Positions 1-64,000 of a stretch of DNA of 64,000 bases are shown one piece after another. A program made the position numbers and the translations under genes. Source of the DNA: a virus; the IMG/VR virus record IMGVR_UViG_3300008108_000067, positions 26,890 to 90,889 of that record. One strand, 5' to 3'. Every line of letters starts with the position of its first letter. The stretch's first letter is position 1. The notes beneath the pieces are model-generated. The model was not told the DNA's origin and did not search any database. It saw only the letters and a program-made list of their open reading frames with translations.

Positions 1-121
1 GGTCTTTTCTGGAAATATCCACCCATTTTTGCTTCAACCACTTACCCAATTCACCTTTTGGTTTATACTTCTCATCCAAAATATCTTCGGTAAGTTCAAC
101 TAAAATATCTTGTAATTTCAT
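1..121 (-). CDS. Small conserved phage protein (N-terminal part only)
   Basis: The gene runs off the left edge; the first 40 residues are visible, starting MKLQDILVELTEDILDEKYK and containing GKWLKQKWVDISRKD. That KW..KWVDISRKD segment is typical of a small phage-encoded family of unknown function whose missing C-terminus usually carries Cys residues. The ATG at 119-121 overlaps the TAA of the upstream gene by one base, so the two are translationally coupled. No function is assigned. Seen: start and conserved motif; family membership is from memory of similar phage proteins. Confidence 0.75.
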   Translation of the reverse strand, partial: MKLQDILVELTEDILDEKYKPKGELGKWLKQKWVDISRKD

Positions 122-483
122 TACTTTAAGAACTTCAACTTATAAATTGTGGAATTCACCAATCCAGAAATTTCATCTACGATATTATTGAGGTCACCAT
201 CTTGTGGCAATCCCTTGCGAACACTATCAATATAGGTTGATAATCCAGTAAAATACTTTACTATTTCATCACCTTCGAAGTATTGCTTTTGTGGAGTATA
301 TCCACGAATAATACCATAACGACCTTGGCAGGTTTCTGCGTACTTATCTACCAAATCTACGATATCATCATAGTATTCATTCAATGCCTTGTGAGCGGCA
401 TATGATGAAGTTTGTAAGTGGAAGATGTGTGCTTGGTCACGACTATTGAATAGTGTGGACAAAAACTTTGCTACGGTTCCCAT
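121..483 (-). CDS. Conserved phage protein, Dps/ferritin-like helical (DUF5856-like)
   Basis: 120 residues, apparently all helical, with HIFHLQTSSYAAHKALNEYY followed by an acidic helix (DDIVDLVDKYAE). This is the pattern of the phage DUF5856 family, which resembles the Dps/ferritin-like fold without proven iron binding. The start has a GGAG box 7 nt upstream inside the end of the preceding gene, and the genes overlap by one base. The role is unknown; the position downstream of the terminase is shared by other T4-like marine phages. Family assignment is moderately sure, function is not. Confidence 0.75.
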   Translation of the reverse strand: MGTVAKFLSTLFNSRDQAHIFHLQTSSYAAHKALNEYYDDIVDLVDKYAETCQGRYGIIRGYTPQKQYFEGDEIVKYFTGLSTYIDSVRKGLPQDGDLNNIVDEISGLVNSTIYKLKFLK

Positions 484-1130
484 TACATTGCTCCAGCGTC
501 AGAGGCTGGTTGCTCCTTTTGTCCGTATTCGTGATAACTTGTATTTGCTTGGTCCAAGTTATTTTCTGCCACTGCGATATGGTCTTGAATCCATGCTGGA
601 ATGTCCTTTTCGTCCATTCCAAGCTTACCCTTTAATTCGGTTGCGTGACGGATGATGGAGTCAAGAGTTTTAGTTGCCATTGAAACTTCGTGATCTTCAC
701 CTTCAGCACCTTCCTTCTTCATTGCCTTGCCGATTGCGTCACGACGAGCTTGTAAATACTTGTCGGAAGAGTCTTTATCTCCATCGTTATCAATGTCACC
801 ATCTTCTTTACCAACTGGATCCATTGCTTCCAGTTGTGCGATTAATTCATCAAGTTTTGCAGATTGTTCTTCGGAGAGTTCAGTTTCTTCCTTGAGCTTC
901 TTCAAGGTCATAGCTAAACGAGCACGTTGGCCTAGCTTACCACCCTTTTCGGCAGCAGCCTTTAACTTACCGGCTGGGATTGGTTCATCTGCCGATACAC
1001 CAAGTTGTTTCTTTAATGCACCTGGTTTCTTGATTGCTTGTTGAATCCACTTTTCTTCTTCGTTCATCGAACCAACTGGTTTGTTACCAATTGCTTTAAT
1101 ACCAGGTACTAATCCCATTAATTTAATCAT
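483..1130 (-). CDS. Conserved phage protein with EF-hand-like Asp-rich loop
   Basis: 215 residues in three parts. The N-terminus (about 25-80) carries EEKWIQQAIKKPGALKKQLG and AAEKGGKLGQRARLAMTLKK, a module found in many phage and some archaeal small proteins. The middle (about 100-140) holds GDIDNDGDKDSSDKYL, a DxDxDG-type calcium-binding (EF-hand/dockerin-like) loop. The C-terminus (about 150-205) is a helical SMATKTLDSIIRHATEL...DIPAWIQDHIAVAENNL module known from pelagic phages. GGAG lies 8 nt before the ATG. Probably a virion or scaffold-associated protein; calcium binding is inferred from the motif only. Confidence 0.8.
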   Translation of the reverse strand: MIKLMGLVPGIKAIGNKPVGSMNEEEKWIQQAIKKPGALKKQLGVSADEPIPAGKLKAAAEKGGKLGQRARLAMTLKKLKEETELSEEQSAKLDELIAQLEAMDPVGKEDGDIDNDGDKDSSDKYLQARRDAIGKAMKKEGAEGEDHEVSMATKTLDSIIRHATELKGKLGMDEKDIPAWIQDHIAVAENNLDQANTSYHEYGQKEQPASDAGAM

Positions 1131-1146
1131 CGTGCTTCTCCAAATG

Positions 1147-1629
1147 TTATAGGGAGGTTTGTCCCTTCTTTTTTGCTATTAAATACCGCTTATATAAATC
1201 TCTTTTTGCTTTCATCAACTTATCTGTTAAATCTACCTTTCCATCATTGTTGATGTCTGCGTCCTCTTGACCCATTGGATCACGACGAACGTGTGGATAA
1301 TGTACTTCTTTCTTACCACTTCTCCATCCACCACCCATACTCTTGTACTTTTTTGCTGCCCATAAGTTAGCGTATGCTGATGGATAGACTTTAAACTTAC
1401 GTTTTGCAGCTGCCTTGGCTGCAGCCCACTTTGATGGATTGGTTGGAATTGACTTTTCTAATAATGCGGAAAGTTCTTCCATTTTTTGTAGTCGTGGGTC
1501 TGCAAAGTCACTTTCAGTTTCTTTATATCCACCCCACGGATAACCTTCATCTTGTTTGCAATCACAACCTTCGGTTTGCAAACAACCACAATCCTCAAAG
1601 ATATATGAATAGTAATCCTTGTAATTCAT
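1147..1629 (-). CDS. Conserved phage protein with PSAYANLWAAKKY module and EF-hand-like loop
   Basis: 160 residues from the ATG at 1629 (MNYKDYYSYIFEDCGCLQ). I prefer this start because it has an AGAAGG box and follows the previous stop by 2 nt; an upstream start would lie inside the neighbouring gene. The N-terminus has a Cys-rich stretch (CGCLQTEGCDC). Residues about 65-115 hold NPSKWAAAKAAAKRKFKVYPSAYAN...GGGWRSG, a module common in phage structural-cluster proteins. Residues about 125-140 hold DADINNDGKVDLTDKL, a second EF-hand-like loop like that of the adjacent gene. Function unknown. Confidence 0.8.
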   Translation of the reverse strand: MNYKDYYSYIFEDCGCLQTEGCDCKQDEGYPWGGYKETESDFADPRLQKMEELSALLEKSIPTNPSKWAAAKAAAKRKFKVYPSAYANLWAAKKYKSMGGGWRSGKKEVHYPHVRRDPMGQEDADINNDGKVDLTDKLMKAKRDLYKRYLIAKKKGQTSL

Positions 1630-1631
1630 TG

Positions 1632-1928
1632 TTATTTTGCCTTCTTTTTCTTTTTGGAATCTATTGCTCTGTTGGTAGCTGTTGCATATAGGTATGACTT
1701 CCAATCGTCACCAAATTTATCTTTGAAATAACGAACCGAACGTTTGTTTTTTAGTAATTTCTTACCAATCTTATCACGACCTTGAACTTGTCCCTTGGTC
1801 ATCTTTCGTGGTGGTTCACGACTTGCAACCGTACGTTCGTCGAGTTCCTCTTCTTCTGGCTTTTGCATTTCTTGAAGAACTGCTGCCAATTCTTCACGGA
1901 TGATTTCTAAAATTTCATCTTTGGTCAT
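1632..1928 (-). CDS. Conserved small basic phage protein
   Basis: 98 residues. An acidic N-terminal helix (MTKDEILEIIREELAAVLQE) is followed by a basic half, RDKIGKKLLKNKRSVRYFKD and FGDDWKSYLYATATNRA, ending in a Lys run. The FGDDWKSYLYATATN pattern recurs in short proteins next to T4-like terminases. There is no recognised fold or catalytic motif. It sits between two other small proteins with 2-3 nt gaps and is probably co-transcribed from the TATTTATA box further upstream. Confidence 0.75.
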   Translation of the reverse strand: MTKDEILEIIREELAAVLQEMQKPEEEELDERTVASREPPRKMTKGQVQGRDKIGKKLLKNKRSVRYFKDKFGDDWKSYLYATATNRAIDSKKKKKAK

Positions 1929-1931
1929 ATC

Positions 1932-2090
1932 TTATACCGGTTTAGATTTGGTTACACCACCACGTTTGCGTTTTTTACGTCCTGCGCAATGTGCTTTTTG
2001 ACTGAAACCTTTGGGGTTACTACAATTTATGGACTTTTTATACTTCTTTGTCCATTTTTCAGTTAGTAAAATATCAACTAGTTTAATCAT
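1932..2090 (-). CDS. 52-aa conserved basic phage protein (Cys/His motif)
   Basis: Read by hand: MIKLVDILLTEKWTKKYKKS then INCSNPKGFSQKAHCAGRKK and a basic tail. The CSNPKGFSQKAHC element is a recurring signature of short proteins in T4-like marine phages and could hold a metal or simply be basic nucleic-acid binding. The ATG is 27 nt downstream of a TATTTATA box. It ends just before the next gene. Function unknown; recognition of the motif is confident. Confidence 0.8.
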   Translation of the reverse strand: MIKLVDILLTEKWTKKYKKSINCSNPKGFSQKAHCAGRKKRKRGGVTKSKPV

Positions 2091-2116
2091 AGTTAAATCC
2101 AATAAAAACACTACAT

Positions 2117-2124
2117 TATAAATA
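2117..2124 (-). promoter_or_regulatory. Candidate late promoter box TATTTATA
   Basis: On the minus strand the sequence reads CACTATTTATAATGTAG, 27 nt upstream of the ATG at 2090. The same 8-mer lies at similar spacing before other transcription-unit starts (9637, 17373, 33801, 59159). Inferred to be a late promoter for the gp55-like sigma factor. Confidence 0.5.
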
Positions 2125-2129
2125 GTGTA

Positions 2130-3716
2130 TTATCCTAGTAACCACGATATATTTTCCTTCTTACCACCAATTTCCATTTCATATGGATTGTGTGTAACAT
2201 GCTTATTTGTGTACACCATACCTTCTACACTATACCTTGTCTTGTCCAATGTTAACTTCGTCAGTTCTATACCCTCCTGGCGCAACCTGAGGGCGGTGTC
2301 CCGTACCCATAGACCTATACACAATGCCATCGTCAAGTCATCGTTATAACCAGATAATGCTTCTGGTCTACCGTTCTTCCAAATAAAAGTATCTAATTCG
2401 GCGCACATACGAGATGACCGAATAGTAAAACTATTTTCTAACATATATTCTTTTAATCGTGCGATAACCAACGGACGAGTTCTTTGCGAGGTGGTGAACC
2501 CAGGTACCATATTTCGTTCTTCACGATAATACTTTCCGGTCATTTGATGCTCGACATCCACATATTGTAAATCTTTGGACATATAAAAGAGATTTTTATA
2601 TCCTCGGTCTATAACTTGTTGTATTGCGTTCCATCCTATACTACTATTTTCTGGGATGAGTAGTGCATCATTGTATTCTGTTGCGATGGACACCAACATA
2701 TTACCAAACTGTTTGGTTTCTACCTTTCCTTTATATTCTGCCACTTGGGTTGACGTTTCTACATCAATCACATGAAATGCGGAATAGTCCTCACCATCTC
2801 CACGAGATACGTCAGCCGAAACAATATAGGATTTCCCGGATTGTGGGTACTCCCATATCCATAAGTTTCCATCAAACCCACCCTTACTAATAGGTTCTTT
2901 CACAAACGTGGATTTGTAGAATTCAATAATTTCTGGTGGGACAACTGTATTACCTGAGAATATAAACGAGGCATCATGTTCTTGTGCTGCCTGCATTTCA
3001 CCAAGAATTTCTGTTTGACGGTCACGCCATGCCTGGTCACGTTCTGGATGTACTTGCCAATCCAACAAGATTGGATTAAATTCGTTTGCTTGACTTTCTG
3101 CTTGTTGCCACATCTTGTGGAAGAAGTTACCCACACCGTTTGGAGTGGAAATAAGAATAGCTTTTCCACCCGTGGATAACGTACTTGATGCTGCCGTCCA
3201 GATAATGTCGGCGTTATCAATAAATGCACACTCGTCAAGAATCAATAGAGACAATGCTTCGGAACGTCCAGCGTCTTTACTACTTGCCACAGCTTTAATC
3301 TGTGACCCGTTGGTAAATTGTAATGACAGTTTATTATCTGTTAATATTTCACCACGTAACCACACAGGAAGGTTTTGATGCATAAAACGAACTTTGGTTA
3401 CTAAGTTTTTTGCAGTTTCTTGCTTGGTTGCGATAACAAGAATATTCTTGTCTTTGTGAAACAACATCAACCACAACGCATACCCCGCAACTAATGTAGA
3501 GAAACCTAACTGACGCCCTTTAAGTACAATGTTATATCGGTTTTCTTCAAACTCTCCCATCGCCTTTGCTTGGTATGGATATAAGTCAAACAACACCCGA
3601 CCACGAATCGGGTGTTGAATATACGAATATTTAGATAAAAAGTACTCAGGCTGGAGTGCGCACTTTTTATATTCTTCTTTAATACGTTCACGTAACTGTT
3701 GTGCTGTTGTATTCAT
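2130..3716 (-). CDS. terL: Terminase large subunit (gp17-like)
   Basis: 528 residues, the usual size of T4-type large terminases. It packages DNA into the prohead by ATP-driven translocation and cuts the concatemer. The ATPase domain has Walker A GRQLGFST (about 67-74), Walker B LLILDE (157-162) and coupling motif LISTPNG (188-194). The C-terminal nuclease domain has the first acidic residue in SADVSRGDGEDYSA (about 300-312), and a late acidic motif in GYNDDLTMAL. A GAGG box precedes the ATG. It is followed by small phage proteins and preceded by a coiled-coil membrane protein. All key residues appear intact. Confidence 0.97.
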   Translation of the reverse strand: MNTTAQQLRERIKEEYKKCALQPEYFLSKYSYIQHPIRGRVLFDLYPYQAKAMGEFEENRYNIVLKGRQLGFSTLVAGYALWLMLFHKDKNILVIATKQETAKNLVTKVRFMHQNLPVWLRGEILTDNKLSLQFTNGSQIKAVASSKDAGRSEALSLLILDECAFIDNADIIWTAASSTLSTGGKAILISTPNGVGNFFHKMWQQAESQANEFNPILLDWQVHPERDQAWRDRQTEILGEMQAAQEHDASFIFSGNTVVPPEIIEFYKSTFVKEPISKGGFDGNLWIWEYPQSGKSYIVSADVSRGDGEDYSAFHVIDVETSTQVAEYKGKVETKQFGNMLVSIATEYNDALLIPENSSIGWNAIQQVIDRGYKNLFYMSKDLQYVDVEHQMTGKYYREERNMVPGFTTSQRTRPLVIARLKEYMLENSFTIRSSRMCAELDTFIWKNGRPEALSGYNDDLTMALCIGLWVRDTALRLRQEGIELTKLTLDKTRYSVEGMVYTNKHVTHNPYEMEIGGKKENISWLLG

Positions 3717-3724
3717 AATACCTC

Positions 3725-4360
3725 TTATTTGACTACAAGGACTCCCGATACTACACCGACTCCGATACCAACCAAAAATGACATTTTACGACTTGGTAAC
3801 TTGATACCAAACATACGGTTGGGATTTTTTGGTGCTTGTGGGATATTAATAACTACTTTTTGTAAACTATCCCGTGATGTTGTAAGTAATAAAATAGCGT
3901 TATCTTTGTTTTTTAATGCTCGTTCCAACTCAGATACTTGCGATGCTTGGGTTTCAATTGTAATTTCTTGTTGTGCAATAATAGAATCTTTCACTGGTAG
4001 TATTGCTCGTGCCAATTCCAGTGTGTCTGTTATTGTTTTCGACATTGTTGCCGCTACAGTTTTTAAATTAGTAGTGGATGTTCGAAGTTCAACAACTTGT
4101 GACCCCAGAACTTTTGCACGTGACTCCGCCGCACGAGCTTCATTTTCTTCTATTGTAATTTGTGTTTTTAAACTATCTGCAAAATGTATAGCAGAATCAG
4201 CTTGTGCTTGAAACTTTTTATATTCCGCTATATACTTGTCCATTTCATCTTGCTTAGCAGATGTTGTAACACAATACGATAATGATGCAATTACCGATAT
4301 TATTACGATAGACTTAGTTGTTTTCAGTATATGCGGGATCACCAAATTTACCCGTTTCAT
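3725..4360 (-). CDS. Coiled-coil protein with two membrane segments (spanin-like candidate)
   Basis: 211 residues. A hydrophobic N-terminal segment (SIVIISVIASLSYCV, about 17-31) is followed by about 130 residues of Glu/Gln/Ser-rich heptads (two to three coiled coils). A second hydrophobic segment near the C-terminus reads MSFLVGIGVGVVSGVLVV. The start at 4360 is chosen for its GGAG box 7 nt upstream, although it overlaps the preceding gene by 47 nt. The layout resembles inner-membrane spanins or other envelope coiled-coil proteins, but the second membrane segment is unusual and no spanin partner was found. Function is inferred weakly. Confidence 0.65.
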   Translation of the reverse strand: MKRVNLVIPHILKTTKSIVIISVIASLSYCVTTSAKQDEMDKYIAEYKKFQAQADSAIHFADSLKTQITIEENEARAAESRAKVLGSQVVELRTSTTNLKTVAATMSKTITDTLELARAILPVKDSIIAQQEITIETQASQVSELERALKNKDNAILLLTTSRDSLQKVVINIPQAPKNPNRMFGIKLPSRKMSFLVGIGVGVVSGVLVVK

Positions 4361-4931
4361 CGAATTCTCCGGCTTCGACCTTTATTAAATGGTCTTTGAG
4401 TTTTTGTATTTCTTCTTCTAAATCTCTTCGAACAGTAGTTAAATCAACATTCCATTTTTCAATCATCAAAATCTTTTCTTGGTCTGCATGAATAAATTCT
4501 GGTTGTGATAGATTTTCGTGGTAATTTTGAAGTTCTTGTATTCTATCTTTTACCCAGGCAATATGATTTTGTTTACCTTTTTCTACAATTGTTTCTACCC
4601 ATTTACCCTGACGTTTTAATTCCATCTCTTCTCTTTCTATACAATTATAACAAACACCACGTTTTTTATAAGCTTTTAGATGAACACCATTCAAGGGAGT
4701 GTCGCACTTTGGACACCACCACGGCGTTTTAAAACCATCCAGTTTAGTGACCGATTGGATTAATCCATTTTTCCTAGTCCACTTTGTACCATTTACATCC
4801 ACCCACACTTCACCTTCTTTTCGTTCAACTTGTTTCGGTGTCCAACCAAACGTAAGTTTTTGTTCCTGCTTGTTCATTACTTCACCAATTTTTCTTCTTA
4901 CGTTCTTCATTGCATCTTCATTTGTTGCCAT
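4314..4931 (-). CDS. Zinc-ribbon hypothetical protein
   Basis: 205 residues. The middle carries CPKC (WWCPKCDTPLNG) and, about 20 residues later, CYNC (GVCYNCIERE), a four-Cys zinc ribbon. An upstream WVDVNGTKWTRKNGLIQ segment and a C-terminal long helix with Lys/Glu heptads complete it. Zinc binding is inferred from Cys spacing. It lies between the fusion protein at 4941 and the coiled-coil membrane protein. It may bind nucleic acid or a protein partner, but no specific role can be named. Confidence 0.75.
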   Translation of the reverse strand: MATNEDAMKNVRRKIGEVMNKQEQKLTFGWTPKQVERKEGEVWVDVNGTKWTRKNGLIQSVTKLDGFKTPWWCPKCDTPLNGVHLKAYKKRGVCYNCIEREEMELKRQGKWVETIVEKGKQNHIAWVKDRIQELQNYHENLSQPEFIHADQEKILMIEKWNVDLTTVRRDLEEEIQKLKDHLIKVEAGEFDETGKFGDPAYTENN

Positions 4932-4940
4932 AGTAACCTC

Positions 4941-7793
4941 TCAGTTTGATATTGCTTTTTTAACTATACTCATTGCTGCGGTATATACTGGTTCTTTTTT
5001 ATCGTATTTTAACGCGGTTCCTACAAATATATCTCTATCCGTTTTTGGATTTCTAACTTTCTGTTTTAATACCTTTGCCAAAGTTTGACGTTTTGCCGGT
5101 GGTACGTTTGATACCATATCTTTGGGTGATTTTGTCGGTGTAACTTTTGGCTTTTGTTTCATTTTTGGAGCAGTTACATCTTTACCATGTGTCTGCGTCA
5201 ACTTCAAAGCTTCCTCTGAATCTGTTGTTACTTTAACAATTTTATCAAAGATTTTTTTGTCAAATTTACCGTATACTTTGGTAAATATTTCTTGCTTTGC
5301 TCTATCTGTTATGTTTGGATTTCCCATAACAGACCGAAGTTGTGTACCACTAATATTTTTACCATCAATTTGTAGTTGCATCTCAGGAGCAACTATAAAG
5401 TATCCTTGATCTGCGTATCCTTTGAGGTCTTTTTCTGGTACTTCTTCGTATGGTTTGAAATATTTTCCTCCCAACCGGTCAGCATCTTTTTGACTGACTG
5501 CTGTAACGTACACCGCGTCTGGTGGTAATTTACTTAATACTTCCGATGGTGCGTATGGATTTTTAACTTGTATTACGTTATCGTCTGGTATTCCAAACAT
5601 ACGAGTCATAATTTCTTTTTTGTCTTTGAACCCGAACGGTGATTTGGTTGCATCGGTTTTATCGCTCGATGCGATATATACATTATCTTTACCAAATTTC
5701 TTTACCATTGCTTGATAGATACTATAATGTCCAGCATGAAATGGTTGAAATCTTCCGGTAAATATAGCAGCAATTTTACGTTCCCCAACAGGTGTGGGTT
5801 CTGTCTTTTGCGCTTCCGGTTCTTTCTTTGGTTCTTCTACTGGTGCTTCTTCGGCTTTACCCTTCGCAAACTTCAAAGTTCCTAAAATTTGATTTACTGG
5901 TGCGAATGTACCTGTAAATTTATATGGTTTGCCGTTATATATAAACACCAATCCTTCTGATGGTACGACATTATCAATACCAATATCGTCCAATCGTTCA
6001 ATTTGTGTTTGTAGTTTTGCAAGTTTATTTATATCGTCTGTATCTTGTAGAGACTTAATAGTATCTAATAATTCTTTCTTCAACGATGCAGTTAATTCTG
6101 GATTGTTTGCCGATAACGTATTGGTAACACGACGAAGTGTATCAGCTCCTACTTTCAGAAAAATACTTTCTAATGGGCGTGTAACAGCTCGTTCCGAATT
6201 CGTTAATTCAGTTGCTTCAAATTGCCTAAACCATTTTTTGGTTTCTGGATCTTCAAAGTCCTTAACTCCAATAGCTTTCTTGTCTCCCGTTGCCCATCGT
6301 TTAACCAATCCATTAAATTGTTCTTCCGATAATTCCAATCCTTGTGTTTCTACTTGTCTGGTAAGTTCTCTTTCCCACCATGCTATTTTATAATCTTCCA
6401 AGGTATTTTTATCGTCAAGATCAAATTCTTGTTGTAGTCGTGTCAATGCTGCACCATACTCTTGCATTTTTTCTTTATTACGAGCAGTATCTGCGTCGCT
6501 AAATGCAATACTACGTGGTCCAGATATACCAAACGTTTTTTGTTGCTGTGCGTTTACTTTTGTAATTTGATCAGAAAGTTTTTTACTATCCTCTATATCA
6601 CGACCAATTTCGTTTCCTTCTTCGTCGTATTTAACAGTTCCATGAAATACCAAAACACTCTTGTCGTATGGTATAACGTTCTTTGTGTCTGGAAATATTA
6701 TCTCAACGTTCATAAATTTTGAACCGTCAGCAAACATCTGATCACGTTCTTCTTGTGGTAAAGCTTGAATAGCTTTAGTGATATCATCCGCAGCACCACC
6801 AAAAGCTTTTTCAACGTTACCTCGTCCGGCAAACATCTGTCGTAAATCTGCCGCAGGTAGTGCGTTTTTTGCTTTATTTTTTACTTGGCCTTTATTACGA
6901 GCAAAAACAACTTGACCATCTCTAACAGAAAACATGATATTTTGTCCATCAAGTTTTTCTGTGACAGGTGCTTCCGCATCTAACCCACCTACCAATCCAC
7001 GTTTAATCATTTCTTTTACATCAGAAAACTTTAATGTATCATCTTCATACGGATGTGCTAAATGTCCTGCCGCACCACCCTCAGATATTAATTGCCATGG
7101 ACCATTAGGAACATTACCTTCATATAGTTCAGAAAGATAAACATATTCTAAGCCTTCATTCTTTTTATCTCGTCCGTGGTCTTTACGAGCAAGTTTCCAG
7201 TTACCATTTTTTGCACCATTGGGATGATGTACATCATGGTTTTTCATTTTTGATTTGCCGTACTTCTTAACTGCCTTTTTGCGGTCACGGTTACGGGCAA
7301 CACGGTCATCCTGAGTCTTTTTAAGGTAGTTACGAACTTTTTCGGGATGACGGCGATTGTATCTCCGCATTCGTTCCGTGCTTGATAGTGCTTCATTATT
7401 GATGAATTCATCATCATGCTCCGGTCCAATAGAGTAAGGGTATGCAAATGCATTATCTTTATTTTGTGGTTTAATTTCATCCACTCCACCTTCACCTGCA
7501 CCTGTCTCTCCACCAGTATCACCGCTGTCTGTTGGTGGTGTTGTTGGTTCTTCTGCTGGTTGTTCACCAGTTTTTATTACACGAGGATATAATGGATAGA
7601 AAAATCCATAATTTTTTATTTTTTCTTTTGCTTTTTTACGCTTCTTCTTCATCTCATCCATTGAATCTGTGTGATTAATGGTTAGTTCACCAACAAGTTC
7701 TGGTGCCAACTTCGCAACCAAAAAATTATGTTGGTCAACATATTCATTTTCATTCAATATATTTTCAAATAAATTATTTATTGGATTACTCAT
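4941..7793 (-). CDS. Fusion: HNH-like segment + ligase-like nucleotidyltransferase + NMNAT-type nucleotidyltransferase
   Basis: 950 residues. Around 190 there is a short HNH-like motif (NHDVHHPNGAKNGNW). Around 280 lies EKLDGQNIMFS, the KxDG adenylation motif of the DNA/RNA ligase superfamily. Later elements NVEIIFPD, SEGLVFIYNG and KFTGTFAPVNQILG fit motifs III-V of a phage ligase-like family. After a Pro/Glu-rich linker (about 640-670) comes a cytidylyltransferase/NMNAT domain with GRFQPFHAGH (about 675-685) and ISGTQLRS (about 815), the HxGH and ISxTxxR motifs. The C-terminus is basic. Possible chemistry is AMP transfer to an RNA or protein end plus NAD(+) synthesis. Substrates are unknown; a virion location is possible because structural genes flank it. 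Confidence 0.8.
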   Translation of the reverse strand: MSNPINNLFENILNENEYVDQHNFLVAKLAPELVGELTINHTDSMDEMKKKRKKAKEKIKNYGFFYPLYPRVIKTGEQPAEEPTTPPTDSGDTGGETGAGEGGVDEIKPQNKDNAFAYPYSIGPEHDDEFINNEALSSTERMRRYNRRHPEKVRNYLKKTQDDRVARNRDRKKAVKKYGKSKMKNHDVHHPNGAKNGNWKLARKDHGRDKKNEGLEYVYLSELYEGNVPNGPWQLISEGGAAGHLAHPYEDDTLKFSDVKEMIKRGLVGGLDAEAPVTEKLDGQNIMFSVRDGQVVFARNKGQVKNKAKNALPAADLRQMFAGRGNVEKAFGGAADDITKAIQALPQEERDQMFADGSKFMNVEIIFPDTKNVIPYDKSVLVFHGTVKYDEEGNEIGRDIEDSKKLSDQITKVNAQQQKTFGISGPRSIAFSDADTARNKEKMQEYGAALTRLQQEFDLDDKNTLEDYKIAWWERELTRQVETQGLELSEEQFNGLVKRWATGDKKAIGVKDFEDPETKKWFRQFEATELTNSERAVTRPLESIFLKVGADTLRRVTNTLSANNPELTASLKKELLDTIKSLQDTDDINKLAKLQTQIERLDDIGIDNVVPSEGLVFIYNGKPYKFTGTFAPVNQILGTLKFAKGKAEEAPVEEPKKEPEAQKTEPTPVGERKIAAIFTGRFQPFHAGHYSIYQAMVKKFGKDNVYIASSDKTDATKSPFGFKDKKEIMTRMFGIPDDNVIQVKNPYAPSEVLSKLPPDAVYVTAVSQKDADRLGGKYFKPYEEVPEKDLKGYADQGYFIVAPEMQLQIDGKNISGTQLRSVMGNPNITDRAKQEIFTKVYGKFDKKIFDKIVKVTTDSEEALKLTQTHGKDVTAPKMKQKPKVTPTKSPKDMVSNVPPAKRQTLAKVLKQKVRNPKTDRDIFVGTALKYDKKEPVYTAAMSIVKKAISN

Positions 7794-9610
7794 AGTTGTG
7801 AACCTGAGAAGAAGGTAGGTGTTGAAATTATATCCAGATTTAGTGCATTGTTGTTCAAATCAAACAACTCTGTTTTGAATACCAAACTAGATGTAATCTG
7901 TGAATTGTTTGGGATTGTAATTGTAACTTCGTCTGGACTAAATGCATATTCTTCTGCAACTTTCAAAGAAACATTTGCAAATTGCCAAAATCCGTTCGAT
8001 ACTACAAATCGTAACCCAGCACTACCACTCTGTGTAATTCTAAAATTAAATGTCTTTTGTGGAAAATATGCTACCTTTTCCGTGGTTGAGATAGAACCTA
8101 TCTTTTGTCCAAGTTTATCTCTACCAATTACCGCCGATCCTGTTAAATAAATATCTACATTGTAGTTACTTGCTGTAAAAGCGGCGGATTGTGAAGTGGT
8201 ATATACGAAACTGTCTAGTTTCAAGGTATATTCGGATGTTGGGAACAATCCAAATTCTTGTCGTGTACCGATGAAATAACTACTTGCCGTAGTCAACGCA
8301 TAGACAGCATCCAGCATATGACTGTCATCACGGGGTAAAGTAAATTGGTACGACGAAGATACCGCGTCATCGTAATAGGACGGATCAGGGATTGCTGATC
8401 CTGTCATCCGATATCCATACCAACTAGAAGATATTATTTGATTAGTACTGAATACCCCAATCGGTTGTTCTCTGTTTGCCAGTCCTGTTGAACTTGTTAT
8501 TAGTAATTCACCAACAACCGTTGGCGTATCAGCAATAAATTCAAAGTCGGTTACTATTGCAGCTTCTCTGTTTGATGCCTTAATTCTAAATATTTGTCCG
8601 CTAACTGTATCTAGATTAATTAATCGTAACTTTGCAAATGAACGTATATTTGTTGGTAATATTCTAACACTTTCACTTACATAGTAATAGTTTATAGATC
8701 CTGTTATAGATGATGCCGTACGGACATATGTAGTATTTGATGCGGTGTATAAACTTTCACCCAATTCGTACTGCCCATTATATAATGTAGGTATACTTAG
8801 AATATTTCCATCAGTTGAACTTGTAATGTTTATATCAGTAAATGATTTAGATGCATTTAAATGACTGAGTGGTAAGTTCAACGATGCCGTGTGATTTTCC
8901 AACACTGTGTACGATTCCGTAGTTGCCGGTATTGTACCCAAATATTTTCTTTTCTGTAATGTAACACTTCCTGTGATTTTTGGAGTTAGATGAAATGATC
9001 TAAATTGAAACGTGTTACAATCATTTACAACTATGTATCCCCGTTGCTTGTTGAGTACACTCTTAGGTTTTAATACTATATTAGAAACTGCTTGATTAAT
9101 TATTGACTGACTCAACAACGAACCCGTTAATAACAATTCGTTTGTTATTATCTGCGGTTGTACTTTTAATCGAATTGGCGTTATGTTTTGGTTTTTTGGT
9201 TCTATGATAATTTTCTTCTGCCAACTTACATTTGAACGACCTTTCCAATCACTTGGTATTGGATTTCCGTTTGCCAATTGTCTAGCGGTTCCCACAATAG
9301 TAAGAATTGCTGCACCACGAGCTGAGTTTTCATAAACTTCGACAACTATAACTCTAGCTCCACCTTCTGCAAAGTTTTTGATAGCTTCCACATACATACT
9401 TTTTCCATTGACATCAAGTAGTTCAATAAAAATGTTTGTATTTGGTTCTAACAATCCCGTTCCTGTTATAAGGAATGCGTTACGTCCACCAGTAAAATAA
9501 CTATTTAATTGTTTTATATTAAAATATACAGATTCCTGTGCGGTATCCTTCACCAACACAGGAATCTTGTCTAAATTTTGTTTAAATAATTCTTTTCTAG
9601 TTCTTGGCAT
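7790..9610 (-). CDS. Large structural (tail or baseplate-associated) protein
   Basis: 606 residues, beginning MPRTRKELFKQNLDKIPVLV. It is rich in Ser/Thr/Asn and beta-prone segments, has no signal peptide and no catalytic motif, and has the composition of the tail proteins at 14158-33383. The first 130 residues look like a conserved domain (YFTGGRNAFLITGTGLLEPN). It overlaps the next gene by 4 nt and is led by a TATTTATA box 27 nt before the ATG, consistent with late expression. Probably a virion protein; the exact role is unknown. Confidence 0.7.
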   Translation of the reverse strand: MPRTRKELFKQNLDKIPVLVKDTAQESVYFNIKQLNSYFTGGRNAFLITGTGLLEPNTNIFIELLDVNGKSMYVEAIKNFAEGGARVIVVEVYENSARGAAILTIVGTARQLANGNPIPSDWKGRSNVSWQKKIIIEPKNQNITPIRLKVQPQIITNELLLTGSLLSQSIINQAVSNIVLKPKSVLNKQRGYIVVNDCNTFQFRSFHLTPKITGSVTLQKRKYLGTIPATTESYTVLENHTASLNLPLSHLNASKSFTDINITSSTDGNILSIPTLYNGQYELGESLYTASNTTYVRTASSITGSINYYYVSESVRILPTNIRSFAKLRLINLDTVSGQIFRIKASNREAAIVTDFEFIADTPTVVGELLITSSTGLANREQPIGVFSTNQIISSSWYGYRMTGSAIPDPSYYDDAVSSSYQFTLPRDDSHMLDAVYALTTASSYFIGTRQEFGLFPTSEYTLKLDSFVYTTSQSAAFTASNYNVDIYLTGSAVIGRDKLGQKIGSISTTEKVAYFPQKTFNFRITQSGSAGLRFVVSNGFWQFANVSLKVAEEYAFSPDEVTITIPNNSQITSSLVFKTELFDLNNNALNLDIISTPTFFSGSQL

Positions 9611-9636
9611 AGTCTCTCAACGTGAATACTACTCAA

Positions 9637-9644
9637 TATAAATA
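9637..9644 (-). promoter_or_regulatory. Candidate late promoter box TATTTATA
   Basis: Minus-strand AACTATTTATATTGAG, 27 nt before the ATG at 9610, the same spacing as the box at 2117. It lies in the 38-nt gap between the recombination fusion gene and the structural gene, so it would switch on the structural gene separately. Confidence 0.55.
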
Positions 9645-9648
9645 GTTA

Positions 9649-12600
9649 TCACGATTGGATATAGGAGAATCCGTCCTCTCTTTTTATCTCAATTAAATTG
9701 TCCACCATATCTCTAGCCGCATCCAAATGACTGATGACAATAAGGAAATCGAATTGAGTTTTGAGAATACCGAACATCGTATGCATTGAACTTAAATTTT
9801 CCGCATCAAGAGTACCCAATCCTTCATCAATAATCATAAAGTTAGACTTTGGTAAGTTTGAAGCGTTCATCAATGCCACACGGATAGCCAAACTACTGAT
9901 GAACCGTTCCATACCCGACGAGTTTTCCAACGGCCAGATACGGTCATAATCGTAGTTTAATTTACCCACGATGTTTTTTCCATCCACTTCGAGAGAAATA
10001 GTAAAGTCCACTATTTGTGACAGAATATTGTTAATTTCTGCCTCAATATTTGGTATAGCTTTACTCATCAAGTCGTACGGAATACCATCACGACCAACAG
10101 CTTCCATATAATACTTATATGCTTCGTAAGTATTCTCCAACTCTTCGGCTTCCTTAATCTGGTTCATAATATCGGTCTTGGTGGCTTCCAGTACCTTGAC
10201 CTCACCGTGAAGTTCACGGATAACCTTTTCCATATGGTCAGCCTTCTTCTTTGCCGATGCAATATCGTGTTCGACAAAAGAGATTTGCTTATCAATATCT
10301 ACATTATGTTCGATATTTTCTTTGTTCAACCGATGAAGTTCAATATCATTTTCTATTTGTTCCCGCTTACGGTCACACTTTTCGATGTTGGTAATCAACT
10401 TCTGGATTTCCAGTTCAACTCCACTTGCATTCTTTTGAAGCTGTTGGACTTCGGTTTGTAACTTTTCATAACTTACACAAAGATTGACCTTCTCGACCAA
10501 CGGTTCCATCTGCTCCTTAATTGTGGTAAGGGCATCTTCTTGGTCAAATCGGAGTCTATCCAACTGTACCAGTTCTGCGTTTACTTGGTCCTTATCAGCG
10601 ATAACTGACTTATTGTTTTCTACACACACCAAACAGTCTGAATTGTACTTGTACCCAGATAACTTCTGCTGGAACTTCTCCTTCTCAGTAATCTTGGAAA
10701 CGGTAAGTTTCAATGCAGATGACCCCTTGTTAAATAATCCAGTTAATCTCTCGTATTCACTTACCGCCTGCTTTAGTTCTGGAATATTTGCCTCTACCAC
10801 CCGATGTGTCTTTTCAGTGATGTTCTGGTTGAGCAGTTTTAGTCGTTCCTCTGCTTCCGTTTTTTGTTGTTCGTAGGTTGCAGACAATTCTATGGTCTTG
10901 TCTTTGTTTGATAAGAGTGTATCAATGTCTAGTTCAATATTTGGAACAGGACGTTTCTTATCTTGGAATTCCTTTAATTTTTCATAAAAAGTTTCTTGTT
11001 CTTGTTTGAGCCTTGTAAATATACCTTCAATCCGTTCATGCTCCTCACGAGTCGTATCCAACTTGGTCTGAGTATCCGATAAAGTTTGGGTAAAATCTAT
11101 CTTCTTAAACTTACGAAGTGCCCCAGAAATTTCCTTCATCTCATCATTTGCTGTGTCACATAACTTATCAAAGATACTTAATCCCATAAACTGAATGAGA
11201 AGGTCTTTACGTTCAGAATGTGACTTATCAATAAACAATGCGTTACTAGTTTGACCACTTAATGCAGTCAAGACGAAATCTTCATAACTACCAACATAAT
11301 TACGAATGTTGGCATTAGTATCACGACGGTCCTCACCATTGAGTGAAGTATGTGTTCCGTCCTCGTTTTCCTTCCAGAACAAGACATCTACCTTGACATC
11401 ACCATTCTTCTTACGAGTTCCAGTTCTACGGATGTAGAATATTTCATCGTTGATTTCAAACTTTAATTGACAGGTGAATTCGTTTTTACGGTTGTTCATG
11501 ATGTGGTCACCACGGAACGCACGTGGTGTCTTGTCGTAAAGACAGAAGATGAGTGCATCCATTGAAGAACTCTTTCCCGTTGCGTTCTGAGCAAACACTC
11601 CGTATATTCCCTTCATCTTCCCAAAGTTAATCACATTGTCCTCACCATAGGAGAACATATTAGAAAACTTTAATTGAATAGGACGCCAATGTACATTTCT
11701 AGAATGATCATCGTGACTAATTTGTGCATTGAGATTTTTATTAACATCCAAAATTTTTGTCATCAATGGACGGTCAATTGTATTATCATACTGACGTTCC
11801 AACCAATCTTGAATGAGTTGGTTCTGTATGTTTAGATTGTTTACATCAACAATATCTGATCCACTCTTAATTTTGTCACGATTGGTATTATCGGTTCTGG
11901 ACTTGTTAATGCTTAGTTCAATAATATTATATTGTTTGCGTAGTGTTGCTACTACCTTCTTAACACCAGAATTATCAAGAGTTCCCGTAAAAAGTCGCAT
12001 GCGAACATTTTTTGGAACATCCGTAGGGAATGGTAATTTTCCATTCTTAACTTCCAACGTATAATATCCATAATTATTTTGTAATGACTTGAATTCATGT
12101 GTGCATGCACTGACATCCCACATACACCAACCGTGATTATCTACCGTTTCTCCGTGGTTCTGCTGAATGAGTGAGGATGCGTACACTATAATTGGTTTCT
12201 TTGCGTGTACATCTCGTTCTTGTAGTATCTGGTATTTGTGGATGTCACCCAACAGTACCATATCAAATCCGTTGAACAATGATGTTTCAACGTGACGGTT
12301 AGTAATTACGTACCGTGCATCGGTTTGTGCACCGTGTACTGGTCCGTGGTATAATGCAATCTTACGGCGACCCTCACAATCCTTTACGGAAGGCCACTGT
12401 TCTCTATCATCCAAAATGGAAAATACAGCAAAATCAGTATCACCAACTTGATAGATACCAGAATGTTTTAGATAGTGTAATTGTTCGTGGTTAATACTTT
12501 TGATTAGTGGTGTCAAACTATCCAATCGGTTCATATTGGACAGATTCAAATCGTGATTACCAGCAATCACTAAGGTGGGAGCTATGTTAGCTAGGTTCTT

Positions 12601-12828
12601 TAAAAACTCCGTTGCCATCATCACCATTTCAGGACTCATGTCCGTCTTTGCGTGCAGAATATCACCAGCAACAACAATAACCGAGTCAGTCAAATCTTCT
12701 TGACGTAACTGGTTATATAGTGTTTCAAAACATTCCCGATATTCATCGTGTCGTTTAAATAGTCGTATATGAATATCCGCAAGGTGTACAATTTTATTAA
12801 GCTTGTTAATACCAGCGATATGTGTCAT
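9649..12828 (-). CDS. Fused recombination endonuclease gp47-gp46 (SbcD-SbcC / Mre11-Rad50)
   Basis: 1059 residues joining two proteins that are separate in T4. Residues 1-350 are a metallophosphoesterase with HLADIHI (16-22), VVAGDILH, VIAGNHDL, LYHGPVHG and LLGDIHKYQ, the metal-binding set of SbcD/gp47. From about 390 follows an SMC-like ATPase with Walker A AQNATGKSSS (about 415), coiled coils on both sides of a CLVC zinc hook (about 733), a signature region (ENSSGMERFISSLA) and Walker B MIIDEGLGTLD (about 1000). It resects DNA ends for recombination-dependent replication. It overlaps the primase gene by 4 nt, placing it in a replication operon. All catalytic motifs are intact. Confidence 0.95.
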   Translation of the reverse strand: MTHIAGINKLNKIVHLADIHIRLFKRHDEYRECFETLYNQLRQEDLTDSVIVVAGDILHAKTDMSPEMVMMATEFLKNLANIAPTLVIAGNHDLNLSNMNRLDSLTPLIKSINHEQLHYLKHSGIYQVGDTDFAVFSILDDREQWPSVKDCEGRRKIALYHGPVHGAQTDARYVITNRHVETSLFNGFDMVLLGDIHKYQILQERDVHAKKPIIVYASSLIQQNHGETVDNHGWCMWDVSACTHEFKSLQNNYGYYTLEVKNGKLPFPTDVPKNVRMRLFTGTLDNSGVKKVVATLRKQYNIIELSINKSRTDNTNRDKIKSGSDIVDVNNLNIQNQLIQDWLERQYDNTIDRPLMTKILDVNKNLNAQISHDDHSRNVHWRPIQLKFSNMFSYGEDNVINFGKMKGIYGVFAQNATGKSSSMDALIFCLYDKTPRAFRGDHIMNNRKNEFTCQLKFEINDEIFYIRRTGTRKKNGDVKVDVLFWKENEDGTHTSLNGEDRRDTNANIRNYVGSYEDFVLTALSGQTSNALFIDKSHSERKDLLIQFMGLSIFDKLCDTANDEMKEISGALRKFKKIDFTQTLSDTQTKLDTTREEHERIEGIFTRLKQEQETFYEKLKEFQDKKRPVPNIELDIDTLLSNKDKTIELSATYEQQKTEAEERLKLLNQNITEKTHRVVEANIPELKQAVSEYERLTGLFNKGSSALKLTVSKITEKEKFQQKLSGYKYNSDCLVCVENNKSVIADKDQVNAELVQLDRLRFDQEDALTTIKEQMEPLVEKVNLCVSYEKLQTEVQQLQKNASGVELEIQKLITNIEKCDRKREQIENDIELHRLNKENIEHNVDIDKQISFVEHDIASAKKKADHMEKVIRELHGEVKVLEATKTDIMNQIKEAEELENTYEAYKYYMEAVGRDGIPYDLMSKAIPNIEAEINNILSQIVDFTISLEVDGKNIVGKLNYDYDRIWPLENSSGMERFISSLAIRVALMNASNLPKSNFMIIDEGLGTLDAENLSSMHTMFGILKTQFDFLIVISHLDAARDMVDNLIEIKREDGFSYIQS

Positions 12829-13739
12829 GTGTTTTGTAACCTATTTTGTATAAAGTCCTTAAATGTCGTTGCCTTTGAGTTATTTATAAACTCCCAGGTC
12901 TTTTGAAATCCAAGGTCGGCGGCGTCCCCACCACTCACCGATACTTGTGATACATTAATACCATATGATGTTAACTTTCGTTCCAGATTCAATGCTTCTG
13001 TCTTTGCATCATCGTCAAGAAGAATATACACGTTCTTGACTTTATTTTCAAGTAGTTTTACTTCTAATTTTTTCGGTAAAAACTTCCCCAACATTGGAAT
13101 TGCATTCCGTCGAACTGAGATAGCGTCAAACACTCCTTCCACTAATACAATCGGTTCGTTCCAATTAATCTGTTCTTCAAATACCACCACATTCTTTGAT
13201 ACTGGTGGGTTCTTGTACTTCATATTTGTATCGTGATATGCACGTGCGATGAAGTAATTTAGCTTTCCATCTACACCATACGAAGGGACAATAATACGAC
13301 CACCATACTGACCTGTCTCACAATATCCCATTCGATAACGGATAATATCGTATCCAGAAATGCTACGCTTCTTTAAGTAATTGATTGCGTGTTTGTATTC
13401 AAATGTATTGGTGGGTTTCCAAAGTGGTTTAAATTCGTGTGGAAGGTGAAGCTCAACAATTTCGTCCGTTGATGTATCTGTATAACTCTTAACATCTTCT
13501 TCACTCAAACACTTTTTAAGCTCTTTTATTTGTGCGGGTGACACATCCAGTTTTCTAAACAAACCAAGTAGGTGCCCACCTTTTGCACCACACACCCAAC
13601 ACTTCCATTTATTCTTTACAACATTAACTGCGAACTTCTTGTTACGATGATGGCAAAACGGGCAGGAGAAGTAGTGTTCTCCTTTGCCCATATGGTCATA
13701 ATTGCCGAGTATTTGTGATAAGAGAGAGATTAGATTCAT
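12825..13739 (-). CDS. DNA primase (DnaG type)
   Basis: 304 residues. The N-terminal zinc-binding domain has CPFCH (about 25) and CWVCG (about 47). A TOPRIM domain follows with PIVLVEGVFDAISV (catalytic Glu) and ILLDDDAKTE (Asp triad), and there is a later GGDAADLGF. The length is close to that of T4-family primases lacking a helicase domain. It makes RNA primers for lagging-strand synthesis. The stop overlaps the recombination fusion gene. No helicase gene is visible in the window. Confidence 0.92.
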   Translation of the reverse strand: MNLISLLSQILGNYDHMGKGEHYFSCPFCHHRNKKFAVNVVKNKWKCWVCGAKGGHLLGLFRKLDVSPAQIKELKKCLSEEDVKSYTDTSTDEIVELHLPHEFKPLWKPTNTFEYKHAINYLKKRSISGYDIIRYRMGYCETGQYGGRIIVPSYGVDGKLNYFIARAYHDTNMKYKNPPVSKNVVVFEEQINWNEPIVLVEGVFDAISVRRNAIPMLGKFLPKKLEVKLLENKVKNVYILLDDDAKTEALNLERKLTSYGINVSQVSVSGGDAADLGFQKTWEFINNSKATTFKDFIQNRLQNT

Positions 13740-13787
13740 ATGTTAGAAATCTAACCTCTCTCCTTCAAAAAAACAAGTGTTAATTTA

Positions 13788-14138
13788 TTAATTTATATTT
13801 TTTGGTTTGGTCAATTCAAAAAAATGTTCTGCTTCTATAACAGCGTATGTTTTTGTATTATTTCTTTTAAAGAACACTACTGGGTGGGTATTTTCCTTAT
13901 TATTTTTCTCTGCTTGTTGTAGTGCTGACCAAATATTAACTTTTTCTTGGTTCTTACACTCAGGAGAATACGGAAACACTTTCCGAGCAGCGGGGCTGAG
14001 TTTTATATCAGCCCCCGAATCACCCATCAATGTAGATACTACATCGTCTGGTTCTAGCTGTGGAAAGTGTTCGAGTATAAGATCACGGATTGCGTTCTGC
14101 AATCGTTTTCCTTTGTTTTTTGCGCTGCGAGCCTTCAT
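13788..14138 (-). CDS. PD-(D/E)XK-type nuclease, possible Holliday junction resolvase
   Basis: 116 residues. The pattern KGKRLQNAIRD, then GDSGADIKL, then PECKNQEKVNIWSALQQAE fits a small PD-(D/E)XK nuclease: Glu/Gln in helix 1, Asp in GAD, E-x-K in ECK, and a downstream Gln. Similar small proteins occur beside replication genes of T4-like phages. It lies right upstream of primase and recombination genes, which supports a role in branched-DNA processing. The exact substrate is not known. Confidence 0.75.
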   Translation of the reverse strand: MKARSAKNKGKRLQNAIRDLILEHFPQLEPDDVVSTLMGDSGADIKLSPAARKVFPYSPECKNQEKVNIWSALQQAEKNNKENTHPVVFFKRNNTKTYAVIEAEHFFELTKPKNIN

Positions 14139-14157
14139 ATAACCTCTTTATAATTTA

Positions 14158-14610
14158 TTATGCTGGTGTGTATCCTAGTACTACTCCAGCCGATGTTGAA
14201 TTTTTAGTTAAGTACTTTTCATTATTATCTGTTGCCAAATAACGATGTACTAACTTCGAATTATAATTTTTACGAGATGAATCTATTGCGAAACGATAAT
14301 ATGTGTCAAACGCTGAGTTTACATTTGTTCCAGGTGCACCTGTTGTTGTACCTGTAAAATCGGAATCTTGTGTGTTTACCGACTTTTGAAATCCAGCGAC
14401 ACTCAAACTTGGTTTGTCAACATTAAATCCGTTTTGGTATGTATTTGGAATAAAATCAACGGCGTTTGTTTGTCTAATTTCTTTTGTAACATCCGATTGC
14501 TTACGAACACTGAAATTTTTTGGATTTGCAGTGTTTGGTGAATGTCCAGCAATTGTATTTAATCTGCTATACACTTCTGAATTTTGTAGTAATTCAACTA
14601 ACTTTGACAT
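14158..14610 (-). CDS. Structural-cluster protein, hypothetical
   Basis: 150 residues from the ATG at 14610 (MSKLVELLQNSEVYSRLN), chosen for its GGAG box 7 nt upstream; the longer reading would need a TTG start inside the preceding gene. Ser/Thr/Asn-rich with no known motif. It is the last gene of the tail cluster in transcription order and is likely a minor tail or fibre-associated protein. Confidence 0.6.
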   Translation of the reverse strand: MSKLVELLQNSEVYSRLNTIAGHSPNTANPKNFSVRKQSDVTKEIRQTNAVDFIPNTYQNGFNVDKPSLSVAGFQKSVNTQDSDFTGTTTGAPGTNVNSAFDTYYRFAIDSSRKNYNSKLVHRYLATDNNEKYLTKNSTSAGVVLGYTPA

Positions 14611-14623
14611 GGGAATCTCCACA

Positions 14624-15559
14624 TTAGGTATCAAACTTTACAATGAAAGTTTGGTCTACATTTTTTGCTCGTGGTACTGGATTTGCCAACTTAGCAATTG
14701 CAAGTAGCTCGTAATTGTTGTTATATAACCCAATTGTCGTAACATACGGAGTCAATGTACCAGAATCAAACAATCCAGTTATTGATTCACCAGATGTTGC
14801 TTTTGTAGACGATGATACATTCGGAACAAAATTATTATATGTAACCGTGGTTGACCCCGAAACGTAAGAACCTGTTACTGTTTTATAATATCCGACTGTG
14901 TGATTAAACACCGATGCGTTAAATTCTGATGGTCCCATTTTACATACGACTGTATGTTCAGTTATTTCAAACGAGGATGAGAACTTAACATCTACCGATT
15001 TAAATCTTTCCAGTCTTAATCCACTAGTTGTTATGGATTGAGTTGGTGCAGAAAGATTATTTTGTACCACTACAATTCCATGCTTATAAAATATATTACC
15101 AACTACATTCGTAGTATTATTAACATATAATCTACCATAACCGTCATCTAGTATTGGTGATGATCCAGAAACTCTTATACTAAACGTACCTGCTCCAATT
15201 CCCTCACCAACTGCATCGTTTACGATATTAAACACATACAGCGATGCAGTTGGTGTGTACTTATTTACTGCGATAGATTCTGTGCCATATTCAACAATAG
15301 ACTGCGATGAATAAAATGCATGATTTATCAAACTAAACAACGGGTACGAGTACACACCACTTGCAGAATTATATGTTCCTAAATCTGTATCACTAGTATT
15401 TTGGTATTTCCAATCACTAGGTGGTTGTTCCGCAAAGTCAATAGTTACCAAATCTGTGTTTACTGGTGATCCGGAAACTATTGTATAACTTTGCGATATG
15501 TACGCGGTATAATTGTTTCTAGTATAACCATCAGTACTGAGAGGTTTGAGAGCTCTCAT
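14624..15559 (-). CDS. Tail structural protein (paralogue of next gene)
   Basis: 311 residues. The C-terminal 40 residues, PYVTTIGLYNNNYELLAIAK, closely match the end of the protein at 15578 (YATTIGLYNNSNELVAVAK), showing a shared domain and probable duplication. The rest is beta-rich with many Ser, Thr and Tyr. This TTIGLYN end is common in tail proteins of marine T4-like phages. Location in the distal tail is inferred from neighbours. Confidence 0.75.
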   Translation of the reverse strand: MRALKPLSTDGYTRNNYTAYISQSYTIVSGSPVNTDLVTIDFAEQPPSDWKYQNTSDTDLGTYNSASGVYSYPLFSLINHAFYSSQSIVEYGTESIAVNKYTPTASLYVFNIVNDAVGEGIGAGTFSIRVSGSSPILDDGYGRLYVNNTTNVVGNIFYKHGIVVVQNNLSAPTQSITTSGLRLERFKSVDVKFSSSFEITEHTVVCKMGPSEFNASVFNHTVGYYKTVTGSYVSGSTTVTYNNFVPNVSSSTKATSGESITGLFDSGTLTPYVTTIGLYNNNYELLAIAKLANPVPRAKNVDQTFIVKFDT

Positions 15560-15577
15560 AAAACCTCCCGTAGTTCA

Positions 15578-16696
15578 TTAGAAATCAAGTCTGACGCGGA
15601 TAAGTGCTTCCTTGTCGAAACTCTTTTCTAGTGGGCGACTTAACTTTGCAACTGCTACCAACTCATTACTATTATTATATAATCCAATTGTTGTTGCGTA
15701 TACTCGTGGGTCTTGTACGAAGTCCTCATTCAAGATTTGACCATTTGTATTATTATAGAACGTTGGATTATTGGAATAGTTGAAATCTTTGTTACGTAAA
15801 CGTACGAAGAAGTGTGTTGATGCAATTGTTTCTGCCGAACGTGCTTGGAAGTCACCACCCAACTTAATTGAACGAACTAAACCGTCGTGGTTACGTTGTT
15901 CACGGATAGTTGCGCCAACCAATGATGCTGTATATGGTGCAAATGGTACTGATGTATTCGTTGTATCGTATGAATAATCTTGTTGTGTACCACAACCAAA
16001 TCCTGCTGATGCTGAACTAAATCCAACTGTTGGGATAATTGCATCTGGATTTAATACGATGATACCCAAGTCTGGGTATACAAGACCAAATCCTTTACCT
16101 GCTGCAGATTGACTGGTCAATACTGTACTTCCACTTGTACCTGTCAATGAACCTGAGCAAACATTGAACACACGACCAGATTTACTTGTCTTTGATTTTG
16201 CACTTAGTGTTTGACCACTATCATCAATAAATGTAAATTTACCAAGTGAACCAGAAAGTGTTAACAACCAGTTACCTGGGTCTAGTTGCTCACGTAGTCG
16301 TGCACGTTGAATGTTAACCACGTAAATATGGTCTGCATTTGTAGTACCAAATGTAAACAAATCGTCAGATGGATCTAACAATATGTTTTTATATTGTAAA
16401 TATGTTGTTTTTGTAGCAACAACCGATAAATCGTCTTGTGCTAATGTTGGTGAACCACCACCAGAAATGTGTCCGTATGCTACGGCAAATTGAACTTCTG
16501 CGGTAGTATCGGTTGCTGGATTCTTATCGTATGCGTCAAAATAATACTCACCACTTGCAGAAATCTGCGTAGTTGACGTAAAGAGCGTCGTTAAACTACC
16601 TGTATCACCGGACCACAGACCAGTTGTAACCGTGGTTTGACTACCACGAACGATATCTTCATCTACGTTAAATGGAACGAAAGTTCTAATTGCCAT
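15578..16696 (-). CDS. Tail structural protein
   Basis: 372 residues beginning MAIRTFVPFNVDEDIVRGSQ. Conserved pieces include EYYFDAYDKNP, ADHIYVVNIQRARLREQLDP and a C-terminal TTIGLYNNSNELVAVAKLSR shared with the downstream gene. There is no enzyme motif. The N-terminal half is typical of abundant tail or fibre-connector proteins of T4-like marine phages. It probably contributes to the tail or fibre attachment region. Confidence 0.75.
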   Translation of the reverse strand: MAIRTFVPFNVDEDIVRGSQTTVTTGLWSGDTGSLTTLFTSTTQISASGEYYFDAYDKNPATDTTAEVQFAVAYGHISGGGSPTLAQDDLSVVATKTTYLQYKNILLDPSDDLFTFGTTNADHIYVVNIQRARLREQLDPGNWLLTLSGSLGKFTFIDDSGQTLSAKSKTSKSGRVFNVCSGSLTGTSGSTVLTSQSAAGKGFGLVYPDLGIIVLNPDAIIPTVGFSSASAGFGCGTQQDYSYDTTNTSVPFAPYTASLVGATIREQRNHDGLVRSIKLGGDFQARSAETIASTHFFVRLRNKDFNYSNNPTFYNNTNGQILNEDFVQDPRVYATTIGLYNNSNELVAVAKLSRPLEKSFDKEALIRVRLDF

Positions 16697-16710
16697 ATAT
16701 TAAACCCCTA

Positions 16711-17340
16711 TTATACTGTTGGCTTCGCAGATACGGTAACCGTAACCGTCTTTGTTGCGCCCGTAAGATTGTTGATGATTGTCAACTGCGTTGTACGATC
16801 AACAGTCAATTCTTTTGCAGATAAATTGAAACTAAATCCTTGTACAACCACAGCATTTGCTGATGTTGGTTGGTTAATTGAGAAGAATGGAACTGTTGTG
16901 CCAGCTGCCAATGGTTGGTTTGTAGTTAATGTTGCTACGTTACCATCATATAGGATTGCTGTGTATCCAGCAGTTGCCAATTCTGCGGTAGTTGTTGGAC
17001 TGACCACAACCGAGTCATTGAAGTTAAGCGAGTATGCAGCAACACCCAACGAAATTGTTGGAATTTCTTTTGTTCCTTGGTCGAGAGATACTAGTTTATA
17101 TCTCATAGCTTGTGTTTCATCAGTTGATGCTTCAAGTACCGGCATGCTTTCAATTAAAGCGCCGTAGTACGATGAACCAAGTGGATGTGAAGTGGTATAA
17201 AGAGTGTAGTCTACCTCGTCATCAGCTACAGCAAATTGCGTAATTTCTGCCGCAGCTTGCTGTCCCTTGGACAAGATTTCTCTACCTTTCTTTGTTAACA
17301 CCGCATCAACTGTAATCGTTGACTTGTTTAGATATCCCAT
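16711..17340 (-). CDS. Tail structural protein
   Basis: 209 residues beginning MGYLNKSTITVDAVLTKKGR and containing ITQFAVADDEVDYTLY, a pattern (TKKGRE..S.G...F..ADDEVDY) common to small tail-cluster proteins. The C-terminus resembles an Ig-like beta-sandwich (LTVDRTTQLTIINNLTGATK). It has a GGGAGAGG box and lies 33 nt downstream of a TATTTATA box, so it starts a late unit with the two downstream structural genes. Confidence 0.75.
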   Translation of the reverse strand: MGYLNKSTITVDAVLTKKGREILSKGQQAAAEITQFAVADDEVDYTLYTTSHPLGSSYYGALIESMPVLEASTDETQAMRYKLVSLDQGTKEIPTISLGVAAYSLNFNDSVVVSPTTTAELATAGYTAILYDGNVATLTTNQPLAAGTTVPFFSINQPTSANAVVVQGFSFNLSAKELTVDRTTQLTIINNLTGATKTVTVTVSAKPTV

Positions 17341-17372
17341 AGTAAGTACCTCTCCCGACTTAAATTGTCTAA

Positions 17373-17380
17373 TATAAATA
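17373..17380 (-). promoter_or_regulatory. Candidate late promoter box TATTTATA
   Basis: Minus-strand CATATTTATATTAG, 33 nt before the ATG at 17340, in the gap after the 1645-residue tail gene. Confidence 0.5.
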
Positions 17381-17395
17381 TGTTATACATTGGTT

Positions 17396-20300
17396 TTAGT
17401 TCACATTTAGGTTAATTCCACCCAAACTTTCTTCTTCTTGTAGAATGTTTGGAGATACCGTTAACGTGGTACCTGCGGTAAATGTAACTTCTACTGGTGA
17501 ACGTCCATCTGTTGTTGTGTCTTGCGTTTGTAAACATCCCAAATAATTTCTACGTTTGGTAGCCAATGCATTATCACGATAGAATTTATAATGTCTTGGC
17601 AAGTATCCAATGGGTAATTGGATAGGTGCTTCGATAGCGAAATAATTAAATGTAACAATAAATCCGTTTGTATACGTATTACCCGCTAATTCTTCAATCG
17701 TATAATATATAACTGGACTTGAACTACTTCCTTCGTCATTATTGATAAGGGTTACCGGAGGATATAATCCTACGTTTCTACTTACGGACCCATTTTCAAC
17801 TTTCATATCCAGTAATACACCGTGATTGTCCAATGGTTCTATTCCAAAGGCTCGATTTACGTCAGCATCACGAGAAGTCGAAGTATCATATAATCTTACA
17901 CGTATTGCTGGAAGTGGTACATCCGCTACACCAACGTTTACAGAAAATAGTGTTGCTAGTGCCTGTAATCTGACCAATCCAGTAGTTCTACTATTTGCTG
18001 CGACAGATCCTAGTGTCAATTTGGTACTGTATCGTTTTGGTTCTACGATAGGACGATTAATTGATACTCTGGTAGTTGGTAATTCAAATACCGATTCGTT
18101 ACCACTAGCTTTATTAACGTCGAAAATAATACGATACGGAGTCTGGACCGCCTTCCCTCTATAAAACACAGGTACCCATCGGTTTTGATCAAGCGATGGA
18201 TAATTGTATGATACGGACGGTGCATCTTGGGCTATATATCTAAATAGTTTACCATTTGCCGTTTTTGCCGAACCGTTGGTTGCCCCGTACTGTACTACAA
18301 CATCATTTTTATTATATGTTGTTCCAAATGACCACGTTGCGGCAGCTCCCGACAAGAAATTTAATTGGTTTAATCCAATAATTTCTTTATAAACAGTTTC
18401 AAAATTATAAATACCATTATTTTTGATATAATAATTTGCTACGCTATAGTCAGTTAAATCTGTTCTTGGTGGAATTACATTAATAATGTTTGCTTGGTTA
18501 ATGTTTTCACTAACACCAATCAAGTCACCAATATCAATTATATTACCAGCTTTGTATCCGATAGCCATTTCTTCAGCTTCTCGTAACGACAATCCGGCGT
18601 ATTTACGCAAGTACTGTATGTAACTTATCTTTTCTACATCCGAATCAAATAATGCAAAGTCGGACGATACGGATTCAGAAACAATCGTACTACGCGTGGT
18701 TCCTTCATAATAATTGAAATCACCACGAACAGTTCCACCAGGAGCTTCAATGGATACCCCATTTAATAATCCTGTGAGAATTTCCCCCATAGGCATTGAT
18801 TGCGTTATATGGAGAGTATTTGCATTGTATGTCGAATACAATCCAGAACCAGTAACTTGCGTCGGGCTGAATCGTGCGTTAAAGGTTAGATTTGCATCAC
18901 CCGTTGGAACTGTATACGAATTTATATTAAATCTGGTGTTGTAATCCGTATAGAAGGCCACCTGGTTAGTGATTCCACTAGCCGATGGTATCTTTGCCTC
19001 TGTTGACAGTGTGATGTCAAAATCACGTGCGTATGTACGTTCAGTGTTAGCAAATCTACTATTTCTTCTAGTGTTCGCACCACTTAATTTTACAGGTTTT
19101 TCAGCTGTTAGTTTTTTGCGTTCGAGAATATTTGGTTCAATTACTATACCAGTAGCTAAAATAGTTTTTGCTGGTACCAATTGACTTGCTTGTTCAAATA
19201 ATGTCGGTGCTAACTCATCAAAGAAACGTACGAATTGTGGTATATTAACTGTGGCGTTATAATATTGTTTATAATAGTTTTGTAGTGCCTCTATGTCTGC
19301 GTACTTTGATTTGTAACGAGTACCATACCCAACACGACTATTAACGTCAACATTACCCAATGCACGAATTAATAAATTATTAACCGCATCGGTTGGTGAT
19401 ACGAAGAATCCTAAATAACTCTTCGATTGCTGTTGTTTTCTACGTGTTTCGTTATCAACAATACTCTTCTTTCTATGGAGTATTAGTTCACCACCAGGTG
19501 AAACCTCAGTAAATACTGGTGGTGGTGCGATGATAATTTTGTTACTTCCGTATGAGTATGCTCCCGTGTTAGTAGTGTATTGACGAATTTTTCTACTTAC
19601 ACGAGTCATGCTGTATGGATATACAGATTTATTTTCAAATCCTACTGCTATAATATTTGTGATATTTGGTAGTAGTGATAATGTAGGATCGGACACACCA
19701 TCTTTATTTCTGTATGGTGATTCATTTGGAATACTTCCTGACGATAGATTTTTTGGTGTGTGGAAGGACATACGAACCCACAAACTTTCTACCGGTGATG
19801 TGTAGTCATTACCTACAAAACTACCAGGGTCTAGTACCTGTGCCTTAAACACAGAGTCACTTATCTGTTCACCCCACACACGAACTTCGTCAATGTATCC
19901 ACCAAAATTATTTAGACTTAGTGAACCAGAACCACCCAAGTAAAAGTTTTTTGTTAATGGCCATGCATCTCGTAAGTAAGAACCCGTGGTGCTCATACTG
20001 GACGAGAATAGTATTTGTTCACCGTCTGATTGTGCAACTTGTAGATTTACACTTGATGTACTGTATCTAAGCATTACATCAAAATAATCTTCTGTATCAA
20101 ACATATCTGCGTAACTACTACTTAATAAAACTTCTCCAATATTATCAGTTACTTCGATACGCCCATATGGTGATGATGCGGATGGATGTGTTGCAAGTTT
20201 AACGATCCACGATCCTGATGGTGATGCTGTGTCACCGACACCCAACGTGGTAGTTTGTTTAATAGAATTATTAAATCTAAATTGTAATGTACCTACTGGT

Positions 20301-22333
20301 CGGTTTGAGGCAGACATTGGTAATACAAGATACGATCCTGTATTAAAATTCAATGCGTTTGTAACTTCATCAAATATTTCGAAACTACCAGTTGTAGTTG
20401 TGTCGGTTTCTCTAATACCGACAACTTGTTCATTCAATCCAAAAATACTAAGTAGTGCTTTTAATGCGTTGGCAGTACCACGGGTTTTGTTGAGGTACGG
20501 TCCATTGTGAAGAAAACGTTTCCAGAGTTCTGTTGTTGATTCACGTTTTTTCGTTATATCCGTATCTGTTGTAAAGTTGTATAGTGACGCTGCAGCGTTT
20601 GGATTAGTTAATGACAATCCAAATGATTTTGCAACATCCCATACCAAATCTTGTGACAAACCAGTAGTTGCGGTAACTTGTCTATCGTAAATTCTTGGTA
20701 AATGGTCAATGTATAGTTTTACATTATCAAAGAAATGACCAATTAAATTTGTGAACTTTATAAATTCTTGTGAATTTACATCATCGTGGAGATATAATGG
20801 TATTCCTCTGGACATTAGGTTTGCATTATTTTCATCATATCTTTGTGCAATTGCAGACTGTTCTTCGTACCAAGCAGTCGCTTGTGCACTGGTTGGAAGA
20901 TATATGGTTCCGTCAGTATCTTTCTTTGGCCACGTTCCATCTGCATGGTATTCTGTACCATTTAATTGCCAGTACACACTTGCACTGTATGCACTTCCAG
21001 ATTGATAGAAAAGATAACGTTCGTACCCATCAAATCCACGAATAATATTTTCAATTTCCAACGCTGCTGTTTTTGAACCTTCTACAAGATACAACGATGC
21101 AGATGGTATCTCATCTGGTGAGTAAATGGTAAGTATTGAACCAGTAGATACAGTTATTGATCCTGAATCGGTGACTAGTACAGGACTTGCGTATGTGGTA
21201 TTGGTATTGATAACCACATCCGTATCAATAATCGTTGCTTCACTACCAAAAATTGAACTTGATGCAAGTCCAGCAATAAATCTTGATGAATTTTCTAATT
21301 CACGTATTTTTGTTAATTTTTGTCTAAATGTTTGTAGTCTTAATTGGGCAGAACTATACGTTATAAAATTTGCATAATTCGTATAATCTACATTCAACTC
21401 TGCTGATCTATAATCATCCGTATACCATTTACGTAATATATCATCTTCAAACGTGTATCCACCGTAATTATCTGCCGACCCTGTTAGGTTAATTCCTAGG
21501 GTAGCTAATGTTTGATTTGATACCGTGTGATTATAGATGTTTAGTAATTCAGTATCCGTTATAAAACTTCTTGGTTGCGTATTCTTTGGACGTAACCACA
21601 ACGATGTATCTGGTTGTGGGAGTAATTCAAATTTAATTGTATCTGCTATTGGATTTGCAACTTCACGACTGATGAATACATTATTACCGACATCTAATTC
21701 AAAGTCGAGCGGAGATAATAATTTAACCAATAACTTACTAGGATCGTTTGGATCTAACTTCCAGTTAGTTAACAACCGTTGAGTATCTTCACCAAAATTT
21801 AATAATGTCTTTAAAAATCTATCTCTATCAAAATATTGATTTACTCTGTTAGAAACTTCATCCGTAATTACTTTTACCAACGCAGCACGTAAAGGTACTT
21901 CAACGGGGTCATATCCAGAAATATTAATATTTAACGGAATAGTTTTTTCAGAAACAATCGCATCTTCTGCAAATATTGTAACTACAACTGGTAGGGTTTT
22001 TGTTGATCCTACTAATGGTGGTAATGTTCCCAATACTGTAACAGGTGGTTGTGCTGCAACGTATTGGGCAGTTGAACTAAAATTTGATGGTGACGGTGCA
22101 GGATTTGGCATACCTCGTAGTAAAACACCACCTGGTGTTGCCTGTTCACCACCAGTTAATTCACCACTTCGATATTGTTGTATTAAATCTGTTTGATCTG
22201 CTCGTATAAATACAACACCACCAACAGCCGTAGGCACAGCTACGGCGTCTGGATAATCTCGTCCTATAAAAGAATTTGCTTCTTTTAATGATTGTATTTC
22301 CGAATTACTTAGTGGTATGTATTCGTTTGCCAT
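17396..22333 (-). CDS. Giant tail/baseplate protein with LamG-like and CBM-like domains
   Basis: 1645 residues, the largest gene here. The N-terminal half carries a segment typical of large tail proteins of marine phages (YANFITYSSAQLRLQTFRQK, about 310-335). Residues about 670-830 look like a LamG/concanavalin-type beta-sandwich (GTLQFRFNNS, GGYIDEVRVWGEQIS). Around 1335-1375 there is a WSFGTTYNKNDVVVQYG...W pattern like carbohydrate-binding modules of the CBM5/12 type. It may act as a baseplate wedge or adhesin with glycan-binding parts. Domain calls are by pattern only. It sits directly downstream of the NYNP-repeat protein. Confidence 0.75.
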   Translation of the reverse strand: MANEYIPLSNSEIQSLKEANSFIGRDYPDAVAVPTAVGGVVFIRADQTDLIQQYRSGELTGGEQATPGGVLLRGMPNPAPSPSNFSSTAQYVAAQPPVTVLGTLPPLVGSTKTLPVVVTIFAEDAIVSEKTIPLNINISGYDPVEVPLRAALVKVITDEVSNRVNQYFDRDRFLKTLLNFGEDTQRLLTNWKLDPNDPSKLLVKLLSPLDFELDVGNNVFISREVANPIADTIKFELLPQPDTSLWLRPKNTQPRSFITDTELLNIYNHTVSNQTLATLGINLTGSADNYGGYTFEDDILRKWYTDDYRSAELNVDYTNYANFITYSSAQLRLQTFRQKLTKIRELENSSRFIAGLASSSIFGSEATIIDTDVVINTNTTYASPVLVTDSGSITVSTGSILTIYSPDEIPSASLYLVEGSKTAALEIENIIRGFDGYERYLFYQSGSAYSASVYWQLNGTEYHADGTWPKKDTDGTIYLPTSAQATAWYEEQSAIAQRYDENNANLMSRGIPLYLHDDVNSQEFIKFTNLIGHFFDNVKLYIDHLPRIYDRQVTATTGLSQDLVWDVAKSFGLSLTNPNAAASLYNFTTDTDITKKRESTTELWKRFLHNGPYLNKTRGTANALKALLSIFGLNEQVVGIRETDTTTTGSFEIFDEVTNALNFNTGSYLVLPMSASNRPVGTLQFRFNNSIKQTTTLGVGDTASPSGSWIVKLATHPSASSPYGRIEVTDNIGEVLLSSSYADMFDTEDYFDVMLRYSTSSVNLQVAQSDGEQILFSSSMSTTGSYLRDAWPLTKNFYLGGSGSLSLNNFGGYIDEVRVWGEQISDSVFKAQVLDPGSFVGNDYTSPVESLWVRMSFHTPKNLSSGSIPNESPYRNKDGVSDPTLSLLPNITNIIAVGFENKSVYPYSMTRVSRKIRQYTTNTGAYSYGSNKIIIAPPPVFTEVSPGGELILHRKKSIVDNETRRKQQQSKSYLGFFVSPTDAVNNLLIRALGNVDVNSRVGYGTRYKSKYADIEALQNYYKQYYNATVNIPQFVRFFDELAPTLFEQASQLVPAKTILATGIVIEPNILERKKLTAEKPVKLSGANTRRNSRFANTERTYARDFDITLSTEAKIPSASGITNQVAFYTDYNTRFNINSYTVPTGDANLTFNARFSPTQVTGSGLYSTYNANTLHITQSMPMGEILTGLLNGVSIEAPGGTVRGDFNYYEGTTRSTIVSESVSSDFALFDSDVEKISYIQYLRKYAGLSLREAEEMAIGYKAGNIIDIGDLIGVSENINQANIINVIPPRTDLTDYSVANYYIKNNGIYNFETVYKEIIGLNQLNFLSGAAATWSFGTTYNKNDVVVQYGATNGSAKTANGKLFRYIAQDAPSVSYNYPSLDQNRWVPVFYRGKAVQTPYRIIFDVNKASGNESVFELPTTRVSINRPIVEPKRYSTKLTLGSVAANSRTTGLVRLQALATLFSVNVGVADVPLPAIRVRLYDTSTSRDADVNRAFGIEPLDNHGVLLDMKVENGSVSRNVGLYPPVTLINNDEGSSSSPVIYYTIEELAGNTYTNGFIVTFNYFAIEAPIQLPIGYLPRHYKFYRDNALATKRRNYLGCLQTQDTTTDGRSPVEVTFTAGTTLTVSPNILQEEESLGGINLNVN

Positions 22334-22339
22334 ATAATC

Positions 22340-23869
22340 TTAGAATTGGTTGGATGTATTTCTGTCATCACCGAAGTTTCTATTTCCATCATCATCAATG
22401 GTAATTGGACCACCACCGCCACCACGGCCTACATTACGATTGTTGAAATCATCAACGGTAGTTCTAGGCCCATCGGTACGTGGACCTGTGCGTGGTCTGA
22501 TACATACGCCCAAGTTTCCACCGACACCATCACCGTCATCACATACTAATCCTGGACAGCAGCTTCCTGAATCACATGCTTCACCTTCTTCCAAGCATCG
22601 CGTTTCATATCTACACGTTCCATTATCTCTTACAGCGTAAGGATTGTAGTTTATAGCAGATTTGTCCATACAACCAGTTACATAAATACACGAACCATCA
22701 TTTTGTGTTGCATCGGGATTATAATTGGTTGCTTGTTGATCTGTACATCCTACACGTGCAGGAGTTCCTGTGTATTCATCTGAACACGATTCACGACATC
22801 CGCCAACAAAAGTATCTTGAATTAATCGACAGACATTTGTGTATGATGGATCCTGATTGACCGGTAATCCTGTTTGTGTAATTTTACCAATTTCCAAACA
22901 CGGTTCTATTTTTTTATCATATGTACAACACGAATTATTTACACATGGTTCTATATTATCACCTTGTACGTAATTATTTGCTAGCGGATCTGTACATCCT
23001 GTAAATTTACATGTGTTATTATCTTTTTCCGCTCGTCTATCGTAATTAAACGCAAATGGATTTGTACATCCAAAAATGTATTGAATACACGTACCATTAT
23101 CTAGTACAGCACTAGGATCATAATTTTTTGCATTTCTGTCCGTACATCCTTGTATTACTGGTGGTAATGGATCAGTTCCTCTGTATTGACAGCAACCTTC
23201 ACATGAAGTATTTGCATCTGCATTGTAATTTTCTGCATTAATGTCTCTACAACCAATTACTCGTGCAATACAACTTCCATCATCTTGTGTCGCATTTTGA
23301 TTATAGTTAATAGCATTTACATTAGTACATCCGAGCACTCCTGGTAGTGGTGGTGCTACGAATTGACAGCTACCATCTTCCATATTTGCACGTGGATTAT
23401 AATTTAATGCATTAATATTTGTACAACCAAATATTTTTGGTATACATGTACCATCATTACTTGTAGCTTGCGGATTATAGTTCATTGCACTTGCATCGGT
23501 ACATCCGAATACTACCGGCGGAGCAGGTGGAGGAGGAGGCGGTGGTGGTGGGGGTGGTACCGGAATAACAACTGGAACTGCGTTAACGACGAAATTTAAT
23601 GAATTTGTCAATACACCAACAGGATATGTTTCCAATGGCGCAGTTTGAAACGTCACAGTTAGTACTGTACTTTGATTTGGTGCCAACTCAATTCTACTTG
23701 GTGAAACCGAAGCACCTTCTAAATTAGTGGATATATCTGCGGTTAAACTATAATTGGTCGCAATATTTGTAGCCGTAACATTAATCCCCGAAATAGAACG
23801 AGATCTTAACTTGTACGGTACAACTAATTGTGTCTGTGACAGTTGTAGGAAATCTGCTGCGTTTGCCAT
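22340..23869 (-). CDS. NYNP Cys-rich repeat protein with polyproline linker and knottin-like end
   Basis: 509 residues. Residues 1-100 look like an Ig-like beta-sandwich (FLQLSQTQLVVPYKLRSRSI). A pure proline stretch follows (about 104-116). Then come nine repeats of the GCTDxxAxNYNPxAxxDDGSC type; repeats 4 and 7 are variant with extra Cys pairs. The last 80 residues hold a six-Cys knottin-like block (CDSGSCCPGLVCDDGD) and a Gly/Asp/Asn-rich tail. Such repeats are frequent in secreted proteins of marine bacteria and in some phage tails; each is probably a disulphide- or Ca-stabilised unit. A role as an extracellular tail fibre is inferred. Confidence 0.85.
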   Translation of the reverse strand: MANAADFLQLSQTQLVVPYKLRSRSISGINVTATNIATNYSLTADISTNLEGASVSPSRIELAPNQSTVLTVTFQTAPLETYPVGVLTNSLNFVVNAVPVVIPVPPPPPPPPPPPAPPVVFGCTDASAMNYNPQATSNDGTCIPKIFGCTNINALNYNPRANMEDGSCQFVAPPLPGVLGCTNVNAINYNQNATQDDGSCIARVIGCRDINAENYNADANTSCEGCCQYRGTDPLPPVIQGCTDRNAKNYDPSAVLDNGTCIQYIFGCTNPFAFNYDRRAEKDNNTCKFTGCTDPLANNYVQGDNIEPCVNNSCCTYDKKIEPCLEIGKITQTGLPVNQDPSYTNVCRLIQDTFVGGCRESCSDEYTGTPARVGCTDQQATNYNPDATQNDGSCIYVTGCMDKSAINYNPYAVRDNGTCRYETRCLEEGEACDSGSCCPGLVCDDGDGVGGNLGVCIRPRTGPRTDGPRTTVDDFNNRNVGRGGGGGPITIDDDGNRNFGDDRNTSNQF

Positions 23870-23877
23870 ATGTTACC

Positions 23878-24756
23878 TCAAATATATCTAATTTGATTTT
23901 GAGTAAATAGATTAATATTGTTGTTTGTTAGAGCATTATCAATTGCTTTTTCGATAATTGCAACAATTTCGTTTTCTTGTAATCTATCAAATTGTTTTGA
24001 ACTTCTTGTAACTTCCAATAAATTTATGAACTCATCATAAATAGCTGCTGATATGAATTCTATGGTAAGATTTAGGTTATCTGGGAGTTCTGCTTCCAAA
24101 TTTGTTAACTGCGCCACTATGTCGGGATTTAAATCTTCCAAAAATTCATTTATTTTTGCTACGTATTCATTAATCTGTGCTTGTTCGTCTGGTGTCTGTG
24201 TGATTATATCGTTTTGACCGACGCCGATTGTACCACCCACCAACCCTGCAGCAAGAACTCGTGGTACACTTGGTTCCACAAATTCAAATAATTCACCTTG
24301 CTCAACCTCTGTAAATGCCGTGTTGAATCCTAAACGTAACTCCGTGCGTGATGGAGATACTTCTTCGATAGTCATTTTTCTATCGGTGTATGTACCAATT
24401 TCATCCGAAAATAAGTTGATAATAGTGGTGTATGTGCCAGGAGGAATTATTAATCCCAATTCCTTCTGTACTCGTGTCATGTTAATAATTATTTTTTCAT
24501 CTTTACTATTGTCAGGTAATAACACCGTTTTTGCACTGATTATTCCCGAACTTACTGGTATGAGTACCGACCCCACCAAATTATTCACCGAATCGTAAAA
24601 ATGCATCTCAATATTATCATCTATATCGAATCCAAATTCTGCCGGTAATCTACCTTCAATTATATCAATATCCGATTCGGATTCTGCAATACGAGAAATT
24701 GGAAATGACTGTGGTTTGTTTGGTATTACTTGTACGTAGTTTGTTTGATTTGGCAT
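23878..24756 (-). CDS. Structural-cluster protein, hypothetical
   Basis: 292 residues. The N-terminal half is beta-rich (MPNQTNYVQVIPNKPQSFPI, NIEMHFYDSVNNLVGSVLIP), the C-terminal half helical and acidic. No enzyme motif. It lies between the NYNP-repeat protein and another structural protein with gaps of 3-8 nt, so it is in the same operon and is likely a virion protein or a tail assembly factor. Confidence 0.6.
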   Translation of the reverse strand: MPNQTNYVQVIPNKPQSFPISRIAESESDIDIIEGRLPAEFGFDIDDNIEMHFYDSVNNLVGSVLIPVSSGIISAKTVLLPDNSKDEKIIINMTRVQKELGLIIPPGTYTTIINLFSDEIGTYTDRKMTIEEVSPSRTELRLGFNTAFTEVEQGELFEFVEPSVPRVLAAGLVGGTIGVGQNDIITQTPDEQAQINEYVAKINEFLEDLNPDIVAQLTNLEAELPDNLNLTIEFISAAIYDEFINLLEVTRSSKQFDRLQENEIVAIIEKAIDNALTNNNINLFTQNQIRYI

Positions 24757-24759
24757 AGA

Positions 24760-25980
24760 TTAACAATCCTTCGCTAAAATATCTTCTAATTTTTTCTTTG
24801 TTTCTCTCAAACTAATTAAAATTTCATTTTTAGTCATACCAACAGTTGTTCTGCCTAGTAGTGATTCGGTTATACGACCAGGAGCTAAAGGTAAAGCCAA
24901 CACAGAACCTAGTAATTGTCCTGCAACACCTGCTTTAGATGCCACTCGTGTAATAGCGCCTGCTGCTCTAGCAAATATACCAACTTTTTGTTTTTTCTTA
25001 CCGTATCCAGGAATTGGCCCGTTTGATGCTTCTTGCTTAGCAATTTCTTCATCAATTGTTTTAAGTTTTTCTTCAATATCGGTACGTTTAACAGTACGTT
25101 GTGATTTTTTACCAATGCCCAAGAATCCTTTCTTTCCGTTAGCAACAATAATTTCTTTACATTGTCCATCTTCATTATACTTAGATTCTGCCTGGACTGT
25201 TTCTTCTACCGCTTGTATACCACTATTCAATAATGTAATTGCTTGATTAATAGTGTTGATACCACTGGCTTTTCCGGCAACTAGTGGTAATCGTTGAATT
25301 AAATCTTCTTCCAATACTTCTGGTGTAGGATCAATAATATCTTCGGCACCATCGGTTTGTCCATAATCATCAGTTAATCCAACAATGTCAAGTGCACTGA
25401 GTTCATCAAATTCTTCGGGTGACAATATTGCTTCTGGTTCTGGGTCTTGTGCATTAAGTGCTGATGCAAATCCTTCGTCAAGTGCCGTATCAATTGCTTC
25501 GTTAGCTTCATTAATTGCATCTTCATCACCAGCATCAAGTGCAGCATTTAAATCGTCAAGTGACAATGCTGCCTGTAATGCAGCATCACGTTGTTGTCGT
25601 AATGAATCAAGAGTTGTATCGTCTGGTAATGCCAAATCATCTGTAATTTCTTGAAAGAAATTATCTATTGGAACTACTTGATACATGTCACGCACAACAG
25701 AATTTGGATAATATTGTGGTGTGGTGATATCTGTTGCACCGATTGGTAGTTTCACCACTGGAACGTTATTGGCCGTACGTTCCACCATACTTTCACTTGG
25801 TAATCCCAAAACGTCTGATCTACTAGTAGCAATATATCTTGGTGTAAAAAATTGTGTTTCGGCAGTAAATGATACTACTTCACCATCACTTAGTGGAATA
25901 CGTAGTGTTAAATCAGATGACCCTGTGACGAAATCCGGAGCTTCTACAACAGTCTTATCTATTACCGTTAATATTGGCAT
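24760..25980 (-). CDS. Structural-cluster protein, hypothetical
   Basis: 406 residues. Residues 1-130 are beta-rich, 130-230 very acidic with Ala/Asp/Glu repeats (LDAGDEDAINEANEAIDTAL), and 290-400 basic and helical with a Gly/Leu/Ala stretch that could touch a membrane (VAGQLLGSVLALPLAPGRI). Charge asymmetry is notable. No known domain. Co-transcribed with tail genes; possible tail or injection protein, but this is a guess. Confidence 0.6.
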   Translation of the reverse strand: MPILTVIDKTVVEAPDFVTGSSDLTLRIPLSDGEVVSFTAETQFFTPRYIATSRSDVLGLPSESMVERTANNVPVVKLPIGATDITTPQYYPNSVVRDMYQVVPIDNFFQEITDDLALPDDTTLDSLRQQRDAALQAALSLDDLNAALDAGDEDAINEANEAIDTALDEGFASALNAQDPEPEAILSPEEFDELSALDIVGLTDDYGQTDGAEDIIDPTPEVLEEDLIQRLPLVAGKASGINTINQAITLLNSGIQAVEETVQAESKYNEDGQCKEIIVANGKKGFLGIGKKSQRTVKRTDIEEKLKTIDEEIAKQEASNGPIPGYGKKKQKVGIFARAAGAITRVASKAGVAGQLLGSVLALPLAPGRITESLLGRTTVGMTKNEILISLRETKKKLEDILAKDC

Positions 25981-25981
25981 A

Positions 25982-26707
25982 TTATTTTACTTCCGTAACT
26001 GAAAGTTGTTTATCTACCACCGCACTTTGTAACTTCGCTAATTTATCCATATACCCTGCTCTTCGTAATAACTTAAATGCAAGATTCTCTGTGGAAAATT
26101 CTCCACCCAATTGTAATCCAGATTGTCTAAACTTACCCAACTTGTCACGAAACTTTTCAATTTTTTTATCCAATCCGTCAAGTTGGTCAGCTTGAAATTG
26201 TTTTACTAATTGATTAAACATTCCTACAAAATATTTTACCTTAGTCATTACATCTTGTTCATCATATGCGGGTGTTTCTTTCTTTGGTTCTTTAATCCAT
26301 TTGTCCTTCATTACACTATACAATCCAGTTGCAACGTGTGGTGAACTTTCATCTTCCGCATACACTTCCACATCGTATCCCTTAATTGTAATGTCGTGTT
26401 TGTCATTCCACTTTGATTTTGCCAACAAGAAAAACTGTGCTAATAGCTCCTTATCTTTTCCAAAATCAAACAATAAGTGAAGGTCAACATCGGAGTAATC
26501 TGAGTAGTTATAGTTTGCCAAACTTCCAGTAAATACGATGTCCTTGATTTTTGGTTTGTTTTCTAACTCAATACCATCATAGAACTCTTTTGCAATTCTC
26601 AAAAGAGCTTTACGAATAGATGGAGTAAGTTTGTTTTCAGGTGTCCAAAACTCTCTATTAAGGTCTGGTTGCACCTTGAACGTTTTAATCAAGTCATCAA
26701 ACGTCAT
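25982..26707 (-). CDS. Nucleotidyltransferase, DNA polymerase beta/MNT fold
   Basis: 241 residues. FTGSLANYNYSDYSDVDLHL (about 59-78) is the GSxxN...SDxDL active-site motif of the polymerase-beta nucleotidyltransferase fold, and YDVEVYAED (about 116-124) supplies the third acidic residue. The C-terminal half is helical. Members include minimal NTPases, tRNA- and antibiotic-modifying enzymes and toxin-antitoxin partners; the substrate here is unknown. It sits oddly among tail genes, as in several marine T4-like phages. Confidence 0.85.
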   Translation of the reverse strand: MTFDDLIKTFKVQPDLNREFWTPENKLTPSIRKALLRIAKEFYDGIELENKPKIKDIVFTGSLANYNYSDYSDVDLHLLFDFGKDKELLAQFFLLAKSKWNDKHDITIKGYDVEVYAEDESSPHVATGLYSVMKDKWIKEPKKETPAYDEQDVMTKVKYFVGMFNQLVKQFQADQLDGLDKKIEKFRDKLGKFRQSGLQLGGEFSTENLAFKLLRRAGYMDKLAKLQSAVVDKQLSVTEVK

Positions 26708-26708
26708 T

Positions 26709-27740
26709 TTACTTTACCAAGAATGTGAATATTTCGGGAATGATGTTCGTGTCATCAGTACCATTTTCAAGATGTAAATTTACTGTATAATATCTGTTCT
26801 TATATAATGGTGTGGTATCTAACACGAAATATGAACCCGTTGCATCACAACTTAATTTAGCATATTGGTCTGCTGGGTAAATTGTGGTTCCTGCTTGTTT
26901 ATCCACGACACTAAAATATGATGAAGTCGGTAAATAATATACATTTTTATATCGTAACGTTGCATCAAAATTCTTTTGTGGATACTTATCACGAACCACA
27001 AGTCTTACCTTTTCTTTTGATCCACGAACGTAATTTTCCTTTACATTTTTTGGAACTACAGCAATGTCATACGTATTTGGAACACGTTTTAAAGATCCTG
27101 TGGTAAACGTGGAATCATCCCACGCAATTTCCAAAACAGGTGCATGTACCGTGTGTGTTTGTTTGGAGAAGAATTTAATGTTTCCTTCGTTATTATAATC
27201 CGCCTCTGATGCGCTTGGAAACTTTAATACAAGTCCAGTCCAAGATAATGATTGTGAGATAATTGGTTGAATTATTGATGATACATCAATACGTAAGTCT
27301 TGTAACGGATATTCATTAAGAATTACACTAGACGATGGTGTTGTATAATAATCACCACCAGCGTTACTCCAAGATAGCGAGGTTGTTGCTTGTCTCCACG
27401 TTGCACCATCCCCAGCGTTTACAGTTTGTTGATTAAAATATCCACTACCTTCTGCCCACGACCCAGATACCTTTTGGATAATAATTTCTTGTGAATATGG
27501 AAGTTTATTTGCGTTTGCAATTTTTAAATTTAAATAGTACGATGCTGTTGGTGATATTGATGCACTATTTGGTAAATTAAAATTTAATAACGCACGTGCT
27601 GCACTACTAGAATATGCAATTTCTATATCTTCCGGCGCTGCTACTTTACCAACTTCTAAAATTTCATCCAACCCAGCATTATTGGTTGGAAAACGTTGAT
27701 ACAAAGTTGTATCTGCGGATGCGGTTAAAAATATTCTCAT
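26709..27740 (-). CDS. Structural protein with DNRLRE-like N-terminal domain
   Basis: 343 residues. The first 190 residues follow the DNRLRE/CBM96-like pattern (ADTTLYQRFPTNN, ARALLNFNLPN, VSGSWAEGSGY, LVLKFPSASEADYNNEGNIK), a beta-sandwich found in secreted and adhesive proteins. The C-terminal part is also beta-rich (FDATLRYKNVYYLPTSSYFS). Overlaps gp6 by 4 nt. Likely an exposed baseplate or fibre component. Confidence 0.75.
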   Translation of the reverse strand: MRIFLTASADTTLYQRFPTNNAGLDEILEVGKVAAPEDIEIAYSSSAARALLNFNLPNSASISPTASYYLNLKIANANKLPYSQEIIIQKVSGSWAEGSGYFNQQTVNAGDGATWRQATTSLSWSNAGGDYYTTPSSSVILNEYPLQDLRIDVSSIIQPIISQSLSWTGLVLKFPSASEADYNNEGNIKFFSKQTHTVHAPVLEIAWDDSTFTTGSLKRVPNTYDIAVVPKNVKENYVRGSKEKVRLVVRDKYPQKNFDATLRYKNVYYLPTSSYFSVVDKQAGTTIYPADQYAKLSCDATGSYFVLDTTPLYKNRYYTVNLHLENGTDDTNIIPEIFTFLVK

Positions 27741-29680
27741 TGTCTTGCACTTCCTACGATGTCATCTTCTGGATATCTAATTTCGAATATACACGGATCC
27801 AATGATGGATACACAACCCCGTTTTCAGTAGCTTCGGTGATGTCGTATCTATATGGTTTATAATCTCGTCCATCCTTAAAGAAATACTTATTACTAATTT
27901 CTAACTTATTGACACTTTGTACACCGTCTTGTGCTTGAATTAACAACTGTAAGTCTCCCAAACGGATTGGTTGGTTGATGTTCCATTTATCAATATCAAA
28001 GTAGTCTTTTATAGCACCCAAGCATACAGTTAGAACATCATTCATATTATAATTTTTAAATACAGTGATATCAAAAGTGACACCTATATTAACAACGAAC
28101 GCGTCAAGAATATTAACTTGATCTGTCAACATTCTATATTGAGACAAGTACTGTTGTAAATTTTCCTTGACCAGTTCGTTCAAATTTGTAATCTTTTTAT
28201 TTTCGTTGTATCCCAATACATACAAATTAATTGAATTCTGTTTTGGATTATCCTCAACAAATTGTCTTACAGTTTGGTCAACTTGTTCTGGTGTTGTTAA
28301 CGCCTGAATTTTTGATTGAAGTGTATCGGATATAGCAAATACTTTGGCGACAGCGCCATATTTTGCTGGCATTGCCAATGACCGTGCTTCATAGTCTCGA
28401 CGAGTAACAACACGATTTTGTGCTGAGTACGATGCCAATGCTCGTTGACGAATTTCTTCAACCGTTTCACCATCTAATCCGCCGCGGGCTGGCATTTCAT
28501 TATACACCGTTACTGTACTTATGATATCATTAAACAATGCTAATTCAGTTGAATTTAGTTCCGTTGTTCTATTGATAACATTTAACTGTCCAATCTGTGT
28601 AATTGTTCCAGAAGCAACGTTGGTTTCTACACCACCACCAGTAACATATTCTACTGTCAATGTGGTATTTGCTGGTGCTATACCAAAATTATCTGTGTTT
28701 AATAAATCTGTATTACTCAACGATACACTTGCTAAGTTCGTTCCATAATCAGAATTTGCTACCTGTTGAGAATCTAGATAGACTATATCTTCCGACACAT
28801 TACCTCGTCCAGAACCAAATACTAATTGTGTATATTTTTCGGGAGTTAATCGTGTTGTAAATCTACGTGGAACAGATCTAAATTTTATGGAATATGAAGG
28901 ACTAACTGATTCACTTACACTTGCTTGGTACGCTACTTCTCTGTCATCAATTATTGTATCTTGTGCCAAGAAGTCTACTTCATACCAAGGATACCCATCC
29001 GAATCAGTTACGTTCGTAACGGTAGTTACGTTTGTATCATTAATTGTTACAGTTGAAAATTTTGCTGGATCACCAAAGGTGACAGTTTGCTGACGTACAT
29101 CACCCGCAATTACGTTTACCTTTTTTGTTACAAGATATGTGACGGGTAATAGTGTTACCGAATCTAATTGTCTTGGTACTATTGATCTGTCCGTTGGGTC
29201 ATTAAAATCCACCAAGTCCGTAGTTCTAAATGTAACTATATTCGGACCTTGTGTAGATATTGTAGAGTTTCTATCAATTTTCAAGAAATATGTTGCGTCT
29301 GGAATATATCCGTCAGTTGCACCCAATGCTGGAACTATCTGAGAAATTAAAACTTCTGCTGTTGCTGGAACAATTGTTTTTGGCTTGTACCCCAACGATT
29401 GTGCGATGGCAATTATATTTTTTTCTTCTTCTGCGTATGCTAATAAATTTTCTTTGAAAGAATTATCTACATAGAAGGATAATACGTCACCAACATATGC
29501 AGCCAATTCCAACATAATCATACCTGGATTGGCTTCGTTGAAATCTGTCCAAGTTGTTGGATAGTAATTTTTAATAAATGTAATAAGATCACCTTTGAAG
29601 TCAACGAACGACTTGTTAAGGTATCGTACTTCTTTTGGTGCTACACTTAGTTTTTTTAATACATCATTGGTTGTAGCCAT
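27737..29680 (-). CDS. Baseplate wedge protein gp6-like
   Basis: 647 residues, starting MATTNDVLKKLSVAPKEVRY and continuing NEANPGMIMLELAAYVGDVL and FYVDNSFKENLLAYA, the classic N-terminal pattern of T4 gp6/baseplate J-family wedge proteins. The core holds EIRQRALASYSAQNRVVTRR, matching the J-like domain. gp6 dimers join wedges into the baseplate ring. Immediately upstream is gp25, the usual partner. Confidence 0.93.
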   Translation of the reverse strand: MATTNDVLKKLSVAPKEVRYLNKSFVDFKGDLITFIKNYYPTTWTDFNEANPGMIMLELAAYVGDVLSFYVDNSFKENLLAYAEEEKNIIAIAQSLGYKPKTIVPATAEVLISQIVPALGATDGYIPDATYFLKIDRNSTISTQGPNIVTFRTTDLVDFNDPTDRSIVPRQLDSVTLLPVTYLVTKKVNVIAGDVRQQTVTFGDPAKFSTVTINDTNVTTVTNVTDSDGYPWYEVDFLAQDTIIDDREVAYQASVSESVSPSYSIKFRSVPRRFTTRLTPEKYTQLVFGSGRGNVSEDIVYLDSQQVANSDYGTNLASVSLSNTDLLNTDNFGIAPANTTLTVEYVTGGGVETNVASGTITQIGQLNVINRTTELNSTELALFNDIISTVTVYNEMPARGGLDGETVEEIRQRALASYSAQNRVVTRRDYEARSLAMPAKYGAVAKVFAISDTLQSKIQALTTPEQVDQTVRQFVEDNPKQNSINLYVLGYNENKKITNLNELVKENLQQYLSQYRMLTDQVNILDAFVVNIGVTFDITVFKNYNMNDVLTVCLGAIKDYFDIDKWNINQPIRLGDLQLLIQAQDGVQSVNKLEISNKYFFKDGRDYKPYRYDITEATENGVVYPSLDPCIFEIRYPEDDIVGSARQ

Positions 29681-29692
29681 TGTATATCTCTA

Positions 29693-30136
29693 TTAAAAAT
29701 TTCTTGTTGTTAATCTTCCAGAAGCTATCAATCCACCAGTTGGTGATGATCCTAATAAAACTTGGACCTCTTCTGATATCAACGGATTGTTTGCAAAACT
29801 ATAACGAACATATAAATTTATATCATTGTCGTTAACAAATGTATCTAAATTTAAGACTCGAATTTCTTGTAAGACAAGGTATGGCATAAAAGCATCTACT
29901 GCTTCTATGACATACTGTTGTGCTTTATCTTGTATCTCACCATCCTTTTGTTCAAACAATAGTCGCCACAAGTCACATCCAAAATTTGGATTTGCAACTC
30001 GTTCTCCTTTTCTAGTCAAAATTAAATTAATAAATTTTGATTTTTCGTTTGCCAACGGGTCAGGCGTAGTTTGGAAATACCCACGCCCACCACGTTGTAA
30101 AGGGAGAGTAGAACCAAGATAAACAGTTTTTGACAT
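29693..30136 (-). CDS. Baseplate wedge protein gp25-like
   Basis: 147 residues. LILTRKGERVANPNFGCDLW followed by RLLFEQKDGEIQDKAQQYVI is the conserved core of the gp25/W family (often labelled lysozyme-like by homology, with no lysozyme activity required). The protein forms part of the wedge around the hub. It lies directly before gp6, an arrangement conserved across contractile tails. Confidence 0.93.
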   Translation of the reverse strand: MSKTVYLGSTLPLQRGGRGYFQTTPDPLANEKSKFINLILTRKGERVANPNFGCDLWRLLFEQKDGEIQDKAQQYVIEAVDAFMPYLVLQEIRVLNLDTFVNDNDINLYVRYSFANNPLISEEVQVLLGSSPTGGLIASGRLTTRNF

Positions 30137-30137
30137 C

Positions 30138-30485
30138 TTACTTACTCAATCCCAACTTTTTCATTACGGCGCTGTAATCTTTCGTGATAGCTTCTACAGC
30201 CGGTTTGAACGCTGGATCATTTAAATTAACACCTTGTGGGATATTTTCTGGAAGTACCACATTATTTGTGGTTGCCATAATGGTATCTCCGTGGCGTTCC
30301 AATCCCATCATCGCAGCCAACTTTGAACGGTCAAGTTTTGGCTTACTGGACGCCGATGCAGTTTCGTTAACTTGTTGTATACCTTTAATTTGGGCTACAG
30401 CTTCTCCCAAAAGGTTGGGAAGAATTCTATTAACTTCTTCTTCGACAACGGTTCTGATGTATGCTTTTAGTAATGTTTTGTCCAT
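30138..30485 (-). CDS. Conserved small phage protein
   Basis: 115 residues. N-terminal helix KAYIRTVVEEEVNRILPNLL then a Ser/Lys linker and KPKLDRSKLAAMMGLERHGD. Similar short helical proteins lie next to gp25 in other marine T4-like phages. AAGGAGAAG box before the ATG. No function known. Confidence 0.65.
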   Translation of the reverse strand: MDKTLLKAYIRTVVEEEVNRILPNLLGEAVAQIKGIQQVNETASASSKPKLDRSKLAAMMGLERHGDTIMATTNNVVLPENIPQGVNLNDPAFKPAVEAITKDYSAVMKKLGLSK

Positions 30486-30566
30486 TTTCTTCTCCTTAAA
30501 AAAATAACCATTTTTATCACTCTATTTAAATATCAAAAGATATTGAATTTAAACGATTTAAGTGAG
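30486..30566 (-). other. Leader region with AT-rich hairpin
   Basis: 81 nt between the coiled-coil structural gene and the gp25 operon. On the minus strand AATATC-TTTT-GATATT makes a 6-bp hairpin followed by TTTAAATAGAG. It could be a weak terminator or contain a promoter; no clear -35 box or TATTTATA box is present. Confidence 0.3.
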
Positions 30567-31880
30567 TTATTGTCCAACACTTAATTGATTTGTTAATTCG
30601 GATGCCAATTGTAATCCTAACTGTCTACTATTAAGTGTTGATGCTAAGTTTTGTGCTGAACTGATAGCGGAATCGACAGACCGTACAGTAGTAAGTCCTT
30701 GATTTATTGTACCCAATGACCGTTGCTGTACATTTGTTAAAGTTTGTCTTGCTTGTGAAACTCTATTCTGAGCTCTAGTTCTTGTGTTTTGATACTGCGT
30801 AATTGCGTTTTGTTGTTCACGTAATACCTGTGAACTAATATTTCGAGTTTGTTGTATAAGATCATTTCTTGCTCTATTAACTGCTTCGGAACGTATAGCT
30901 TGTCTAGTTTGTAAGTTTGCTCTTGCCTCACGTAACGAATTTCTTGCTTGTGTCAATCCTCGTTGAATTTTGTCTTTCTTAGGATCAACAATTTCAAATC
31001 CAGCTTGTTCTACAGCTTTTTTGTATGCTTTTTGATAAAATTCCCCATCCTTTTTCTTTAATGTTTCCAAGGCTTTCTTATATTTTGCAAAGAAATTTGC
31101 TTTGGTAAAATTAAATGTTGGTAATTTAGGAAACTTTGGAAACCGAATGATACGTGGGATTTCTCTTAATTTTAAGATTCTACCAAGAACATCAAGTCCT
31201 TTTTTCAATGTTTCCTTTGCTTTTGGTATGTCTTGAAATAATGCTTTTAAAATTGCCTTCTTGACAGCCTGAGCAGTTTTAATCACAAGTTCTAGTGCAG
31301 CTTTTGCTCGTGTATAAGCCTGTTCTAAGCTATCAAGTTTATCAATCAGTATCGTTAGAGCAGCTGATGCTGCAGCGTCTGGTAAATTTATTAGTGCATT
31401 AAATAACGAGGTAAACTTATTAATCTGATCTTCTAATTTTCTTGTTAGTTTTGTTAGTCTATTAGTTAATTCAGTTAACGCACGTAAATCGTCTAGTTGT
31501 TCGACCAATCGTTTTATTTTTGGGTCTATTCCACGTAATATTCTATCCCGAGGATTCTCTGGAACTATTACCCCGTTAATTTTTCTACGTTGTATTGCGT
31601 TTGTCGGTAGTACTTGTGGTTTATAATTTTTCAATCTATCCAATGATTGTTCACTAGAACTTATTAATTCTTGTGTTATCTTGGATTGTATTATTGGAAA
31701 ATTTTGTCCATACTTTTGTACAATACCACCAGGAATTATTTCCGGTCTAAAAGTCGCCAACGCAATAAGTGTTTCCAAGGGAACTTCCCGTGGAATGTTA
31801 CTGATTGTAGATATATTCGAGGTACTATTAGTTGCTCGTTGTAAATAAGCACCAAAATATTGTTCGGATAATGTAGTCAT
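30567..31880 (-). CDS. Coiled-coil structural-cluster protein
   Basis: 437 residues, mostly helical. Residues 130-250 and 310-410 carry long heptad stretches (LTNRLTKLTRKLEDQINKFT; RNSLREARANLQTRQAIRSE), with a Pro/Phe-rich basic hinge between (IIRFPKFPKLPTFNFTKANF). No catalytic motif. Located between the OB-fold hub protein and gp25; a tail, hub-associated or injected protein is likely. Not recognised further. Confidence 0.65.
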   Translation of the reverse strand: MTTLSEQYFGAYLQRATNSTSNISTISNIPREVPLETLIALATFRPEIIPGGIVQKYGQNFPIIQSKITQELISSSEQSLDRLKNYKPQVLPTNAIQRRKINGVIVPENPRDRILRGIDPKIKRLVEQLDDLRALTELTNRLTKLTRKLEDQINKFTSLFNALINLPDAAASAALTILIDKLDSLEQAYTRAKAALELVIKTAQAVKKAILKALFQDIPKAKETLKKGLDVLGRILKLREIPRIIRFPKFPKLPTFNFTKANFFAKYKKALETLKKKDGEFYQKAYKKAVEQAGFEIVDPKKDKIQRGLTQARNSLREARANLQTRQAIRSEAVNRARNDLIQQTRNISSQVLREQQNAITQYQNTRTRAQNRVSQARQTLTNVQQRSLGTINQGLTTVRSVDSAISSAQNLASTLNSRQLGLQLASELTNQLSVGQ

Positions 31881-31883
31881 AAA

Positions 31884-33383
31884 TTATAATTTCGAAGTAG
31901 TTTCATCGTCAAAGAACTTTCTAAGATTTCGTATAGAAGAATTGGTTGCAACTTCTCTACCGAAATCAATTGTAGAAACTCCCGAAGAACCTAGTCCAGT
32001 AACATTTTTTAAGCTTTCATTTGCTGGTAAATCTCCAGCCAATGTTCTCTCATTAGTTTTCATTACGAAATTATCGTTAGATGCCCATAGTGGTTGAAAT
32101 GGGTCTGGGAATACTTGGTACTTTGCGTATACCACCAACATTCTTGCGATTAACGCAGGATTCACGATACCAGAGGGTCCGAGAGTTAGTGGAGAGGTAG
32201 ACATGATTGTTCGTAGTAATTCAAACAAAAATAATTTTAATGGTTTTGCCATTGCAATAGGAGATGCATTTGAACTTCTACCACCCAAGAATATTTCGTT
32301 ACCGTGGAACGTAACATTTCTATCGGCACTAATAAGAACATCTCGTTTAGTATTCACTATGGTATCTTCTTTTGAATCTAAACTAATAGTTTTTTCTGCG
32401 AACAGATTAATTAAATTTGGTGTTCGTATAGTAACGTTTCCGGCAGAATCTAATGTAAATCCATCATCTAACGTGTTAAGATGTATGCCTTTTTTCGAAA
32501 ACATATATATGGATGTTTGTTTTGCATTAAATATTAACTTATCGGAATTTATTAATATGGATGCACCATCAAATATAGGTTTCTCAAACGTTGAACGAAG
32601 ATGGATATTTGTACCATACGTTGCAGGTACCAATGGTAATATCTGTTTTGATACCATATATATCGAACTGGCGTCTGCGTTAAGTGATTCGTTCGTCAAT
32701 CCAGCAGGTCCGTCAGCAGTTCTTATTACAGATGATTGTCCAGCACGTAAGATAATATTTGGAAATTGTTCACCATCGGACGCTTGACTTAACTGACTAC
32801 TTCCTAGTCGAATGGATTGTCCATATCGTCCTTGATAAATAATGTCTCCTTCAAATGCTTTGACAGGATTTACATTTAATTCTCTAAAATTATCACCTGC
32901 GTTGGTTTTAATTTTGGATGCTTGTGTTGTGACTCCACGAAGTGCTTGTCGTTGTCTATCAATCGCATTTTCCGTTCGTGCCGCTTCTAATATAGTTCCA
33001 ACAACAGGATGTGCGTTTTCTGATATTTTTCGTTTGGTGTTAAGTGGTCCTATATACCAATAAGTACCTAACATTTTAAACACCAATACATATTCTCCAA
33101 CTAGTGGATATGATGTTTGATATGGTATAAGCGGGTCCGCCCAAACCAAGTTTTTACTTCTGGTGTCTTGGTCTGTATTTACAAACCGTACTTTGGCACG
33201 ACCAACGTTTGCCGTTGTACTTGCTCTATTTTGATCGTATTTATTACTTGCTTCATTAACAATGATTTCTTCAACTTGCGCAGCTTCATAGATAAAAGAG
33301 TCCGTAGCTACTGTATTGGTGGGGGCACCTGGTAGTAGTGTTCTAACTCCGTTGTTACTGACGGGGACTCTAAATCCTGGCAT
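31884..33383 (-). CDS. Baseplate hub/spike protein, gp5-type OB fold
   Basis: 499 residues. After a short lead the N-terminal domain has VGRAKVRFVNTDQDTRSKNL, WADPLIPYQTSYPLVGEYVL and GTYWYIGPLNTKRKISENAH, the OB-fold pattern of T4 gp5-like hub proteins in marine phages. The C-terminal part is beta-rich with repeated short strands (TLDSAGNVTIRTPNLINLFA), suggesting a spike stem. No lysozyme domain is visible, unlike T4 gp5. Confidence 0.85.
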   Translation of the reverse strand: MPGFRVPVSNNGVRTLLPGAPTNTVATDSFIYEAAQVEEIIVNEASNKYDQNRASTTANVGRAKVRFVNTDQDTRSKNLVWADPLIPYQTSYPLVGEYVLVFKMLGTYWYIGPLNTKRKISENAHPVVGTILEAARTENAIDRQRQALRGVTTQASKIKTNAGDNFRELNVNPVKAFEGDIIYQGRYGQSIRLGSSQLSQASDGEQFPNIILRAGQSSVIRTADGPAGLTNESLNADASSIYMVSKQILPLVPATYGTNIHLRSTFEKPIFDGASILINSDKLIFNAKQTSIYMFSKKGIHLNTLDDGFTLDSAGNVTIRTPNLINLFAEKTISLDSKEDTIVNTKRDVLISADRNVTFHGNEIFLGGRSSNASPIAMAKPLKLFLFELLRTIMSTSPLTLGPSGIVNPALIARMLVVYAKYQVFPDPFQPLWASNDNFVMKTNERTLAGDLPANESLKNVTGLGSSGVSTIDFGREVATNSSIRNLRKFFDDETTSKL

Positions 33384-33778
33384 TATTTAATTCTCTTTGA
33401 GATTGCAAATATATCTTCTTCGATATCTTTACCTTCATCTTCCAGTTTTTCAACTTCCATCTTTAAGTCACCTAATAATGCCTGTTTTTCTGCTTCCGAA
33501 AGTAACCCATCAATGGATTCTCCCTTGGCTGCAACACCAATAATACGTTGGGCAATTTGTGCAACACGTATTAAGTGTTCATCATTTTTGACATTTACTT
33601 CAATAAAGTCTTTTATAACAGGACCAATAACTGCTGCATCTTCTGGGGTTCTGATCAGCATAACCAACTTAGAGACAAACGTATTAATTTGTTGTCTCTT
33701 AGAGTCGGTATTCTTATAGATTTCTGAAAAGAGGTCGGAAAGTGATTTTCCCTCAAATATTTCCTTGTCTAAACTCAT
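33383..33778 (-). CDS. Conserved helical phage protein next to late sigma factor
   Basis: 131 residues from the ATG at 33778 (MSLDKEIFEGKSLSDLFSEI); the GGAGG box lies within codons of an in-frame upstream ATG, which decides the start. All helical, with PEDAAVIGPVIKDFIEVNVK and a Glu-rich end. The family recurs near gp55 in T4-like phages but I cannot equate it with gp33, the co-activator. It overlaps the hub gene by 1 nt and lies 23 nt downstream of a TATTTATA box. Confidence 0.65.
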   Translation of the reverse strand: MSLDKEIFEGKSLSDLFSEIYKNTDSKRQQINTFVSKLVMLIRTPEDAAVIGPVIKDFIEVNVKNDEHLIRVAQIAQRIIGVAAKGESIDGLLSEAEKQALLGDLKMEVEKLEDEGKDIEEDIFAISKRIK

Positions 33779-33800
33779 AATAACCTCCAAGTTACTACAA

Positions 33801-33808
33801 TATAAATA
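33801..33808 (-). promoter_or_regulatory. Candidate late promoter box TATTTATA
   Basis: Minus-strand TAACTATTTATATTGTAG, 23 nt before the ATG at 33778, at the head of the long structural operon (33383 down to 14158). This is where a late promoter would be expected. Confidence 0.6.
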
Positions 33809-33816
33809 GTTAGAGG

Positions 33817-34554
33817 CTATTTTTTATACGTAAAATATGCAGATGGGTCGGAAATATGTCCTGTTCGTCTAAATTCTTGCATTTGGACTAAAACGTGTCC
33901 TCGCATCTTGTTGATTACCTTAGTAATATGCGAAGTTTTGTGGTTAGTCATTTCCCTAATCATTAGGTAGAGAGCTTTTTTATTGAAATTATCAATGTTA
34001 TCCACTCGGCGGAGTAGTTCAACAACAGCGGTGGCGATATCTAAATCTCTCTTTTTCTTGAAAATCTTCGTGGTGTTAAAATCCCAATACTGAACAAGTA
34101 GTTGGATGAAATCACGCATATCACTCTTTACTTCGTGTTCTTCTGGCTCCGCAACTAGAATTTCTTCTAACGAAAATGTTTCATCGGTCTTGTCCGCCAA
34201 GTATACAGACCGCTTCTCTTCCTTATATGCGTTGTTATTATGTAATATAAGATAATTTTTTGCGATTACACTAAAATATGAAAACGCTTTACCTTTACCA
34301 GATGTAAATTTGTGTAAGTTTATAACCAAAAAGGAAACAACTTCCGACTTTACATCTTCAAAGCTACCTTCCATATAAGGAAACTTGAATCTATTAATTA
34401 CATTTTCGGCCAATTTATCGAATGGTGCCCAAATGTACTCCCGATAGATGTATTCTCGTTCATCTTGGTCAGTACTTTGGTTATACTTTATAATTGCATC
34501 TTCGGTTTCTTGTGTAAAATAGACCTTGCCCAACTTAGTTTTCTTTCGACCCAT
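33817..34554 (-). CDS. Late transcription sigma factor gp55-like
   Basis: 245 residues from the ATG at 34554 (MGRKKTKLGKVYFTQETEDA), chosen for GGGAG 10 nt upstream. RLAENVINRF-type region 2 is visible as FDKLAENVINRFKFPYMEGS and AFSYFSVIAKNYLILHNNNA, the signature of T4 gp55 and its marine relatives. The protein directs host RNA polymerase to late promoters. Gene overlap of 20 nt with the upstream membrane protein. Its likely target box, TATTTATA, occurs just downstream of this gene's end. Confidence 0.92.
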   Translation of the reverse strand: MGRKKTKLGKVYFTQETEDAIIKYNQSTDQDEREYIYREYIWAPFDKLAENVINRFKFPYMEGSFEDVKSEVVSFLVINLHKFTSGKGKAFSYFSVIAKNYLILHNNNAYKEEKRSVYLADKTDETFSLEEILVAEPEEHEVKSDMRDFIQLLVQYWDFNTTKIFKKKRDLDIATAVVELLRRVDNIDNFNKKALYLMIREMTNHKTSHITKVINKMRGHVLVQMQEFRRTGHISDPSAYFTYKK

Positions 34555-34813
34555 CGTTTGAATCACTCCCATAAATTAGCGGACGTAAATCATTTATGAT
34601 GTCCGTAATTTGAGAAAAGACTTCACCAACCTCATCATCTTTCTCAAACATTTGTCGTTCATCAATTATCCGCATTGTGTGTAATGTTATGCTCAGACGG
34701 GAATAAAAATTGTTGACGGCATCTTCCATTATTTCAACTTTACGTAACGTATTCCATGTTGCGTAACAAAGTAGAATATTAAACAATAGACTAATAACAA
34801 CAATTACTATCAT
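34535..34813 (-). CDS. Small membrane protein
   Basis: 92 residues. One N-terminal transmembrane helix (MIVIVVISLLFNILLCYATW), then a helical soluble part with many acidic residues. No known domain. It overlaps both neighbours (late sigma and the muralytic enzyme gene) by a few to 20 nt, a compact coupled arrangement. Its closeness to the muralytic gene makes a holin-accessory role possible, but nothing in the sequence proves this. Confidence 0.65.
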   Translation of the reverse strand: MIVIVVISLLFNILLCYATWNTLRKVEIMEDAVNNFYSRLSITLHTMRIIDERQMFEKDDEVGEVFSQITDIINDLRPLIYGSDSNDGSKEN

Positions 34814-35334
34814 ATCTTTACCAAGTTGTAGATTGAAAAGGTTTGCATGTACTCACGAATACTTGTTCCGTTCGCGTCAGTTCTACCTTTAAAATCTGAA
34901 TTATTGAAAAAGTTGATAACATTCTGTGGTCCTGCCAAATGTGCTGCTGCCAAGATGCCAGAACGTGTAACTTTTATTCCCTTTACTACCTTACCGCTAT
35001 ATTTTATAATAATATTATGTAATTCTTTATTGTTTAGTCGCATATTTGCAACCATTACAGAGTCTTGAAGTTCTGAGTTCTGTAAGAATTGCTTCTGTGT
35101 AACTCTAAATCCTAGCATTCTAACCGTACGAGGATCAAACTGATACTTTCCCATCATTCCGAATCTGTTCACCACATGCAAAGTATTATCACTTTCCCGT
35201 TCTGCCATATGGTTAAGAAACTTTTCAAGTTCCGTTGGTTCCGACCGAACAATACGATTCGGTACATAAACCTCATTTATTTTCAACATCAAAAGAACCA
35301 TTAATGTCGAAAAGACAGTTATTACCTGTTTCAT
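34810..35334 (-). CDS. Secreted peptidoglycan-degrading enzyme (lytic transglycosylase-like)
   Basis: 174 residues from the ATG at 35334, selected by AGGAGA 7 nt upstream. An N-terminal hydrophobic segment (MKQVITVFSTLMVLLML) suggests a signal-anchor or export signal. The enzyme part has MAERESDNTLHVVNRFGMMG, KYQFDPRTVRMLGF and TRSGILAAAHLAGPQNV, the pattern of a lysozyme/transglycosylase family seen in phages and bacteria; the Glu of ERES is the probable catalytic acid. Probably an endolysin acting on the cell wall. A second muralytic gene (amidase) lies at 60935. Confidence 0.78.
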   Translation of the reverse strand: MKQVITVFSTLMVLLMLKINEVYVPNRIVRSEPTELEKFLNHMAERESDNTLHVVNRFGMMGKYQFDPRTVRMLGFRVTQKQFLQNSELQDSVMVANMRLNNKELHNIIIKYSGKVVKGIKVTRSGILAAAHLAGPQNVINFFNNSDFKGRTDANGTSIREYMQTFSIYNLVKI

Positions 35335-35347
35335 AATTTCTCCTGTG

Positions 35348-36422
35348 TTAGAGAAGGTGCGGTCTTGCCTCACTAATTCCAGCGTTAGTGACTACAACAT
35401 ACGAGGGACAAAATTCATCAATACTCATTGCTCCTGCGTATGATAAGGCCGACCGTAATCCATCAGTTAATCCATCCACGATAAACTTTGCTTTACCCTT
35501 GAATGGAACAATGGTGGATTCACCCTCAACATTACGAGTTTTTTGACCGTGTATACTCTTTGTTTCCAAAGAAGCTGCTCCACGATATCTTTTATATAAA
35601 CCATTTTGTTTTTCAATAATAGCCCCAGGCGCTTCCTTTGTTCCTGCCAAAAGCGACCCAAGAATTACCGAACTTGCTCCAACCGCCAACGCTTTAGCAA
35701 TATCACCACTATTACGAATACCACCACATGCAATAATAGGAACAGTTACTGCGTTTGACGTTTCCAACAATGACGTAACATTTGGTACACCAAAACCAGT
35801 TTTAATACGAGTAGTACACAATGAACCACCACCGATACCTACTCGAATTGCATCTGCTCCCCAGAATTCTAATTCTTCTGCTGCTTCTGCGGTTGCTACA
35901 TTTCCTGCAATAACGTCAATATGAGGAAAGTTATCTTTAATTTTGATGATAGCTTCACGGACAAACGAATGATGACCGTGGGCTACATCAATCAATATAA
36001 CATTTGCACCAGCATTAATCAAGGCTTCTGTTCGTTGGAAATAATCTCCATTGGCTCCAACCGCTGCCATAATCTCCATTGGCTCCAACCGCTGCCATAA
36101 CAGGAGTTGTTTTTCCTTCCCAAGTTCTATATATAGGCCCGTCCCATATAGCCATTTTTACATTTTGTACTTGTTCTGCTTGTTCTTCAATTGACATAAA
36201 ACGATGAATACATCCTACACCACCCAATTCTGCCATTGCAATAGCCATTTCAGACTCACATACCGTGTCCATAGGTGATGCAATGAGAGGAACTCTAATA
36301 CTATAATTAGTTGTTAATCTAGTAGTAAGGTCAATTTGTGACCGTGATTCAATATCCGAATACTGTGGTATCAGCTGGATATCATCATAGGTTAGTGCTT
36401 GTTTACCGTGTAATGGTATCAT
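35348..36422 (-). pseudogene. IMP dehydrogenase / GMP reductase, frameshifted by 28-bp tandem duplication
   Basis: Two overlapping frames together encode one enzyme. Frame 1 (36422 to about 36090) has LTYDDIQLIPQYSDI, PLIASPMDTVCE and GCIHRF. Frame 2 (about 36088 to 35348) has NVATAEAAEELEFWGADAIR, GIGGGSLCTTRIKTG (catalytic Cys), VILGSLLAGTKEAPG, KRYRGAASLETK and TNAGISEARPHLL. An exact 28-bp tandem repeat at 36041-36096 breaks the frame; removing one copy restores a 348-residue protein without a CBS domain. IMP dehydrogenase-like C-terminus, but the flap NVEGESTIVPFKG is closer to GMP reductase, so the reaction direction (IMP to XMP or GMP to IMP) is open. The break could be a real mutation or an assembly error. 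Confidence 0.85.
36041..36100. repeat. Exact 28-bp tandem duplication inside guaB/guaC-like gene
   Basis: Positions 36041-36068 are repeated exactly at 36069-36096, with a 4-base match (ATAA) at the edges. 28 is not a multiple of 3, hence the frameshift. The duplicated peptide is AAVGANGDY. Seen directly in the sequence. Confidence 0.97.
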
Positions 36423-37029
36423 AATATGCGTTTTGCTCCCGTTGTCTCTTGATGTCCTTGATGTGATAAAGTGACCACTCTTCTTCTGCTGGAAGTGGTG
36501 CGTGTGTTTGATATCCTACGATTCGTTCATGCACCTTACCTTCCCATCTAATACGTTCTGTATTTTTATACAGTCTAGTTTGGTAGTCAGGAAACATTAC
36601 CCATCCCTTGTCGTTCAGTGTCCATCCCCAACTACGAATATCATCTTCCGTTAATCCGTTTACCACATTTACTCGTGGAATTAAGAACATATCTACATTG
36701 GTATTATTATACACTATATCATGCAAATATGTCAAAAGATTATTATTAAATTTTTCATCAGCATCAACTTGGAAAATGTAATCACCTTCACACAAAGAAT
36801 TAAGATAATTTTTATGTGCAGCAAAATCATTATTTAATGCATGTGAAAATAGACGAATTTTGTCCTGTTGTTCATATCCATATAAAATTTGGGATGTAAA
36901 TGCATCAGTAGAATGATCGTCCACAACAATAATTTCGTCACCGGTTTTTTCGCAGTGAGGAACCAACTGGTCAAGTAGTTGTTGAATATAATGACCTTCG
37001 TTGTGGGTTGTAATTGCAAAACTAATCAT
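36403..37029 (-). CDS. Glycosyltransferase family 2
   Basis: 208 residues from the ATG at 37029 (MISFAITTHNEGHYIQQLLD); the GGGAG box is inside an in-frame upstream ATG, which decides the start. GT-A fold signs are ITTHNEG, EIIVVDDHSTD and the DxD in YIFQVDADEKF (about 100). The C-terminal half has RLYKNTERIRWEGKVHERI. Transfers a sugar from a nucleotide-sugar; target may be phage DNA, virion protein or host envelope. Overlaps the next gene by 4 nt. A second, DxD-bearing GT-like gene is at 44532 and a GT4 at 55055. Confidence 0.88.
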   Translation of the reverse strand: MISFAITTHNEGHYIQQLLDQLVPHCEKTGDEIIVVDDHSTDAFTSQILYGYEQQDKIRLFSHALNNDFAAHKNYLNSLCEGDYIFQVDADEKFNNNLLTYLHDIVYNNTNVDMFLIPRVNVVNGLTEDDIRSWGWTLNDKGWVMFPDYQTRLYKNTERIRWEGKVHERIVGYQTHAPLPAEEEWSLYHIKDIKRQREQNAYYDTITR

Positions 37030-37919
37030 AGTAACTCCCAATATTTAAATAAAGCTTTTTCTTTGGCTTTTGCTTCTAGATCAATGTCAATATCTAAACC
37101 GTAGTCATCAATACGTTGAAACACATAGTCAGCGTGTGCACGAGGATTGCCACGAACATTTTCATTAATATTTTTACTTTCACTATAATGGAATAGTGGT
37201 TTGGTGTCCCAAGTAGATGCAGCGAGATGTGCAGCGTCTATTGAAGATATTCCATCTTGATGAAATGTATGATGAAAGTAATCAAATGTCAAGGGAACAC
37301 CGACACGAGAAGTAATCTCACGATGTAACTGCTTGATGGAGAATGCGTTTTGCTTGTCATCATTCTCAACCACCAAACGCTTTTTACAGTTGTCGGAGAG
37401 TCGGTCAAATGCACGAAGCCAACGGTCAATAGTATCGTCGGCGTAATTCATACCAACGTGAATATTAAGACAATTATAATGTGATGCTTCCAACCCCATC
37501 AAATCAAAGACTTCGGAGTGATGTTCTAGGTCGTGAATAGCGTTGTCTACAACTGTTGGTTTAGCAGAACCCAACTTCACAAAATGGTCTGGGTGTGCTG
37601 TGATTCGCTGCCCACTGTTATAAGCCATAGCACCGGCGGCAAGTAGGTATTGACTAATTTTGTCGTAGTGTGGTAGGTCAGTCAGTTTATATTTGGAGTT
37701 CCACGGAAACAAATCCGATGACAACCGAAATACCTTGACGTTATTCTCTACGTTCCATTTAATAATTTTTACTAGATCTTGTGCGTTTTGTAGTGCGAGT
37801 TCTGATGCGTACTTAACACCACGTTCCAAGAAGGTGCGTTGAATCATACCACGATTGGTGGTAATTTTTTGTTTTTGTAGTGTGGTATTGATACAACAGT
37901 AACCGACTTGATGTGGCAT
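37026..37919 (-). CDS. uvdE: UV damage endonuclease (UvdE/UVDE family)
   Basis: 297 residues, the usual length. Starts with VGYCCINTTLQKQKITTNRG, then NAQDLVKIIKWNVENNVKVF, RLSSDLFPWN, LNIHVGMNY, LVVENDD, PLTFDYFHHTFH and WDTKPLFHYSES, the metal-binding His/Glu/Asp set of the TIM-barrel UVDE family. It nicks DNA 5' of UV photoproducts and other lesions, replacing T4's DenV in this role. It is the first gene after a consensus sigma70-like promoter (37973-38001), so it may be expressed early. Confidence 0.93.
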   Translation of the reverse strand: MPHQVGYCCINTTLQKQKITTNRGMIQRTFLERGVKYASELALQNAQDLVKIIKWNVENNVKVFRLSSDLFPWNSKYKLTDLPHYDKISQYLLAAGAMAYNSGQRITAHPDHFVKLGSAKPTVVDNAIHDLEHHSEVFDLMGLEASHYNCLNIHVGMNYADDTIDRWLRAFDRLSDNCKKRLVVENDDKQNAFSIKQLHREITSRVGVPLTFDYFHHTFHQDGISSIDAAHLAASTWDTKPLFHYSESKNINENVRGNPRAHADYVFQRIDDYGLDIDIDLEAKAKEKALFKYWELL

Positions 37920-37972
37920 ATAAGTAACCTTAACCTAGTTAATGTATTACATATGTAACATAACATATATCT

Positions 37973-38001
37973 AATATACTACACAACACCGGTATTGTCA
38001 A
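37973..38001 (-). promoter_or_regulatory. Sigma70-like promoter TTGACA-N17-TATATT
   Basis: Minus strand: -35 TTGACA (37996-38001), 17-nt spacer, -10 TATATT (37973-37978). The leader to the uvdE ATG (37919) is about 47 nt. One of several identical-architecture promoters in the window. Confidence 0.85.
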
Positions 38002-38004
38002 GTC

Positions 38005-39066
38005 TTATTTTATAACACCATTTCTTTTTGCCCACCACTTTTCCATAACTTCTTCTGTTTCAGCTTTTGTCATATACTGTGGAAATGGGTCATTTTCATC
38101 CCAATCACCATTATTAAATGGTATTATTTCACGCTCTTCTTCCACGGGTTCCTCGTCACGTTTTATCATCGTTTCCTCTTGCACAATTGACTCAGGAACG
38201 ACTTTCTCTTCGCTGGTGAACACTGTTGTTGGGTTGCTTACTTCTGTGGGTGGGTTCTCATTAAAAATAGTTAATTGTTTAGGTTCCTCTATTACTTCAC
38301 CACGCTTTTCCAAGAAATTATAAGCTAATACTAGACAAATAGAGAGTGGATCAAATACCAATACAATTATTAATATAAACCATTTAACTACTGTATCTAG
38401 TGGTACTCCGATTGCTTTGGAGATATATACGAACGTACCAATATCAGAATTAGTATTGATTTCAACTTCCTTTGTTAAACTACGTGCTTTCAAACTATCT
38501 CGTTGAAGAGAGGTTTGATTAATTTCTTTTTGTAGTGCTGTTGCGGTTCTATTCAATTCTGTTAATGAATTCTGTGCTGCTCGAATTGCTGTATTGGAAC
38601 CCGTGGTACTTTTACCGATGAGGTTGTCTATACGATTTTCTTGCTGACCACGAAGTGCAATAATTTGATCTAATCGTGCAGTCTTTCGTTTAATTTCTTC
38701 ATCCAATGTTTGTGCTTGTGAATTATAAATTTGGATATCAGCATTCATCTTTAATGGTTCTGCCGCAACTTTAGCGTACGCAGAGGATAGATAACCGTAA
38801 ATACCCGCTGATGTGATACCAATTAAAACTACACTAGCAACTAACATATAACTCTTTAATACTTTTGGTACTTCCGTCCAATATCTGTATAGAAAGGAGA
38901 TACCAACCAATTTACCCAATTCCAAAGCACTGGCCATTACCATAGCAGACACCGCTGCTCCTGCGAACAAGGTACCAATACCTGTCACAGAGAACAATGC
39001 AGCACATCCTGCGATTGCTAATGCAGTAAATGAAACTAGTGTTTTGAAATTAAAAATTTTATTCAT
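38005..39066 (-). CDS. Polytopic membrane protein with coiled coil and acidic tail
   Basis: 353 residues. Four likely transmembrane segments: two hairpins near 12-55, one near 70-92 (YMLVASVVLIGITSAGIYGY) and one near 228-250 (VVKWFILIIVLVFDPLSICL). A periplasmic-side or cytoplasmic coiled coil lies between (about 100-215). The C-terminal 100 residues are Glu/Pro-rich and end in a helical basic tip. Similar proteins occur in large marine phages with no assigned function. GGAG box 6 nt before the ATG; a hairpin terminator lies upstream at 39077-39114. Confidence 0.75.
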   Translation of the reverse strand: MNKIFNFKTLVSFTALAIAGCAALFSVTGIGTLFAGAAVSAMVMASALELGKLVGISFLYRYWTEVPKVLKSYMLVASVVLIGITSAGIYGYLSSAYAKVAAEPLKMNADIQIYNSQAQTLDEEIKRKTARLDQIIALRGQQENRIDNLIGKSTTGSNTAIRAAQNSLTELNRTATALQKEINQTSLQRDSLKARSLTKEVEINTNSDIGTFVYISKAIGVPLDTVVKWFILIIVLVFDPLSICLVLAYNFLEKRGEVIEEPKQLTIFNENPPTEVSNPTTVFTSEEKVVPESIVQEETMIKRDEEPVEEEREIIPFNNGDWDENDPFPQYMTKAETEEVMEKWWAKRNGVIK

Positions 39067-39076
39067 AGTTTACTCC

Positions 39077-39114
39077 AAGAAAAAACGGGTCGGACTTTTA
39101 GTGACCGACCCGTT
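39077..39114 (-). terminator. Rho-independent terminator
   Basis: Minus-strand stem ACGGGTCGG/CCGACCCGT (39105-39113 with 39085-39093, 9 bp plus flanking A-T) followed by TTTTTCTTGG. Ends the transcript running from the Hsp20 gene before the membrane protein gene. Confidence 0.85.
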
Positions 39115-39200
39115 ATATTTTCATTTTATCTCCCAAAGGCTAGAGGTTTTTGAGCCTATACATAACCGATAAGGATCACCCCCTGGTTAATCGGTTATAT
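39115..39200 (-). ncRNA. Structured spacer downstream of Hsp20 and micro-ORF
   Basis: Minus strand contains a perfect 9-bp stem (39190-39198 with 39162-39170) enclosing a 19-nt loop with a GGGGG run, then a short AGGCT/AGCCT hairpin, then the terminator. The micro-ORF stop codon lies in the first hairpin loop edge. Structure is visible; function (attenuator-like leader, sRNA or just spacer) is not known. Confidence 0.4.
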
Positions 39201-39237
39201 GTGAATGACAAGTACAAATTAAGCAACTGCACATCAT
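39187..39237 (-). CDS. Putative 16-residue Cys/His-rich microprotein
   Basis: MMCSCLICTCHSHITD, read by hand. A full AGGAGG box lies 5 nt before the ATG (39243-39248), one of the strongest ribosome sites in the window. Four Cys and two His in CSCLICTCHSH could hold a metal ion. The frame ends inside a hairpin. Could be a leader peptide or a real microprotein; chance cannot be excluded. Confidence 0.45.
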   Translation of the reverse strand: MMCSCLICTCHSHITD

Positions 39238-39265
39238 TCTGACCTCCTGTTTTTTGTAACGGTGA

Positions 39266-39745
39266 TTATTTAATCGTAACCTTTTTTGTTTCTGGCTCCT
39301 TTGTCAACTTTTGGATTGTAATTATAAGTAAACCATTATTGAACTTCGCATCTACATCTGAGACATCCAATTGGTCACCAACTTTAAACGACCGGCTGAA
39401 AGCGCTTCGCTTCAACTCGCGGAGGAGATAAACTGCTTTATCAGTTTGTTCAGTGGATTGCGATGCCTTACCAGATATAGTGAGAACTCCATCCTGCACT
39501 GAGATATCAATTTCATCTTTTTTATATCCTGCTAATTCTGCTTCAATTAACACAGAATCATCATTTGAAATAACATTGACCTTTGGATATGATGCCTTTC
39601 CAAACGGTTCAACACCTAAATGTTCAAATAATTCGGGAAAACTATTTCGTGTCATATCATCAAACATCTTATCAAACGTGCTGATAAAATTGTCACGACT
39701 ATTTAACACATTGGTACTAAACGGACGAAAAACTAAACGAGTCAT
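39266..39745 (-). CDS. Small heat-shock protein Hsp20 / alpha-crystallin
   Basis: 159 residues. The alpha-crystallin domain (about 50-150) shows PKVNVISNDDSVLIEAELAG, YKKDEIDISVQDGVLTISGK, and a C-terminal region NNGLLIITIQKL; the terminal tail holds an IxI-like anchor only weakly. It binds unfolded proteins; many marine myophages carry an Hsp20 thought to aid virion assembly. AGGAGG precedes the ATG by 8 nt. The upstream leader contains two hairpins. Confidence 0.93.
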   Translation of the reverse strand: MTRLVFRPFSTNVLNSRDNFISTFDKMFDDMTRNSFPELFEHLGVEPFGKASYPKVNVISNDDSVLIEAELAGYKKDEIDISVQDGVLTISGKASQSTEQTDKAVYLLRELKRSAFSRSFKVGDQLDVSDVDAKFNNGLLIITIQKLTKEPETKKVTIK

Positions 39746-39756
39746 AAAATGACCTC

Positions 39757-39776
39757 CTATGTTATGTGATCCCGAT
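39757..39776 (-). promoter_or_regulatory. Hairpin in the Hsp20 leader
   Basis: Minus-strand GTGAT.CCC-TATC-GGGATCAC, an 8-bp stem with a bulge, lies between the terminator-like hairpin and the Hsp20 ribosome site. It could affect mRNA stability; no evidence for a thermosensor, as the ribosome site is not in the stem. Confidence 0.35.
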
Positions 39777-39787
39777 AGGGCATCACG

Positions 39788-39822
39788 GTAAAAAGGACTC
39801 CACCACAGCGGTGCGAGTCCTA
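39788..39822 (-). terminator. Rho-independent terminator at end of tRNA block
   Basis: Minus-strand AGGACTC.CACC...GGTG.GAGTCCT then TTTTT. It closes transcription from the tRNA array. A TATTTATA box (39823-39830) lies directly in front of it, so a transcript starting there would begin with this hairpin. Confidence 0.85.
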
Positions 39823-39830
39823 TATAAATA
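39823..39830 (-). promoter_or_regulatory. TATTTATA box adjoining terminator (weak late promoter candidate)
   Basis: Same 8-mer as the other late-promoter candidates, but the start site would fall in the terminator stem and the Hsp20 ATG is 78 nt away. Either a promoter giving a 5' hairpin mRNA for Hsp20, or coincidence. Confidence 0.3.
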
Positions 39831-39863
39831 TAAAGTTTATGTAGTTTTAAATTAGTTTATAAG

Positions 39864-39936
39864 AGCCACGAATCGGGTTTGAACCGATGCGCTCCCGCTT
39901 ACAAGGCGGGTGCTCTACCAGCTGAGCTATCGTGGC
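39864..39936 (-). tRNA. tRNA-Thr (anticodon TGT)
   Basis: Full cloverleaf: acceptor GCCACGA/TCGTGGC, D-arm GCTCAGCTGGTAGAGC, anticodon loop CTTGTAA, T-loop TTCAAAC. CCA is not encoded. Last tRNA of the array before the terminator. Confidence 0.95.
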
Positions 39937-39941
39937 GTTTA

Positions 39942-40026
39942 CGGACAGGGAGGGATTCGAACTCTCGGAACCTTTCGGTTCGACGGTTTTCAAGACCGTT
40001 GCAATAGACCACTCTGCCACCTGTCC
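39942..40026 (-). tRNA. tRNA-Ser (anticodon TGA)
   Basis: Class II tRNA: acceptor GGACAGG/CCTGTCC, anticodon loop CTTGAAA, long variable arm GAACCGAAAGGTTC, T-loop TTCGAAT, discriminator G as usual for Ser. Confidence 0.95.
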
Positions 40027-40034
40027 CGAAATAA

Positions 40035-40119
40035 AATAAGAACGCTCCCTATCAAACAGTTACCTGTTCTTCCTGCCACCACAACAAGTGCGCCACACTA
40101 CGCACGGGATGTTCTTATT
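40035..40119 (-). ncRNA. Structured non-tRNA element in tRNA array
   Basis: 85 nt closed by a perfect 9-bp stem (AATAAGAAC with GTTCTTATT). Inside: TCCC/GGGA, hairpin GTGCG/CGCAC, and hairpin AACAG-GTAA-CTGTT with a GNRA-type loop. Not a canonical tRNA (no anticodon or T-loop). Pairings are found by eye. It may be a processed small RNA, a decayed tRNA or a processing spacer. Confidence 0.5.
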
Positions 40120-40126
40120 AAAATGG

Positions 40127-40196
40127 AGCGGTCTGCCAGAGTTGAACTGCTCTTGTAAGCTGGAAGCTTACCGTGCTGACGTTACACTAAGACCGC
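40127..40196 (-). tRNA. tRNA-Gly (anticodon TCC), atypical T-arm
   Basis: Acceptor GCGGTCT/AGACCGC is perfect, anticodon stem GTAAG/CTTAC with loop CTTCCAG. The T-arm around AGTTCAACT pairs poorly, so the gene may be decaying; a second, intact tRNA-Gly(TCC) lies at 42367. Confidence 0.7.
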
Positions 40197-40202
40197 GTGT
40201 TG

Positions 40203-40391
40203 TTACTTGGCTGCTGGACCTTCCTTTGGGGTGACCACGGTTGTGTCTGCTGCCTTGATTGAATCGGTGTTCAACTTAGTTGAATCAACTACCACTACGG
40301 TACTATCAGTGGTAACTTCACCCTGAACTTCTTCTGTCTTGGCACATGCCGTCAAACCAACTACTGCTACTGTAAGGATAAACTTGTACAT
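40203..40391 (-). CDS. Small lipoprotein
   Basis: 62 residues from the ATG at 40391 (GGAG 8 nt upstream). MYKFILTVAVVGLTACAKTE is a lipoprotein signal with lipobox LTAC; the mature part is Thr/Val/Asp/Ser-rich and low in complexity (TTDSTVVVVDSTKLNTDSIK). It is the only gene between tRNA-Gly and tRNA-Gln. Perhaps exposed at the cell envelope of the infected host; superinfection exclusion is a possible but unproven role. Confidence 0.75.
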   Translation of the reverse strand: MYKFILTVAVVGLTACAKTEEVQGEVTTDSTVVVVDSTKLNTDSIKAADTTVVTPKEGPAAK

Positions 40392-40452
40392 TATGTACGC
40401 TCCATAAAATGAATAATGAAACAACCATTTAAAAATACTACGATACTACAAG

Positions 40453-40523
40453 TTGCCCTCCATGGAATCGAACCACGATTCGCTGATCCAAAGTCAGCTG
40501 TATTGCCATTATACGAGAGGGCA
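40453..40523 (-). tRNA. tRNA-Gln (anticodon TTG)
   Basis: Acceptor TGCCCTC/GAGGGCA, anticodon stem GCTGA/TCAGC with loop CTTTGGA, T-loop TTCGATT, discriminator A. Confidence 0.95.
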
Positions 40524-40700
40524 ATGGTGGGAAGGGGATTGATAGATTCCACTCTATCCAGCACCCCACGGACTAGAACCGTTTCCCATGCTGTTGCAAC
40601 ATTCCACCAAGTTGCCAAGCGTGTACACCCGCGTTGTATACACAAAACGGTAGAGTTCATTAATTAACGTCAGACCACTCTACCAAGCTGACGGGATCAA
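40524..40700 (-). ncRNA. Structured spacer with no recognised tRNA
   Basis: About 177 nt between tRNA-Gln and the 30-residue basic protein. Minus-strand hairpins: GGTAGAG/CTCTACC (7 bp), GTCAG/CTGAC, GTGTATAC/GTGTACAC (8 bp), ACGG-TTCTAGT-CCGT (T-arm-like), CAGCA/TGCTG, GATAGA/TCTATC, closed by TGGTGG/CCACCA. Dense pairing suggests one or two structured RNAs or tRNA remnants. Confidence 0.4.
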
Positions 40701-40793
40701 TTAGTGATTACGCTTACGATTCTTCCAACGATTTCTTCGTTTTTTCGAACCGACCTTTCTCCGACCTTTACCGCACTTTTTAGGATGTGGCAT
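40701..40793 (-). CDS. 30-residue highly basic protein
   Basis: MPHPKKCGKGRRKVGSKKRR then NRWKNRKRNH, read by hand with GGAG 6 nt before the ATG. Over half the residues are Lys/Arg/His. It is likely to bind RNA or DNA. A comparable 37-residue basic protein lies at 44306 in the same array. Function unknown. Confidence 0.7.
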   Translation of the reverse strand: MPHPKKCGKGRRKVGSKKRRNRWKNRKRNH

Positions 40794-40808
40794 CTCGTTC
40801 TCCAAAAA

Positions 40809-40882
40809 TGGTCCCTGAGGGACTTGAACCCCCGCACTTCGAATTATGAGTTCGCTGCTCTAACCGACTGAGCTAAGGGACC
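40809..40882 (-). tRNA. tRNA with CAT anticodon (Met or lysidine-type Ile2), copy 1
   Basis: Acceptor GGTCCCT/AGGGACC, anticodon stem CGAA/TTCG with loop CTCATAA, T-loop TTCAAGT. Three CAT tRNAs occur in this array; which is Met and which is Ile2 cannot be told by eye. Confidence 0.93.
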
Positions 40883-40927
40883 GATAACTTCTATACAAGA
40901 GTTACTATTGAAAATTTACATAACCAG

Positions 40928-41001
40928 TCCGCCCCGCAGGACTTGAACCTGCACATCTTCGGTATATAAGACCGCTGCTGTCACCATTTAGCTAGAGGCG
41001 G
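40928..41001 (-). tRNA. tRNA-Ile (anticodon TAT)
   Basis: Acceptor CCGCCTC/GGGGCGG, anticodon stem CGGT/ACCG with loop CTTATAT, T-loop TTCAAGT. UAU-anticodon Ile tRNA is unusual in bacteria, which normally use CAT with lysidine, but known in phages; it reads ATA codons favoured by AT-rich genes. Confidence 0.9.
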
Positions 41002-41016
41002 ATAATTCTATTTTAG

Positions 41017-41088
41017 TACCGCGTACGGGAATCGAACCCGTCTTACCAGAGTGAAAGTCTAGCGTCCTAGCCGATAGACGAACGCGGC
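41017..41088 (-). tRNA. tRNA-Glu (anticodon TTC)
   Basis: D-arm and loop TTCGTCTATCGG typical of Glu, anticodon loop CTTTCAC, T-loop TTCGATT. A consensus promoter lies 18 nt upstream. Confidence 0.95.
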
Positions 41089-41105
41089 ATCACATCAACA
41101 TTAAA

Positions 41106-41134
41106 AATATACATAGTCTGTTACTGTTTGTCAA
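41106..41134 (-). promoter_or_regulatory. Sigma70-like promoter TTGACA-N17-TATATT
   Basis: -35 at 41129-41134, -10 at 41106-41111, minus strand. The start site would lie about 11 nt before tRNA-Glu, driving the Glu-Ile-Met-Gln-Gly-Ser-Thr tRNA run to the terminator at 39788. Confidence 0.88.
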
Positions 41135-41147
41135 GCCTTGAATGATA

Positions 41148-41660
41148 TCAAAATCCCCGATATGCCATAATATTAGTTATTTTTTCACCAACTACACTAA
41201 TACTATCTACTACCTTTACTTTTTTATCATCCAAATATACTGTAATTTCATTTACCGATGTTCTGTTATTTTCACCGGAATTATTTACAACAATTCGAAT
41301 TGATTTAAATTGTTCAAATAATTTTCGGTTTTCTTCCAATACAGCTACTTTACCAGTAAATACATTTTCGTTCCATTCCGACAGTACTACATCATCTGCG
41401 TATAGTGTACTTAATCGTTTTAAATCTTTTGCAGAAAATGCATCGAAGTATTCTTTTACTATGTTTCCAATAGGTTTTTCTCTACTTAGTGGAAACAACA
41501 ACCACGCAACTAAATACACAGTAACAATTGGAAGTGGTGAAAAGAAAGAACAAATAAATACAAATCGGATGAATACAGGATCTATATTTAATTGCTCACC
41601 AATTCCTCCGCAAAATCCAGCAAGTCTTTTATTGGTTGCACTACGATAAAATTTTCTCAT
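41148..41660 (-). CDS. PspC-like membrane domain fused to NTF2/SnoaL-like domain
   Basis: 170 residues. Residues 3-60 match PspC (RSATNKRLAGFCGGIGEQLN, then a membrane helix PLPIVTVYLVAWLLFPL). Residues 68-168 follow the NTF2-like/SnoaL pattern (EYFDAFSAKDLKRLSTLYAD, VVLSEWNENVFTGKVAVLEE). PspC proteins sense envelope stress in bacteria. The fusion may modulate the host stress response or bind a small ligand; this is inference. Host-derived in appearance. Confidence 0.82.
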   Translation of the reverse strand: MRKFYRSATNKRLAGFCGGIGEQLNIDPVFIRFVFICSFFSPLPIVTVYLVAWLLFPLSREKPIGNIVKEYFDAFSAKDLKRLSTLYADDVVLSEWNENVFTGKVAVLEENRKLFEQFKSIRIVVNNSGENNRTSVNEITVYLDDKKVKVVDSISVVGEKITNIMAYRGF

Positions 41661-41676
41661 ATATTCTCCTAGTTAG

Positions 41677-41750
41677 TCGGGGCGGAGGGATTTGAACCCC
41701 CGACCTCCTGCTCCCAAAGCAGGCGCGATACCAGGCTACGCTACGCCCCG
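41677..41750 (-). tRNA. tRNA-Pro (anticodon TGG)
   Basis: Acceptor CGGGGCG/CGCCCCG, anticodon stem CCTGC/GCAGG with loop TTTGGGA, T-loop TTCAAAT. Confidence 0.95.
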
Positions 41751-41753
41751 AAG

Positions 41754-41834
41754 TGCTCTCGGTGAGACTCGAACTCACAAGCCTTGCGGCAGCAGTTTTT
41801 GAGACTGCCATGTATACCATTCCATCACAAGAGC
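41754..41834 (-). tRNA. tRNA-Leu (anticodon CAA)
   Basis: Class II. Acceptor GCTCTTG/CGAGAGC, anticodon stem GCAGT/ACTGC with loop CTCAAAA, variable arm GCCGCAAGGC, T-loop TTCGAGT. Confidence 0.95.
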
Positions 41835-41871
41835 GTTCATTACTTCCATTCATTCATTAACATTTTAAATG

Positions 41872-42098
41872 TGTAGTACAGCGGGAAAGGTGTTGTCCTG
41901 CAATCGGGTGATGAGTAGTTGCAACTCTTATCTGTGTATCGTCGTTATTCATCCTCAACTCAATGGAGTTGTTATCGGATATTTTTCTGCACGACCACCC
42001 CTATACATCGTCGTTATTCATCCTAACCCCAGGGGGTTTTCATCAGACGCCTTTCCATACGACCACTAACCGGCTAAGAGCCGTCCTGCTGTACTACA
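41872..42098 (-). ncRNA. Large structured RNA with two tandem covarying domains
   Basis: 227 nt, no ORF. Closed by a 15-bp stem with one mismatch (TGTAGTACAGC.GGA with TCC.GCTGTACTACA). Just inside is a CGGCT-CTT-AGCCG hairpin. Then two tandem domains, 42007-42066 and 41938-41998, each closed by GTCGT/ACGAC and sharing the end AGGATGAATAACGACGAT. Their inner helices differ by a compensatory change (AACTC/GAGTT versus AACCC/GGGTT). It follows tRNA-Met copy 2 without a gap. No known family recognised; GOLLD-type RNAs are a precedent for large RNAs in phage tRNA arrays. Confidence 0.7.
41938..42066 (-). repeat. Two tandem RNA domains (60-61 nt each)
   Basis: Copies at 41938-41998 and 42007-42066 separated by 8 nt. 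Identical first 8 and last 18 nt; the middle is diverged but keeps helices. See the enclosing RNA. Confidence 0.9.
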
Positions 42099-42169
42099 TG
42101 GCTCGCTTGGGAGTCGAACCCAACTTTCTAGGTTATGATCCTAGCGTGACACCAGTTCACTTGCCAGCT
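42099..42169 (-). tRNA. tRNA with CAT anticodon (Met or Ile2), copy 2, imperfect acceptor
   Basis: Anticodon stem CTAGG/CCTAG with loop ATCATAA, T-stem TTGGG/CCCAA with loop TTCGACT, D-arm GTGAACTGGTGTCAC. The acceptor pairs at only five of seven positions and U8 is missing, so it may be decaying or odd. The 227-nt RNA starts right after it. Confidence 0.7.
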
Positions 42170-42217
42170 ACTGAAATTCTACACCTTGCCATATATTCAA
42201 TGATTTCCTTATTTTCA

Positions 42218-42246
42218 AGTATAATCAATGCTTCTTCTAATGTCAA
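42218..42246 (-). promoter_or_regulatory. Sigma70-like promoter TTGACA-N17-TATACT
   Basis: -35 at 42241-42246, -10 at 42218-42223, minus strand, 49 nt before tRNA-Met copy 2. Would drive that tRNA, the 227-nt RNA and the Leu and Pro tRNAs. Confidence 0.82.
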
Positions 42247-42278
42247 GTATTTAATTACCATAATATTCTCGTGTTGTA

Positions 42279-42364
42279 AAACATAACGACAGGACTTACG
42301 ACATAAGACATTCCATTCTTTCTGTTCGCCTACTACCAGTGGGTTGGTGGTTATCGTTATGTTT
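42279..42364 (-). ncRNA. Structured non-tRNA element closed by 11-bp stem
   Basis: 86 nt with perfect closing stem AAACATAACGA/TCGTTATGTTT. Inside are ACCA/TGGT, ACAG/CTGT and CTTA-TGTCG-TAAG. Shares a GGT.GYAGG..GAACAG-like string with the element at 40035. Between tRNA-Gly(TCC) and the promoter. Unknown role. Confidence 0.5.
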
Positions 42365-42366
42365 AG

Positions 42367-42438
42367 AGCACGTGGCGGGAATCGAACCCGCGTCTCTAGC
42401 TTGGAAGGCTAGGATAATAGCCATTATATGACACGTGC
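42367..42438 (-). tRNA. tRNA-Gly (anticodon TCC)
   Basis: Acceptor GCACGTG/CACGTGC, anticodon stem CTAGC/GCTAG with loop CTTCCAA, T-loop TTCGATT. Intact copy, compare 40127. Confidence 0.95.
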
Positions 42439-42537
42439 GGCGAGGTCTTTTTCACGCAGTTCCTCATCTTCGGTCTGGCACGATTCCAGACGAGTTGCGC
42501 TTGCTTTTAAGCTGCTTTCAACCCCCACAACTATTTT
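42439..42537 (-). other. Structured spacer
   Basis: 99 nt between a small gene and tRNA-Gly. Minus strand has GTCTGG-AATCGTG-CCAGAC (6 bp) nested in CTC/GAG and CGCA/TGCG. No ORF or tRNA seen. It may be a terminator-free processing spacer or small RNA. Confidence 0.35.
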
Positions 42538-42747
42538 TTATTCAGAAAAATACTTATTCAAAGTTTCTAACTTATCATCGGCATCAACAAGCATCTGTAA
42601 TGCTTCTTCTGCATTCTTATAAAAATCACCAGTAGAATGGTCACCAATCCCAACAGGAACATTCATCAACAAGTCCAGTGAGAGAAGTGCCTTCTGTCGT
42701 TCTGCTTCTGCTTGCGTTCGTAACATTTCAACTACACGTGCTTTCAT
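42538..42747 (-). CDS. Small helical hypothetical protein
   Basis: 69 residues from the ATG at 42747 (MKARVVEMLRTQAEAERQKA), chosen by GGAGG 7 nt upstream; longer readings would run into tRNA-Val. Helical and acidic, ending DADDKLETLNKYFSE. No known motif. Function unknown. Confidence 0.65.
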   Translation of the reverse strand: MKARVVEMLRTQAEAERQKALLSLDLLMNVPVGIGDHSTGDFYKNAEEALQMLVDADDKLETLNKYFSE

Positions 42748-42767
42748 AATAACCTCCATTAGTAAAA

Positions 42768-42841
42768 TGGACGCTGAGGGATTCGAACCCCCGACATTTT
42801 GCGTGTAAAGCAAACACTCTAACCAGCTGAGTTAAGCGTCC
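42768..42841 (-). tRNA. tRNA-Val (anticodon TAC)
   Basis: Acceptor GGACGCT/AGCGTCC, anticodon stem TTTGC/GCAAA with loop TTTACAC, T-loop TTCGAAT. Confidence 0.95.
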
Positions 42842-42938
42842 GTTGTTGTCTATGAAGCCCTTTCACAAAATGTCGGACAACGCGACTACCGAGCGCAAGT
42901 ATACGCGTATCAAGCTGGGCCGCCCTCGGAATTAAAAA
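42842..42938 (-). other. Structured GC-rich spacer
   Basis: 97 nt between tRNA-Val and tRNA-Ala. Minus strand has CCGAG/CTCGG enclosing a palindrome ATACGCGTAT, then GTTGTC/GACAAC. No ORF. Noticeably richer in GC than flanks. Possibly a further structured RNA. Confidence 0.35.
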
Positions 42939-43011
42939 TGGATCCAGTCGGGATCGAACCGACGACCTTTCGCTTGCAAAGCGGATGCTCTCCCAGCTGA
43001 GCTATGGACCC
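42939..43011 (-). tRNA. tRNA-Ala (anticodon TGC)
   Basis: Acceptor GGGTCCA/TGGATCC, anticodon loop TTTGCAA, T-loop TTCGATC. Its 5' end overlaps the methyltransferase stop by 10 nt. Confidence 0.95.
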
Positions 43012-43577
43012 GTGTTGTACGGAATTAAATTTAACAAGTATTCCTGATTTGTCAAGAACCATTCATACGTTAAATTTTCTGGTATTTCTATTAATTGGTT
43101 TTGACCACGTTCTAAAATGGTTAATCCCAACTCTATGTTAAATGTTTTAACAGAAAAATCTGTACGTTGACTTCTGAATTTTGCTACTGCTTTCCACACA
43201 TCTCCTGTCCACAATCCACGTTCACATAATTCTGTGTGGTGTGGCATTGGTGAACGTTGCATCAATTCGGTATGTGGTTTTGTATCGTGAACAAATATGA
43301 TACCATTATCATTTAGATGTCGAATGCTGTTATCTATATCTCTTAGGACTTGATTACATTCGTGGTCACCATCAATGAAAATAATATCATACATTTCGGT
43401 ACAGTTTTCAAAAAACTCATCAGATGTCATAGGGTATAACATATCTTTGTTATATGGATCTACCCCGTGCTTGATTGCACATTCTACATTGTAAAATGTA
43501 CCACCGTTACTAACACCGATTTCTAAGTATCTTGTATAATTTCGTTCAGCAATTACAGAATTAAATAATTCAAACAT
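43002..43577 (-). CDS. SAM-dependent methyltransferase (class I)
   Basis: 191 residues from the ATG at 43577 (MFELFNSVIAERNYTRYLEI) with GGAG 8 nt upstream; a longer start lies in tRNA-Gly. YLEIGVSNGGTF is the SAM-binding loop, DIIFIDGDHECNQVLRDIDN and GIIFVHDTKPH match the Methyltransf_24 type. Targets of such enzymes are often sugars or small molecules. It is flanked by tRNAs on both sides; the C-terminus overlaps tRNA-Ala. Role in infection unknown. Confidence 0.85.
   Translation of the reverse strand: MFELFNSVIAERNYTRYLEIGVSNGGTFYNVECAIKHGVDPYNKDMLYPMTSDEFFENCTEMYDIIFIDGDHECNQVLRDIDNSIRHLNDNGIIFVHDTKPHTELMQRSPMPHHTELCERGLWTGDVWKAVAKFRSQRTDFSVKTFNIELGLTILERGQNQLIEIPENLTYEWFLTNQEYLLNLIPYNTGP
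43028..43055 (-). promoter_or_regulatory. Possible sigma70-like promoter TTGACA-N16-TAAATT
   Basis: -35 at 43050-43055, -10 at 43028-43033, minus strand, inside the end of the methyltransferase gene and 17 nt before tRNA-Ala. Perfect -35, weak -10. Confidence 0.45.
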
Positions 43578-43589
43578 ATTTTCTCCAAG

Positions 43590-43661
43590 AGCGAGAGATG
43601 GGATTCGAACCCACGACAACGTGCTTGGCAAGCACGGACTCTACCACTGAGCTACTCTCGC
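43590..43661 (-). tRNA. tRNA-Gly (anticodon GCC)
   Basis: Acceptor GCGAGAG/CTCTCGC, anticodon stem CGTGC/GCACG with loop TTGCCAA, T-loop TTCGAAT. Confidence 0.95.
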
Positions 43662-43666
43662 ATTTA

Positions 43667-43831
43667 CTACACAGGACCAACTTCATAATGCGTCAATACT
43701 TTTCCTTTTAATGCTGCTTGTGCATCAACATCATTACGAAACATCGTAATAGCTGCCGTTGCTTCAGGTGCCATATATGTAAAATCCATACTACCACCAT
43801 CAAAATATATTTTTACTAAATATTTACTCAT
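43667..43831 (-). CDS. 54-residue hypothetical protein
   Basis: Read by hand: MSKYLVKIYFDGGSMDFTYM, then APEATAAITMFRNDVDAQAA, ending YEVGPV. AGGAG 10 nt before the ATG is supplied by the 3' acceptor strand of the upstream tRNA-Leu. Beta-alpha pattern, no motif recognised. Probably real given size and ribosome site. Confidence 0.7.
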   Translation of the reverse strand: MSKYLVKIYFDGGSMDFTYMAPEATAAITMFRNDVDAQAALKGKVLTHYEVGPV

Positions 43832-43839
43832 ATAGTTAG

Positions 43840-43922
43840 TGCTCCTGGTCGGACTCGAACCGACAAGCCTTGTGAGCGAGAGATTTTAAGTCTCTTGTGT
43901 TTACCGATTTCACCACAGGAGC
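43840..43922 (-). tRNA. tRNA-Leu (anticodon TAA)
   Basis: Class II. Acceptor GCTCCTG/CAGGAGC, anticodon stem AGAGA/TCTCT with loop CTTAAAA, long variable arm, T-loop TTCGAGT. Confidence 0.95.
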
Positions 43923-43937
43923 AAAATTGGATGAGTT

Positions 43938-44133
43938 GTTGTAGTATCCTCTCATTTTATAGAGAAGAATTTACCTATCATCATTAGTGCCATCCTCACT
44001 AATGTTTATCCATACACGTTGATTTCTACTTACGGACTCTTCCCCTGCACCGTTGTAGTGGTGTCTCGACGTAAGGATCATAGAGAAGTCGTGTGGCGCG
44101 GGTTTAAACCATACCGCGGGTAAATTCTACAAC
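43938..44133 (-). ncRNA. Large structured RNA, second type
   Basis: 196 nt, no ORF. The 5' strand GTTGTAG+AATTTACC pairs with GGTAAATT and, after a CTCT/AGAG hairpin, CTACAAC at the 3' end. Inside: CGCGG/CCGCG, CTTACG/CGTAAG enclosing CACC-ACTACAAC-GGTG, and an 8-bp hairpin CATTAGTG-AGGATGG-CACTAATG. The inner loop CTACAAC (44052-44058) is identical to the 3' closing strand, so the 5' GTTGTAG could pair with either. Lies between tRNA-Lys and tRNA-Leu(TAA). No known family recognised. Confidence 0.65.
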
Positions 44134-44158
44134 CACCTTTACATTTTTTAATCAGCAG

Positions 44159-44232
44159 TGCCCCCACTAGGACTCGAACCTAGAACTTACTGGTTAAAAG
44201 CCAGCTACTCTGACCAATTGAGTTATGGAGGC
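44159..44232 (-). tRNA. tRNA-Lys (anticodon TTT)
   Basis: Acceptor GCCTCCA/TGGGGGC, anticodon stem CTGG/CCAG with loop CTTTTAA, T-loop TTCGAGT. Confidence 0.95.
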
Positions 44233-44249
44233 GTTTAACTTACACAAGT

Positions 44250-44278
44250 AATATATATTACCCACGTACAAATGTCAA
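44250..44278 (-). promoter_or_regulatory. Sigma70-like promoter TTGACA-N17-TATATT
   Basis: -35 at 44273-44278, -10 at 44250-44255, minus strand. Start site about 11 nt before tRNA-Lys; drives Lys, the 196-nt RNA and Leu. Confidence 0.88.
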
Positions 44279-44305
44279 GCCCCCAATCTAAATAAATAGT
44301 AAATA

Positions 44306-44419
44306 TTATTTTTTTCGTTTTTTTGGAGTCTTTTTTACGGTTGTAGATTTTACTTTTATTCTAGCTTGCCACGATTTCTTTGGTTTTCTCGTGTGTGACT
44401 TTCTTCGTGTCCATGCCAT
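44306..44419 (-). CDS. 37-residue highly basic protein
   Basis: MAWTRRKSHTRKPKKSWQAR then IKVKSTTVKKTPKKRKK, read by hand; AGGAG 11 nt before the ATG. Nearly half Lys/Arg. Similar in kind to the 30-residue protein at 40701. Likely nucleic-acid binding. An alternative ATG at 44427 in another frame gives only 21 residues. Confidence 0.6.
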   Translation of the reverse strand: MAWTRRKSHTRKPKKSWQARIKVKSTTVKKTPKKRKK

Positions 44420-44439
44420 ATATACATTTCTCCTATTAA

Positions 44440-44526
44440 CGGAAGAGGTGGGATTCGAACCCACGGTAGGAATTACCCTACGGCTGTTTAGTAGACAGCT
44501 GCCTTAAACCACTCGGCCACCCTTCC
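44440..44526 (-). tRNA. tRNA-Ser (anticodon ACT), unusual A34
   Basis: Class II Ser body: acceptor GGAAGGG/CTCTTCC, anticodon stem GCTGT/ACAGC with loop CTACTAA giving anticodon ACT, long variable arm GTAGGGTAATTCCTAC, T-loop TTCGAAT, discriminator G. Bacterial AGY-Ser tRNAs normally have GCT. Confidence 0.93.
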
Positions 44527-44531
44527 AACAC

Positions 44532-45557
44532 TCACTGATAATCAGCTCTCCAAACATTGCTTGTTTCTGAGTAACTTTCATTCAATATTTTTAACGAGTA
44601 TTCTACGTAATTATCACCATCAAACCAACCAGAACCCTTATGCTTAACCATATCTACATATCCACGAAGTTGAATTTTTGTGATATTATGGTTACCTGCT
44701 TGTAGAAAATATTGTACAGTTCCACCTTTATCGTGACTAATAGTTAATTGTAACTTATCACTTCCAAATTCTTTCCACAATTGTTCCAAATCTTCATGTT
44801 GTCCTTTATGTGCTTTAAATTCATTTGGATAATGACAAGAAATCCAATTAAATTTATGTAGATTAGCACATTCTCGTGACAATCCCACAAAATCATTTCT
44901 AACCTTTTGTTGTTGCAAATTAAAAACTAGTCGTGGATTGTTTATATAATGTTTATCCGATAATCGTTCGTTTACTGTTAATTTCCGTATCATATAATCG
45001 TATGTTAATGAATTTTCATCATATATGTCCATACGCACAGGTTCATCAAAGATATATTCTTTTTCTTTGTATCTGAAATTATACGGATACGCATCTCCAG
45101 CCAACGAAACAAATACAGAACGATTAACCGTTGTTAATCCTTGAATTGAGTCCAAATGATTTTTAAAATTTGGAAGAAACTCAATGTCGGTGTCGGTATG
45201 AAAAATCCAATCGGCATCAAAGAAATTATATTTTTTGGAATAGTCAAACATCATATTCATGTTTAACCCAATCTTTGCAAACCAATGTTGGCTTTTCATA
45301 AACTCTACTGATTTTTCTGGAAGTTCCATTTCATTAACATTACGAACTTCTACGATATCTTCCAATCCAAAATCTTTAACACGTTGCCACGTTAAACTAT
45401 CTTCTGATTTTTCTGGATTTGCATTGTTAAAAAGTATAACCTTAGTTTCAAAATGTGGAACTACGTTAACTTTTAAAGAAGCCAAATAAAGATTTATGTA
45501 TCGTAAATCTTCTTCTTCATTTGTTTTTCCACAAGTTGATAGTATCAAAATTTTCAT
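44532..45557 (-). CDS. Glycosyltransferase-like protein (DxD)
   Basis: 341 residues from the ATG at 45557 (MKILILSTCGKTNEEEDLRY) with GGAG 7 nt upstream. A Rossmann-like beginning, then DADWIFHTDTDIEFLPNFKN (about 118-137), whose DTD fits a metal-binding DxD of GT-A glycosyltransferases. The C-terminal half (SRECANLHKFNWISCHYPNE) is not recognised. Sugar donor and target unknown; other glycosyltransferases are at 36403 and 55055. Confidence 0.65.
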   Translation of the reverse strand: MKILILSTCGKTNEEEDLRYINLYLASLKVNVVPHFETKVILFNNANPEKSEDSLTWQRVKDFGLEDIVEVRNVNEMELPEKSVEFMKSQHWFAKIGLNMNMMFDYSKKYNFFDADWIFHTDTDIEFLPNFKNHLDSIQGLTTVNRSVFVSLAGDAYPYNFRYKEKEYIFDEPVRMDIYDENSLTYDYMIRKLTVNERLSDKHYINNPRLVFNLQQQKVRNDFVGLSRECANLHKFNWISCHYPNEFKAHKGQHEDLEQLWKEFGSDKLQLTISHDKGGTVQYFLQAGNHNITKIQLRGYVDMVKHKGSGWFDGDNYVEYSLKILNESYSETSNVWRADYQ

Positions 45558-45572
45558 AATTTCTCCAAAATA

Positions 45573-45646
45573 CGGAATGGACGGGACTCGAACCCGCAAC
45601 CCCCGCAGTGACAGTGCGGTGCGCTAACCGATTGCGCCACCACTCC
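45573..45646 (-). tRNA. tRNA-Asp (anticodon GTC)
   Basis: Acceptor GGAGTGG/CCATTCC, anticodon stem CCGCA/TGCGG with loop CTGTCAC, T-loop TTCGAGT. Confidence 0.95.
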
Positions 45647-45655
45647 CAGCAACAA

Positions 45656-45913
45656 TTATTTAATTTTACTCTGCGTTACTGTTTCGTAAAGTTTTTCAAA
45701 CTCTTGATGCGTTGCTACTTCGTCATCAAAATTCTGCTTGTGATACGTCTTTGCTAACTTACGAAAAACTTTCTTGTTAAGTTGAAGTTCTTCACAGATA
45801 TCATTGATAATGTTTTTCTGTAAGTCTCGTTCTGCGGAAATTCGTGTCATAGATACACTCATATCCTTTAATGCACCTTCCAACTTCAACTTGTCATTCG
45901 GTGTTAAATTCAT
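45656..45913 (-). CDS. DsbA-like dsDNA-binding protein
   Basis: 85 residues. ERDLQKNIINDICEELQLNK, then KVFRKLAKTYHKQNFDDEVA and EFEKLYETVTQ follow the T4 DsbA pattern (late-transcription-associated double-strand DNA binding). Length is the same as T4 DsbA (89). It is thought to bind near late promoters and help gp55-dependent transcription. Located in the tRNA array rather than beside gp55. Confidence 0.8.
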   Translation of the reverse strand: MNLTPNDKLKLEGALKDMSVSMTRISAERDLQKNIINDICEELQLNKKVFRKLAKTYHKQNFDDEVATHQEFEKLYETVTQSKIK

Positions 45914-45955
45914 AATAACCTCGTTGTTGTGATGTTGTAAATAAAATGTTTTTCG

Positions 45956-46051
45956 TTATGAATCTTCTTTTTCTAAGAATCTAGCAATGTATACAGTTCC
46001 ACCCACTGCACACATCATAACCACTAAAAATATTAGAATTGCGGATAACAT
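45956..46051 (-). CDS. 31-residue membrane protein
   Basis: MLSAILIFLVVMMCAVGGTV then YIARFLEKEDS; read by hand, AGGAGA 7 nt before the ATG. One transmembrane helix with a charged tail. Function unknown; small phage membrane proteins include holins and host inhibitors, neither of which can be inferred here. Confidence 0.65.
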   Translation of the reverse strand: MLSAILIFLVVMMCAVGGTVYIARFLEKEDS

Positions 46052-46069
46052 ATTTTCTCCTATGGTAAG

Positions 46070-46142
46070 CTCCCAGAGAGGGACTCGAACCCCCGACCCG
46101 GTGATTAACAGTCACCTGCTCTACCGACTGAGCTATCTGGGA
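46070..46142 (-). tRNA. tRNA-Asn (anticodon GTT)
   Basis: Acceptor TCCCAGA/TCTGGGA, anticodon stem GGTGA/TCACC with loop CTGTTAA, T-loop TTCGAGT, discriminator G as for Asn. Confidence 0.95.
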
Positions 46143-46146
46143 ATAT

Positions 46147-46245
46147 TGTGAGATTCGCACTCACTTGGGGTCATTCAGCAACATCTACATATCAGCAGTT
46201 GCCACCGATATGTCTCTGGTATCAGCCTTCACCCCTAGCTTACCA
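46147..46245 (-). ncRNA. Structured element with possible pseudoknot
   Basis: About 99 nt before tRNA-Asn. Minus strand: TGGTA/TACCA stem whose loop has GGGGT that can pair with a downstream ACCCC, a perfect ACATATC/GATATGT hairpin, and a T-arm-like GTGAG-TGCGAAT-CTCAC. Not a cloverleaf. Unknown role. Confidence 0.45.
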
Positions 46246-46264
46246 AATTAAAACTTATCTTCCT

Positions 46265-47389
46265 TTATGGTACTATAACTACCTTTGCATTATCCGAAAC
46301 TGTTCCAATTGATGCCGAAACAAATGTGGTTCCTGGCGCGATACCCAACAAAAGACCAATATTCGACACTCGTGCTGTTGCATTGTTAGTGGTGGTCCAC
46401 TCAAACGGACGACCATTCAGTGCTGCGACACTCAAAGGAACACTATCAGCATCAAATGCTGTGGCTGTGTATTGACGGGTAGCACCCACCTTCAGGTCTG
46501 AACTATCAGGTGAAACCACAATGTAATCAATACCCACTTCTGTTACATTCACCACCAATGTACCCACTCTGTTTTCAACAACACAAGTAATAATCGTGGT
46601 ACCGTAGGTAAGGCCTGTGATTACACCCGTTGCAGAAACGGTAGCAATGGATTCATCACTACTATGCCAACCAAATGTGCGTTGTGCAGCGGTCAGTGCT
46701 GTACCTGAACTGTTACGCAAATCTGCGACAACTGTTGCAGGGCGTCCAACATGAGCTGGCTTAGGCAATGTGAGAAGTACACGAGCGACAGGAACCAAAG
46801 ATACCGTGACGTTCAACGTACCTGTTTTTCCACCCGAAGTTGCGGTAATAGTAGTTGTACCTGCCGACAATGCAGTAATCAATCCTGTTGCGGACACTGA
46901 GGCGACGGCTGGCGTGCTTGATGTCCAAGTAGTGGTGAATGATGTCAGTGTATTATTTCCACTGTCCCGTGCAACAGAGGTTGCCTGTAATGTCTGACCA
47001 ACAAAAAACGTAGGCGGTACAGTTGCCGTTACTGTGACAGTAGCTACTGTTGGGTCTGTTACGAAAATCGTAGCAGTTGCGAATTTACCACCCACTGCCG
47101 CTGTAATTGTAGCTTGACCCTTGGATACTCCTGTTACTAACCCATTAACAACTGTTGCGACCGATGTATTATTTGATGACCATGCAACTGTTTGATCTCT
47201 CATAACAGAATCACGTTGATCTTTAACAGTGGGCGTGATGTTAATTGTACGTCCAATTTCAAGTTGTGTAGCAGTAACATTTAATGATACTGTTGTTACC
47301 GCCGGTGTTACTGGAGCCGTAACAACGGCTTCTTCCGTGCACGCGGTAATACTCAATGCCAACAATGTTCCATACAAAATACGCTTCAT
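46265..47389 (-). CDS. Lipoprotein with group-2 Ig-like (BIg2) repeats
   Basis: 374 residues. MKRILYGTLLALSITACTEE is a lipoprotein signal. Four BIg2-type repeats follow: each has a VSLNVTATQLEIG-like start, VAWSSNNTSVATV core and GLVTGVSKGQATITAAVGGK end, with the fourth diverged. GC-richer than its surroundings. Surface adhesin-like proteins of this kind are common in Gemmatimonadota; in a phage it may decorate the host surface or be a late tail adhesin, though the lipobox points to export. AGGAG box precedes the ATG. Confidence 0.85.
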   Translation of the reverse strand: MKRILYGTLLALSITACTEEAVVTAPVTPAVTTVSLNVTATQLEIGRTINITPTVKDQRDSVMRDQTVAWSSNNTSVATVVNGLVTGVSKGQATITAAVGGKFATATIFVTDPTVATVTVTATVPPTFFVGQTLQATSVARDSGNNTLTSFTTTWTSSTPAVASVSATGLITALSAGTTTITATSGGKTGTLNVTVSLVPVARVLLTLPKPAHVGRPATVVADLRNSSGTALTAAQRTFGWHSSDESIATVSATGVITGLTYGTTIITCVVENRVGTLVVNVTEVGIDYIVVSPDSSDLKVGATRQYTATAFDADSVPLSVAALNGRPFEWTTTNNATARVSNIGLLLGIAPGTTFVSASIGTVSDNAKVVIVP

Positions 47390-47457
47390 TTTTTTCTCCT
47401 ACTAAGGTAATCCGACACAACCGAGTGTTGTGCCTTCTAAGCCGGGATATCCCGACA
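47390..47457 (-). other. Structured spacer
   Basis: 68 nt: palindrome GGGATATCCC and hairpin CACAAC-ACTCG-GTTGTG on the minus strand, then the ribosome site of the BIg2 gene. Could be a 5' leader structure of that gene. Confidence 0.4.
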
Positions 47458-47529
47458 CAGGCCCACTAGGACTCGAACCTAGACAAACGCTTTTGGAGAG
47501 CGTTGTGCTGCCAATTACACCATGAACCC
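47458..47529 (-). tRNA. tRNA-Trp (anticodon CCA)
   Basis: Acceptor GGGTTCA/TGGGCCT with wobble pairs, anticodon stem ACGCT/AGCGT with loop CTCCAAA, T-loop TTCGAGT, discriminator G as for Trp. Confidence 0.95.
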
Positions 47530-47533
47530 AGAG

Positions 47534-47607
47534 TACACCAGGCTAGAGTTGAACTAGCGACCTTTCGTGTATCAGACGAATGCTCTAACCAACTGAGCTA
47601 CTGGTGT
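47534..47607 (-). tRNA. tRNA-Ile (anticodon GAT)
   Basis: Acceptor ACACCAG/CTGGTGT, anticodon stem TTCGT/ACGAA with loop CTGATAC, T-loop TTCAACT. Confidence 0.95.
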
Positions 47608-47620
47608 GCATCTTACAAAA

Positions 47621-47703
47621 TGGGAGTGGTTGGACTCGAACCAACGTAGATTATTAATCGGCAGATTTACAGTCTGCTGCCATTGCCGCTAGGCGACACT
47701 CCC
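47621..47703 (-). tRNA. tRNA-Tyr (anticodon GTA)
   Basis: Class II. Acceptor GGGAGTG/CACTCCC, anticodon stem GCAGA/TCTGC with loop CTGTAAA, long variable arm, T-loop TTCGAGT. Confidence 0.95.
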
Positions 47704-47709
47704 AAACTA

Positions 47710-48291
47710 CTATTTTTTCAAATCGTTTTTGATGTCTCGTTTGACCTTTTTAAGATAACCAATTCGCGTTTCATTGTCAACGAATGGTACACTCCAAAAC
47801 TGTCGTGTATTTGTCTTAAACCACCCAAATACAAATGAATATACTCCTAATACTAACCGTAATTTTACGGCATTGAAATATAACATATATACAGGAAGTG
47901 CGGGTGCTCCGTGTGTTAAGTATGTACGAACCTTTTTGTGTGACAATAATGGTTTTGGATAACCATATTTTGGAATTAACGGAACAAACTTATATGCGAA
48001 TCCTGGTGTGAATACCACATCAAAGAATTCTTCCATTAGTGGTGTACACCGAAACCACCACACAGGTGATATAATGTAAATTCTATCTGCCCATGTCACC
48101 AACTCTTGATAATGTTTAATAACTTCTTTCTTTTTGATGGAAAGATCATCTTTATAGAGGTCAATGACTTCTATGGTTTGTGTAGATTCATAGCTTGCGT
48201 TATTAGTTAATTCGTCTTTAATGGTTTTAAAAATACCATTATAACAAAAACTTTTCTTATCAGGATGTCCGATGACTATTAAATTGTTCAT
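47710..48291 (-). CDS. Flavodoxin-like NAD(P)H oxidoreductase
   Basis: 193 residues. IGHPDKKSFCYNGIFKTI (FMN-binding) and WADRIYIISPVWWFRCTPLM, then EEFFDVVFTPGFAYKF fit the Flavodoxin_2/NAD(P)H:quinone reductase family. The protein reduces quinones or similar acceptors by two-electron transfer. Usual length for the family is about 190-200, so complete. AAGGAG box before the ATG. It is host-derived in look; possible redox or stress aid during infection. Confidence 0.85.
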   Translation of the reverse strand: MNNLIVIGHPDKKSFCYNGIFKTIKDELTNNASYESTQTIEVIDLYKDDLSIKKKEVIKHYQELVTWADRIYIISPVWWFRCTPLMEEFFDVVFTPGFAYKFVPLIPKYGYPKPLLSHKKVRTYLTHGAPALPVYMLYFNAVKLRLVLGVYSFVFGWFKTNTRQFWSVPFVDNETRIGYLKKVKRDIKNDLKK

Positions 48292-48319
48292 TTCACTCCT
48301 TGTAAAAGTTATAAAACAA

Positions 48320-48393
48320 TAGCGGGGGAGGGATTCGAACCCTCGACCTCACGATTATGAGTCGTGCGCTCTCACCAACTGAGCTACCCTGCC
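48320..48393 (-). tRNA. tRNA with CAT anticodon (Met or Ile2), copy 3
   Basis: Acceptor GGCAGGG/CCCCGCT with one A-C mismatch, anticodon stem CACGA/TCGTG with loop CTCATAA, T-loop TTCGAAT. 5' end overlaps the stop of the DUF1289 gene. Confidence 0.92.
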
Positions 48394-48545
48394 ACTTTTC
48401 GAATGTATACTTTAAACCAAATAAATATTTTATCTAAATTGGAAAACGTTCTCCAATTCTTAACTTCGTTAATTGTACGATAACATCCTACACAACGTGT
48501 ACCTTCAAGTTTACATATTTTTTTACACGGAGAATTTATAACCAC
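48384..48545 (-). CDS. DUF1289-type Cys-rich small protein (GTG start)
   Basis: 53 residues, read by hand: MVINSPCKKICKLEGTRCVG then CYRTINEVKNWRTFSNLDKI. The SPC...C......C.GC.RT..E...W pattern is DUF1289, found in many bacteria. Start GTG at 48545 with AGGA 9 nt upstream overlaps the upstream gene by 10 nt; the end overlaps tRNA-Met copy 3 by 10 nt. Four Cys suggest metal binding. Function unknown. Confidence 0.75.
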   Translation of the reverse strand: MVINSPCKKICKLEGTRCVGCYRTINEVKNWRTFSNLDKIFIWFKVYIRKVAG

Positions 48546-48814
48546 CGAAATATTCCTGTTATGTCAATTAGTATCCATACCGCATTGACAATAACCATTG
48601 GATAATCTTTCTTATTAAAGAAACTGTGTAACATTCCACCGTGTCCAAAAAAGAAAAGTAAATATGGTATCCACATAGGAATGTTAGGAATTCTACCAGC
48701 TAATATAATTCCACCCACAATTAAAATTAATACAGCCCACCATTTACGTTTAACAATAATGTGCTCTTCTGTTTCTGTTAAAGTTACTGGTTTCGCAAAT
48801 AAAATATTTTTCAT
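48536..48814 (-). CDS. Small membrane protein
   Basis: 92 residues with three transmembrane segments (WWAVLILIVGGIILAG; PMWIPYLLFFFGHGGML; MVIVNAVWILIDITGIF). No motif recognised. Overlaps both neighbours by 4-10 nt, so coupled translation is likely. Role unknown. Confidence 0.7.
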   Translation of the reverse strand: MKNILFAKPVTLTETEEHIIVKRKWWAVLILIVGGIILAGRIPNIPMWIPYLLFFFGHGGMLHSFFNKKDYPMVIVNAVWILIDITGIFRWL

Positions 48815-48966
48815 TTATATTGACCAGTATCTATTGAATTCTGGATATCACCACCTTGTAACACTTCTGGTTCGGTATCCCCTATAAACATAATAACACC
48901 AAAAAATATCATTACAACAATAACCAAAGTAGTTGCGATTACTTTTTTAACTTGTTTAGTATCCAT
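48811..48966 (-). CDS. 51-residue membrane protein
   Basis: From the ATG at 48966 (MDTKQVKKVIATTLVIVVMI), AGGAGA 9 nt upstream; the longer frame reads through tRNA-Cys. One transmembrane helix and an acidic tail. Function unknown. Confidence 0.65.
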   Translation of the reverse strand: MDTKQVKKVIATTLVIVVMIFFGVIMFIGDTEPEVLQGGDIQNSIDTGQYK

Positions 48967-48985
48967 AATATAATCTCCTATAAAA

Positions 48986-49068
48986 AGGTGCGAGCCAGAT
49001 TCGAACTGGCGTGGGATTTCTCCAAAGGTTTTGCAGACCCGTGCCTTCAGCCACTCGGCCATCGCACC
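48986..49068 (-). tRNA. tRNA-Cys (anticodon GCA) with long variable arm
   Basis: Acceptor GGTGCGA/TCGCACC, anticodon loop CTGCAAA in stem GGGT/ACCT, T-stem GCCAG/CTGGC with loop TTCGAAT, discriminator T as Cys requires. The variable region (about 15 nt with GGA-GAAA-TCC) makes it class II, unusual for Cys. Confidence 0.9.
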
Positions 49069-49071
49069 GTA

Positions 49072-49145
49072 TGCTCCTGGAGGGACTCGAACCCCCAACC
49101 CACTGAGTAGAAATCAGTTGCGCTATCCAATTACGCCACAGAAGC
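49072..49145 (-). tRNA. tRNA-Arg (anticodon TCT)
   Basis: Acceptor GCTTCTG/CAGGAGC, anticodon stem ACTGA/TCAGT with loop TTTCTAC, T-loop TTCGAGT. Reads AGA/AGG. Confidence 0.95.
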
Positions 49146-49179
49146 AGTTAATGTATTTGACCAAATTACAAAATATATT

Positions 49180-49539
49180 TTATTTACCTAAACTATGTCG
49201 AATAGGTTTTCCTGTTTCATCAACACACACAAATACCATCTCATCAATATCAACAATAACTTTTTGTGTAGTTAAATCTCGTACTTGCACTTCCAAAGTA
49301 ATAGAAGTTTTTCCAACGGTTTTTAACGCCACTCCGATTTCAACAACATCCCCTTGATATGCAGGTGCAACAAAGTTAATAGCAGACATACTTTTTGTCA
49401 CAACTTTTTTATGTCGGGTTTCAATTGCCGCATAAATTGATGCTTCTTCGTCAACCCAAGCCAAACACCGGCCCCCGAACAATGTGCCGTTTATATTTAA
49501 ATCACCTGGTTGCACCAATTTTCTAGTTAAGAATCTCAT
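49180..49539 (-). CDS. Acyl-CoA thioesterase, hotdog fold
   Basis: 119 residues. QPGDLNINGTLFGGRCLAWV followed by DEEASIYAAIETRHKKVVTK and a MSAINFVAPAYQGDVVEIGV core is the YciA/Acot-type hotdog pattern; the Asn of DLNINGTLFGG and Asp of WVDEEAS are the usual catalytic region. It hydrolyses acyl-CoA thioesters. Auxiliary metabolic gene, possibly altering host lipid supply. Length typical. No strong ribosome site seen. Confidence 0.88.
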   Translation of the reverse strand: MRFLTRKLVQPGDLNINGTLFGGRCLAWVDEEASIYAAIETRHKKVVTKSMSAINFVAPAYQGDVVEIGVALKTVGKTSITLEVQVRDLTTQKVIVDIDEMVFVCVDETGKPIRHSLGK

Positions 49540-49560
49540 AAAATTTTTGTTTAAATGTTA

Positions 49561-49634
49561 TGCCCCAAGCAGGAGTCGAACCCACAACCCTCTGATCCGA
49601 AGTCAGATGCTCTATCCAATTGAGCTATTGAGGC
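49561..49634 (-). tRNA. tRNA-Arg (anticodon TCG)
   Basis: Acceptor GCCTCAA/TTGGGGC, anticodon stem TCTGA/TCAGA with loop CTTCGGA, T-loop TTCGACT. Confidence 0.95.
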
Positions 49635-49638
49635 GTAT

Positions 49639-49704
49639 CAGGTAGGAGGGAGTCTCTCCCCCCGTTCCACAGGCGGGTGCCCCTACCATCTGGGCCGCAT
49701 ACCT
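49639..49704 (-). tRNA. tRNA-His-like (anticodon GTG), degenerate
   Basis: About 66 nt. Anticodon region CCCGCCTGTGGAACGGG gives GTG, and the D-arm GGCCCAGATGGTAGGGGC is tRNA-like. The T-arm lacks TTC (GGAG-AGA-CTCC), the acceptor has a mismatch and the flanking -1/73 pair is C/G instead of the His G-1/C73. Possibly a pseudogene or a strongly reduced tRNA. Confidence 0.5.
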
Positions 49705-49738
49705 GAATTATGTTTTCATATAATACCATTGGGAATAA

Positions 49739-50116
49739 TTATATTTTTCTTACGCTGCCATCTTCGTTTTCGGTACACTTTCGAAACCAAATTACGCCTG
49801 CTTCATTTCTATGTTTTCCGAAACACAATACCGCGGTGATACCAAAATTCCACGGATCATTAGGGTTAACCTTCTTGCCATTCACTCGTAACTGCGTGGG
49901 ATTCTTTTTGAACTGTCCTTTACTCTTGACGAATCCAGCCGATTCAAAGACATCCAGTATGGTTTGTTTTTCTGGTAATTCAATAAATCGTAAACCAACT
50001 GCGAACACACAATCTGCCACACTATTTCTATCCAGCTTCGTACATGTCATCACATCTTCTAATGAGGTGATATCATTAAAATCTTCGGGAGTTAAAAACG
50101 GCTTTTCATCATCCAT
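49739..50116 (-). CDS. Hypothetical protein
   Basis: 125 residues. MDDEKPFLTPEDFNDITSLE start, and a beta-rich C-terminus with WNFGITAVLCFGKHRNEAGV. No motif recognised. Directly downstream of the next phage gene by 3 nt, so co-transcribed. Function unknown. Confidence 0.6.
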   Translation of the reverse strand: MDDEKPFLTPEDFNDITSLEDVMTCTKLDRNSVADCVFAVGLRFIELPEKQTILDVFESAGFVKSKGQFKKNPTQLRVNGKKVNPNDPWNFGITAVLCFGKHRNEAGVIWFRKCTENEDGSVRKI

Positions 50117-50119
50117 GTA

Positions 50120-50515
50120 TTAATCCCATAATCCTTCGTAATATTTTCCAAACAATCGAAGTCCATTAATGATACGTACTTGGTTTACATATTTTTCCGT
50201 CCAAGTGCAATTTTGTTTACTTTCAAAGGCAAAAATCATTTCATCCATGACCCAATCCCATCGCTTAAAATAATTGTCATCCGTATCCCAATCATTTTCA
50301 GTCGGTGGAGCTGCTGATTTGCGAAGGTGTTCGGGAACATCTTCGTCATCAACATGTGGTGCGCCGTGTTTTGTTTCTTTCAATTGCTTAAGCATAGGAA
50401 GAATGATATGCGCTAATGTCACATCCATGCTCCATGTATCCCATGGATCAATTTTCACAGAAATCTTCTGTTCTTTGTTTGAATCTTTTGGATAGCGACC
50501 AATGGAAACTTTCAT
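50120..50515 (-). CDS. Conserved phage protein (WDTWSMDVTLA family)
   Basis: 131 residues from the ATG at 50515 (MKVSIGRYPKDSNKEQKISV); the longer frame would need TTG. DPWDTWSMDVTLAHIILPML, LKQLKETKHGAPHVDDEDVP and RWDWVMDEMIFAFE form a pattern widespread in T4-like and other marine phages, without known function. Starts just after the previous stop. Confidence 0.8.
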   Translation of the reverse strand: MKVSIGRYPKDSNKEQKISVKIDPWDTWSMDVTLAHIILPMLKQLKETKHGAPHVDDEDVPEHLRKSAAPPTENDWDTDDNYFKRWDWVMDEMIFAFESKQNCTWTEKYVNQVRIINGLRLFGKYYEGLWD

Positions 50516-50516
50516 A

Positions 50517-50810
50517 TTAATATTCAACCTTGATATAATGTTCTGTTGTGAGATGCATCTTTTTACGATAGAAATGTTTCATCTTGTAAGCCAACATTAC
50601 AACTACAACTATAAAATTGAAAATATAATTCATCATCAATGGAATATTCCACAACATAATAGCATACGTTGTCATGAATATTTCACCAATAAACCAAAGT
50701 AACAACATAGGCCAACCGATATGACATCGTTTATCCGTAATGGTTCTAAACAACTCCGGAATAGCATTAATCGTGAGAAAAATACTCCCTATATATCCAA
50801 TCGTTTCCAT
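50517..50810 (-). CDS. PQ-loop / SemiSWEET-like membrane protein
   Basis: 97 residues from the ATG at 50810 (METIGYIGSIFLTINAIPEL). Three transmembrane helices with FLTINAIPELFRTITDKRCH and LLLWFIGEIFMTTYAIM, the triple-helix-bundle pattern of SemiSWEET/PQ-loop carriers (P-x-x-x-x-T-x-x in helix 1). Such proteins move sugars or amino acids as dimers. The family fit is by pattern; substrate unknown. Confidence 0.7.
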   Translation of the reverse strand: METIGYIGSIFLTINAIPELFRTITDKRCHIGWPMLLLWFIGEIFMTTYAIMLWNIPLMMNYIFNFIVVVVMLAYKMKHFYRKKMHLTTEHYIKVEY

Positions 50811-50832
50811 ATTATTTACCCAAATGTTTTTA

Positions 50833-50916
50833 TGCACTCGGAGGGACTCGAACCCCCAATCCATTTCTGGAACTTGCTCCTAAGGCAAGCGCGTAGACCA
50901 ATTCCGCCACGAGTGC
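50833..50916 (-). tRNA. tRNA-Leu (anticodon TAG)
   Basis: Class II. Acceptor GCACTCG/CGAGTGC, anticodon stem CTTGC/GCAAG with loop CTTAGGA, variable arm with TTCCAGAAATGGA, T-loop TTCGAGT. Confidence 0.95.
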
Positions 50917-50925
50917 AACAACTAC

Positions 50926-51549
50926 TTAAAACTTCGTCTGGTCACGTTCCGCAGAACACGCCATATGGTCAGCCCAATGAATAATATACGGAAGATTTGT
51001 TTTCATTGGATATACCGAATGATTCTTCAAATAAGCCTTGTTACTATCATCATACATACCATCAGACAACTTGATTGCAATAAATTCCTTTTCCGTAACA
51101 GGAATCTCAAACTTTTGTAGAAGGTACAATGCACGGTCAGTAACAGTCATATACTGAATGTTATCATTGTACTTGTACATCTCCCCACGTTTACGATGCC
51201 AATCACTGTCTTGGTCAAGATAATAAGCACCTTGCTCATTACCCAACTTACCCAAGTCGTGATGTAATGCTGCGAAAATCATTTCTTGCTTGGTAAAATC
51301 AATATCACCACCGATTGCTTTGTATACGGTAGCGACCTTCATAGATGCCTCTGCAACGTGAACTACGTGGTCAAGGTATCCGCCAGGAAATGCATTATGA
51401 TAGTGAACCTTTCCCGATGCAGGTGCTGAAATAAGCTGCTCTCCAAACACTTCATACATCTGATTTAGCTTTTCTAGACGAGAATCTTCGGCAAGAAATG
51501 CATTGAACTTCTCTAAGTTTTTCTTAGCTTTCTCTTCGTAGTCAAACAT
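50926..51549 (-). CDS. HD-domain phosphohydrolase
   Basis: 207 residues. H..HHD...D core: YHNAFPGGYLDHVVHVAEAS, FAALHHDLGKLG, and KLSDGMYDD with HWADHMAC. The HD fold hydrolyses phosphoesters of nucleotides or cyclic nucleotides. Family widespread in T4-like marine phages; possible roles in nucleotide metabolism or cyclic-nucleotide defence counteraction. A promoter with TTGACT-N18-TATATT lies about 58 nt upstream, inside the preceding gene. Confidence 0.88.
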   Translation of the reverse strand: MFDYEEKAKKNLEKFNAFLAEDSRLEKLNQMYEVFGEQLISAPASGKVHYHNAFPGGYLDHVVHVAEASMKVATVYKAIGGDIDFTKQEMIFAALHHDLGKLGNEQGAYYLDQDSDWHRKRGEMYKYNDNIQYMTVTDRALYLLQKFEIPVTEKEFIAIKLSDGMYDDSNKAYLKNHSVYPMKTNLPYIIHWADHMACSAERDQTKF

Positions 51550-51559
51550 AACCGTTTCC

Positions 51560-52246
51560 TTAGTAATTAAAGTTTTGGAAATCCTCTGTATACAACTCCC
51601 TTAACAAATATAACAGTGTGGGGTCCGAAAAGTCAACCCCCAAATTATTAGGATATCTTCTATATAAAGTATTATCTAAATTATACCCTAATTTATTTTT
51701 TATGAAATTCGATAAATTTTCTCTATTTTCGTATTTAAAAATAGTTAATTTTTGTTGTGGTCCTTCCAATAAAAAAGTTTGTGATACAATAAACGGTACT
51801 CGTAAACAATTATCTGTATAACTTGTTATAGATTTACCAAATCTATCTTTAATACTATCGGCCACGTTGGTCCAATAATCACTTTCACCATTTTTATATA
51901 CTGCTCTAAAAAAATCTTTACGTTGACTTTTTAATATCAACATATCTTTTATAAAGAGTATTGTATCTAGTGTAGTAGGTAATTTATCAACGTGTACTTT
52001 ACACTTACCACACATACATACACTAAAAATGTGATTTAATCCAGACCGAAATCTATTCACAGGATGACGAACAGTTGTAAATGAATCAAGTATTCCATAC
52101 TGAGATATTAATTCTTCGTATGAACTATGCGTCTGTTCATTTACATCCATATAAGGGAAAAATGTTCTCATCACTGCCGTAGATGCAGTTTTGGGAACAT
52201 TTACCCATAACCATTGTTTATCTTCAATTTTAGATTGAATTAACAT
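51560..52246 (-). CDS. Sulfotransferase-like protein
   Basis: 228 residues. VNVPKTASTAVMRTFF (about 14-29) is the PAPS 5'-phosphosulfate loop, and FTTVRHPVNRFRSGLNHIFS (about 56-75) the 3'-phosphate motif, both typical of sulfotransferases. Cys-rich MCGKCKVHVDKL follows. It may sulfate sugars or peptides; phage homologues exist but their targets are unknown. Contains the promoter for the downstream HD gene near its end. Confidence 0.82.
   Translation of the reverse strand: MLIQSKIEDKQWLWVNVPKTASTAVMRTFFPYMDVNEQTHSSYEELISQYGILDSFTTVRHPVNRFRSGLNHIFSVCMCGKCKVHVDKLPTTLDTILFIKDMLILKSQRKDFFRAVYKNGESDYWTNVADSIKDRFGKSITSYTDNCLRVPFIVSQTFLLEGPQQKLTIFKYENRENLSNFIKNKLGYNLDNTLYRRYPNNLGVDFSDPTLLYLLRELYTEDFQNFNY
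51607..51636 (-). promoter_or_regulatory. Sigma70-like promoter TTGACT-N18-TATATT
   Basis: -35 at 51631-51636, -10 at 51607-51612, minus strand, inside the sulfotransferase-like gene. Leader to the HD gene ATG about 50 nt. Confidence 0.6.
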
Positions 52247-52247
52247 T

Positions 52248-52775
52248 TTATACTATTAAGGTCACCCTATTTGTTCTAGATTGCTGTCTGGTCCATAGTT
52301 CAAAGATTGTAGGAACCGTTGGTACTTTTAGTAATACCATATTTACATCATCCAATAGCTTGTCTGCTTTTTTATTATTACACGTACTACAACTTGTAAC
52401 TACATTTGTCCACTCATCCTTACCACCCTTTGCTACTGGATGTATGTGGTCACGAGTAAGAAACTCATGTGATTTCATCTGATTACGTGTACGTCCGCAA
52501 TACTGACAAGTGTATGCGTCACGGACAAATAGATTTTTTTGTGTAAGTAATGCTGGCGTCCTAAATACCCGACGACCCTTGATATAGTGTTTCAGAGCAA
52601 TCATCAGTGGTATAGGAAACGTTTGCCTTGGTGACCGTACCACCAAATTCGGATGTTCCTCAACTATGATAGCCTTTCCTTCCAAAAACATCAACAATGC
52701 TCGTTTGGAAGATACCACTGTAATGGGTTCGTACGTGGCATTTAGAACAACACACTTTGTTGTTTCCAACGCCAT
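52248..52775 (-). CDS. HNH endonuclease
   Basis: 175 residues. CQYCG (about 93-97), then LTRDHIHPVAKGGKDEWTNV and CSTCNNKKADK form a zinc-coordinated HNH nuclease. The upstream part (LNATYEPITVVSSKRALLMF, about 10-30) is the usual N-terminal region of this family. It could be a free-standing homing enzyme or part of host DNA degradation. No intron is seen beside it. Confidence 0.9.
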   Translation of the reverse strand: MALETTKCVVLNATYEPITVVSSKRALLMFLEGKAIIVEEHPNLVVRSPRQTFPIPLMIALKHYIKGRRVFRTPALLTQKNLFVRDAYTCQYCGRTRNQMKSHEFLTRDHIHPVAKGGKDEWTNVVTSCSTCNNKKADKLLDDVNMVLLKVPTVPTIFELWTRQQSRTNRVTLIV

Positions 52776-52779
52776 AAAT

Positions 52780-53115
52780 TTACTCCTGAGGTTTGATATC
52801 GTTTAGTAATTGATTGATACTCTTGTCCGTTAACATTTGTAATATGTCACGTGCCTTTGCTGCTGTTTCGTAATCTTCTTCCTCAATAGAATATTTCATA
52901 GCATCCTTCAAAACAATTTCGTACTCAGATTGTCGTACAACAGCAACGTGAGTATGTTTGTTGTTTATAGGATTTATCTGGAATAGTTCTACCTTATCTA
53001 AATTTTCCCGAATACCTTTTTTAATTTGTTTTATTAAATATTTGTATACTACTAATCTATTTTCATTCAGAAATTTCTGAATTATATAGAAAGGTTTCGG
53101 TGGTAGGTTTAACAT
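52780..53115 (-). CDS. Hypothetical protein with UVR-like motif
   Basis: 111 residues. The C-terminal half holds SIEEEDYETAAKARDILQML (about 75-94), like the UvrB/UvrC interaction (UVR) motif. The N-terminal half is basic and helical. Overlaps the next gene by 1 nt. Could interact with repair or degradation factors through the UVR motif; function not known. Confidence 0.65.
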   Translation of the reverse strand: MLNLPPKPFYIIQKFLNENRLVVYKYLIKQIKKGIRENLDKVELFQINPINNKHTHVAVVRQSEYEIVLKDAMKYSIEEEDYETAAKARDILQMLTDKSINQLLNDIKPQE

Positions 53116-53483
53116 TACTTATCCTTCTTTTTAATATTCTTTTTCTTAGTTACTTTCTTAATTACTTTCTTCTTTGCCGCAGTTTTTGTAGGAGTGTCGG
53201 TTTCACCCGTTTCTACTCCTTTACAAAATACTCGTCCATCGGTATGAACATATCTGGTTTTGAAATGCCACCCACGAGGAAATTTTTCACCTTCTGGTTT
53301 TTTCTGTGTACTGGGTGGTGGTGCAATCATTCGTTGTACGCAGTATGCGCAGGTCACTCGACCAATATCCGCTGCAACTTCTACTTCTTCATTATTACAT
53401 TCACCACAAGTCAAATACCTACGACCAGTAACCCGAAGTGCTTCCGTCTTTGTCAACCGCTTAATTCTACGCTTCAATGCCAT
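53115..53483 (-). CDS. Zinc-finger phage protein with basic tail
   Basis: 122 residues. CGECN (about 26-30) and CAYCVQRMIAPPPS (about 45-58) form a four-Cys zinc site; KKPEGEKFPRGWHFKTRYVH and FCKGVE follow, then a long Lys-rich tail (KKKVIKKVTKKKNIKKKDK). Conserved in other T4-like marine phages. Nucleic-acid binding is inferred. Function unknown. Confidence 0.75.
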   Translation of the reverse strand: MALKRRIKRLTKTEALRVTGRRYLTCGECNNEEVEVAADIGRVTCAYCVQRMIAPPPSTQKKPEGEKFPRGWHFKTRYVHTDGRVFCKGVETGETDTPTKTAAKKKVIKKVTKKKNIKKKDK

Positions 53484-53484
53484 G

Positions 53485-53748
53485 TTAACCTCGTGCTTTC
53501 CAAAGTCTGTATTGTTTATTCCACCGAGCTTCGAGAAACTTCACTTTGTTTTTTGCCCAACTAGGAGAGTTTAGTTCTTTAACTATGTCGTTTAATTCAA
53601 GTATGCGAATTCTTGCGTTAAACAACTGTGCTAAAGTTTTTGCTTCGACAATCAACGACATCACCTTCATATATTCGGATTCAATATACTCTTTTTTTGA
53701 GTCTGTTCCAAATATACTGTTAAGGTAGTGTTTAATTTCTTCATACAT
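53485..53748 (-). CDS. Hypothetical helical protein
   Basis: 87 residues, all helical, with AKTLAQLFNARIRILELNDI and a Trp-containing tail (FLEARWNKQYRLWK). Starts right downstream of the tmRNA. No motif recognised. Confidence 0.6.
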   Translation of the reverse strand: MYEEIKHYLNSIFGTDSKKEYIESEYMKVMSLIVEAKTLAQLFNARIRILELNDIVKELNSPSWAKNKVKFLEARWNKQYRLWKARG

Positions 53749-53785
53749 TGTTTACTCCAACAAAATGTAAACACTAACCGTTAAG

Positions 53786-54124
53786 TGGACCTGAGGGGAA
53801 TCGAACCCCTGTCCGAGATTGCTTCCTACTAAATGTTTATGTGTGTAGTCAGTTATTTGAATTCATTCAGTTCTCATTAACTAACAAACGTAAACTGAAT
53901 ATAGAACCGAAGTATCACCTTGAATACGGTTCCTATCAAGGCTATACCACATAAATGAACAAATTAACCCTATGCGGTAATCTCAGATTAATTCGTCAGG
54001 CTGCAATTAAGCAGCGAGGGCTAAAGTATAGTTGCCAGTTAGATTTTTTGGTCTGTTTTACTCGTCTTACCAAACGAGACACAAAACTTAATCATCCACA
54101 CCCCGTCGAAACCAGGACAGGCCC
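53786..54124 (-). ncRNA. ssrA: tmRNA (transfer-messenger RNA)
   Basis: 339 nt. The 5' end GGGCCTG pairs with 3' CAGGTCC (7 bp), followed by CTGGTTTCGACGGGG and, at the 3' end, T-arm AGGGGTTCGATTCCCCT, the tRNA-like domain with discriminator A. Between them is a mRNA-like part: GGC AAC TAT ACT TTA GCC CTC GCT GCT TAA encodes the tag GNYTLALAA. The tag end ALAA is the universal degradation signal, and a leading Gly is known from Bacteroidota and relatives. It rescues stalled ribosomes and tags their products. Driven by a consensus promoter at 54151. Confidence 0.95.
54007..54036 (-). other. tmRNA tag reading frame
   Basis: Codons for GNYTLALAA plus TAA, inside the tmRNA. Resume codon GGC is inferred by position and from tags in other bacteria. 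Confidence 0.85.
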
Positions 54125-54150
54125 GTATCTACTATACATAGATATACTGT

Positions 54151-54179
54151 AATATAAAAAGACCAACTTGATTTGTCAA
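54151..54179 (-). promoter_or_regulatory. Sigma70-like promoter TTGACA-N17-TATATT for tmRNA
   Basis: -35 at 54174-54179, -10 at 54151-54156, minus strand; start about 20 nt before the mature 5' end. The -35 box lies inside the terminator stem of the preceding gene, so terminator and promoter are superimposed. Confidence 0.88.
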
Positions 54180-54192
54180 GTCGGTCTTAATA
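54153..54192 (-). terminator. Rho-independent terminator of sugar dehydrogenase gene
   Basis: Minus-strand AAGACCGACTTGA-CAAA-TCAAGTTGGTCTT (13 bp with one wobble) followed by TTTATATT. Confidence 0.9.
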
Positions 54193-54212
54193 TATAGTAC
54201 CAAATAATAAAT

Positions 54213-55058
54213 TTATACCACAGCTCTACCTTTATCTTGTTCCCAATCACGTTCTGGTCTTACTTCAATGTTCTTTTCCCATACCGCTTTCAGTAGCGGT
54301 GCAGAATGACCATTTTGTTCACTATATCGAATCAGTGCATTTAAGTCTTTTGGAAAACACGTTCCACCGAATCCAAAACGCCCATCGTGTCCAGGTACTT
54401 GCCAATGACTTGTACCCAATCGTGGATCTAAACTTAATATTTTTTTAATGTGATCATATTTAATGTCAACTTTTTGACATATTTGGTAAATTTCATTAAG
54501 AAATGCGACTTTCGTAGATAACATTGTATTTGCCACATACTTAATCATTTCCGCTTCTTTTGCTTTTGATATCCATACTTGTGACTGCGGAAATCTTTCG
54601 TAATATAATGTTGATACTGGCTTTATGTCTAATCCAGTGTCTCTTTCGGAATATCCTAATGTAATATTAATCTGTGATACGAAGTCGTTGATATAATTTC
54701 GTTCTGTTAAAAATTCTGGATTGAAACATACCGTGATATTTGGAAATTCTTCTGCCAGTTTATCGGTTGTTCCTGGTTCTACCGTAGATTTTAGTACGCA
54801 TATTGGTTTGTGACCAACCTCTACGCTTGCAATATCTCGAAATACGTTACGAACAATATCAATATTACAGGTACCATCGCTATTCATAGGTGTAGGAACA
54901 CAAATAAAAATTATTTGTGCTTTGGTAACTACATCTTGTATAGAACTTTCTGTACAGTTCTTATTGATGTCGTATGTAACTACTTTATTTATGGATTTGA
55001 AACCTTCGTTTACTGCCGTACCTACATAACCAAGTCCTATAACACCTATGGTATTCAT
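54213..55058 (-). CDS. UDP-glucose/GDP-mannose dehydrogenase-like, short form
   Basis: 281 residues. Rossmann start IGVIGLGYVGTAVNEGFKSI, IFICVPTPMNSDGTCNIDIV, and catalytic Cys in FGFGGTCFPKDLNALIRYSE. The C-terminal UDP-sugar-binding domain of standard (about 400-residue) dehydrogenases is mostly missing, as in some phage forms, so activity is uncertain. It would oxidise a UDP- or GDP-sugar to a uronic acid. Overlaps the GT4 gene by 4 nt, suggesting a joint role in glycan modification. Confidence 0.85.
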   Translation of the reverse strand: MNTIGVIGLGYVGTAVNEGFKSINKVVTYDINKNCTESSIQDVVTKAQIIFICVPTPMNSDGTCNIDIVRNVFRDIASVEVGHKPICVLKSTVEPGTTDKLAEEFPNITVCFNPEFLTERNYINDFVSQINITLGYSERDTGLDIKPVSTLYYERFPQSQVWISKAKEAEMIKYVANTMLSTKVAFLNEIYQICQKVDIKYDHIKKILSLDPRLGTSHWQVPGHDGRFGFGGTCFPKDLNALIRYSEQNGHSAPLLKAVWEKNIEVRPERDWEQDKGRAVV

Positions 55059-56191
55059 GTTGCCCTCGTAATTGGACCTATATTAGATCTTTTACTATAC
55101 CAACCATCATTTGTTGATATATCGTGAATTTGTTTAAATGCCGCATCGTACTTGTGTGCCAACTTGTACATATCATAATTTTCAACTGCAAAATTTCTAA
55201 CATATTCTCTGGAAATTTCACCGTTTTCTATACGTTCCAGTCCAGCTAAATAATCTCCCAACGTTCTACACTGAAATCCTGTTTTACCGTGTTCAATTGT
55301 TTCTGTAAAACTTCCATATGACGAACCAAGAACAGGAGTACCACACAATTCTGCTTCTACGGTTACTCCACCAAATGGTTCAACATAACGAGTTGGCATA
55401 AATACAGCCATTGCATTACCTAAAAATTCAGAACGAGATTTACCGTGAATTGGTGGAACATATGTTATATTTGGAGCAACTAAATATGGAGTTGGATCTC
55501 CTTGACCACAAATTTTAAATTCCAAGTCTGGTCGTTTTAGTGCTATTTCTTTTACTATATGCACACCTTTTATATCGGATAATCTGCCAAAATATGCAAC
55601 ATATTTTTCTGGATTTGGATTGAAGTCCCAATCATCCACTTTAAAGTAATTTGCTATTACCCAATTGTAATCATGTCCACTCTTACCTTCTCTACCAATT
55701 TCATAATGGTACCATGCATTACTCTCAAAAATACGGAAACTTTGATATGAATTGGGATAACCAATTCCAGTTTCTACTTTTGGATTAGTAAAATCAGAGA
55801 TTGCCGATTCGTGTGCATATCCGAAAGGTAAGCAAATAATATCGTGTGTGTCAAGGTTTCGTGCAAGTTGAATTTTCAATCGTTCATTAAATATTCTGTA
55901 AAGTTCATTTCCGGTATTTGCCAAATCACCAATAAAATCTGTCGGCATAACGTCCCGATTTCCATACAATTCTTTAAATAATTTTGTACGAATACCGGTC
56001 CATTCGTCAAATGACATTAGATTGACATCATACACCGCACCACTGTGTGCACCCTCAACACCGTAATGTATAACGTCATATCCAACCGATTGCATCATTG
56101 GAGCAAAACGTTTTACCTTACCAGTAAAGGCACAGTGACTAAATTCATATGTTGTTTGGGTATGTGGAATACCTAGTAAATGTAACCGCAT
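55055..56191 (-). CDS. Glycosyltransferase family 4
   Basis: 378 residues. C-terminal domain has YVAYFGRLSDIKGVHIVKEI, then FKICGQGDP and FMPTRYVEPFGGVTVEAELC, the GT-B E(x7)E donor site of GT4 (EPFGGVTVEAE). N-terminal half is acceptor domain. Transfers a nucleotide-activated sugar; partner of the dehydrogenase directly downstream. No clear ribosome site before the ATG; translated possibly by coupling with the 51-residue gene 5 nt upstream. Confidence 0.9.
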   Translation of the reverse strand: MRLHLLGIPHTQTTYEFSHCAFTGKVKRFAPMMQSVGYDVIHYGVEGAHSGAVYDVNLMSFDEWTGIRTKLFKELYGNRDVMPTDFIGDLANTGNELYRIFNERLKIQLARNLDTHDIICLPFGYAHESAISDFTNPKVETGIGYPNSYQSFRIFESNAWYHYEIGREGKSGHDYNWVIANYFKVDDWDFNPNPEKYVAYFGRLSDIKGVHIVKEIALKRPDLEFKICGQGDPTPYLVAPNITYVPPIHGKSRSEFLGNAMAVFMPTRYVEPFGGVTVEAELCGTPVLGSSYGSFTETIEHGKTGFQCRTLGDYLAGLERIENGEISREYVRNFAVENYDMYKLAHKYDAAFKQIHDISTNDGWYSKRSNIGPITRAT

Positions 56192-56196
56192 AAAAA

Positions 56197-56352
56197 TTAG
56201 AATTTAATTTCTAAACGAGTTAACTGGTCTTTTAATGCTTCCACATATTTTTGTGGGGAATCTGGTAGTTGCGCTTCTAGTATTAACGCTTCAATTTCTT
56301 CTACCGACAATTTTGTAATAAACTGTTCATTTGGATGAATCTTTGATGCCAT
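56197..56352 (-). CDS. 51-residue hypothetical protein
   Basis: MASKIHPNEQFITKLSVEEI, then EALILEAQLPDSPQKYVEAL, ending LTRLEIKF; read by hand with AAGGAG 7 nt upstream. Helical and acidic. No family recognised. Co-transcribed with the glycosyltransferase. Confidence 0.7.
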   Translation of the reverse strand: MASKIHPNEQFITKLSVEEIEALILEAQLPDSPQKYVEALKDQLTRLEIKF

Positions 56353-56402
56353 AACCTAACTCCTTGTGAATAACCGTACTCATATAAGTACAAACTTCAA
56401 TG

Positions 56403-56444
56403 TACCAAAAAACAAAAATGGGAGAGTTTTTCACTCTCCCATTT
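56403..56444 (-). terminator. Rho-independent terminator
   Basis: Minus-strand AAATGGGAGAGT-GAAAA-ACTCTCCCATTT (12 bp) then TTGTTTTTT, just after the GC-rich basic gene. Confidence 0.92.
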
Positions 56445-56453
56445 AAGTTCTAC

Positions 56454-56675
56454 TTAGAGCGTTTGCGTATTACGCGAGCGTCCAAGCGGAGATGTAACGA
56501 CCCTTAGCCTGCGGCGGGTAAGATAGGTGTGAACGTCATCCGCCGTTACAACGCCATCCGTGCGACGGCTGGCCAGACTACGGAGGTACGAAGAAATGCG
56601 ACGGGTCGTAGCCTCACGCTCCTGCGTGTTGTAGGTCTTGACCGTGAAACGGGTGTTGCGATTGCGATTTGCCAT
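56454..56675 (-). CDS. GC-rich small basic protein
   Basis: 73 residues from the ATG at 56675 (MANRNRNTRFTVKTYNTQER); GAGG 8 nt upstream favours this over the ATG two codons earlier. Arg-rich: RRISSYLRSLASRRTDGVVT, RRRLRVVTSPLGRSR. The gene has a clearly higher GC content than neighbours (many CGN codons). Own promoter (56789) and terminator (56403), so it is a self-contained cassette. Likely DNA- or RNA-binding; possible recent transfer. Confidence 0.75.
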   Translation of the reverse strand: MANRNRNTRFTVKTYNTQEREATTRRISSYLRSLASRRTDGVVTADDVHTYLTRRRLRVVTSPLGRSRNTQTL

Positions 56676-56681
56676 AAACAT

Positions 56682-56788
56682 AACCTCTTTATAAAAAGTT
56701 TGATGCTATGAGATATCCGATATTTGTACGAGCGTCACCACATTGGCGGGTGGGCTTCGGAACTGTCTCGTTCAGTACCAACACATTT
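56682..56788 (-). promoter_or_regulatory. Leader of GC-rich gene
   Basis: 107 nt between the -10 box and the gene. Minus strand contains ACGAG/CTCGT and ACTG/CAGT pairings. GC-rich. No riboswitch recognised. Confidence 0.35.
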
Positions 56789-56817
56789 AATATATGTCGT
56801 AGTGTTTACTTTGTCAA
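56789..56817 (-). promoter_or_regulatory. Sigma70-like promoter TTGACA-N17-TATATT
   Basis: -35 at 56812-56817, -10 at 56789-56794, minus strand, upstream of the GC-rich small gene. Confidence 0.88.
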
Positions 56818-56853
56818 TACCCCTAAAAAATCTGGACAATTACTAAATTAGAT

Positions 56854-57120
56854 TTATTTATTAGAAGTTAAAATTGGTGTATTGAAATCAAAGCTTTCGT
56901 CCAAAACAAATACTTTCTGATTGATAGCGGCGCTGATATTGTTAAGAATTGCAACGACATCAGTACTTTCGATATCACCATACCACAACTTACCAAACTC
57001 ACGAGTTGCGATTGATACATTGTGTAACGCATGCTTGCTGAACGAAACGTTACCTACCTTTCCACATAGCTTCGAAGCTACGTCAACTGCTGGTTGTACA
57101 TCTTCTGCTTGCCAGAACAT
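56854..57120 (-). CDS. Hypothetical protein
   Basis: 88 residues beginning MFWQAEDVQPAVDVASKLCG, mixed alpha/beta, no motif recognised. Ends 37 nt before the promoter of the downstream GC-rich gene. Upstream gap to the next gene is 7 nt. Function unknown. Confidence 0.55.
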   Translation of the reverse strand: MFWQAEDVQPAVDVASKLCGKVGNVSFSKHALHNVSIATREFGKLWYGDIESTDVVAILNNISAAINQKVFVLDESFDFNTPILTSNK

Positions 57121-57127
57121 AATTGCC

Positions 57128-57490
57128 TCATGATTGAGGTTCTTGATTCGTCACCTGTGGTGACACGGATTCCATCATTTCATTATACTGAATAGTATAA
57201 CACGTTGTACATAAACAGGGTGATTGTGGTATATTCTTTCTTCTGATACCATTTAAACCACATTCTTGACACACCTTTGCCGATTCCCTTTCTATCTTGT
57301 ACGAGATACAATCTAACACATACTCTTGGTCTTTGTCAAGTACTGGCGTAAATATAACATTTAGCATAGAATGGCGTATACTAATATTATCTATATTAGC
57401 AAATGATAATTTACTAGCTATAGCGTACGCTTTCTCTATTAACGTATGCCATCCTGGCTTTGTTATTGCTTTAGCTTGATCTATTTTCAT
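57128..57490 (-). CDS. Zinc-ribbon hypothetical protein
   Basis: 120 residues. The C-terminal part has CQECG (about 75) and CLCTTC (about 93-98), a four-Cys zinc ribbon; the N-terminal half is alpha-rich. An unusual purine-rich leader precedes the ATG instead of a clear ribosome site. Could bind nucleic acid. Function unknown. Confidence 0.65.
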   Translation of the reverse strand: MKIDQAKAITKPGWHTLIEKAYAIASKLSFANIDNISIRHSMLNVIFTPVLDKDQEYVLDCISYKIERESAKVCQECGLNGIRRKNIPQSPCLCTTCYTIQYNEMMESVSPQVTNQEPQS

Positions 57491-57651
57491 ATTTTGTTTT
57501 TTCTTTTCTTTTCTTTTTGCTTCTTTTTCTTTTCTTTTATAGGCTTATGTCTTGGGCATGACAAAGCCCCTAAAAACTTAGTATATAGTTTTTAAATTAT
57601 TTTGATTTACCGCACGTGCACGTACGGGTTGTGTTTTATATGTAGTGACTG
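57491..57651 (-). other. 161-nt gap with homopurine tract and hairpins
   Basis: Positions 57494-57540 are almost pure pyrimidine on the plus strand (homopurine GAAAAG-type on the minus strand) in the leader of the zinc-ribbon gene. Further up are AAAACT/AGTTTT and a GGGC/GCCC hairpin and the palindrome ACGTGCACGT. No ORF or promoter of the two classes seen. Confidence 0.6.
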
Positions 57652-57822
57652 TTAGCCGGTAAACGGCAACTTTTTCATTTCACGAAAAATTTCGTCGGCA
57701 GAAGCTCTAGAAATTTCTGTATCATGTTGTTCCTGTTCAAATTTAATTTTCTTTGACTTCTGAGGAACTTTTCCACTTAATTTCTTTACTAACTGAGCAA
57801 TTTGCTTATCTGACGGTATCAT
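57652..57822 (-). CDS. 56-residue hypothetical protein
   Basis: MIPSDKQIAQLVKKLSGKVP, then QKSKKIKFEQEQHDTEISRA, ending FREMKKLPFTG; read by hand with GAGG before the ATG. Helical, charged. No family recognised. Confidence 0.65.
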   Translation of the reverse strand: MIPSDKQIAQLVKKLSGKVPQKSKKIKFEQEQHDTEISRASADEIFREMKKLPFTG

Positions 57823-57831
57823 TTGACCTCT

Positions 57832-58272
57832 TTATTTCCAGGGTTCTTTGTTTTCATTATCATCTTCTTCATCATCATCCGAATTATCTTCAAACAACTG
57901 CCGAAGTTCTTCAACATCTTTTTCTGTCATTTTACTATATGTAGGATCATTTTTCATCTTTTCGATAAGTCCTTCGAACGACGGGGATGAATGCCTACCA
58001 TCTTCTGTTTTGAACACTTGAAGCATCGAGCGTGGGTGCATGTTTTGACTGTCAAATTCCTTTGTTGCTGCTCCCAATGCATCTACGAAGTTCTCAGATG
58101 CTTCCATTGTAGCCTGTGTCATCTGTTGTATTTTATTAATTTCTATATACGTGGTTTTTGCTATCGTAAGTATTTCCGTTACAGTAGCTACCATCTTTGA
58201 TACTAATATAACTAATACAATTGTACCAACAAGAAATCCACCTGCTAACAAACCTAATATAAAATTTTCCAC
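57832..58272 (-). CDS. Membrane-anchored protein with acidic tail
   Basis: 146 residues. One N-terminal transmembrane helix (FILGLLAGGFLVGTIVLVIL), a coiled-coil stretch, then a tail rich in Asp/Glu (DNSDDDEEDDNENKEPWK). No motif recognised. Co-transcribed with the adjacent small genes. Confidence 0.65.
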   Translation of the reverse strand: MENFILGLLAGGFLVGTIVLVILVSKMVATVTEILTIAKTTYIEINKIQQMTQATMEASENFVDALGAATKEFDSQNMHPRSMLQVFKTEDGRHSSPSFEGLIEKMKNDPTYSKMTEKDVEELRQLFEDNSDDDEEDDNENKEPWK

Positions 58273-58286
58273 TCTAACCTCACTTG

Positions 58287-58604
58287 TTATCCTATACCAA
58301 ACCCTGTTTGATTACGAAATACGATTGGCATCTCGCATGGTTCAAACTCGTCTATAACTGAGTTGTATTTATACCACAATTTCATACTATTCGTTTCTAT
58401 ATTAGGTCGAATAATATTAACCATGCTTTTTTCGATTACTGCGTACTGATATGTAGAACCATCTGCTAAATCACGAAGATTATTTTTAACTGCGTAGATA
58501 GCATCTTCAAGTTCCGTACATATCAACGGTGTTCTTCTTATTCCCAATGGAATGAGATTTCTAATATCAATTACCGTAACGGTATATACTGTATTAGAAA
58601 TCAT
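58287..58604 (-). CDS. Hypothetical protein
   Basis: 105 residues from the ATG at 58604 (MISNTVYTVTVIDIRNLIPL); AGGTGAG lies about 11 nt upstream, and a longer GTG start at 58619 is possible. Beta-alpha mix with EDAIYAVKNNLRDLADGSTY. Overlaps the next gene by 11 nt. No family recognised. Confidence 0.55.
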   Translation of the reverse strand: MISNTVYTVTVIDIRNLIPLGIRRTPLICTELEDAIYAVKNNLRDLADGSTYQYAVIEKSMVNIIRPNIETNSMKLWYKYNSVIDEFEPCEMPIVFRNQTGFGIG

Positions 58605-58923
58605 CGTGCGAAAACTCACCTGAGTCCGATTCGTATTTACGTAGACGAGTTTTTAACACACTAACTTCAAATAATAATTCGTTTGTGGTTTCTACTTGAC
58701 TGTAATACTTTTCACGCCACTCATCTACTTCTTCACGAAGAGATGCGATTTCTTCTTTCACCGCGTCTAATTCTTCACGTAATTCTCTTCGAAGTACTGC
58801 ATGTTCATCAACTACGGTTTTACTCAACCATAGTTTTTCAATGAGTTTTAGGAATACACCACCAATTATGGCAGCCCCACCTGCGGTAGCCGCTTCGGTT
58901 GAAAATATATTCAATTCTGGCAT
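58594..58923 (-). CDS. Small membrane protein with coiled coil
   Basis: 109 residues. Short hydrophobic stretch (AATAGGAAIIGGVFLKLIEK) then a long charged coiled coil (LRRELREELDAVKEEIASLR, EEVDEWREKYYSQVETTNEL). Overlaps the upstream gene by 1 nt. No family recognised. Confidence 0.6.
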   Translation of the reverse strand: MPELNIFSTEAATAGGAAIIGGVFLKLIEKLWLSKTVVDEHAVLRRELREELDAVKEEIASLREEVDEWREKYYSQVETTNELLFEVSVLKTRLRKYESDSGEFSHDDF

Positions 58924-59126
58924 TATTTAGTTATGTTAAATTTAACCAGAACCTTTTTCATAAGTAATCGAAACTGTGTCAACCTTGTTAAGCTAAATAA
59001 AACACCGGCGCCTAAAGCATTTAGTACATCGTGCCAGTGAATACGTCCATGCATTAGTATTCCCACTAACACACCAAATACAAATACCATAGTGCATAAC
59101 ATGTTTACTTCTGTGTTGTTTCTCAT
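58923..59126 (-). CDS. Small membrane protein
   Basis: 67 residues from the ATG at 59126 (MRNNTEVNMLCTMVFVFGVL); chosen because a TATTTATA box lies 33 nt upstream. An alternative start is the ATG at 59102. Two hydrophobic stretches, basic end. Function unknown. Confidence 0.5.
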   Translation of the reverse strand: MRNNTEVNMLCTMVFVFGVLVGILMHGRIHWHDVLNALGAGVLFSLTRLTQFRLLMKKVLVKFNITK

Positions 59127-59158
59127 GACATATGAAATTATTAGTATACACAACCAAT

Positions 59159-59166
59159 TATAAATA
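59159..59166 (-). promoter_or_regulatory. Candidate late promoter box TATTTATA
   Basis: Minus-strand ATATATTTATAATTGG, 33 nt before the ATG at 59126, in the gap after the 67-residue gene. Confidence 0.5.
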
Positions 59167-59173
59167 TATCAAT

Positions 59174-59377
59174 TTATTTTATCAATTCCAAATCTTTTGC
59201 TGGTGCTGAAAATCTAACATATTTATCAAATTCCATCGCTACCCAAACACGAGGTTCACTGTCAATCAGCTCATCAATGTGAGGGCTGGATAGTAATATA
59301 ACGTTATACCCAGAAGTTTTTAATCTAGCGGTTGCACCGGTGATTAATCCCGACTGTTCATATGAGAGTGAATTCAT
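59174..59377 (-). CDS. Hypothetical protein
   Basis: 67 residues beginning MNSLSYEQSGLITGATARLK, alpha/beta, no motif recognised. GAGGTTG box near the ATG. Co-directional with neighbours at 10-20 nt gaps. Confidence 0.5.
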   Translation of the reverse strand: MNSLSYEQSGLITGATARLKTSGYNVILLSSPHIDELIDSEPRVWVAMEFDKYVRFSAPAKDLELIK

Positions 59378-59387
59378 AAATTCAACC

Positions 59388-59642
59388 TCACTTCAAACTA
59401 TCTAGTACGTACGAATTGCAGAGTGGTTCAACCTTCATAACAATTAATGTATCACGAGAGGAACGTGCGATACTCAACAACGAAGGGCACGACACCCGTG
59501 TCCATTCGTCTTGTTGTGCCTGCTGATCTTTATCAGAGGTGTACCCAAAATACAGCAGTGAACAAATACATGCAACAGTGAATGCCCAAAATCTTACATT
59601 AGACCAATTAATCTTCCTCGTCGTCGTATTCTCGTTCGTCAT
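59388..59642 (-). CDS. Small membrane protein
   Basis: 84 residues from the ATG at 59642 (MTNENTTTRKINWSNVRFWA), with GAGGG 8 nt upstream; two ATGs just before it are alternatives. One transmembrane helix (FWAFTVACICSLLYFGYT) and a soluble tail. Overlaps the next gene by about 35 nt. Function unknown. Confidence 0.55.
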   Translation of the reverse strand: MTNENTTTRKINWSNVRFWAFTVACICSLLYFGYTSDKDQQAQQDEWTRVSCPSLLSIARSSRDTLIVMKVEPLCNSYVLDSLK

Positions 59643-59823
59643 CATCATAACCCTCTTCAAAAAGTTCAGTGTCATCTGCCAAAACTTCGGCGCCAATAAT
59701 ACCATCTTCTGTAATAAAAGATGAGCTGTCCAACGCTTCTTCTACATAAGTTACGGCGTCCAATGCATCCTCACCATAACAGACAATATTTACAGGAACA
59801 ACAAACTTCTGCATCTTCTTCAT
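59608..59823 (-). CDS. Small acidic protein
   Basis: 71 residues. MKKMQKFVVPVNIVCYGEDA start, C-terminal half very acidic (ADDTELFEEGYDDDEREYDD). A phage protein of this composition could mimic DNA or bind a host basic protein, but that is a guess. No family recognised. Confidence 0.6.
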   Translation of the reverse strand: MKKMQKFVVPVNIVCYGEDALDAVTYVEEALDSSSFITEDGIIGAEVLADDTELFEEGYDDDEREYDDEED

Positions 59824-59873
59824 ATTTAATACCTCATTACAATTTTGTCAAGCTACTATTATTTAAATAGTGA

Positions 59874-60920
59874 TTAAATTCCGTTAGGTGTCATTGACCA
59901 TGTAATATCTTCTACATCAGTTTCATTCAATATAATTGAATTAACGTCTTTTTGAAAATCGTTTAAATTATCCAACTCAAATAATGTTTTCTTATAAACA
60001 TATTTAAAAACACCAACCTGTGCCAACACATCTGCTTTGTTAATGATTAAATCTGTAACGCCGTTGATGTTCGTTGCTTGAATTACACCATCCAAATCCA
60101 ACCATCTAATTTTTCTCTTACGTCCCGTGGTTGCGCCAAACTCACCACCAATCTCTTGAATCTTTTGTAAAATAGAATCATTTTCATCTTGAAAGGTAGT
60201 TTTAAATCCTGAATAGGTTTCATACGCTTTCATTATACCAAAAATGTGTCTAAGTTTTTTTGGTGGAATACCATTTAAACAAGCTGCGCCTACGGTGCAA
60301 TGGGACGATGTTACGTATGGGTAATCTCCCCAATCAATATCAATTTGAAATCCTTGTGCACCCTCACACAAAATTCGTAATGGGGTAGAATTTACATGTA
60401 AAAAGTTGTACAATGGGGTAGAATTTACATGTAAAAAGTTGTACAAATCAATAATTTCATATGGTAAATCCGTACTGTTATATTTGACTAATTCGGAAAT
60501 CCGGGTACCAGTACGGGCATACTTATCACGATATGTTGGTCCAATACCTTGTCTAGTAGTTCCAATCTTGGTATCTGTACCATCTTCTTCGATGTGTTTA
60601 TTGGTGGTAACGTGTACACGTTTATCTATATAAACTTTACCGGTAAATCCCAAACTCCGCAACATATCTAGTTCTTCATATAGTTTCTGTATGTTTACGA
60701 CACAACCAGGACCAATGATACTAGGAATTCCATATAAAATTCCAATCGGAACTTGGTGCGTAACAACTTTCTGACCATTGTGATAAACGGTATGTCCTGC
60801 GTTTGCTCCACCATTGTATCGCAAAACAACATCATAATTTTTTGCAAGATGATGTGCAACTTTACCCTTACCCGTGTCACCTGCTTGTAAATCTACAATT
60901 ACGTCTGCGTAACCAATCAT
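59874..60920 (-). CDS. purA: Adenylosuccinate synthetase (PurA family) with 11-residue internal duplication
   Basis: 348 residues (337 without the duplication), near archaeal-type PurA length. P-loop AGDTGKGKVAHHL (about 13-25) keeps the catalytic Asp of PurA; other signs are NGGANAGHTVYHNGQKVVTH, IGTTRQGIGPTYRDKYAR, ILCEGAQGFQIDIDWGDYPY and GATTGRKRKIRWLDLDGVIQ. It makes adenylosuccinate from IMP, aspartate and GTP. An exact 33-bp tandem repeat (60379-60446) duplicates YNFLHVNSTPL in a likely loop, in frame, so the enzyme might survive. Relation to PurZ is considered in findings. GAGG box before the ATG. Confidence 0.92.
   Translation of the reverse strand: MIGYADVIVDLQAGDTGKGKVAHHLAKNYDVVLRYNGGANAGHTVYHNGQKVVTHQVPIGILYGIPSIIGPGCVVNIQKLYEELDMLRSLGFTGKVYIDKRVHVTTNKHIEEDGTDTKIGTTRQGIGPTYRDKYARTGTRISELVKYNSTDLPYEIIDLYNFLHVNSTPLYNFLHVNSTPLRILCEGAQGFQIDIDWGDYPYVTSSHCTVGAACLNGIPPKKLRHIFGIMKAYETYSGFKTTFQDENDSILQKIQEIGGEFGATTGRKRKIRWLDLDGVIQATNINGVTDLIINKADVLAQVGVFKYVYKKTLFELDNLNDFQKDVNSIILNETDVEDITWSMTPNGI
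60379..60446. repeat. Exact 33-bp tandem duplication inside purA
   Basis: 60380-60412 repeated exactly at 60413-60445. In frame; gives YNFLHVNSTPL twice. Seen directly. Confidence 0.97.
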
Positions 60921-60934
60921 ATTTATATCCTCAT

Positions 60935-61435
60935 TTAAATACTATCAAATTTTATTTTTTCAATAACAAAAGTATCACCTGGATCTGTTTTACGACCCCA
61001 CGGGAACGCAACTTCTGAATGTGTCAAAATATTTTTTTCTTTTGCGTCTGGGTATCGTTTGTATAAACTTGACAACAGTACACCCAAACTTTTATACTGC
61101 TCTTCACTGTACGGGGTTCCGTTTTTTCCCTGCAAACAAATTCCAATACTAAAACTATTCCACATAGTAAATCCGTTGTGTAAGGAAATCCCAGCATGCT
61201 TTGCTGTATATTTTGGATTCACAAACTCATATATCTTACCATTTTTTGATATGAAATAATGATAAGATAACTTACGTTTACGGAGAACTTTATGAGTGGT
61301 GGCAGCATTAGAGTTAGCCCCATCGTTATGTATAATAACATAATTTTTGGTGCTATCTCTTATATTACCTTTTGGTAGTGGCATTTTTATCAATTGCAAT
61401 TGGAACAGCGTTGCAATCGTTAATAATTTTAGCAT
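60935..61435 (-). CDS. N-acetylmuramoyl-L-alanine amidase (amidase_2 type)
   Basis: 166 residues. A short hydrophobic start (MLKLLTIATLFQLQLI) may be an export signal. YVIIHNDGANSNAATTHKVL holds the first zinc His; SYHYFISKNGKIYEF, HAGIS, NSFSIGICLQG and ILTHSEVAFPWGRKTDPGDT supply the remaining zinc and catalytic region. It cleaves the amide bond between muramic acid and L-Ala in peptidoglycan. A possible endolysin, in addition to the enzyme at 34810. GGAGG 7 nt before the ATG. Confidence 0.9.
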   Translation of the reverse strand: MLKLLTIATLFQLQLIKMPLPKGNIRDSTKNYVIIHNDGANSNAATTHKVLRKRKLSYHYFISKNGKIYEFVNPKYTAKHAGISLHNGFTMWNSFSIGICLQGKNGTPYSEEQYKSLGVLLSSLYKRYPDAKEKNILTHSEVAFPWGRKTDPGDTFVIEKIKFDSI

Positions 61436-61451
61436 ATAACCTCCAATTCAT

Positions 61452-61480
61452 AAAATAATATGGAGATTAACAAAAGTCAA
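61452..61480 (-). promoter_or_regulatory. Possible promoter TTGACT-N17-TATTTT
   Basis: -35 at 61475-61480, -10 at 61452-61457, minus strand. The leader to the amidase ATG (61435) would be only about 10 nt, close to the ribosome site. Confidence 0.45.
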
Positions 61481-61500
61481 CCCCTAGGATGATTACGTAT

Positions 61501-62268
61501 TCAACTACACATTATGGGGAACTTTTCTGCGAGAGCAAGATAATTTCGATATAAATCGGAACTGTGGTCCTGAGTATCTTGCCATAACATACGAAACACA
61601 CCGCGACTCTTAATCACACGCATAATTCGATATCCCAGTGATGCTTTTTCATAGAAGGGCGTGACATATCCTTCGGAGTCAATATGATGCATTGTACCAC
61701 AGTGGTAGAACCACGGAGCAAAGGGAATCTTCGTGACAATATCACCATCATTTACCCACCGATGATGTGGGAAGGGTAGTGTATTGAAGTAATTAATGAA
61801 TGTACGATTTCCCACACGAGGACTACCATAGGTGAATAATCCTGCTGGGGTTGGAAGTGTATCATCCGTGGCAAACCGATAGGCCATAATAGTAGCCATT
61901 GCTGCACCTAAGCTATGTCCTGTAAACCAAACTTTTTTCTGTGTATGTTGTGCTTGTAATATGATGGGCTTCCAAACTTTATCAACATAATGGTTGAAGC
62001 CAATATGCAGTTTACCATGCTTCACGGTGGTTTTAGAAATACTTAAATCAGCTTTTATATCGGAGAATTGTTTTACTTCTGTACCACGGCATGCAATAAT
62101 GAAATTGTTATCATCTTCCAATGTGAAAGCGTCGGCACCTTTATGTCCGTAATACACTACTTTAAAACCTTCAAAGTTCACACGCATAAATGCCAAATCT
62201 TTATATACGCAATTACTAAGGTTTGCAAAAAATGCACTTTGTTCTATTAATGTTTTTTCAGAAATCAT
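61501..62268 (-). CDS. Class-3 lipase
   Basis: 255 residues. VWFTGHSLGAAMATIMAYRF (GHSLG, nucleophile Ser), LFTYGSPRVGNRTFINYFNT, NDGDIVTKIPFAPWFYHCGT (catalytic Asp and His region) fit the Lipase_3 family. No signal peptide. It hydrolyses acyl glycerols or phospholipids; in a phage it might help lysis or membrane entry. Overlaps the signal-peptide protein by 4 nt (ATGA), so both are translated together. Confidence 0.9.
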   Translation of the reverse strand: MISEKTLIEQSAFFANLSNCVYKDLAFMRVNFEGFKVVYYGHKGADAFTLEDDNNFIIACRGTEVKQFSDIKADLSISKTTVKHGKLHIGFNHYVDKVWKPIILQAQHTQKKVWFTGHSLGAAMATIMAYRFATDDTLPTPAGLFTYGSPRVGNRTFINYFNTLPFPHHRWVNDGDIVTKIPFAPWFYHCGTMHHIDSEGYVTPFYEKASLGYRIMRVIKSRGVFRMLWQDTQDHSSDLYRNYLALAEKFPIMCS

Positions 62269-63818
62269 AACGTTACCCGTGAGCCAATCAGTAAGAAGTT
62301 TAAAGGTTTTTGTTGCGGTGTAATCATAACACGATGTGCTGCTGTCACGCCAAAACGGCGTGTTAATTTATAATCCCATCCACTACCTAACATCATGCTA
62401 ACGCTTGTGTTTGTTGTGAGTCCCGTCATGGAATTATATGCCACAGGACTACCCATTAAAAATACTTGGGGAGTTACTGTTACCCGAGGATTTATGATGA
62501 TGGGTGGGTGCATCCAGAATGCCACTGCTGATGTTGCCCAACTTGTATTGTACCCGTGAGTTTCTACAACTAAACTATCAGGCATATATGTTAGTGGAAT
62601 CTGGTACTTATCAAAAAATATACGACGAATTTCTGCACTGTCCGTAACGACATTACGCTGTCCATTCGGCATGAACAATCCAATAGCACCTAAACTGACA
62701 CCGTATACACCATATTTAGGATTGGGTTTTACCCAAGTATATCCGGTCATTTGCATCAATGTACCTTTTAAATAGGCACTGGTGCTACCAAATGAGTGGA
62801 TAGTGGTTAATTTTCCTTTTTTGAAACTCATCTTGGTATAGGATAATGACAAAGCACCTTGGTCTAATGTAGACCACAACATAGTGGTCGCGCCATAACT
62901 CTTGTCCCCTGCCAATGAGGATTGTGAAACACCCACAGTAATGATTTGTGACACACCACCAGCAGGATCTTGTCCTGTTGTTAAGTCGGATGCCACCATA
63001 AGAGGATTTACCCGTGCCTCATTTTTTTTCTTTTCATCTTTTTTATCTTCTTTCTTTTCTTCTTTTTTCTCTTCGGATTTTTCCTCTGATTTACTTTCTG
63101 ATTTGCTTTCTTCGGATTTACTTTCAGATTTACTCTCAGATTTACTTTCCGAACTACTTTCTGACTTTGCTTCTGCTTTGGCTTCCGTCTTGGTTTCACC
63201 GCTTGAACTACTGGAACTACCTGATGATGAACTACTTGACGAAGAACCGCCTGATGAGGATGATGAGCTACTAGGTGCAGGAGCGTCAGGCTTAGGTGCC
63301 GCCGGAGTTGGGGGTGGTGCTGTAGGTGCTGCTGAGGTGGCGGCACTTGATGCGGCGCCGGATGCAGCAGAACTAGCGGAGCTACTTGCCGCTCCTGATG
63401 CCGCACTTGATGCTGCACTAGATGCTGCCGATGACGCTGCGCTAGATGCGGCACTTGAAGCTGCCGATGACGCCGCACTAGATGCCGCAGCACTTGCCGC
63501 TGCTGTAGCGGCTGCCGCGGCGGCTTGTGTTGCTGCCTGTGTGGCGGCTTGTTGTACAACAGGATTGTTTGTAACAGGACATGGAGTACTCATAATTAAT
63601 TGATTAATCCATGTCATTAATTCACCAGCAGCTGCCTGCTGTGCCGTGAATACTTTTGCCTGATTTCGAAATACCACTGTTACGCCAACATTACCTAATG
63701 GGAACGTTGCGGTTTGTGCTACACCCGTACAAGGATCCAACCAAGTTTGTACAACAACTTGGGCATCAACCTTGACGGGTAATAGACATAATAATGCTAT
63801 TAAAAAAAATTTTTTCAT
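62265..63818 (-). CDS. Secreted low-complexity protein with beta-barrel-like C-terminus
   Basis: 517 residues. MKKFFLIALLCLLPVKVDAQ is a signal peptide. Residues about 85-170 are Ala/Ser repeats (AASSAASSAASS), then Pro/Ala, Ser/Gly runs, then Lys/Glu/Ser repeats (SESKSESKSE) and Lys/Glu/Asp. The C-terminal 250 residues have alternating strand patterns (GYTWVKPNPKYGVYGVSLGA) and end GSRVTL, like an outer-membrane barrel. Possibly an outer membrane or periplasm-spanning factor. The repeats are unlike the rest of the window in composition. Immediately follows the start of the lipase operon. Confidence 0.8.
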   Translation of the reverse strand: MKKFFLIALLCLLPVKVDAQVVVQTWLDPCTGVAQTATFPLGNVGVTVVFRNQAKVFTAQQAAAGELMTWINQLIMSTPCPVTNNPVVQQAATQAATQAAAAAATAAASAAASSAASSAASSAASSAASSAASSAASSAASGAASSSASSAASGAASSAATSAAPTAPPPTPAAPKPDAPAPSSSSSSSGGSSSSSSSSGSSSSSSGETKTEAKAEAKSESSSESKSESKSESKSEESKSESKSEEKSEEKKEEKKEDKKDEKKKNEARVNPLMVASDLTTGQDPAGGVSQIITVGVSQSSLAGDKSYGATTMLWSTLDQGALSLSYTKMSFKKGKLTTIHSFGSTSAYLKGTLMQMTGYTWVKPNPKYGVYGVSLGAIGLFMPNGQRNVVTDSAEIRRIFFDKYQIPLTYMPDSLVVETHGYNTSWATSAVAFWMHPPIIINPRVTVTPQVFLMGSPVAYNSMTGLTTNTSVSMMLGSGWDYKLTRRFGVTAAHRVMITPQQKPLNFLLIGSRVTL

Positions 63819-64000
63819 TTTCTAATTTTCATCACACTATCTTTGGAAACAATATGTGATGTAATGGATTGAGTTTTTATAGGAATATTTTCAAACACAT
63901 AGGCGGTGACTTCTTTTGTGGCACGAACTTCCACAATTTTCCAGCAATGTGTGGGAACAGCAACACGTTTAATTTGTTGACGAACACCCACACATCCTGC
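63815..64000 (-). CDS. C-terminal part of an unknown protein (runs off the right edge)
   Basis: The last 61 residues are visible, AGCVGVRQQIKRVAVPTHCW onwards, ending KDSVMKIRK. The ATGA overlap with the next gene shows coupled translation. The leading AGC could be a lipobox from a truncated signal, but this cannot be tested in the window. Function unknown. Confidence 0.6.
   Translation of the reverse strand, partial: AGCVGVRQQIKRVAVPTHCWKIVEVRATKEVTAYVFENIPIKTQSITSHIVSKDSVMKIRK

Follow-up and report, generated by a model that had tools for sequence, protein, structure and literature searches.

The window, i.e. the whole stretch of 64,000 nucleotides analysed here, was taken from a 90,889-base virus record whose genes include a phage terminase and baseplate genes. 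An adenylosuccinate synthetase-like protein is encoded at 59874-60920 on the minus strand, with PHROG 1211 (2-amino variant, PurZ-like) as its best match, and the phage DNA may, judging from this gene, carry 2-aminoadenine in place of adenine. The minus strand also holds an array of 27 tRNA genes and a tmRNA; the latter, at 53785-54124 on this strand, is a phage tmRNA with the tag GNYTLALAA, and blastn against the named phages gave no match to it. The element described here lies in the last third of this array. The features of the region are given below in 5' to 3' order on the minus strand, with helices named as in the predicted fold; L003 and L008 are homologous variants introduced further on.

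42098-42170, minus strand: tRNA-Met(CAT) (ARAGORN; Rfam tRNA model, 38.2 bits), directly upstream of the RNA element
41872..42098, minus strand: whole RNA unit, 5' end at about 42098 and 3' end at about 41872, a conserved unit closed by stem P1
42088..42097, minus strand: 5' strand of P1, GTAGTACAGC; 10 pairs, 4 with compensatory changes
42071..42083, minus strand: hairpin P2, CGGCT-CTT-AGCCG; CUU loop invariant
42010..42063, minus strand: P3 domain, with P3 GUCGU/ACGAC, P3b CGUCU/GGAUG and P3c AACCC/GGGUU
42050..42056, minus strand: 5' strand of the likely pseudoknot PK1, GGAAAGG
41996..42000, minus strand: 5' strand of P5, GGGUG, pairing with CACCC
41941..41995, minus strand: P3 domain, second copy, occupying the place of hairpin P6; in the window and L003 only, among the variants listed
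41910..41932, minus strand: hairpin P7 with the palindromic apex AGUUGCAACU; apex invariant
41906..41910, minus strand: 3' strand of P5, CACCC, pairing with GGGUG
41891..41900, minus strand: unpaired CAGGACAACA, identical in 8 of 9 variants, with one change in L008
41884..41890, minus strand: 3' strand of PK1, CCUUUCC; one compensatory pair and six invariant pairs
41873..41882, minus strand: 3' strand of P1, GCTGTACTAC, pairing with the 5' strand; a C-to-T change in L003 restores pair 4
41753-41834, minus strand: tRNA-Leu(CAA), the array gene on the other side of the element from tRNA-Met(CAT)

The tRNA-Met(CAT) gene is itself weak, its 38.2 bits being accompanied by two mismatches in the acceptor stem, and its decay is possible. 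The element starts directly at the 3' end of this gene, as had been noticed earlier with the strand left unstated; this is true on the minus strand. The RNA was assigned to the minus strand because the adjoining tRNA-Met(CAT) is a minus-strand gene, and covariance model R2 matches it at 41873-42097 with 214 bits. Pair cells of the minus-strand core include 20 G-U against 1 A-C, counts which fix this strand as that of the RNA. No conserved reading frame was found, indels are of many lengths and invariance falls mostly at unpaired positions, in agreement with the earlier view that no ORF explains the region.

Homologues were searched by scanning IMG/VR for conserved words (seven DNA patterns), and the matches were confirmed by a covariance model; a terminase search of IMG/VR and a scan of genome contigs were also run. 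At least 15 further IMG/VR contigs carry the element, which together with the window represent at least 9 distinct variants: that of the window (shared by L001, L002 and L007), L003, L004 (same as L005), L008, L009, L014 (same as L036 and L071), L152, L170 and L347 (same as L349). Members beyond these may exist. All variants come from a single type of phage tRNA array; their lowest core identity is 72% and their RNA lengths are about 193-270 nt, with 193 nt in L347. Their carriers are a group of lake-type phages with the element between tRNA genes: all of the 15 other element-bearing contigs listed have tRNA arrays, and the element runs in the same direction as the array. Other pattern matches were discarded, being noise under model R1 or lacking the combination of downstream CTTTCC and GANAACA; L006 was a chance match to the first pattern only.

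The distribution is narrow: among the matches listed, every contig with the element is from a phage and has a large tRNA array. It was not matched by blastn in 50,697 named phages, and covariance searches of 75 terminase relatives did not find it, an absence informative only for G004, G017 and G045, because the contigs of most of the larger relatives examined carry no tRNA. Flavobacterium phage immuto and Microcystis phage Mel-JY01, which by terminase are the nearest named relatives (about 53% identity), gave no credible match to the element.

Comparison with known families was equally negative within its range. Scanning the element against Rfam 15 by cmscan at E up to 10 gave no credible match: the best within the element was RefA1 (10.9 bits against a gathering score of 94, E = 8.3), and a Tymo_tRNA-like match (22 bits, gathering 40) overlapped mainly tRNA-Met. 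No family matched the homologues at gathering score. We take the short words GGAAAG and GAUGAAU, picked out by eye, to be in common with bacterial RNase P RNA, models of which did not match the element at E up to 10; similarly, ACACCUUUCC may resemble the 3' end of 16S rRNA. The covariance search and Rfam comparison suggested in the earlier note thus returned homologues with covarying stems and no credible Rfam match, and its failure to recognise a known family was borne out.

The conservation of the fold was evaluated on nine variants by more than one alignment. The hand-built core alignment, from which variable loops were removed and which leans towards the proposed structure, has standard pairs in 98.4% of its pair cells and compensatory double changes in 18 of 50 pairs. 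None of 500 shuffles reached these values, and when partners were slid by 1-3 columns only 0-3 compensatory pairs were left. A MAFFT alignment fitted to no structure still showed 14 pairs with compensatory changes; RNAalifold, as an independent prediction on this unfitted alignment, gave 16 of 55 pairs as compensatory and by itself recovered P1, P2, P3, P3b and P7. By parsimony on the tree, at least 74 substitutions took place in paired columns, several pairs having changed two or three times. Compensatory support comes mostly from P1, P2, P3c and P7, while for P3 it consists of wobble changes only; P3b and P3c covary, with up to three standard pair types per pair. The clearest case, and a recent one, is L003, identical to the window over all 119 bases of the 3' flank: three bases of its P1 5' strand are altered, and the 3' strand differs at one base alone, the C-to-T change which restores pair 4; the other two altered pairs become U-G and G-U. 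Little can be drawn from the folding energy of the single sequence (z = -2.16 on the minus strand, 5 of 200 shuffles being equally good, and z = -3.13 on the plus strand), and the case depends on the homologues. On these grounds we are almost certain that the element is a selected structured RNA of its own, as had been proposed for this part of the tRNA array.

The predicted fold is a multibranch structure closed by P1, which contains P2, the P3-P3b-P3c domain, and P5 with P6 and P7. The closing stem had been described as 15 bp with one mismatch, and corresponds to an inverted repeat at 41872-41886/42084-42098 (15 nt, 93% complementary). The stem of P2 appears as CGGCT/AGCCG, CGAGT/ACTCG, CGTAT/ATACG or CGGGT/ACCCG among the homologues, that of P7 as GATAAG/CTTATC, GATAGG/CCTATC, GATGCG/CGCATC or GATGAA/TTCATC; the apex of P7 is invariant in the 8 variants that have this hairpin, in contrast to the freely varying stem beneath. 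P5 is found as GGGUG/CACCC, GGGUG/CACCU and GGCGU/AUGCC, the last form being that of L347, where P7 is missing, and depending on the hand alignment. A likely pseudoknot, PK1, joins the internal loop of P3 with the 3' end; the related variants L152, L170 and L347 have GGAAAGA with a matching UCUUUCC. It is graded as likely, not proven, because it shows one compensatory pair and competes with a three-pair extension of P1. A further helix, UGUAU/AUACA, outside P5 would have added another pseudoknot, of HDV-like topology; it was dropped, since it is not kept in L152, L170 and L347. In the core, 33 of 38 unpaired positions are invariant, as compared with 57 of 100 paired ones. This unpaired core may be regarded as a functional surface, more than a hairpin would offer, and a constant core with a free periphery would, by analogy, be the pattern of large functional RNAs.

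Two adjacent domains with common ends had been reported in the window, and both indeed contain GTGGTCGT and AGGATGAATAACGACGAT, read on the minus strand, in copies at 41938 and 42007, 69 nt apart. The paired change between their inner helices (AACCC/GGGTT in one, AACTC/GAGTT in the other) and the swap to wobble pairs in the second helix (CGTCT/GGATG) are likewise present. As a definition of the element the tandem arrangement did not hold, the second copy being confined to the window lineage and L003, where it repeats the P3 domain but lacks the GGAAAGG strand; in the remaining seven variants a different hairpin occupies this site, such as ACCCGACGAUUUCGGGGU in L014. Because the inner helix of the second copy, CAACUC/GAGUUG, resembles that of L008, the two domains of the window probably derive from two alleles, and the covariation between them is probably in part that of two alleles of one hairpin. 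The decisive covariation is that between phages, and the duplication is a lineage-specific elaboration of the periphery; other peripheral insertions are seen in L008, L009 and L014.

Conservation begins and ends at P1, and downstream too the sequence diverges right after this stem. Where flanks are common, as between L003 and the window on the 3' side and between L003 and L014 on the 5' side, the opposite flank differs each time. A tRNA ends directly before the RNA in the window and in L004; in the other variants the upstream neighbour is one of six ORFs without evident mutual similarity. The TAA stop of this ORF begins at base 2 of the RNA, within P1, in L003, L008, L014 and L170, where three different kinds of ORF are involved, and the stop begins one base before the RNA in L347 and six bases before it in L009. 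Variation of the neighbours on both sides shows that the element does not belong to one gene as its leader or trailer. Its place within the array ranges from near the start in L008 to that seen in the window, and in most variants it is downstream of tRNA-Gly(tcc).

A consensus promoter had also been claimed. The site, TTGACA-17-TATACT, is present at 42246-42218, but two such sites were found against 1.5 +- 1.3 in shuffles. It lies inside a short ORF (42157-42261) and other variants differ in upstream sequence, on which grounds it was rejected as a promoter belonging to the element. A check around the element found no conserved promoter and no terminator.

Two more non-coding stretches were noted in this neighbourhood. 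Directly 3' of the element is a second conserved one of about 85 nt, GGGCATACATG...GTCTTGRTGCTCAACATGCC, with two predicted hairpins and folding no better than shuffles, which is also present in L455, a relative without the element. Its positions in four contigs are:

L009, 7457-7545
L152, 6924-7012, minus strand
L170, 6959-7044
L455, 1784-1858

The other, at 42278-42364 on the minus strand of the window, between tRNA-Gly(tcc) and a short ORF, spans about 87 nt and is closed by AAACATAACGA/TCGTTATGTTT; it is 94% conserved in L009, folds with a z of about -2.2 to -2.4, and may represent a further small array RNA.

The RNA is optional or accessory, since collinear tRNA arrays of related phages lack it. 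In L454, whose terminase is 89% identical, the array Ala-Val-Gly(tcc)-Leu(caa)-Pro is collinear and the gap between Gly and Leu measures 2 nt; in L456 the Gly and Leu tRNAs are 3 nt apart. In L455, which keeps Gly(tcc), the conserved downstream stretch and Thr(tgt), the intervening space is filled by about 310 nt of different non-coding sequence. This sequence (1474-1783), without a long ORF and at the array site that holds the element in other phages, has no Rfam match above threshold and a weak match to a group II intron D1-D4 fragment (12.7 bits, E = 2.2). A group I intron (60.1 bits) is present in L456 at 2150-2336, with a tRNA-Lys gene following after about 400 nt.

We propose a stand-alone non-coding RNA gene on the minus strand, which would be co-transcribed with the tRNA array; a discrete RNA bounded by P1 would be freed from the transcript, most likely by tRNA-type nuclease processing. 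Exact ends at the terminal helix in an apparently polycistronic tRNA transcript, and the lack of a conserved promoter or a detected terminator, suggest that the tRNA-maturing nucleases of the host cut it out. PK1 would then lock the fold, and about 30 nearly invariant unpaired bases would be displayed. Near-invariance of GUUAGUG, the CUU loop and CAGGACAACA suggests that they contact something, be it a protein, the ribosome, a tRNA or a second molecule of the RNA itself, through which the molecule would act in trans during infection; the invariant palindromic apex of P7 would permit self-pairing. A trans-acting RNA in the niche of GOLLD and ROOL is given a probability of about 0.45, with the fact that related phages manage without the element counted against it.

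Rather unlikely, in our estimate, is a cis role in processing or stability of the array precursor, that is a folded spacer which blocks exonucleases or presents nuclease sites and has no role after release. The element is always in the array, on the same strand, and abuts the ends of upstream genes without a gap, and a processing or stability spacer effective at any position of the array would fit too; nevertheless, neighbours differ on both sides between variants, the invariance of the unpaired core and the likely pseudoknot far exceed the needs of a spacer, and collinear arrays without this RNA leave only 2-3 nt between the Gly(tcc) and Leu(caa) tRNAs.

The same presence or absence in collinear arrays, with precise boundaries and differing upstream sequence, could be left by a mobile or intron-derived ribozyme remnant moving between array positions, and the L456 intron shows such an RNA in the tRNA region of a related phage. 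Group I and II introns are compact pseudoknotted RNAs of phage tRNA regions with a similar pattern of presence and absence, whereas the element sits between genes and not inside one. No match of their models to it was obtained with E values up to 10, whereas a scan of this kind does pick up the L456 intron; no protein is encoded, no target duplication was noticed, and the location is mostly downstream of tRNA-Gly(tcc), all of which makes such an origin decidedly unlikely.

A regulatory RNA of the array transcript, such as a processive antitermination RNA, would suit a long array on the same strand, and antitermination RNAs exist in phages (the HK022 put sites); these act near the promoter, while the position of the element in the array is variable, and the proposal is very improbable. 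Chance structure in an intergenic region, with a single-sequence z of only -2.16 in its favour, is refuted by covariation across nine variants and is practically negligible.

For the trans-acting RNA, the closest comparisons are two RNAs of the same niche. GOLLD is a structured non-coding phage RNA of unknown function, often found near tRNA islands, with one studied member downstream of a Met-tRNA and many members larger than 800 nt; ROOL, pseudoknotted and also of unknown function, is a phage or prophage RNA often near tRNA islands, and both form homo-oligomers held partly by kissing loops (PMC12286853). Like GOLLD, the element sits in a phage tRNA array, downstream of tRNA-Met in the window, but it is about 193-270 nt long, against many GOLLD members over 800 nt with a conserved 3' half. 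With ROOL it shares the array location and a likely pseudoknot, and it is smaller, with a simpler secondary structure. Neither Rfam model matched the element at E up to 10 or the homologues at gathering score. GOLLD is a homo-oligomeric RNA cage, while here only the palindromic apex of P7 hints at self-pairing, and an oligomer principle like that of GOLLD and ROOL may by analogy apply. The element is a new RNA family in the niche of these two, matching neither by model or length. That it represents a new class, a trans-acting phage RNA, catalytic or assembling from RNA only, engaged in the takeover of translation with the phage tRNAs and tmRNA, is unlikely.

GOLLD and ROOL, both at home in phage tRNA arrays, are among the strangest RNAs known. 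The question of why phages put structured RNAs among their tRNAs is easier to address with the present RNA, which shares that niche but is unrelated and much smaller, has a defined fold and exact ends, and is naturally absent from sister phages.
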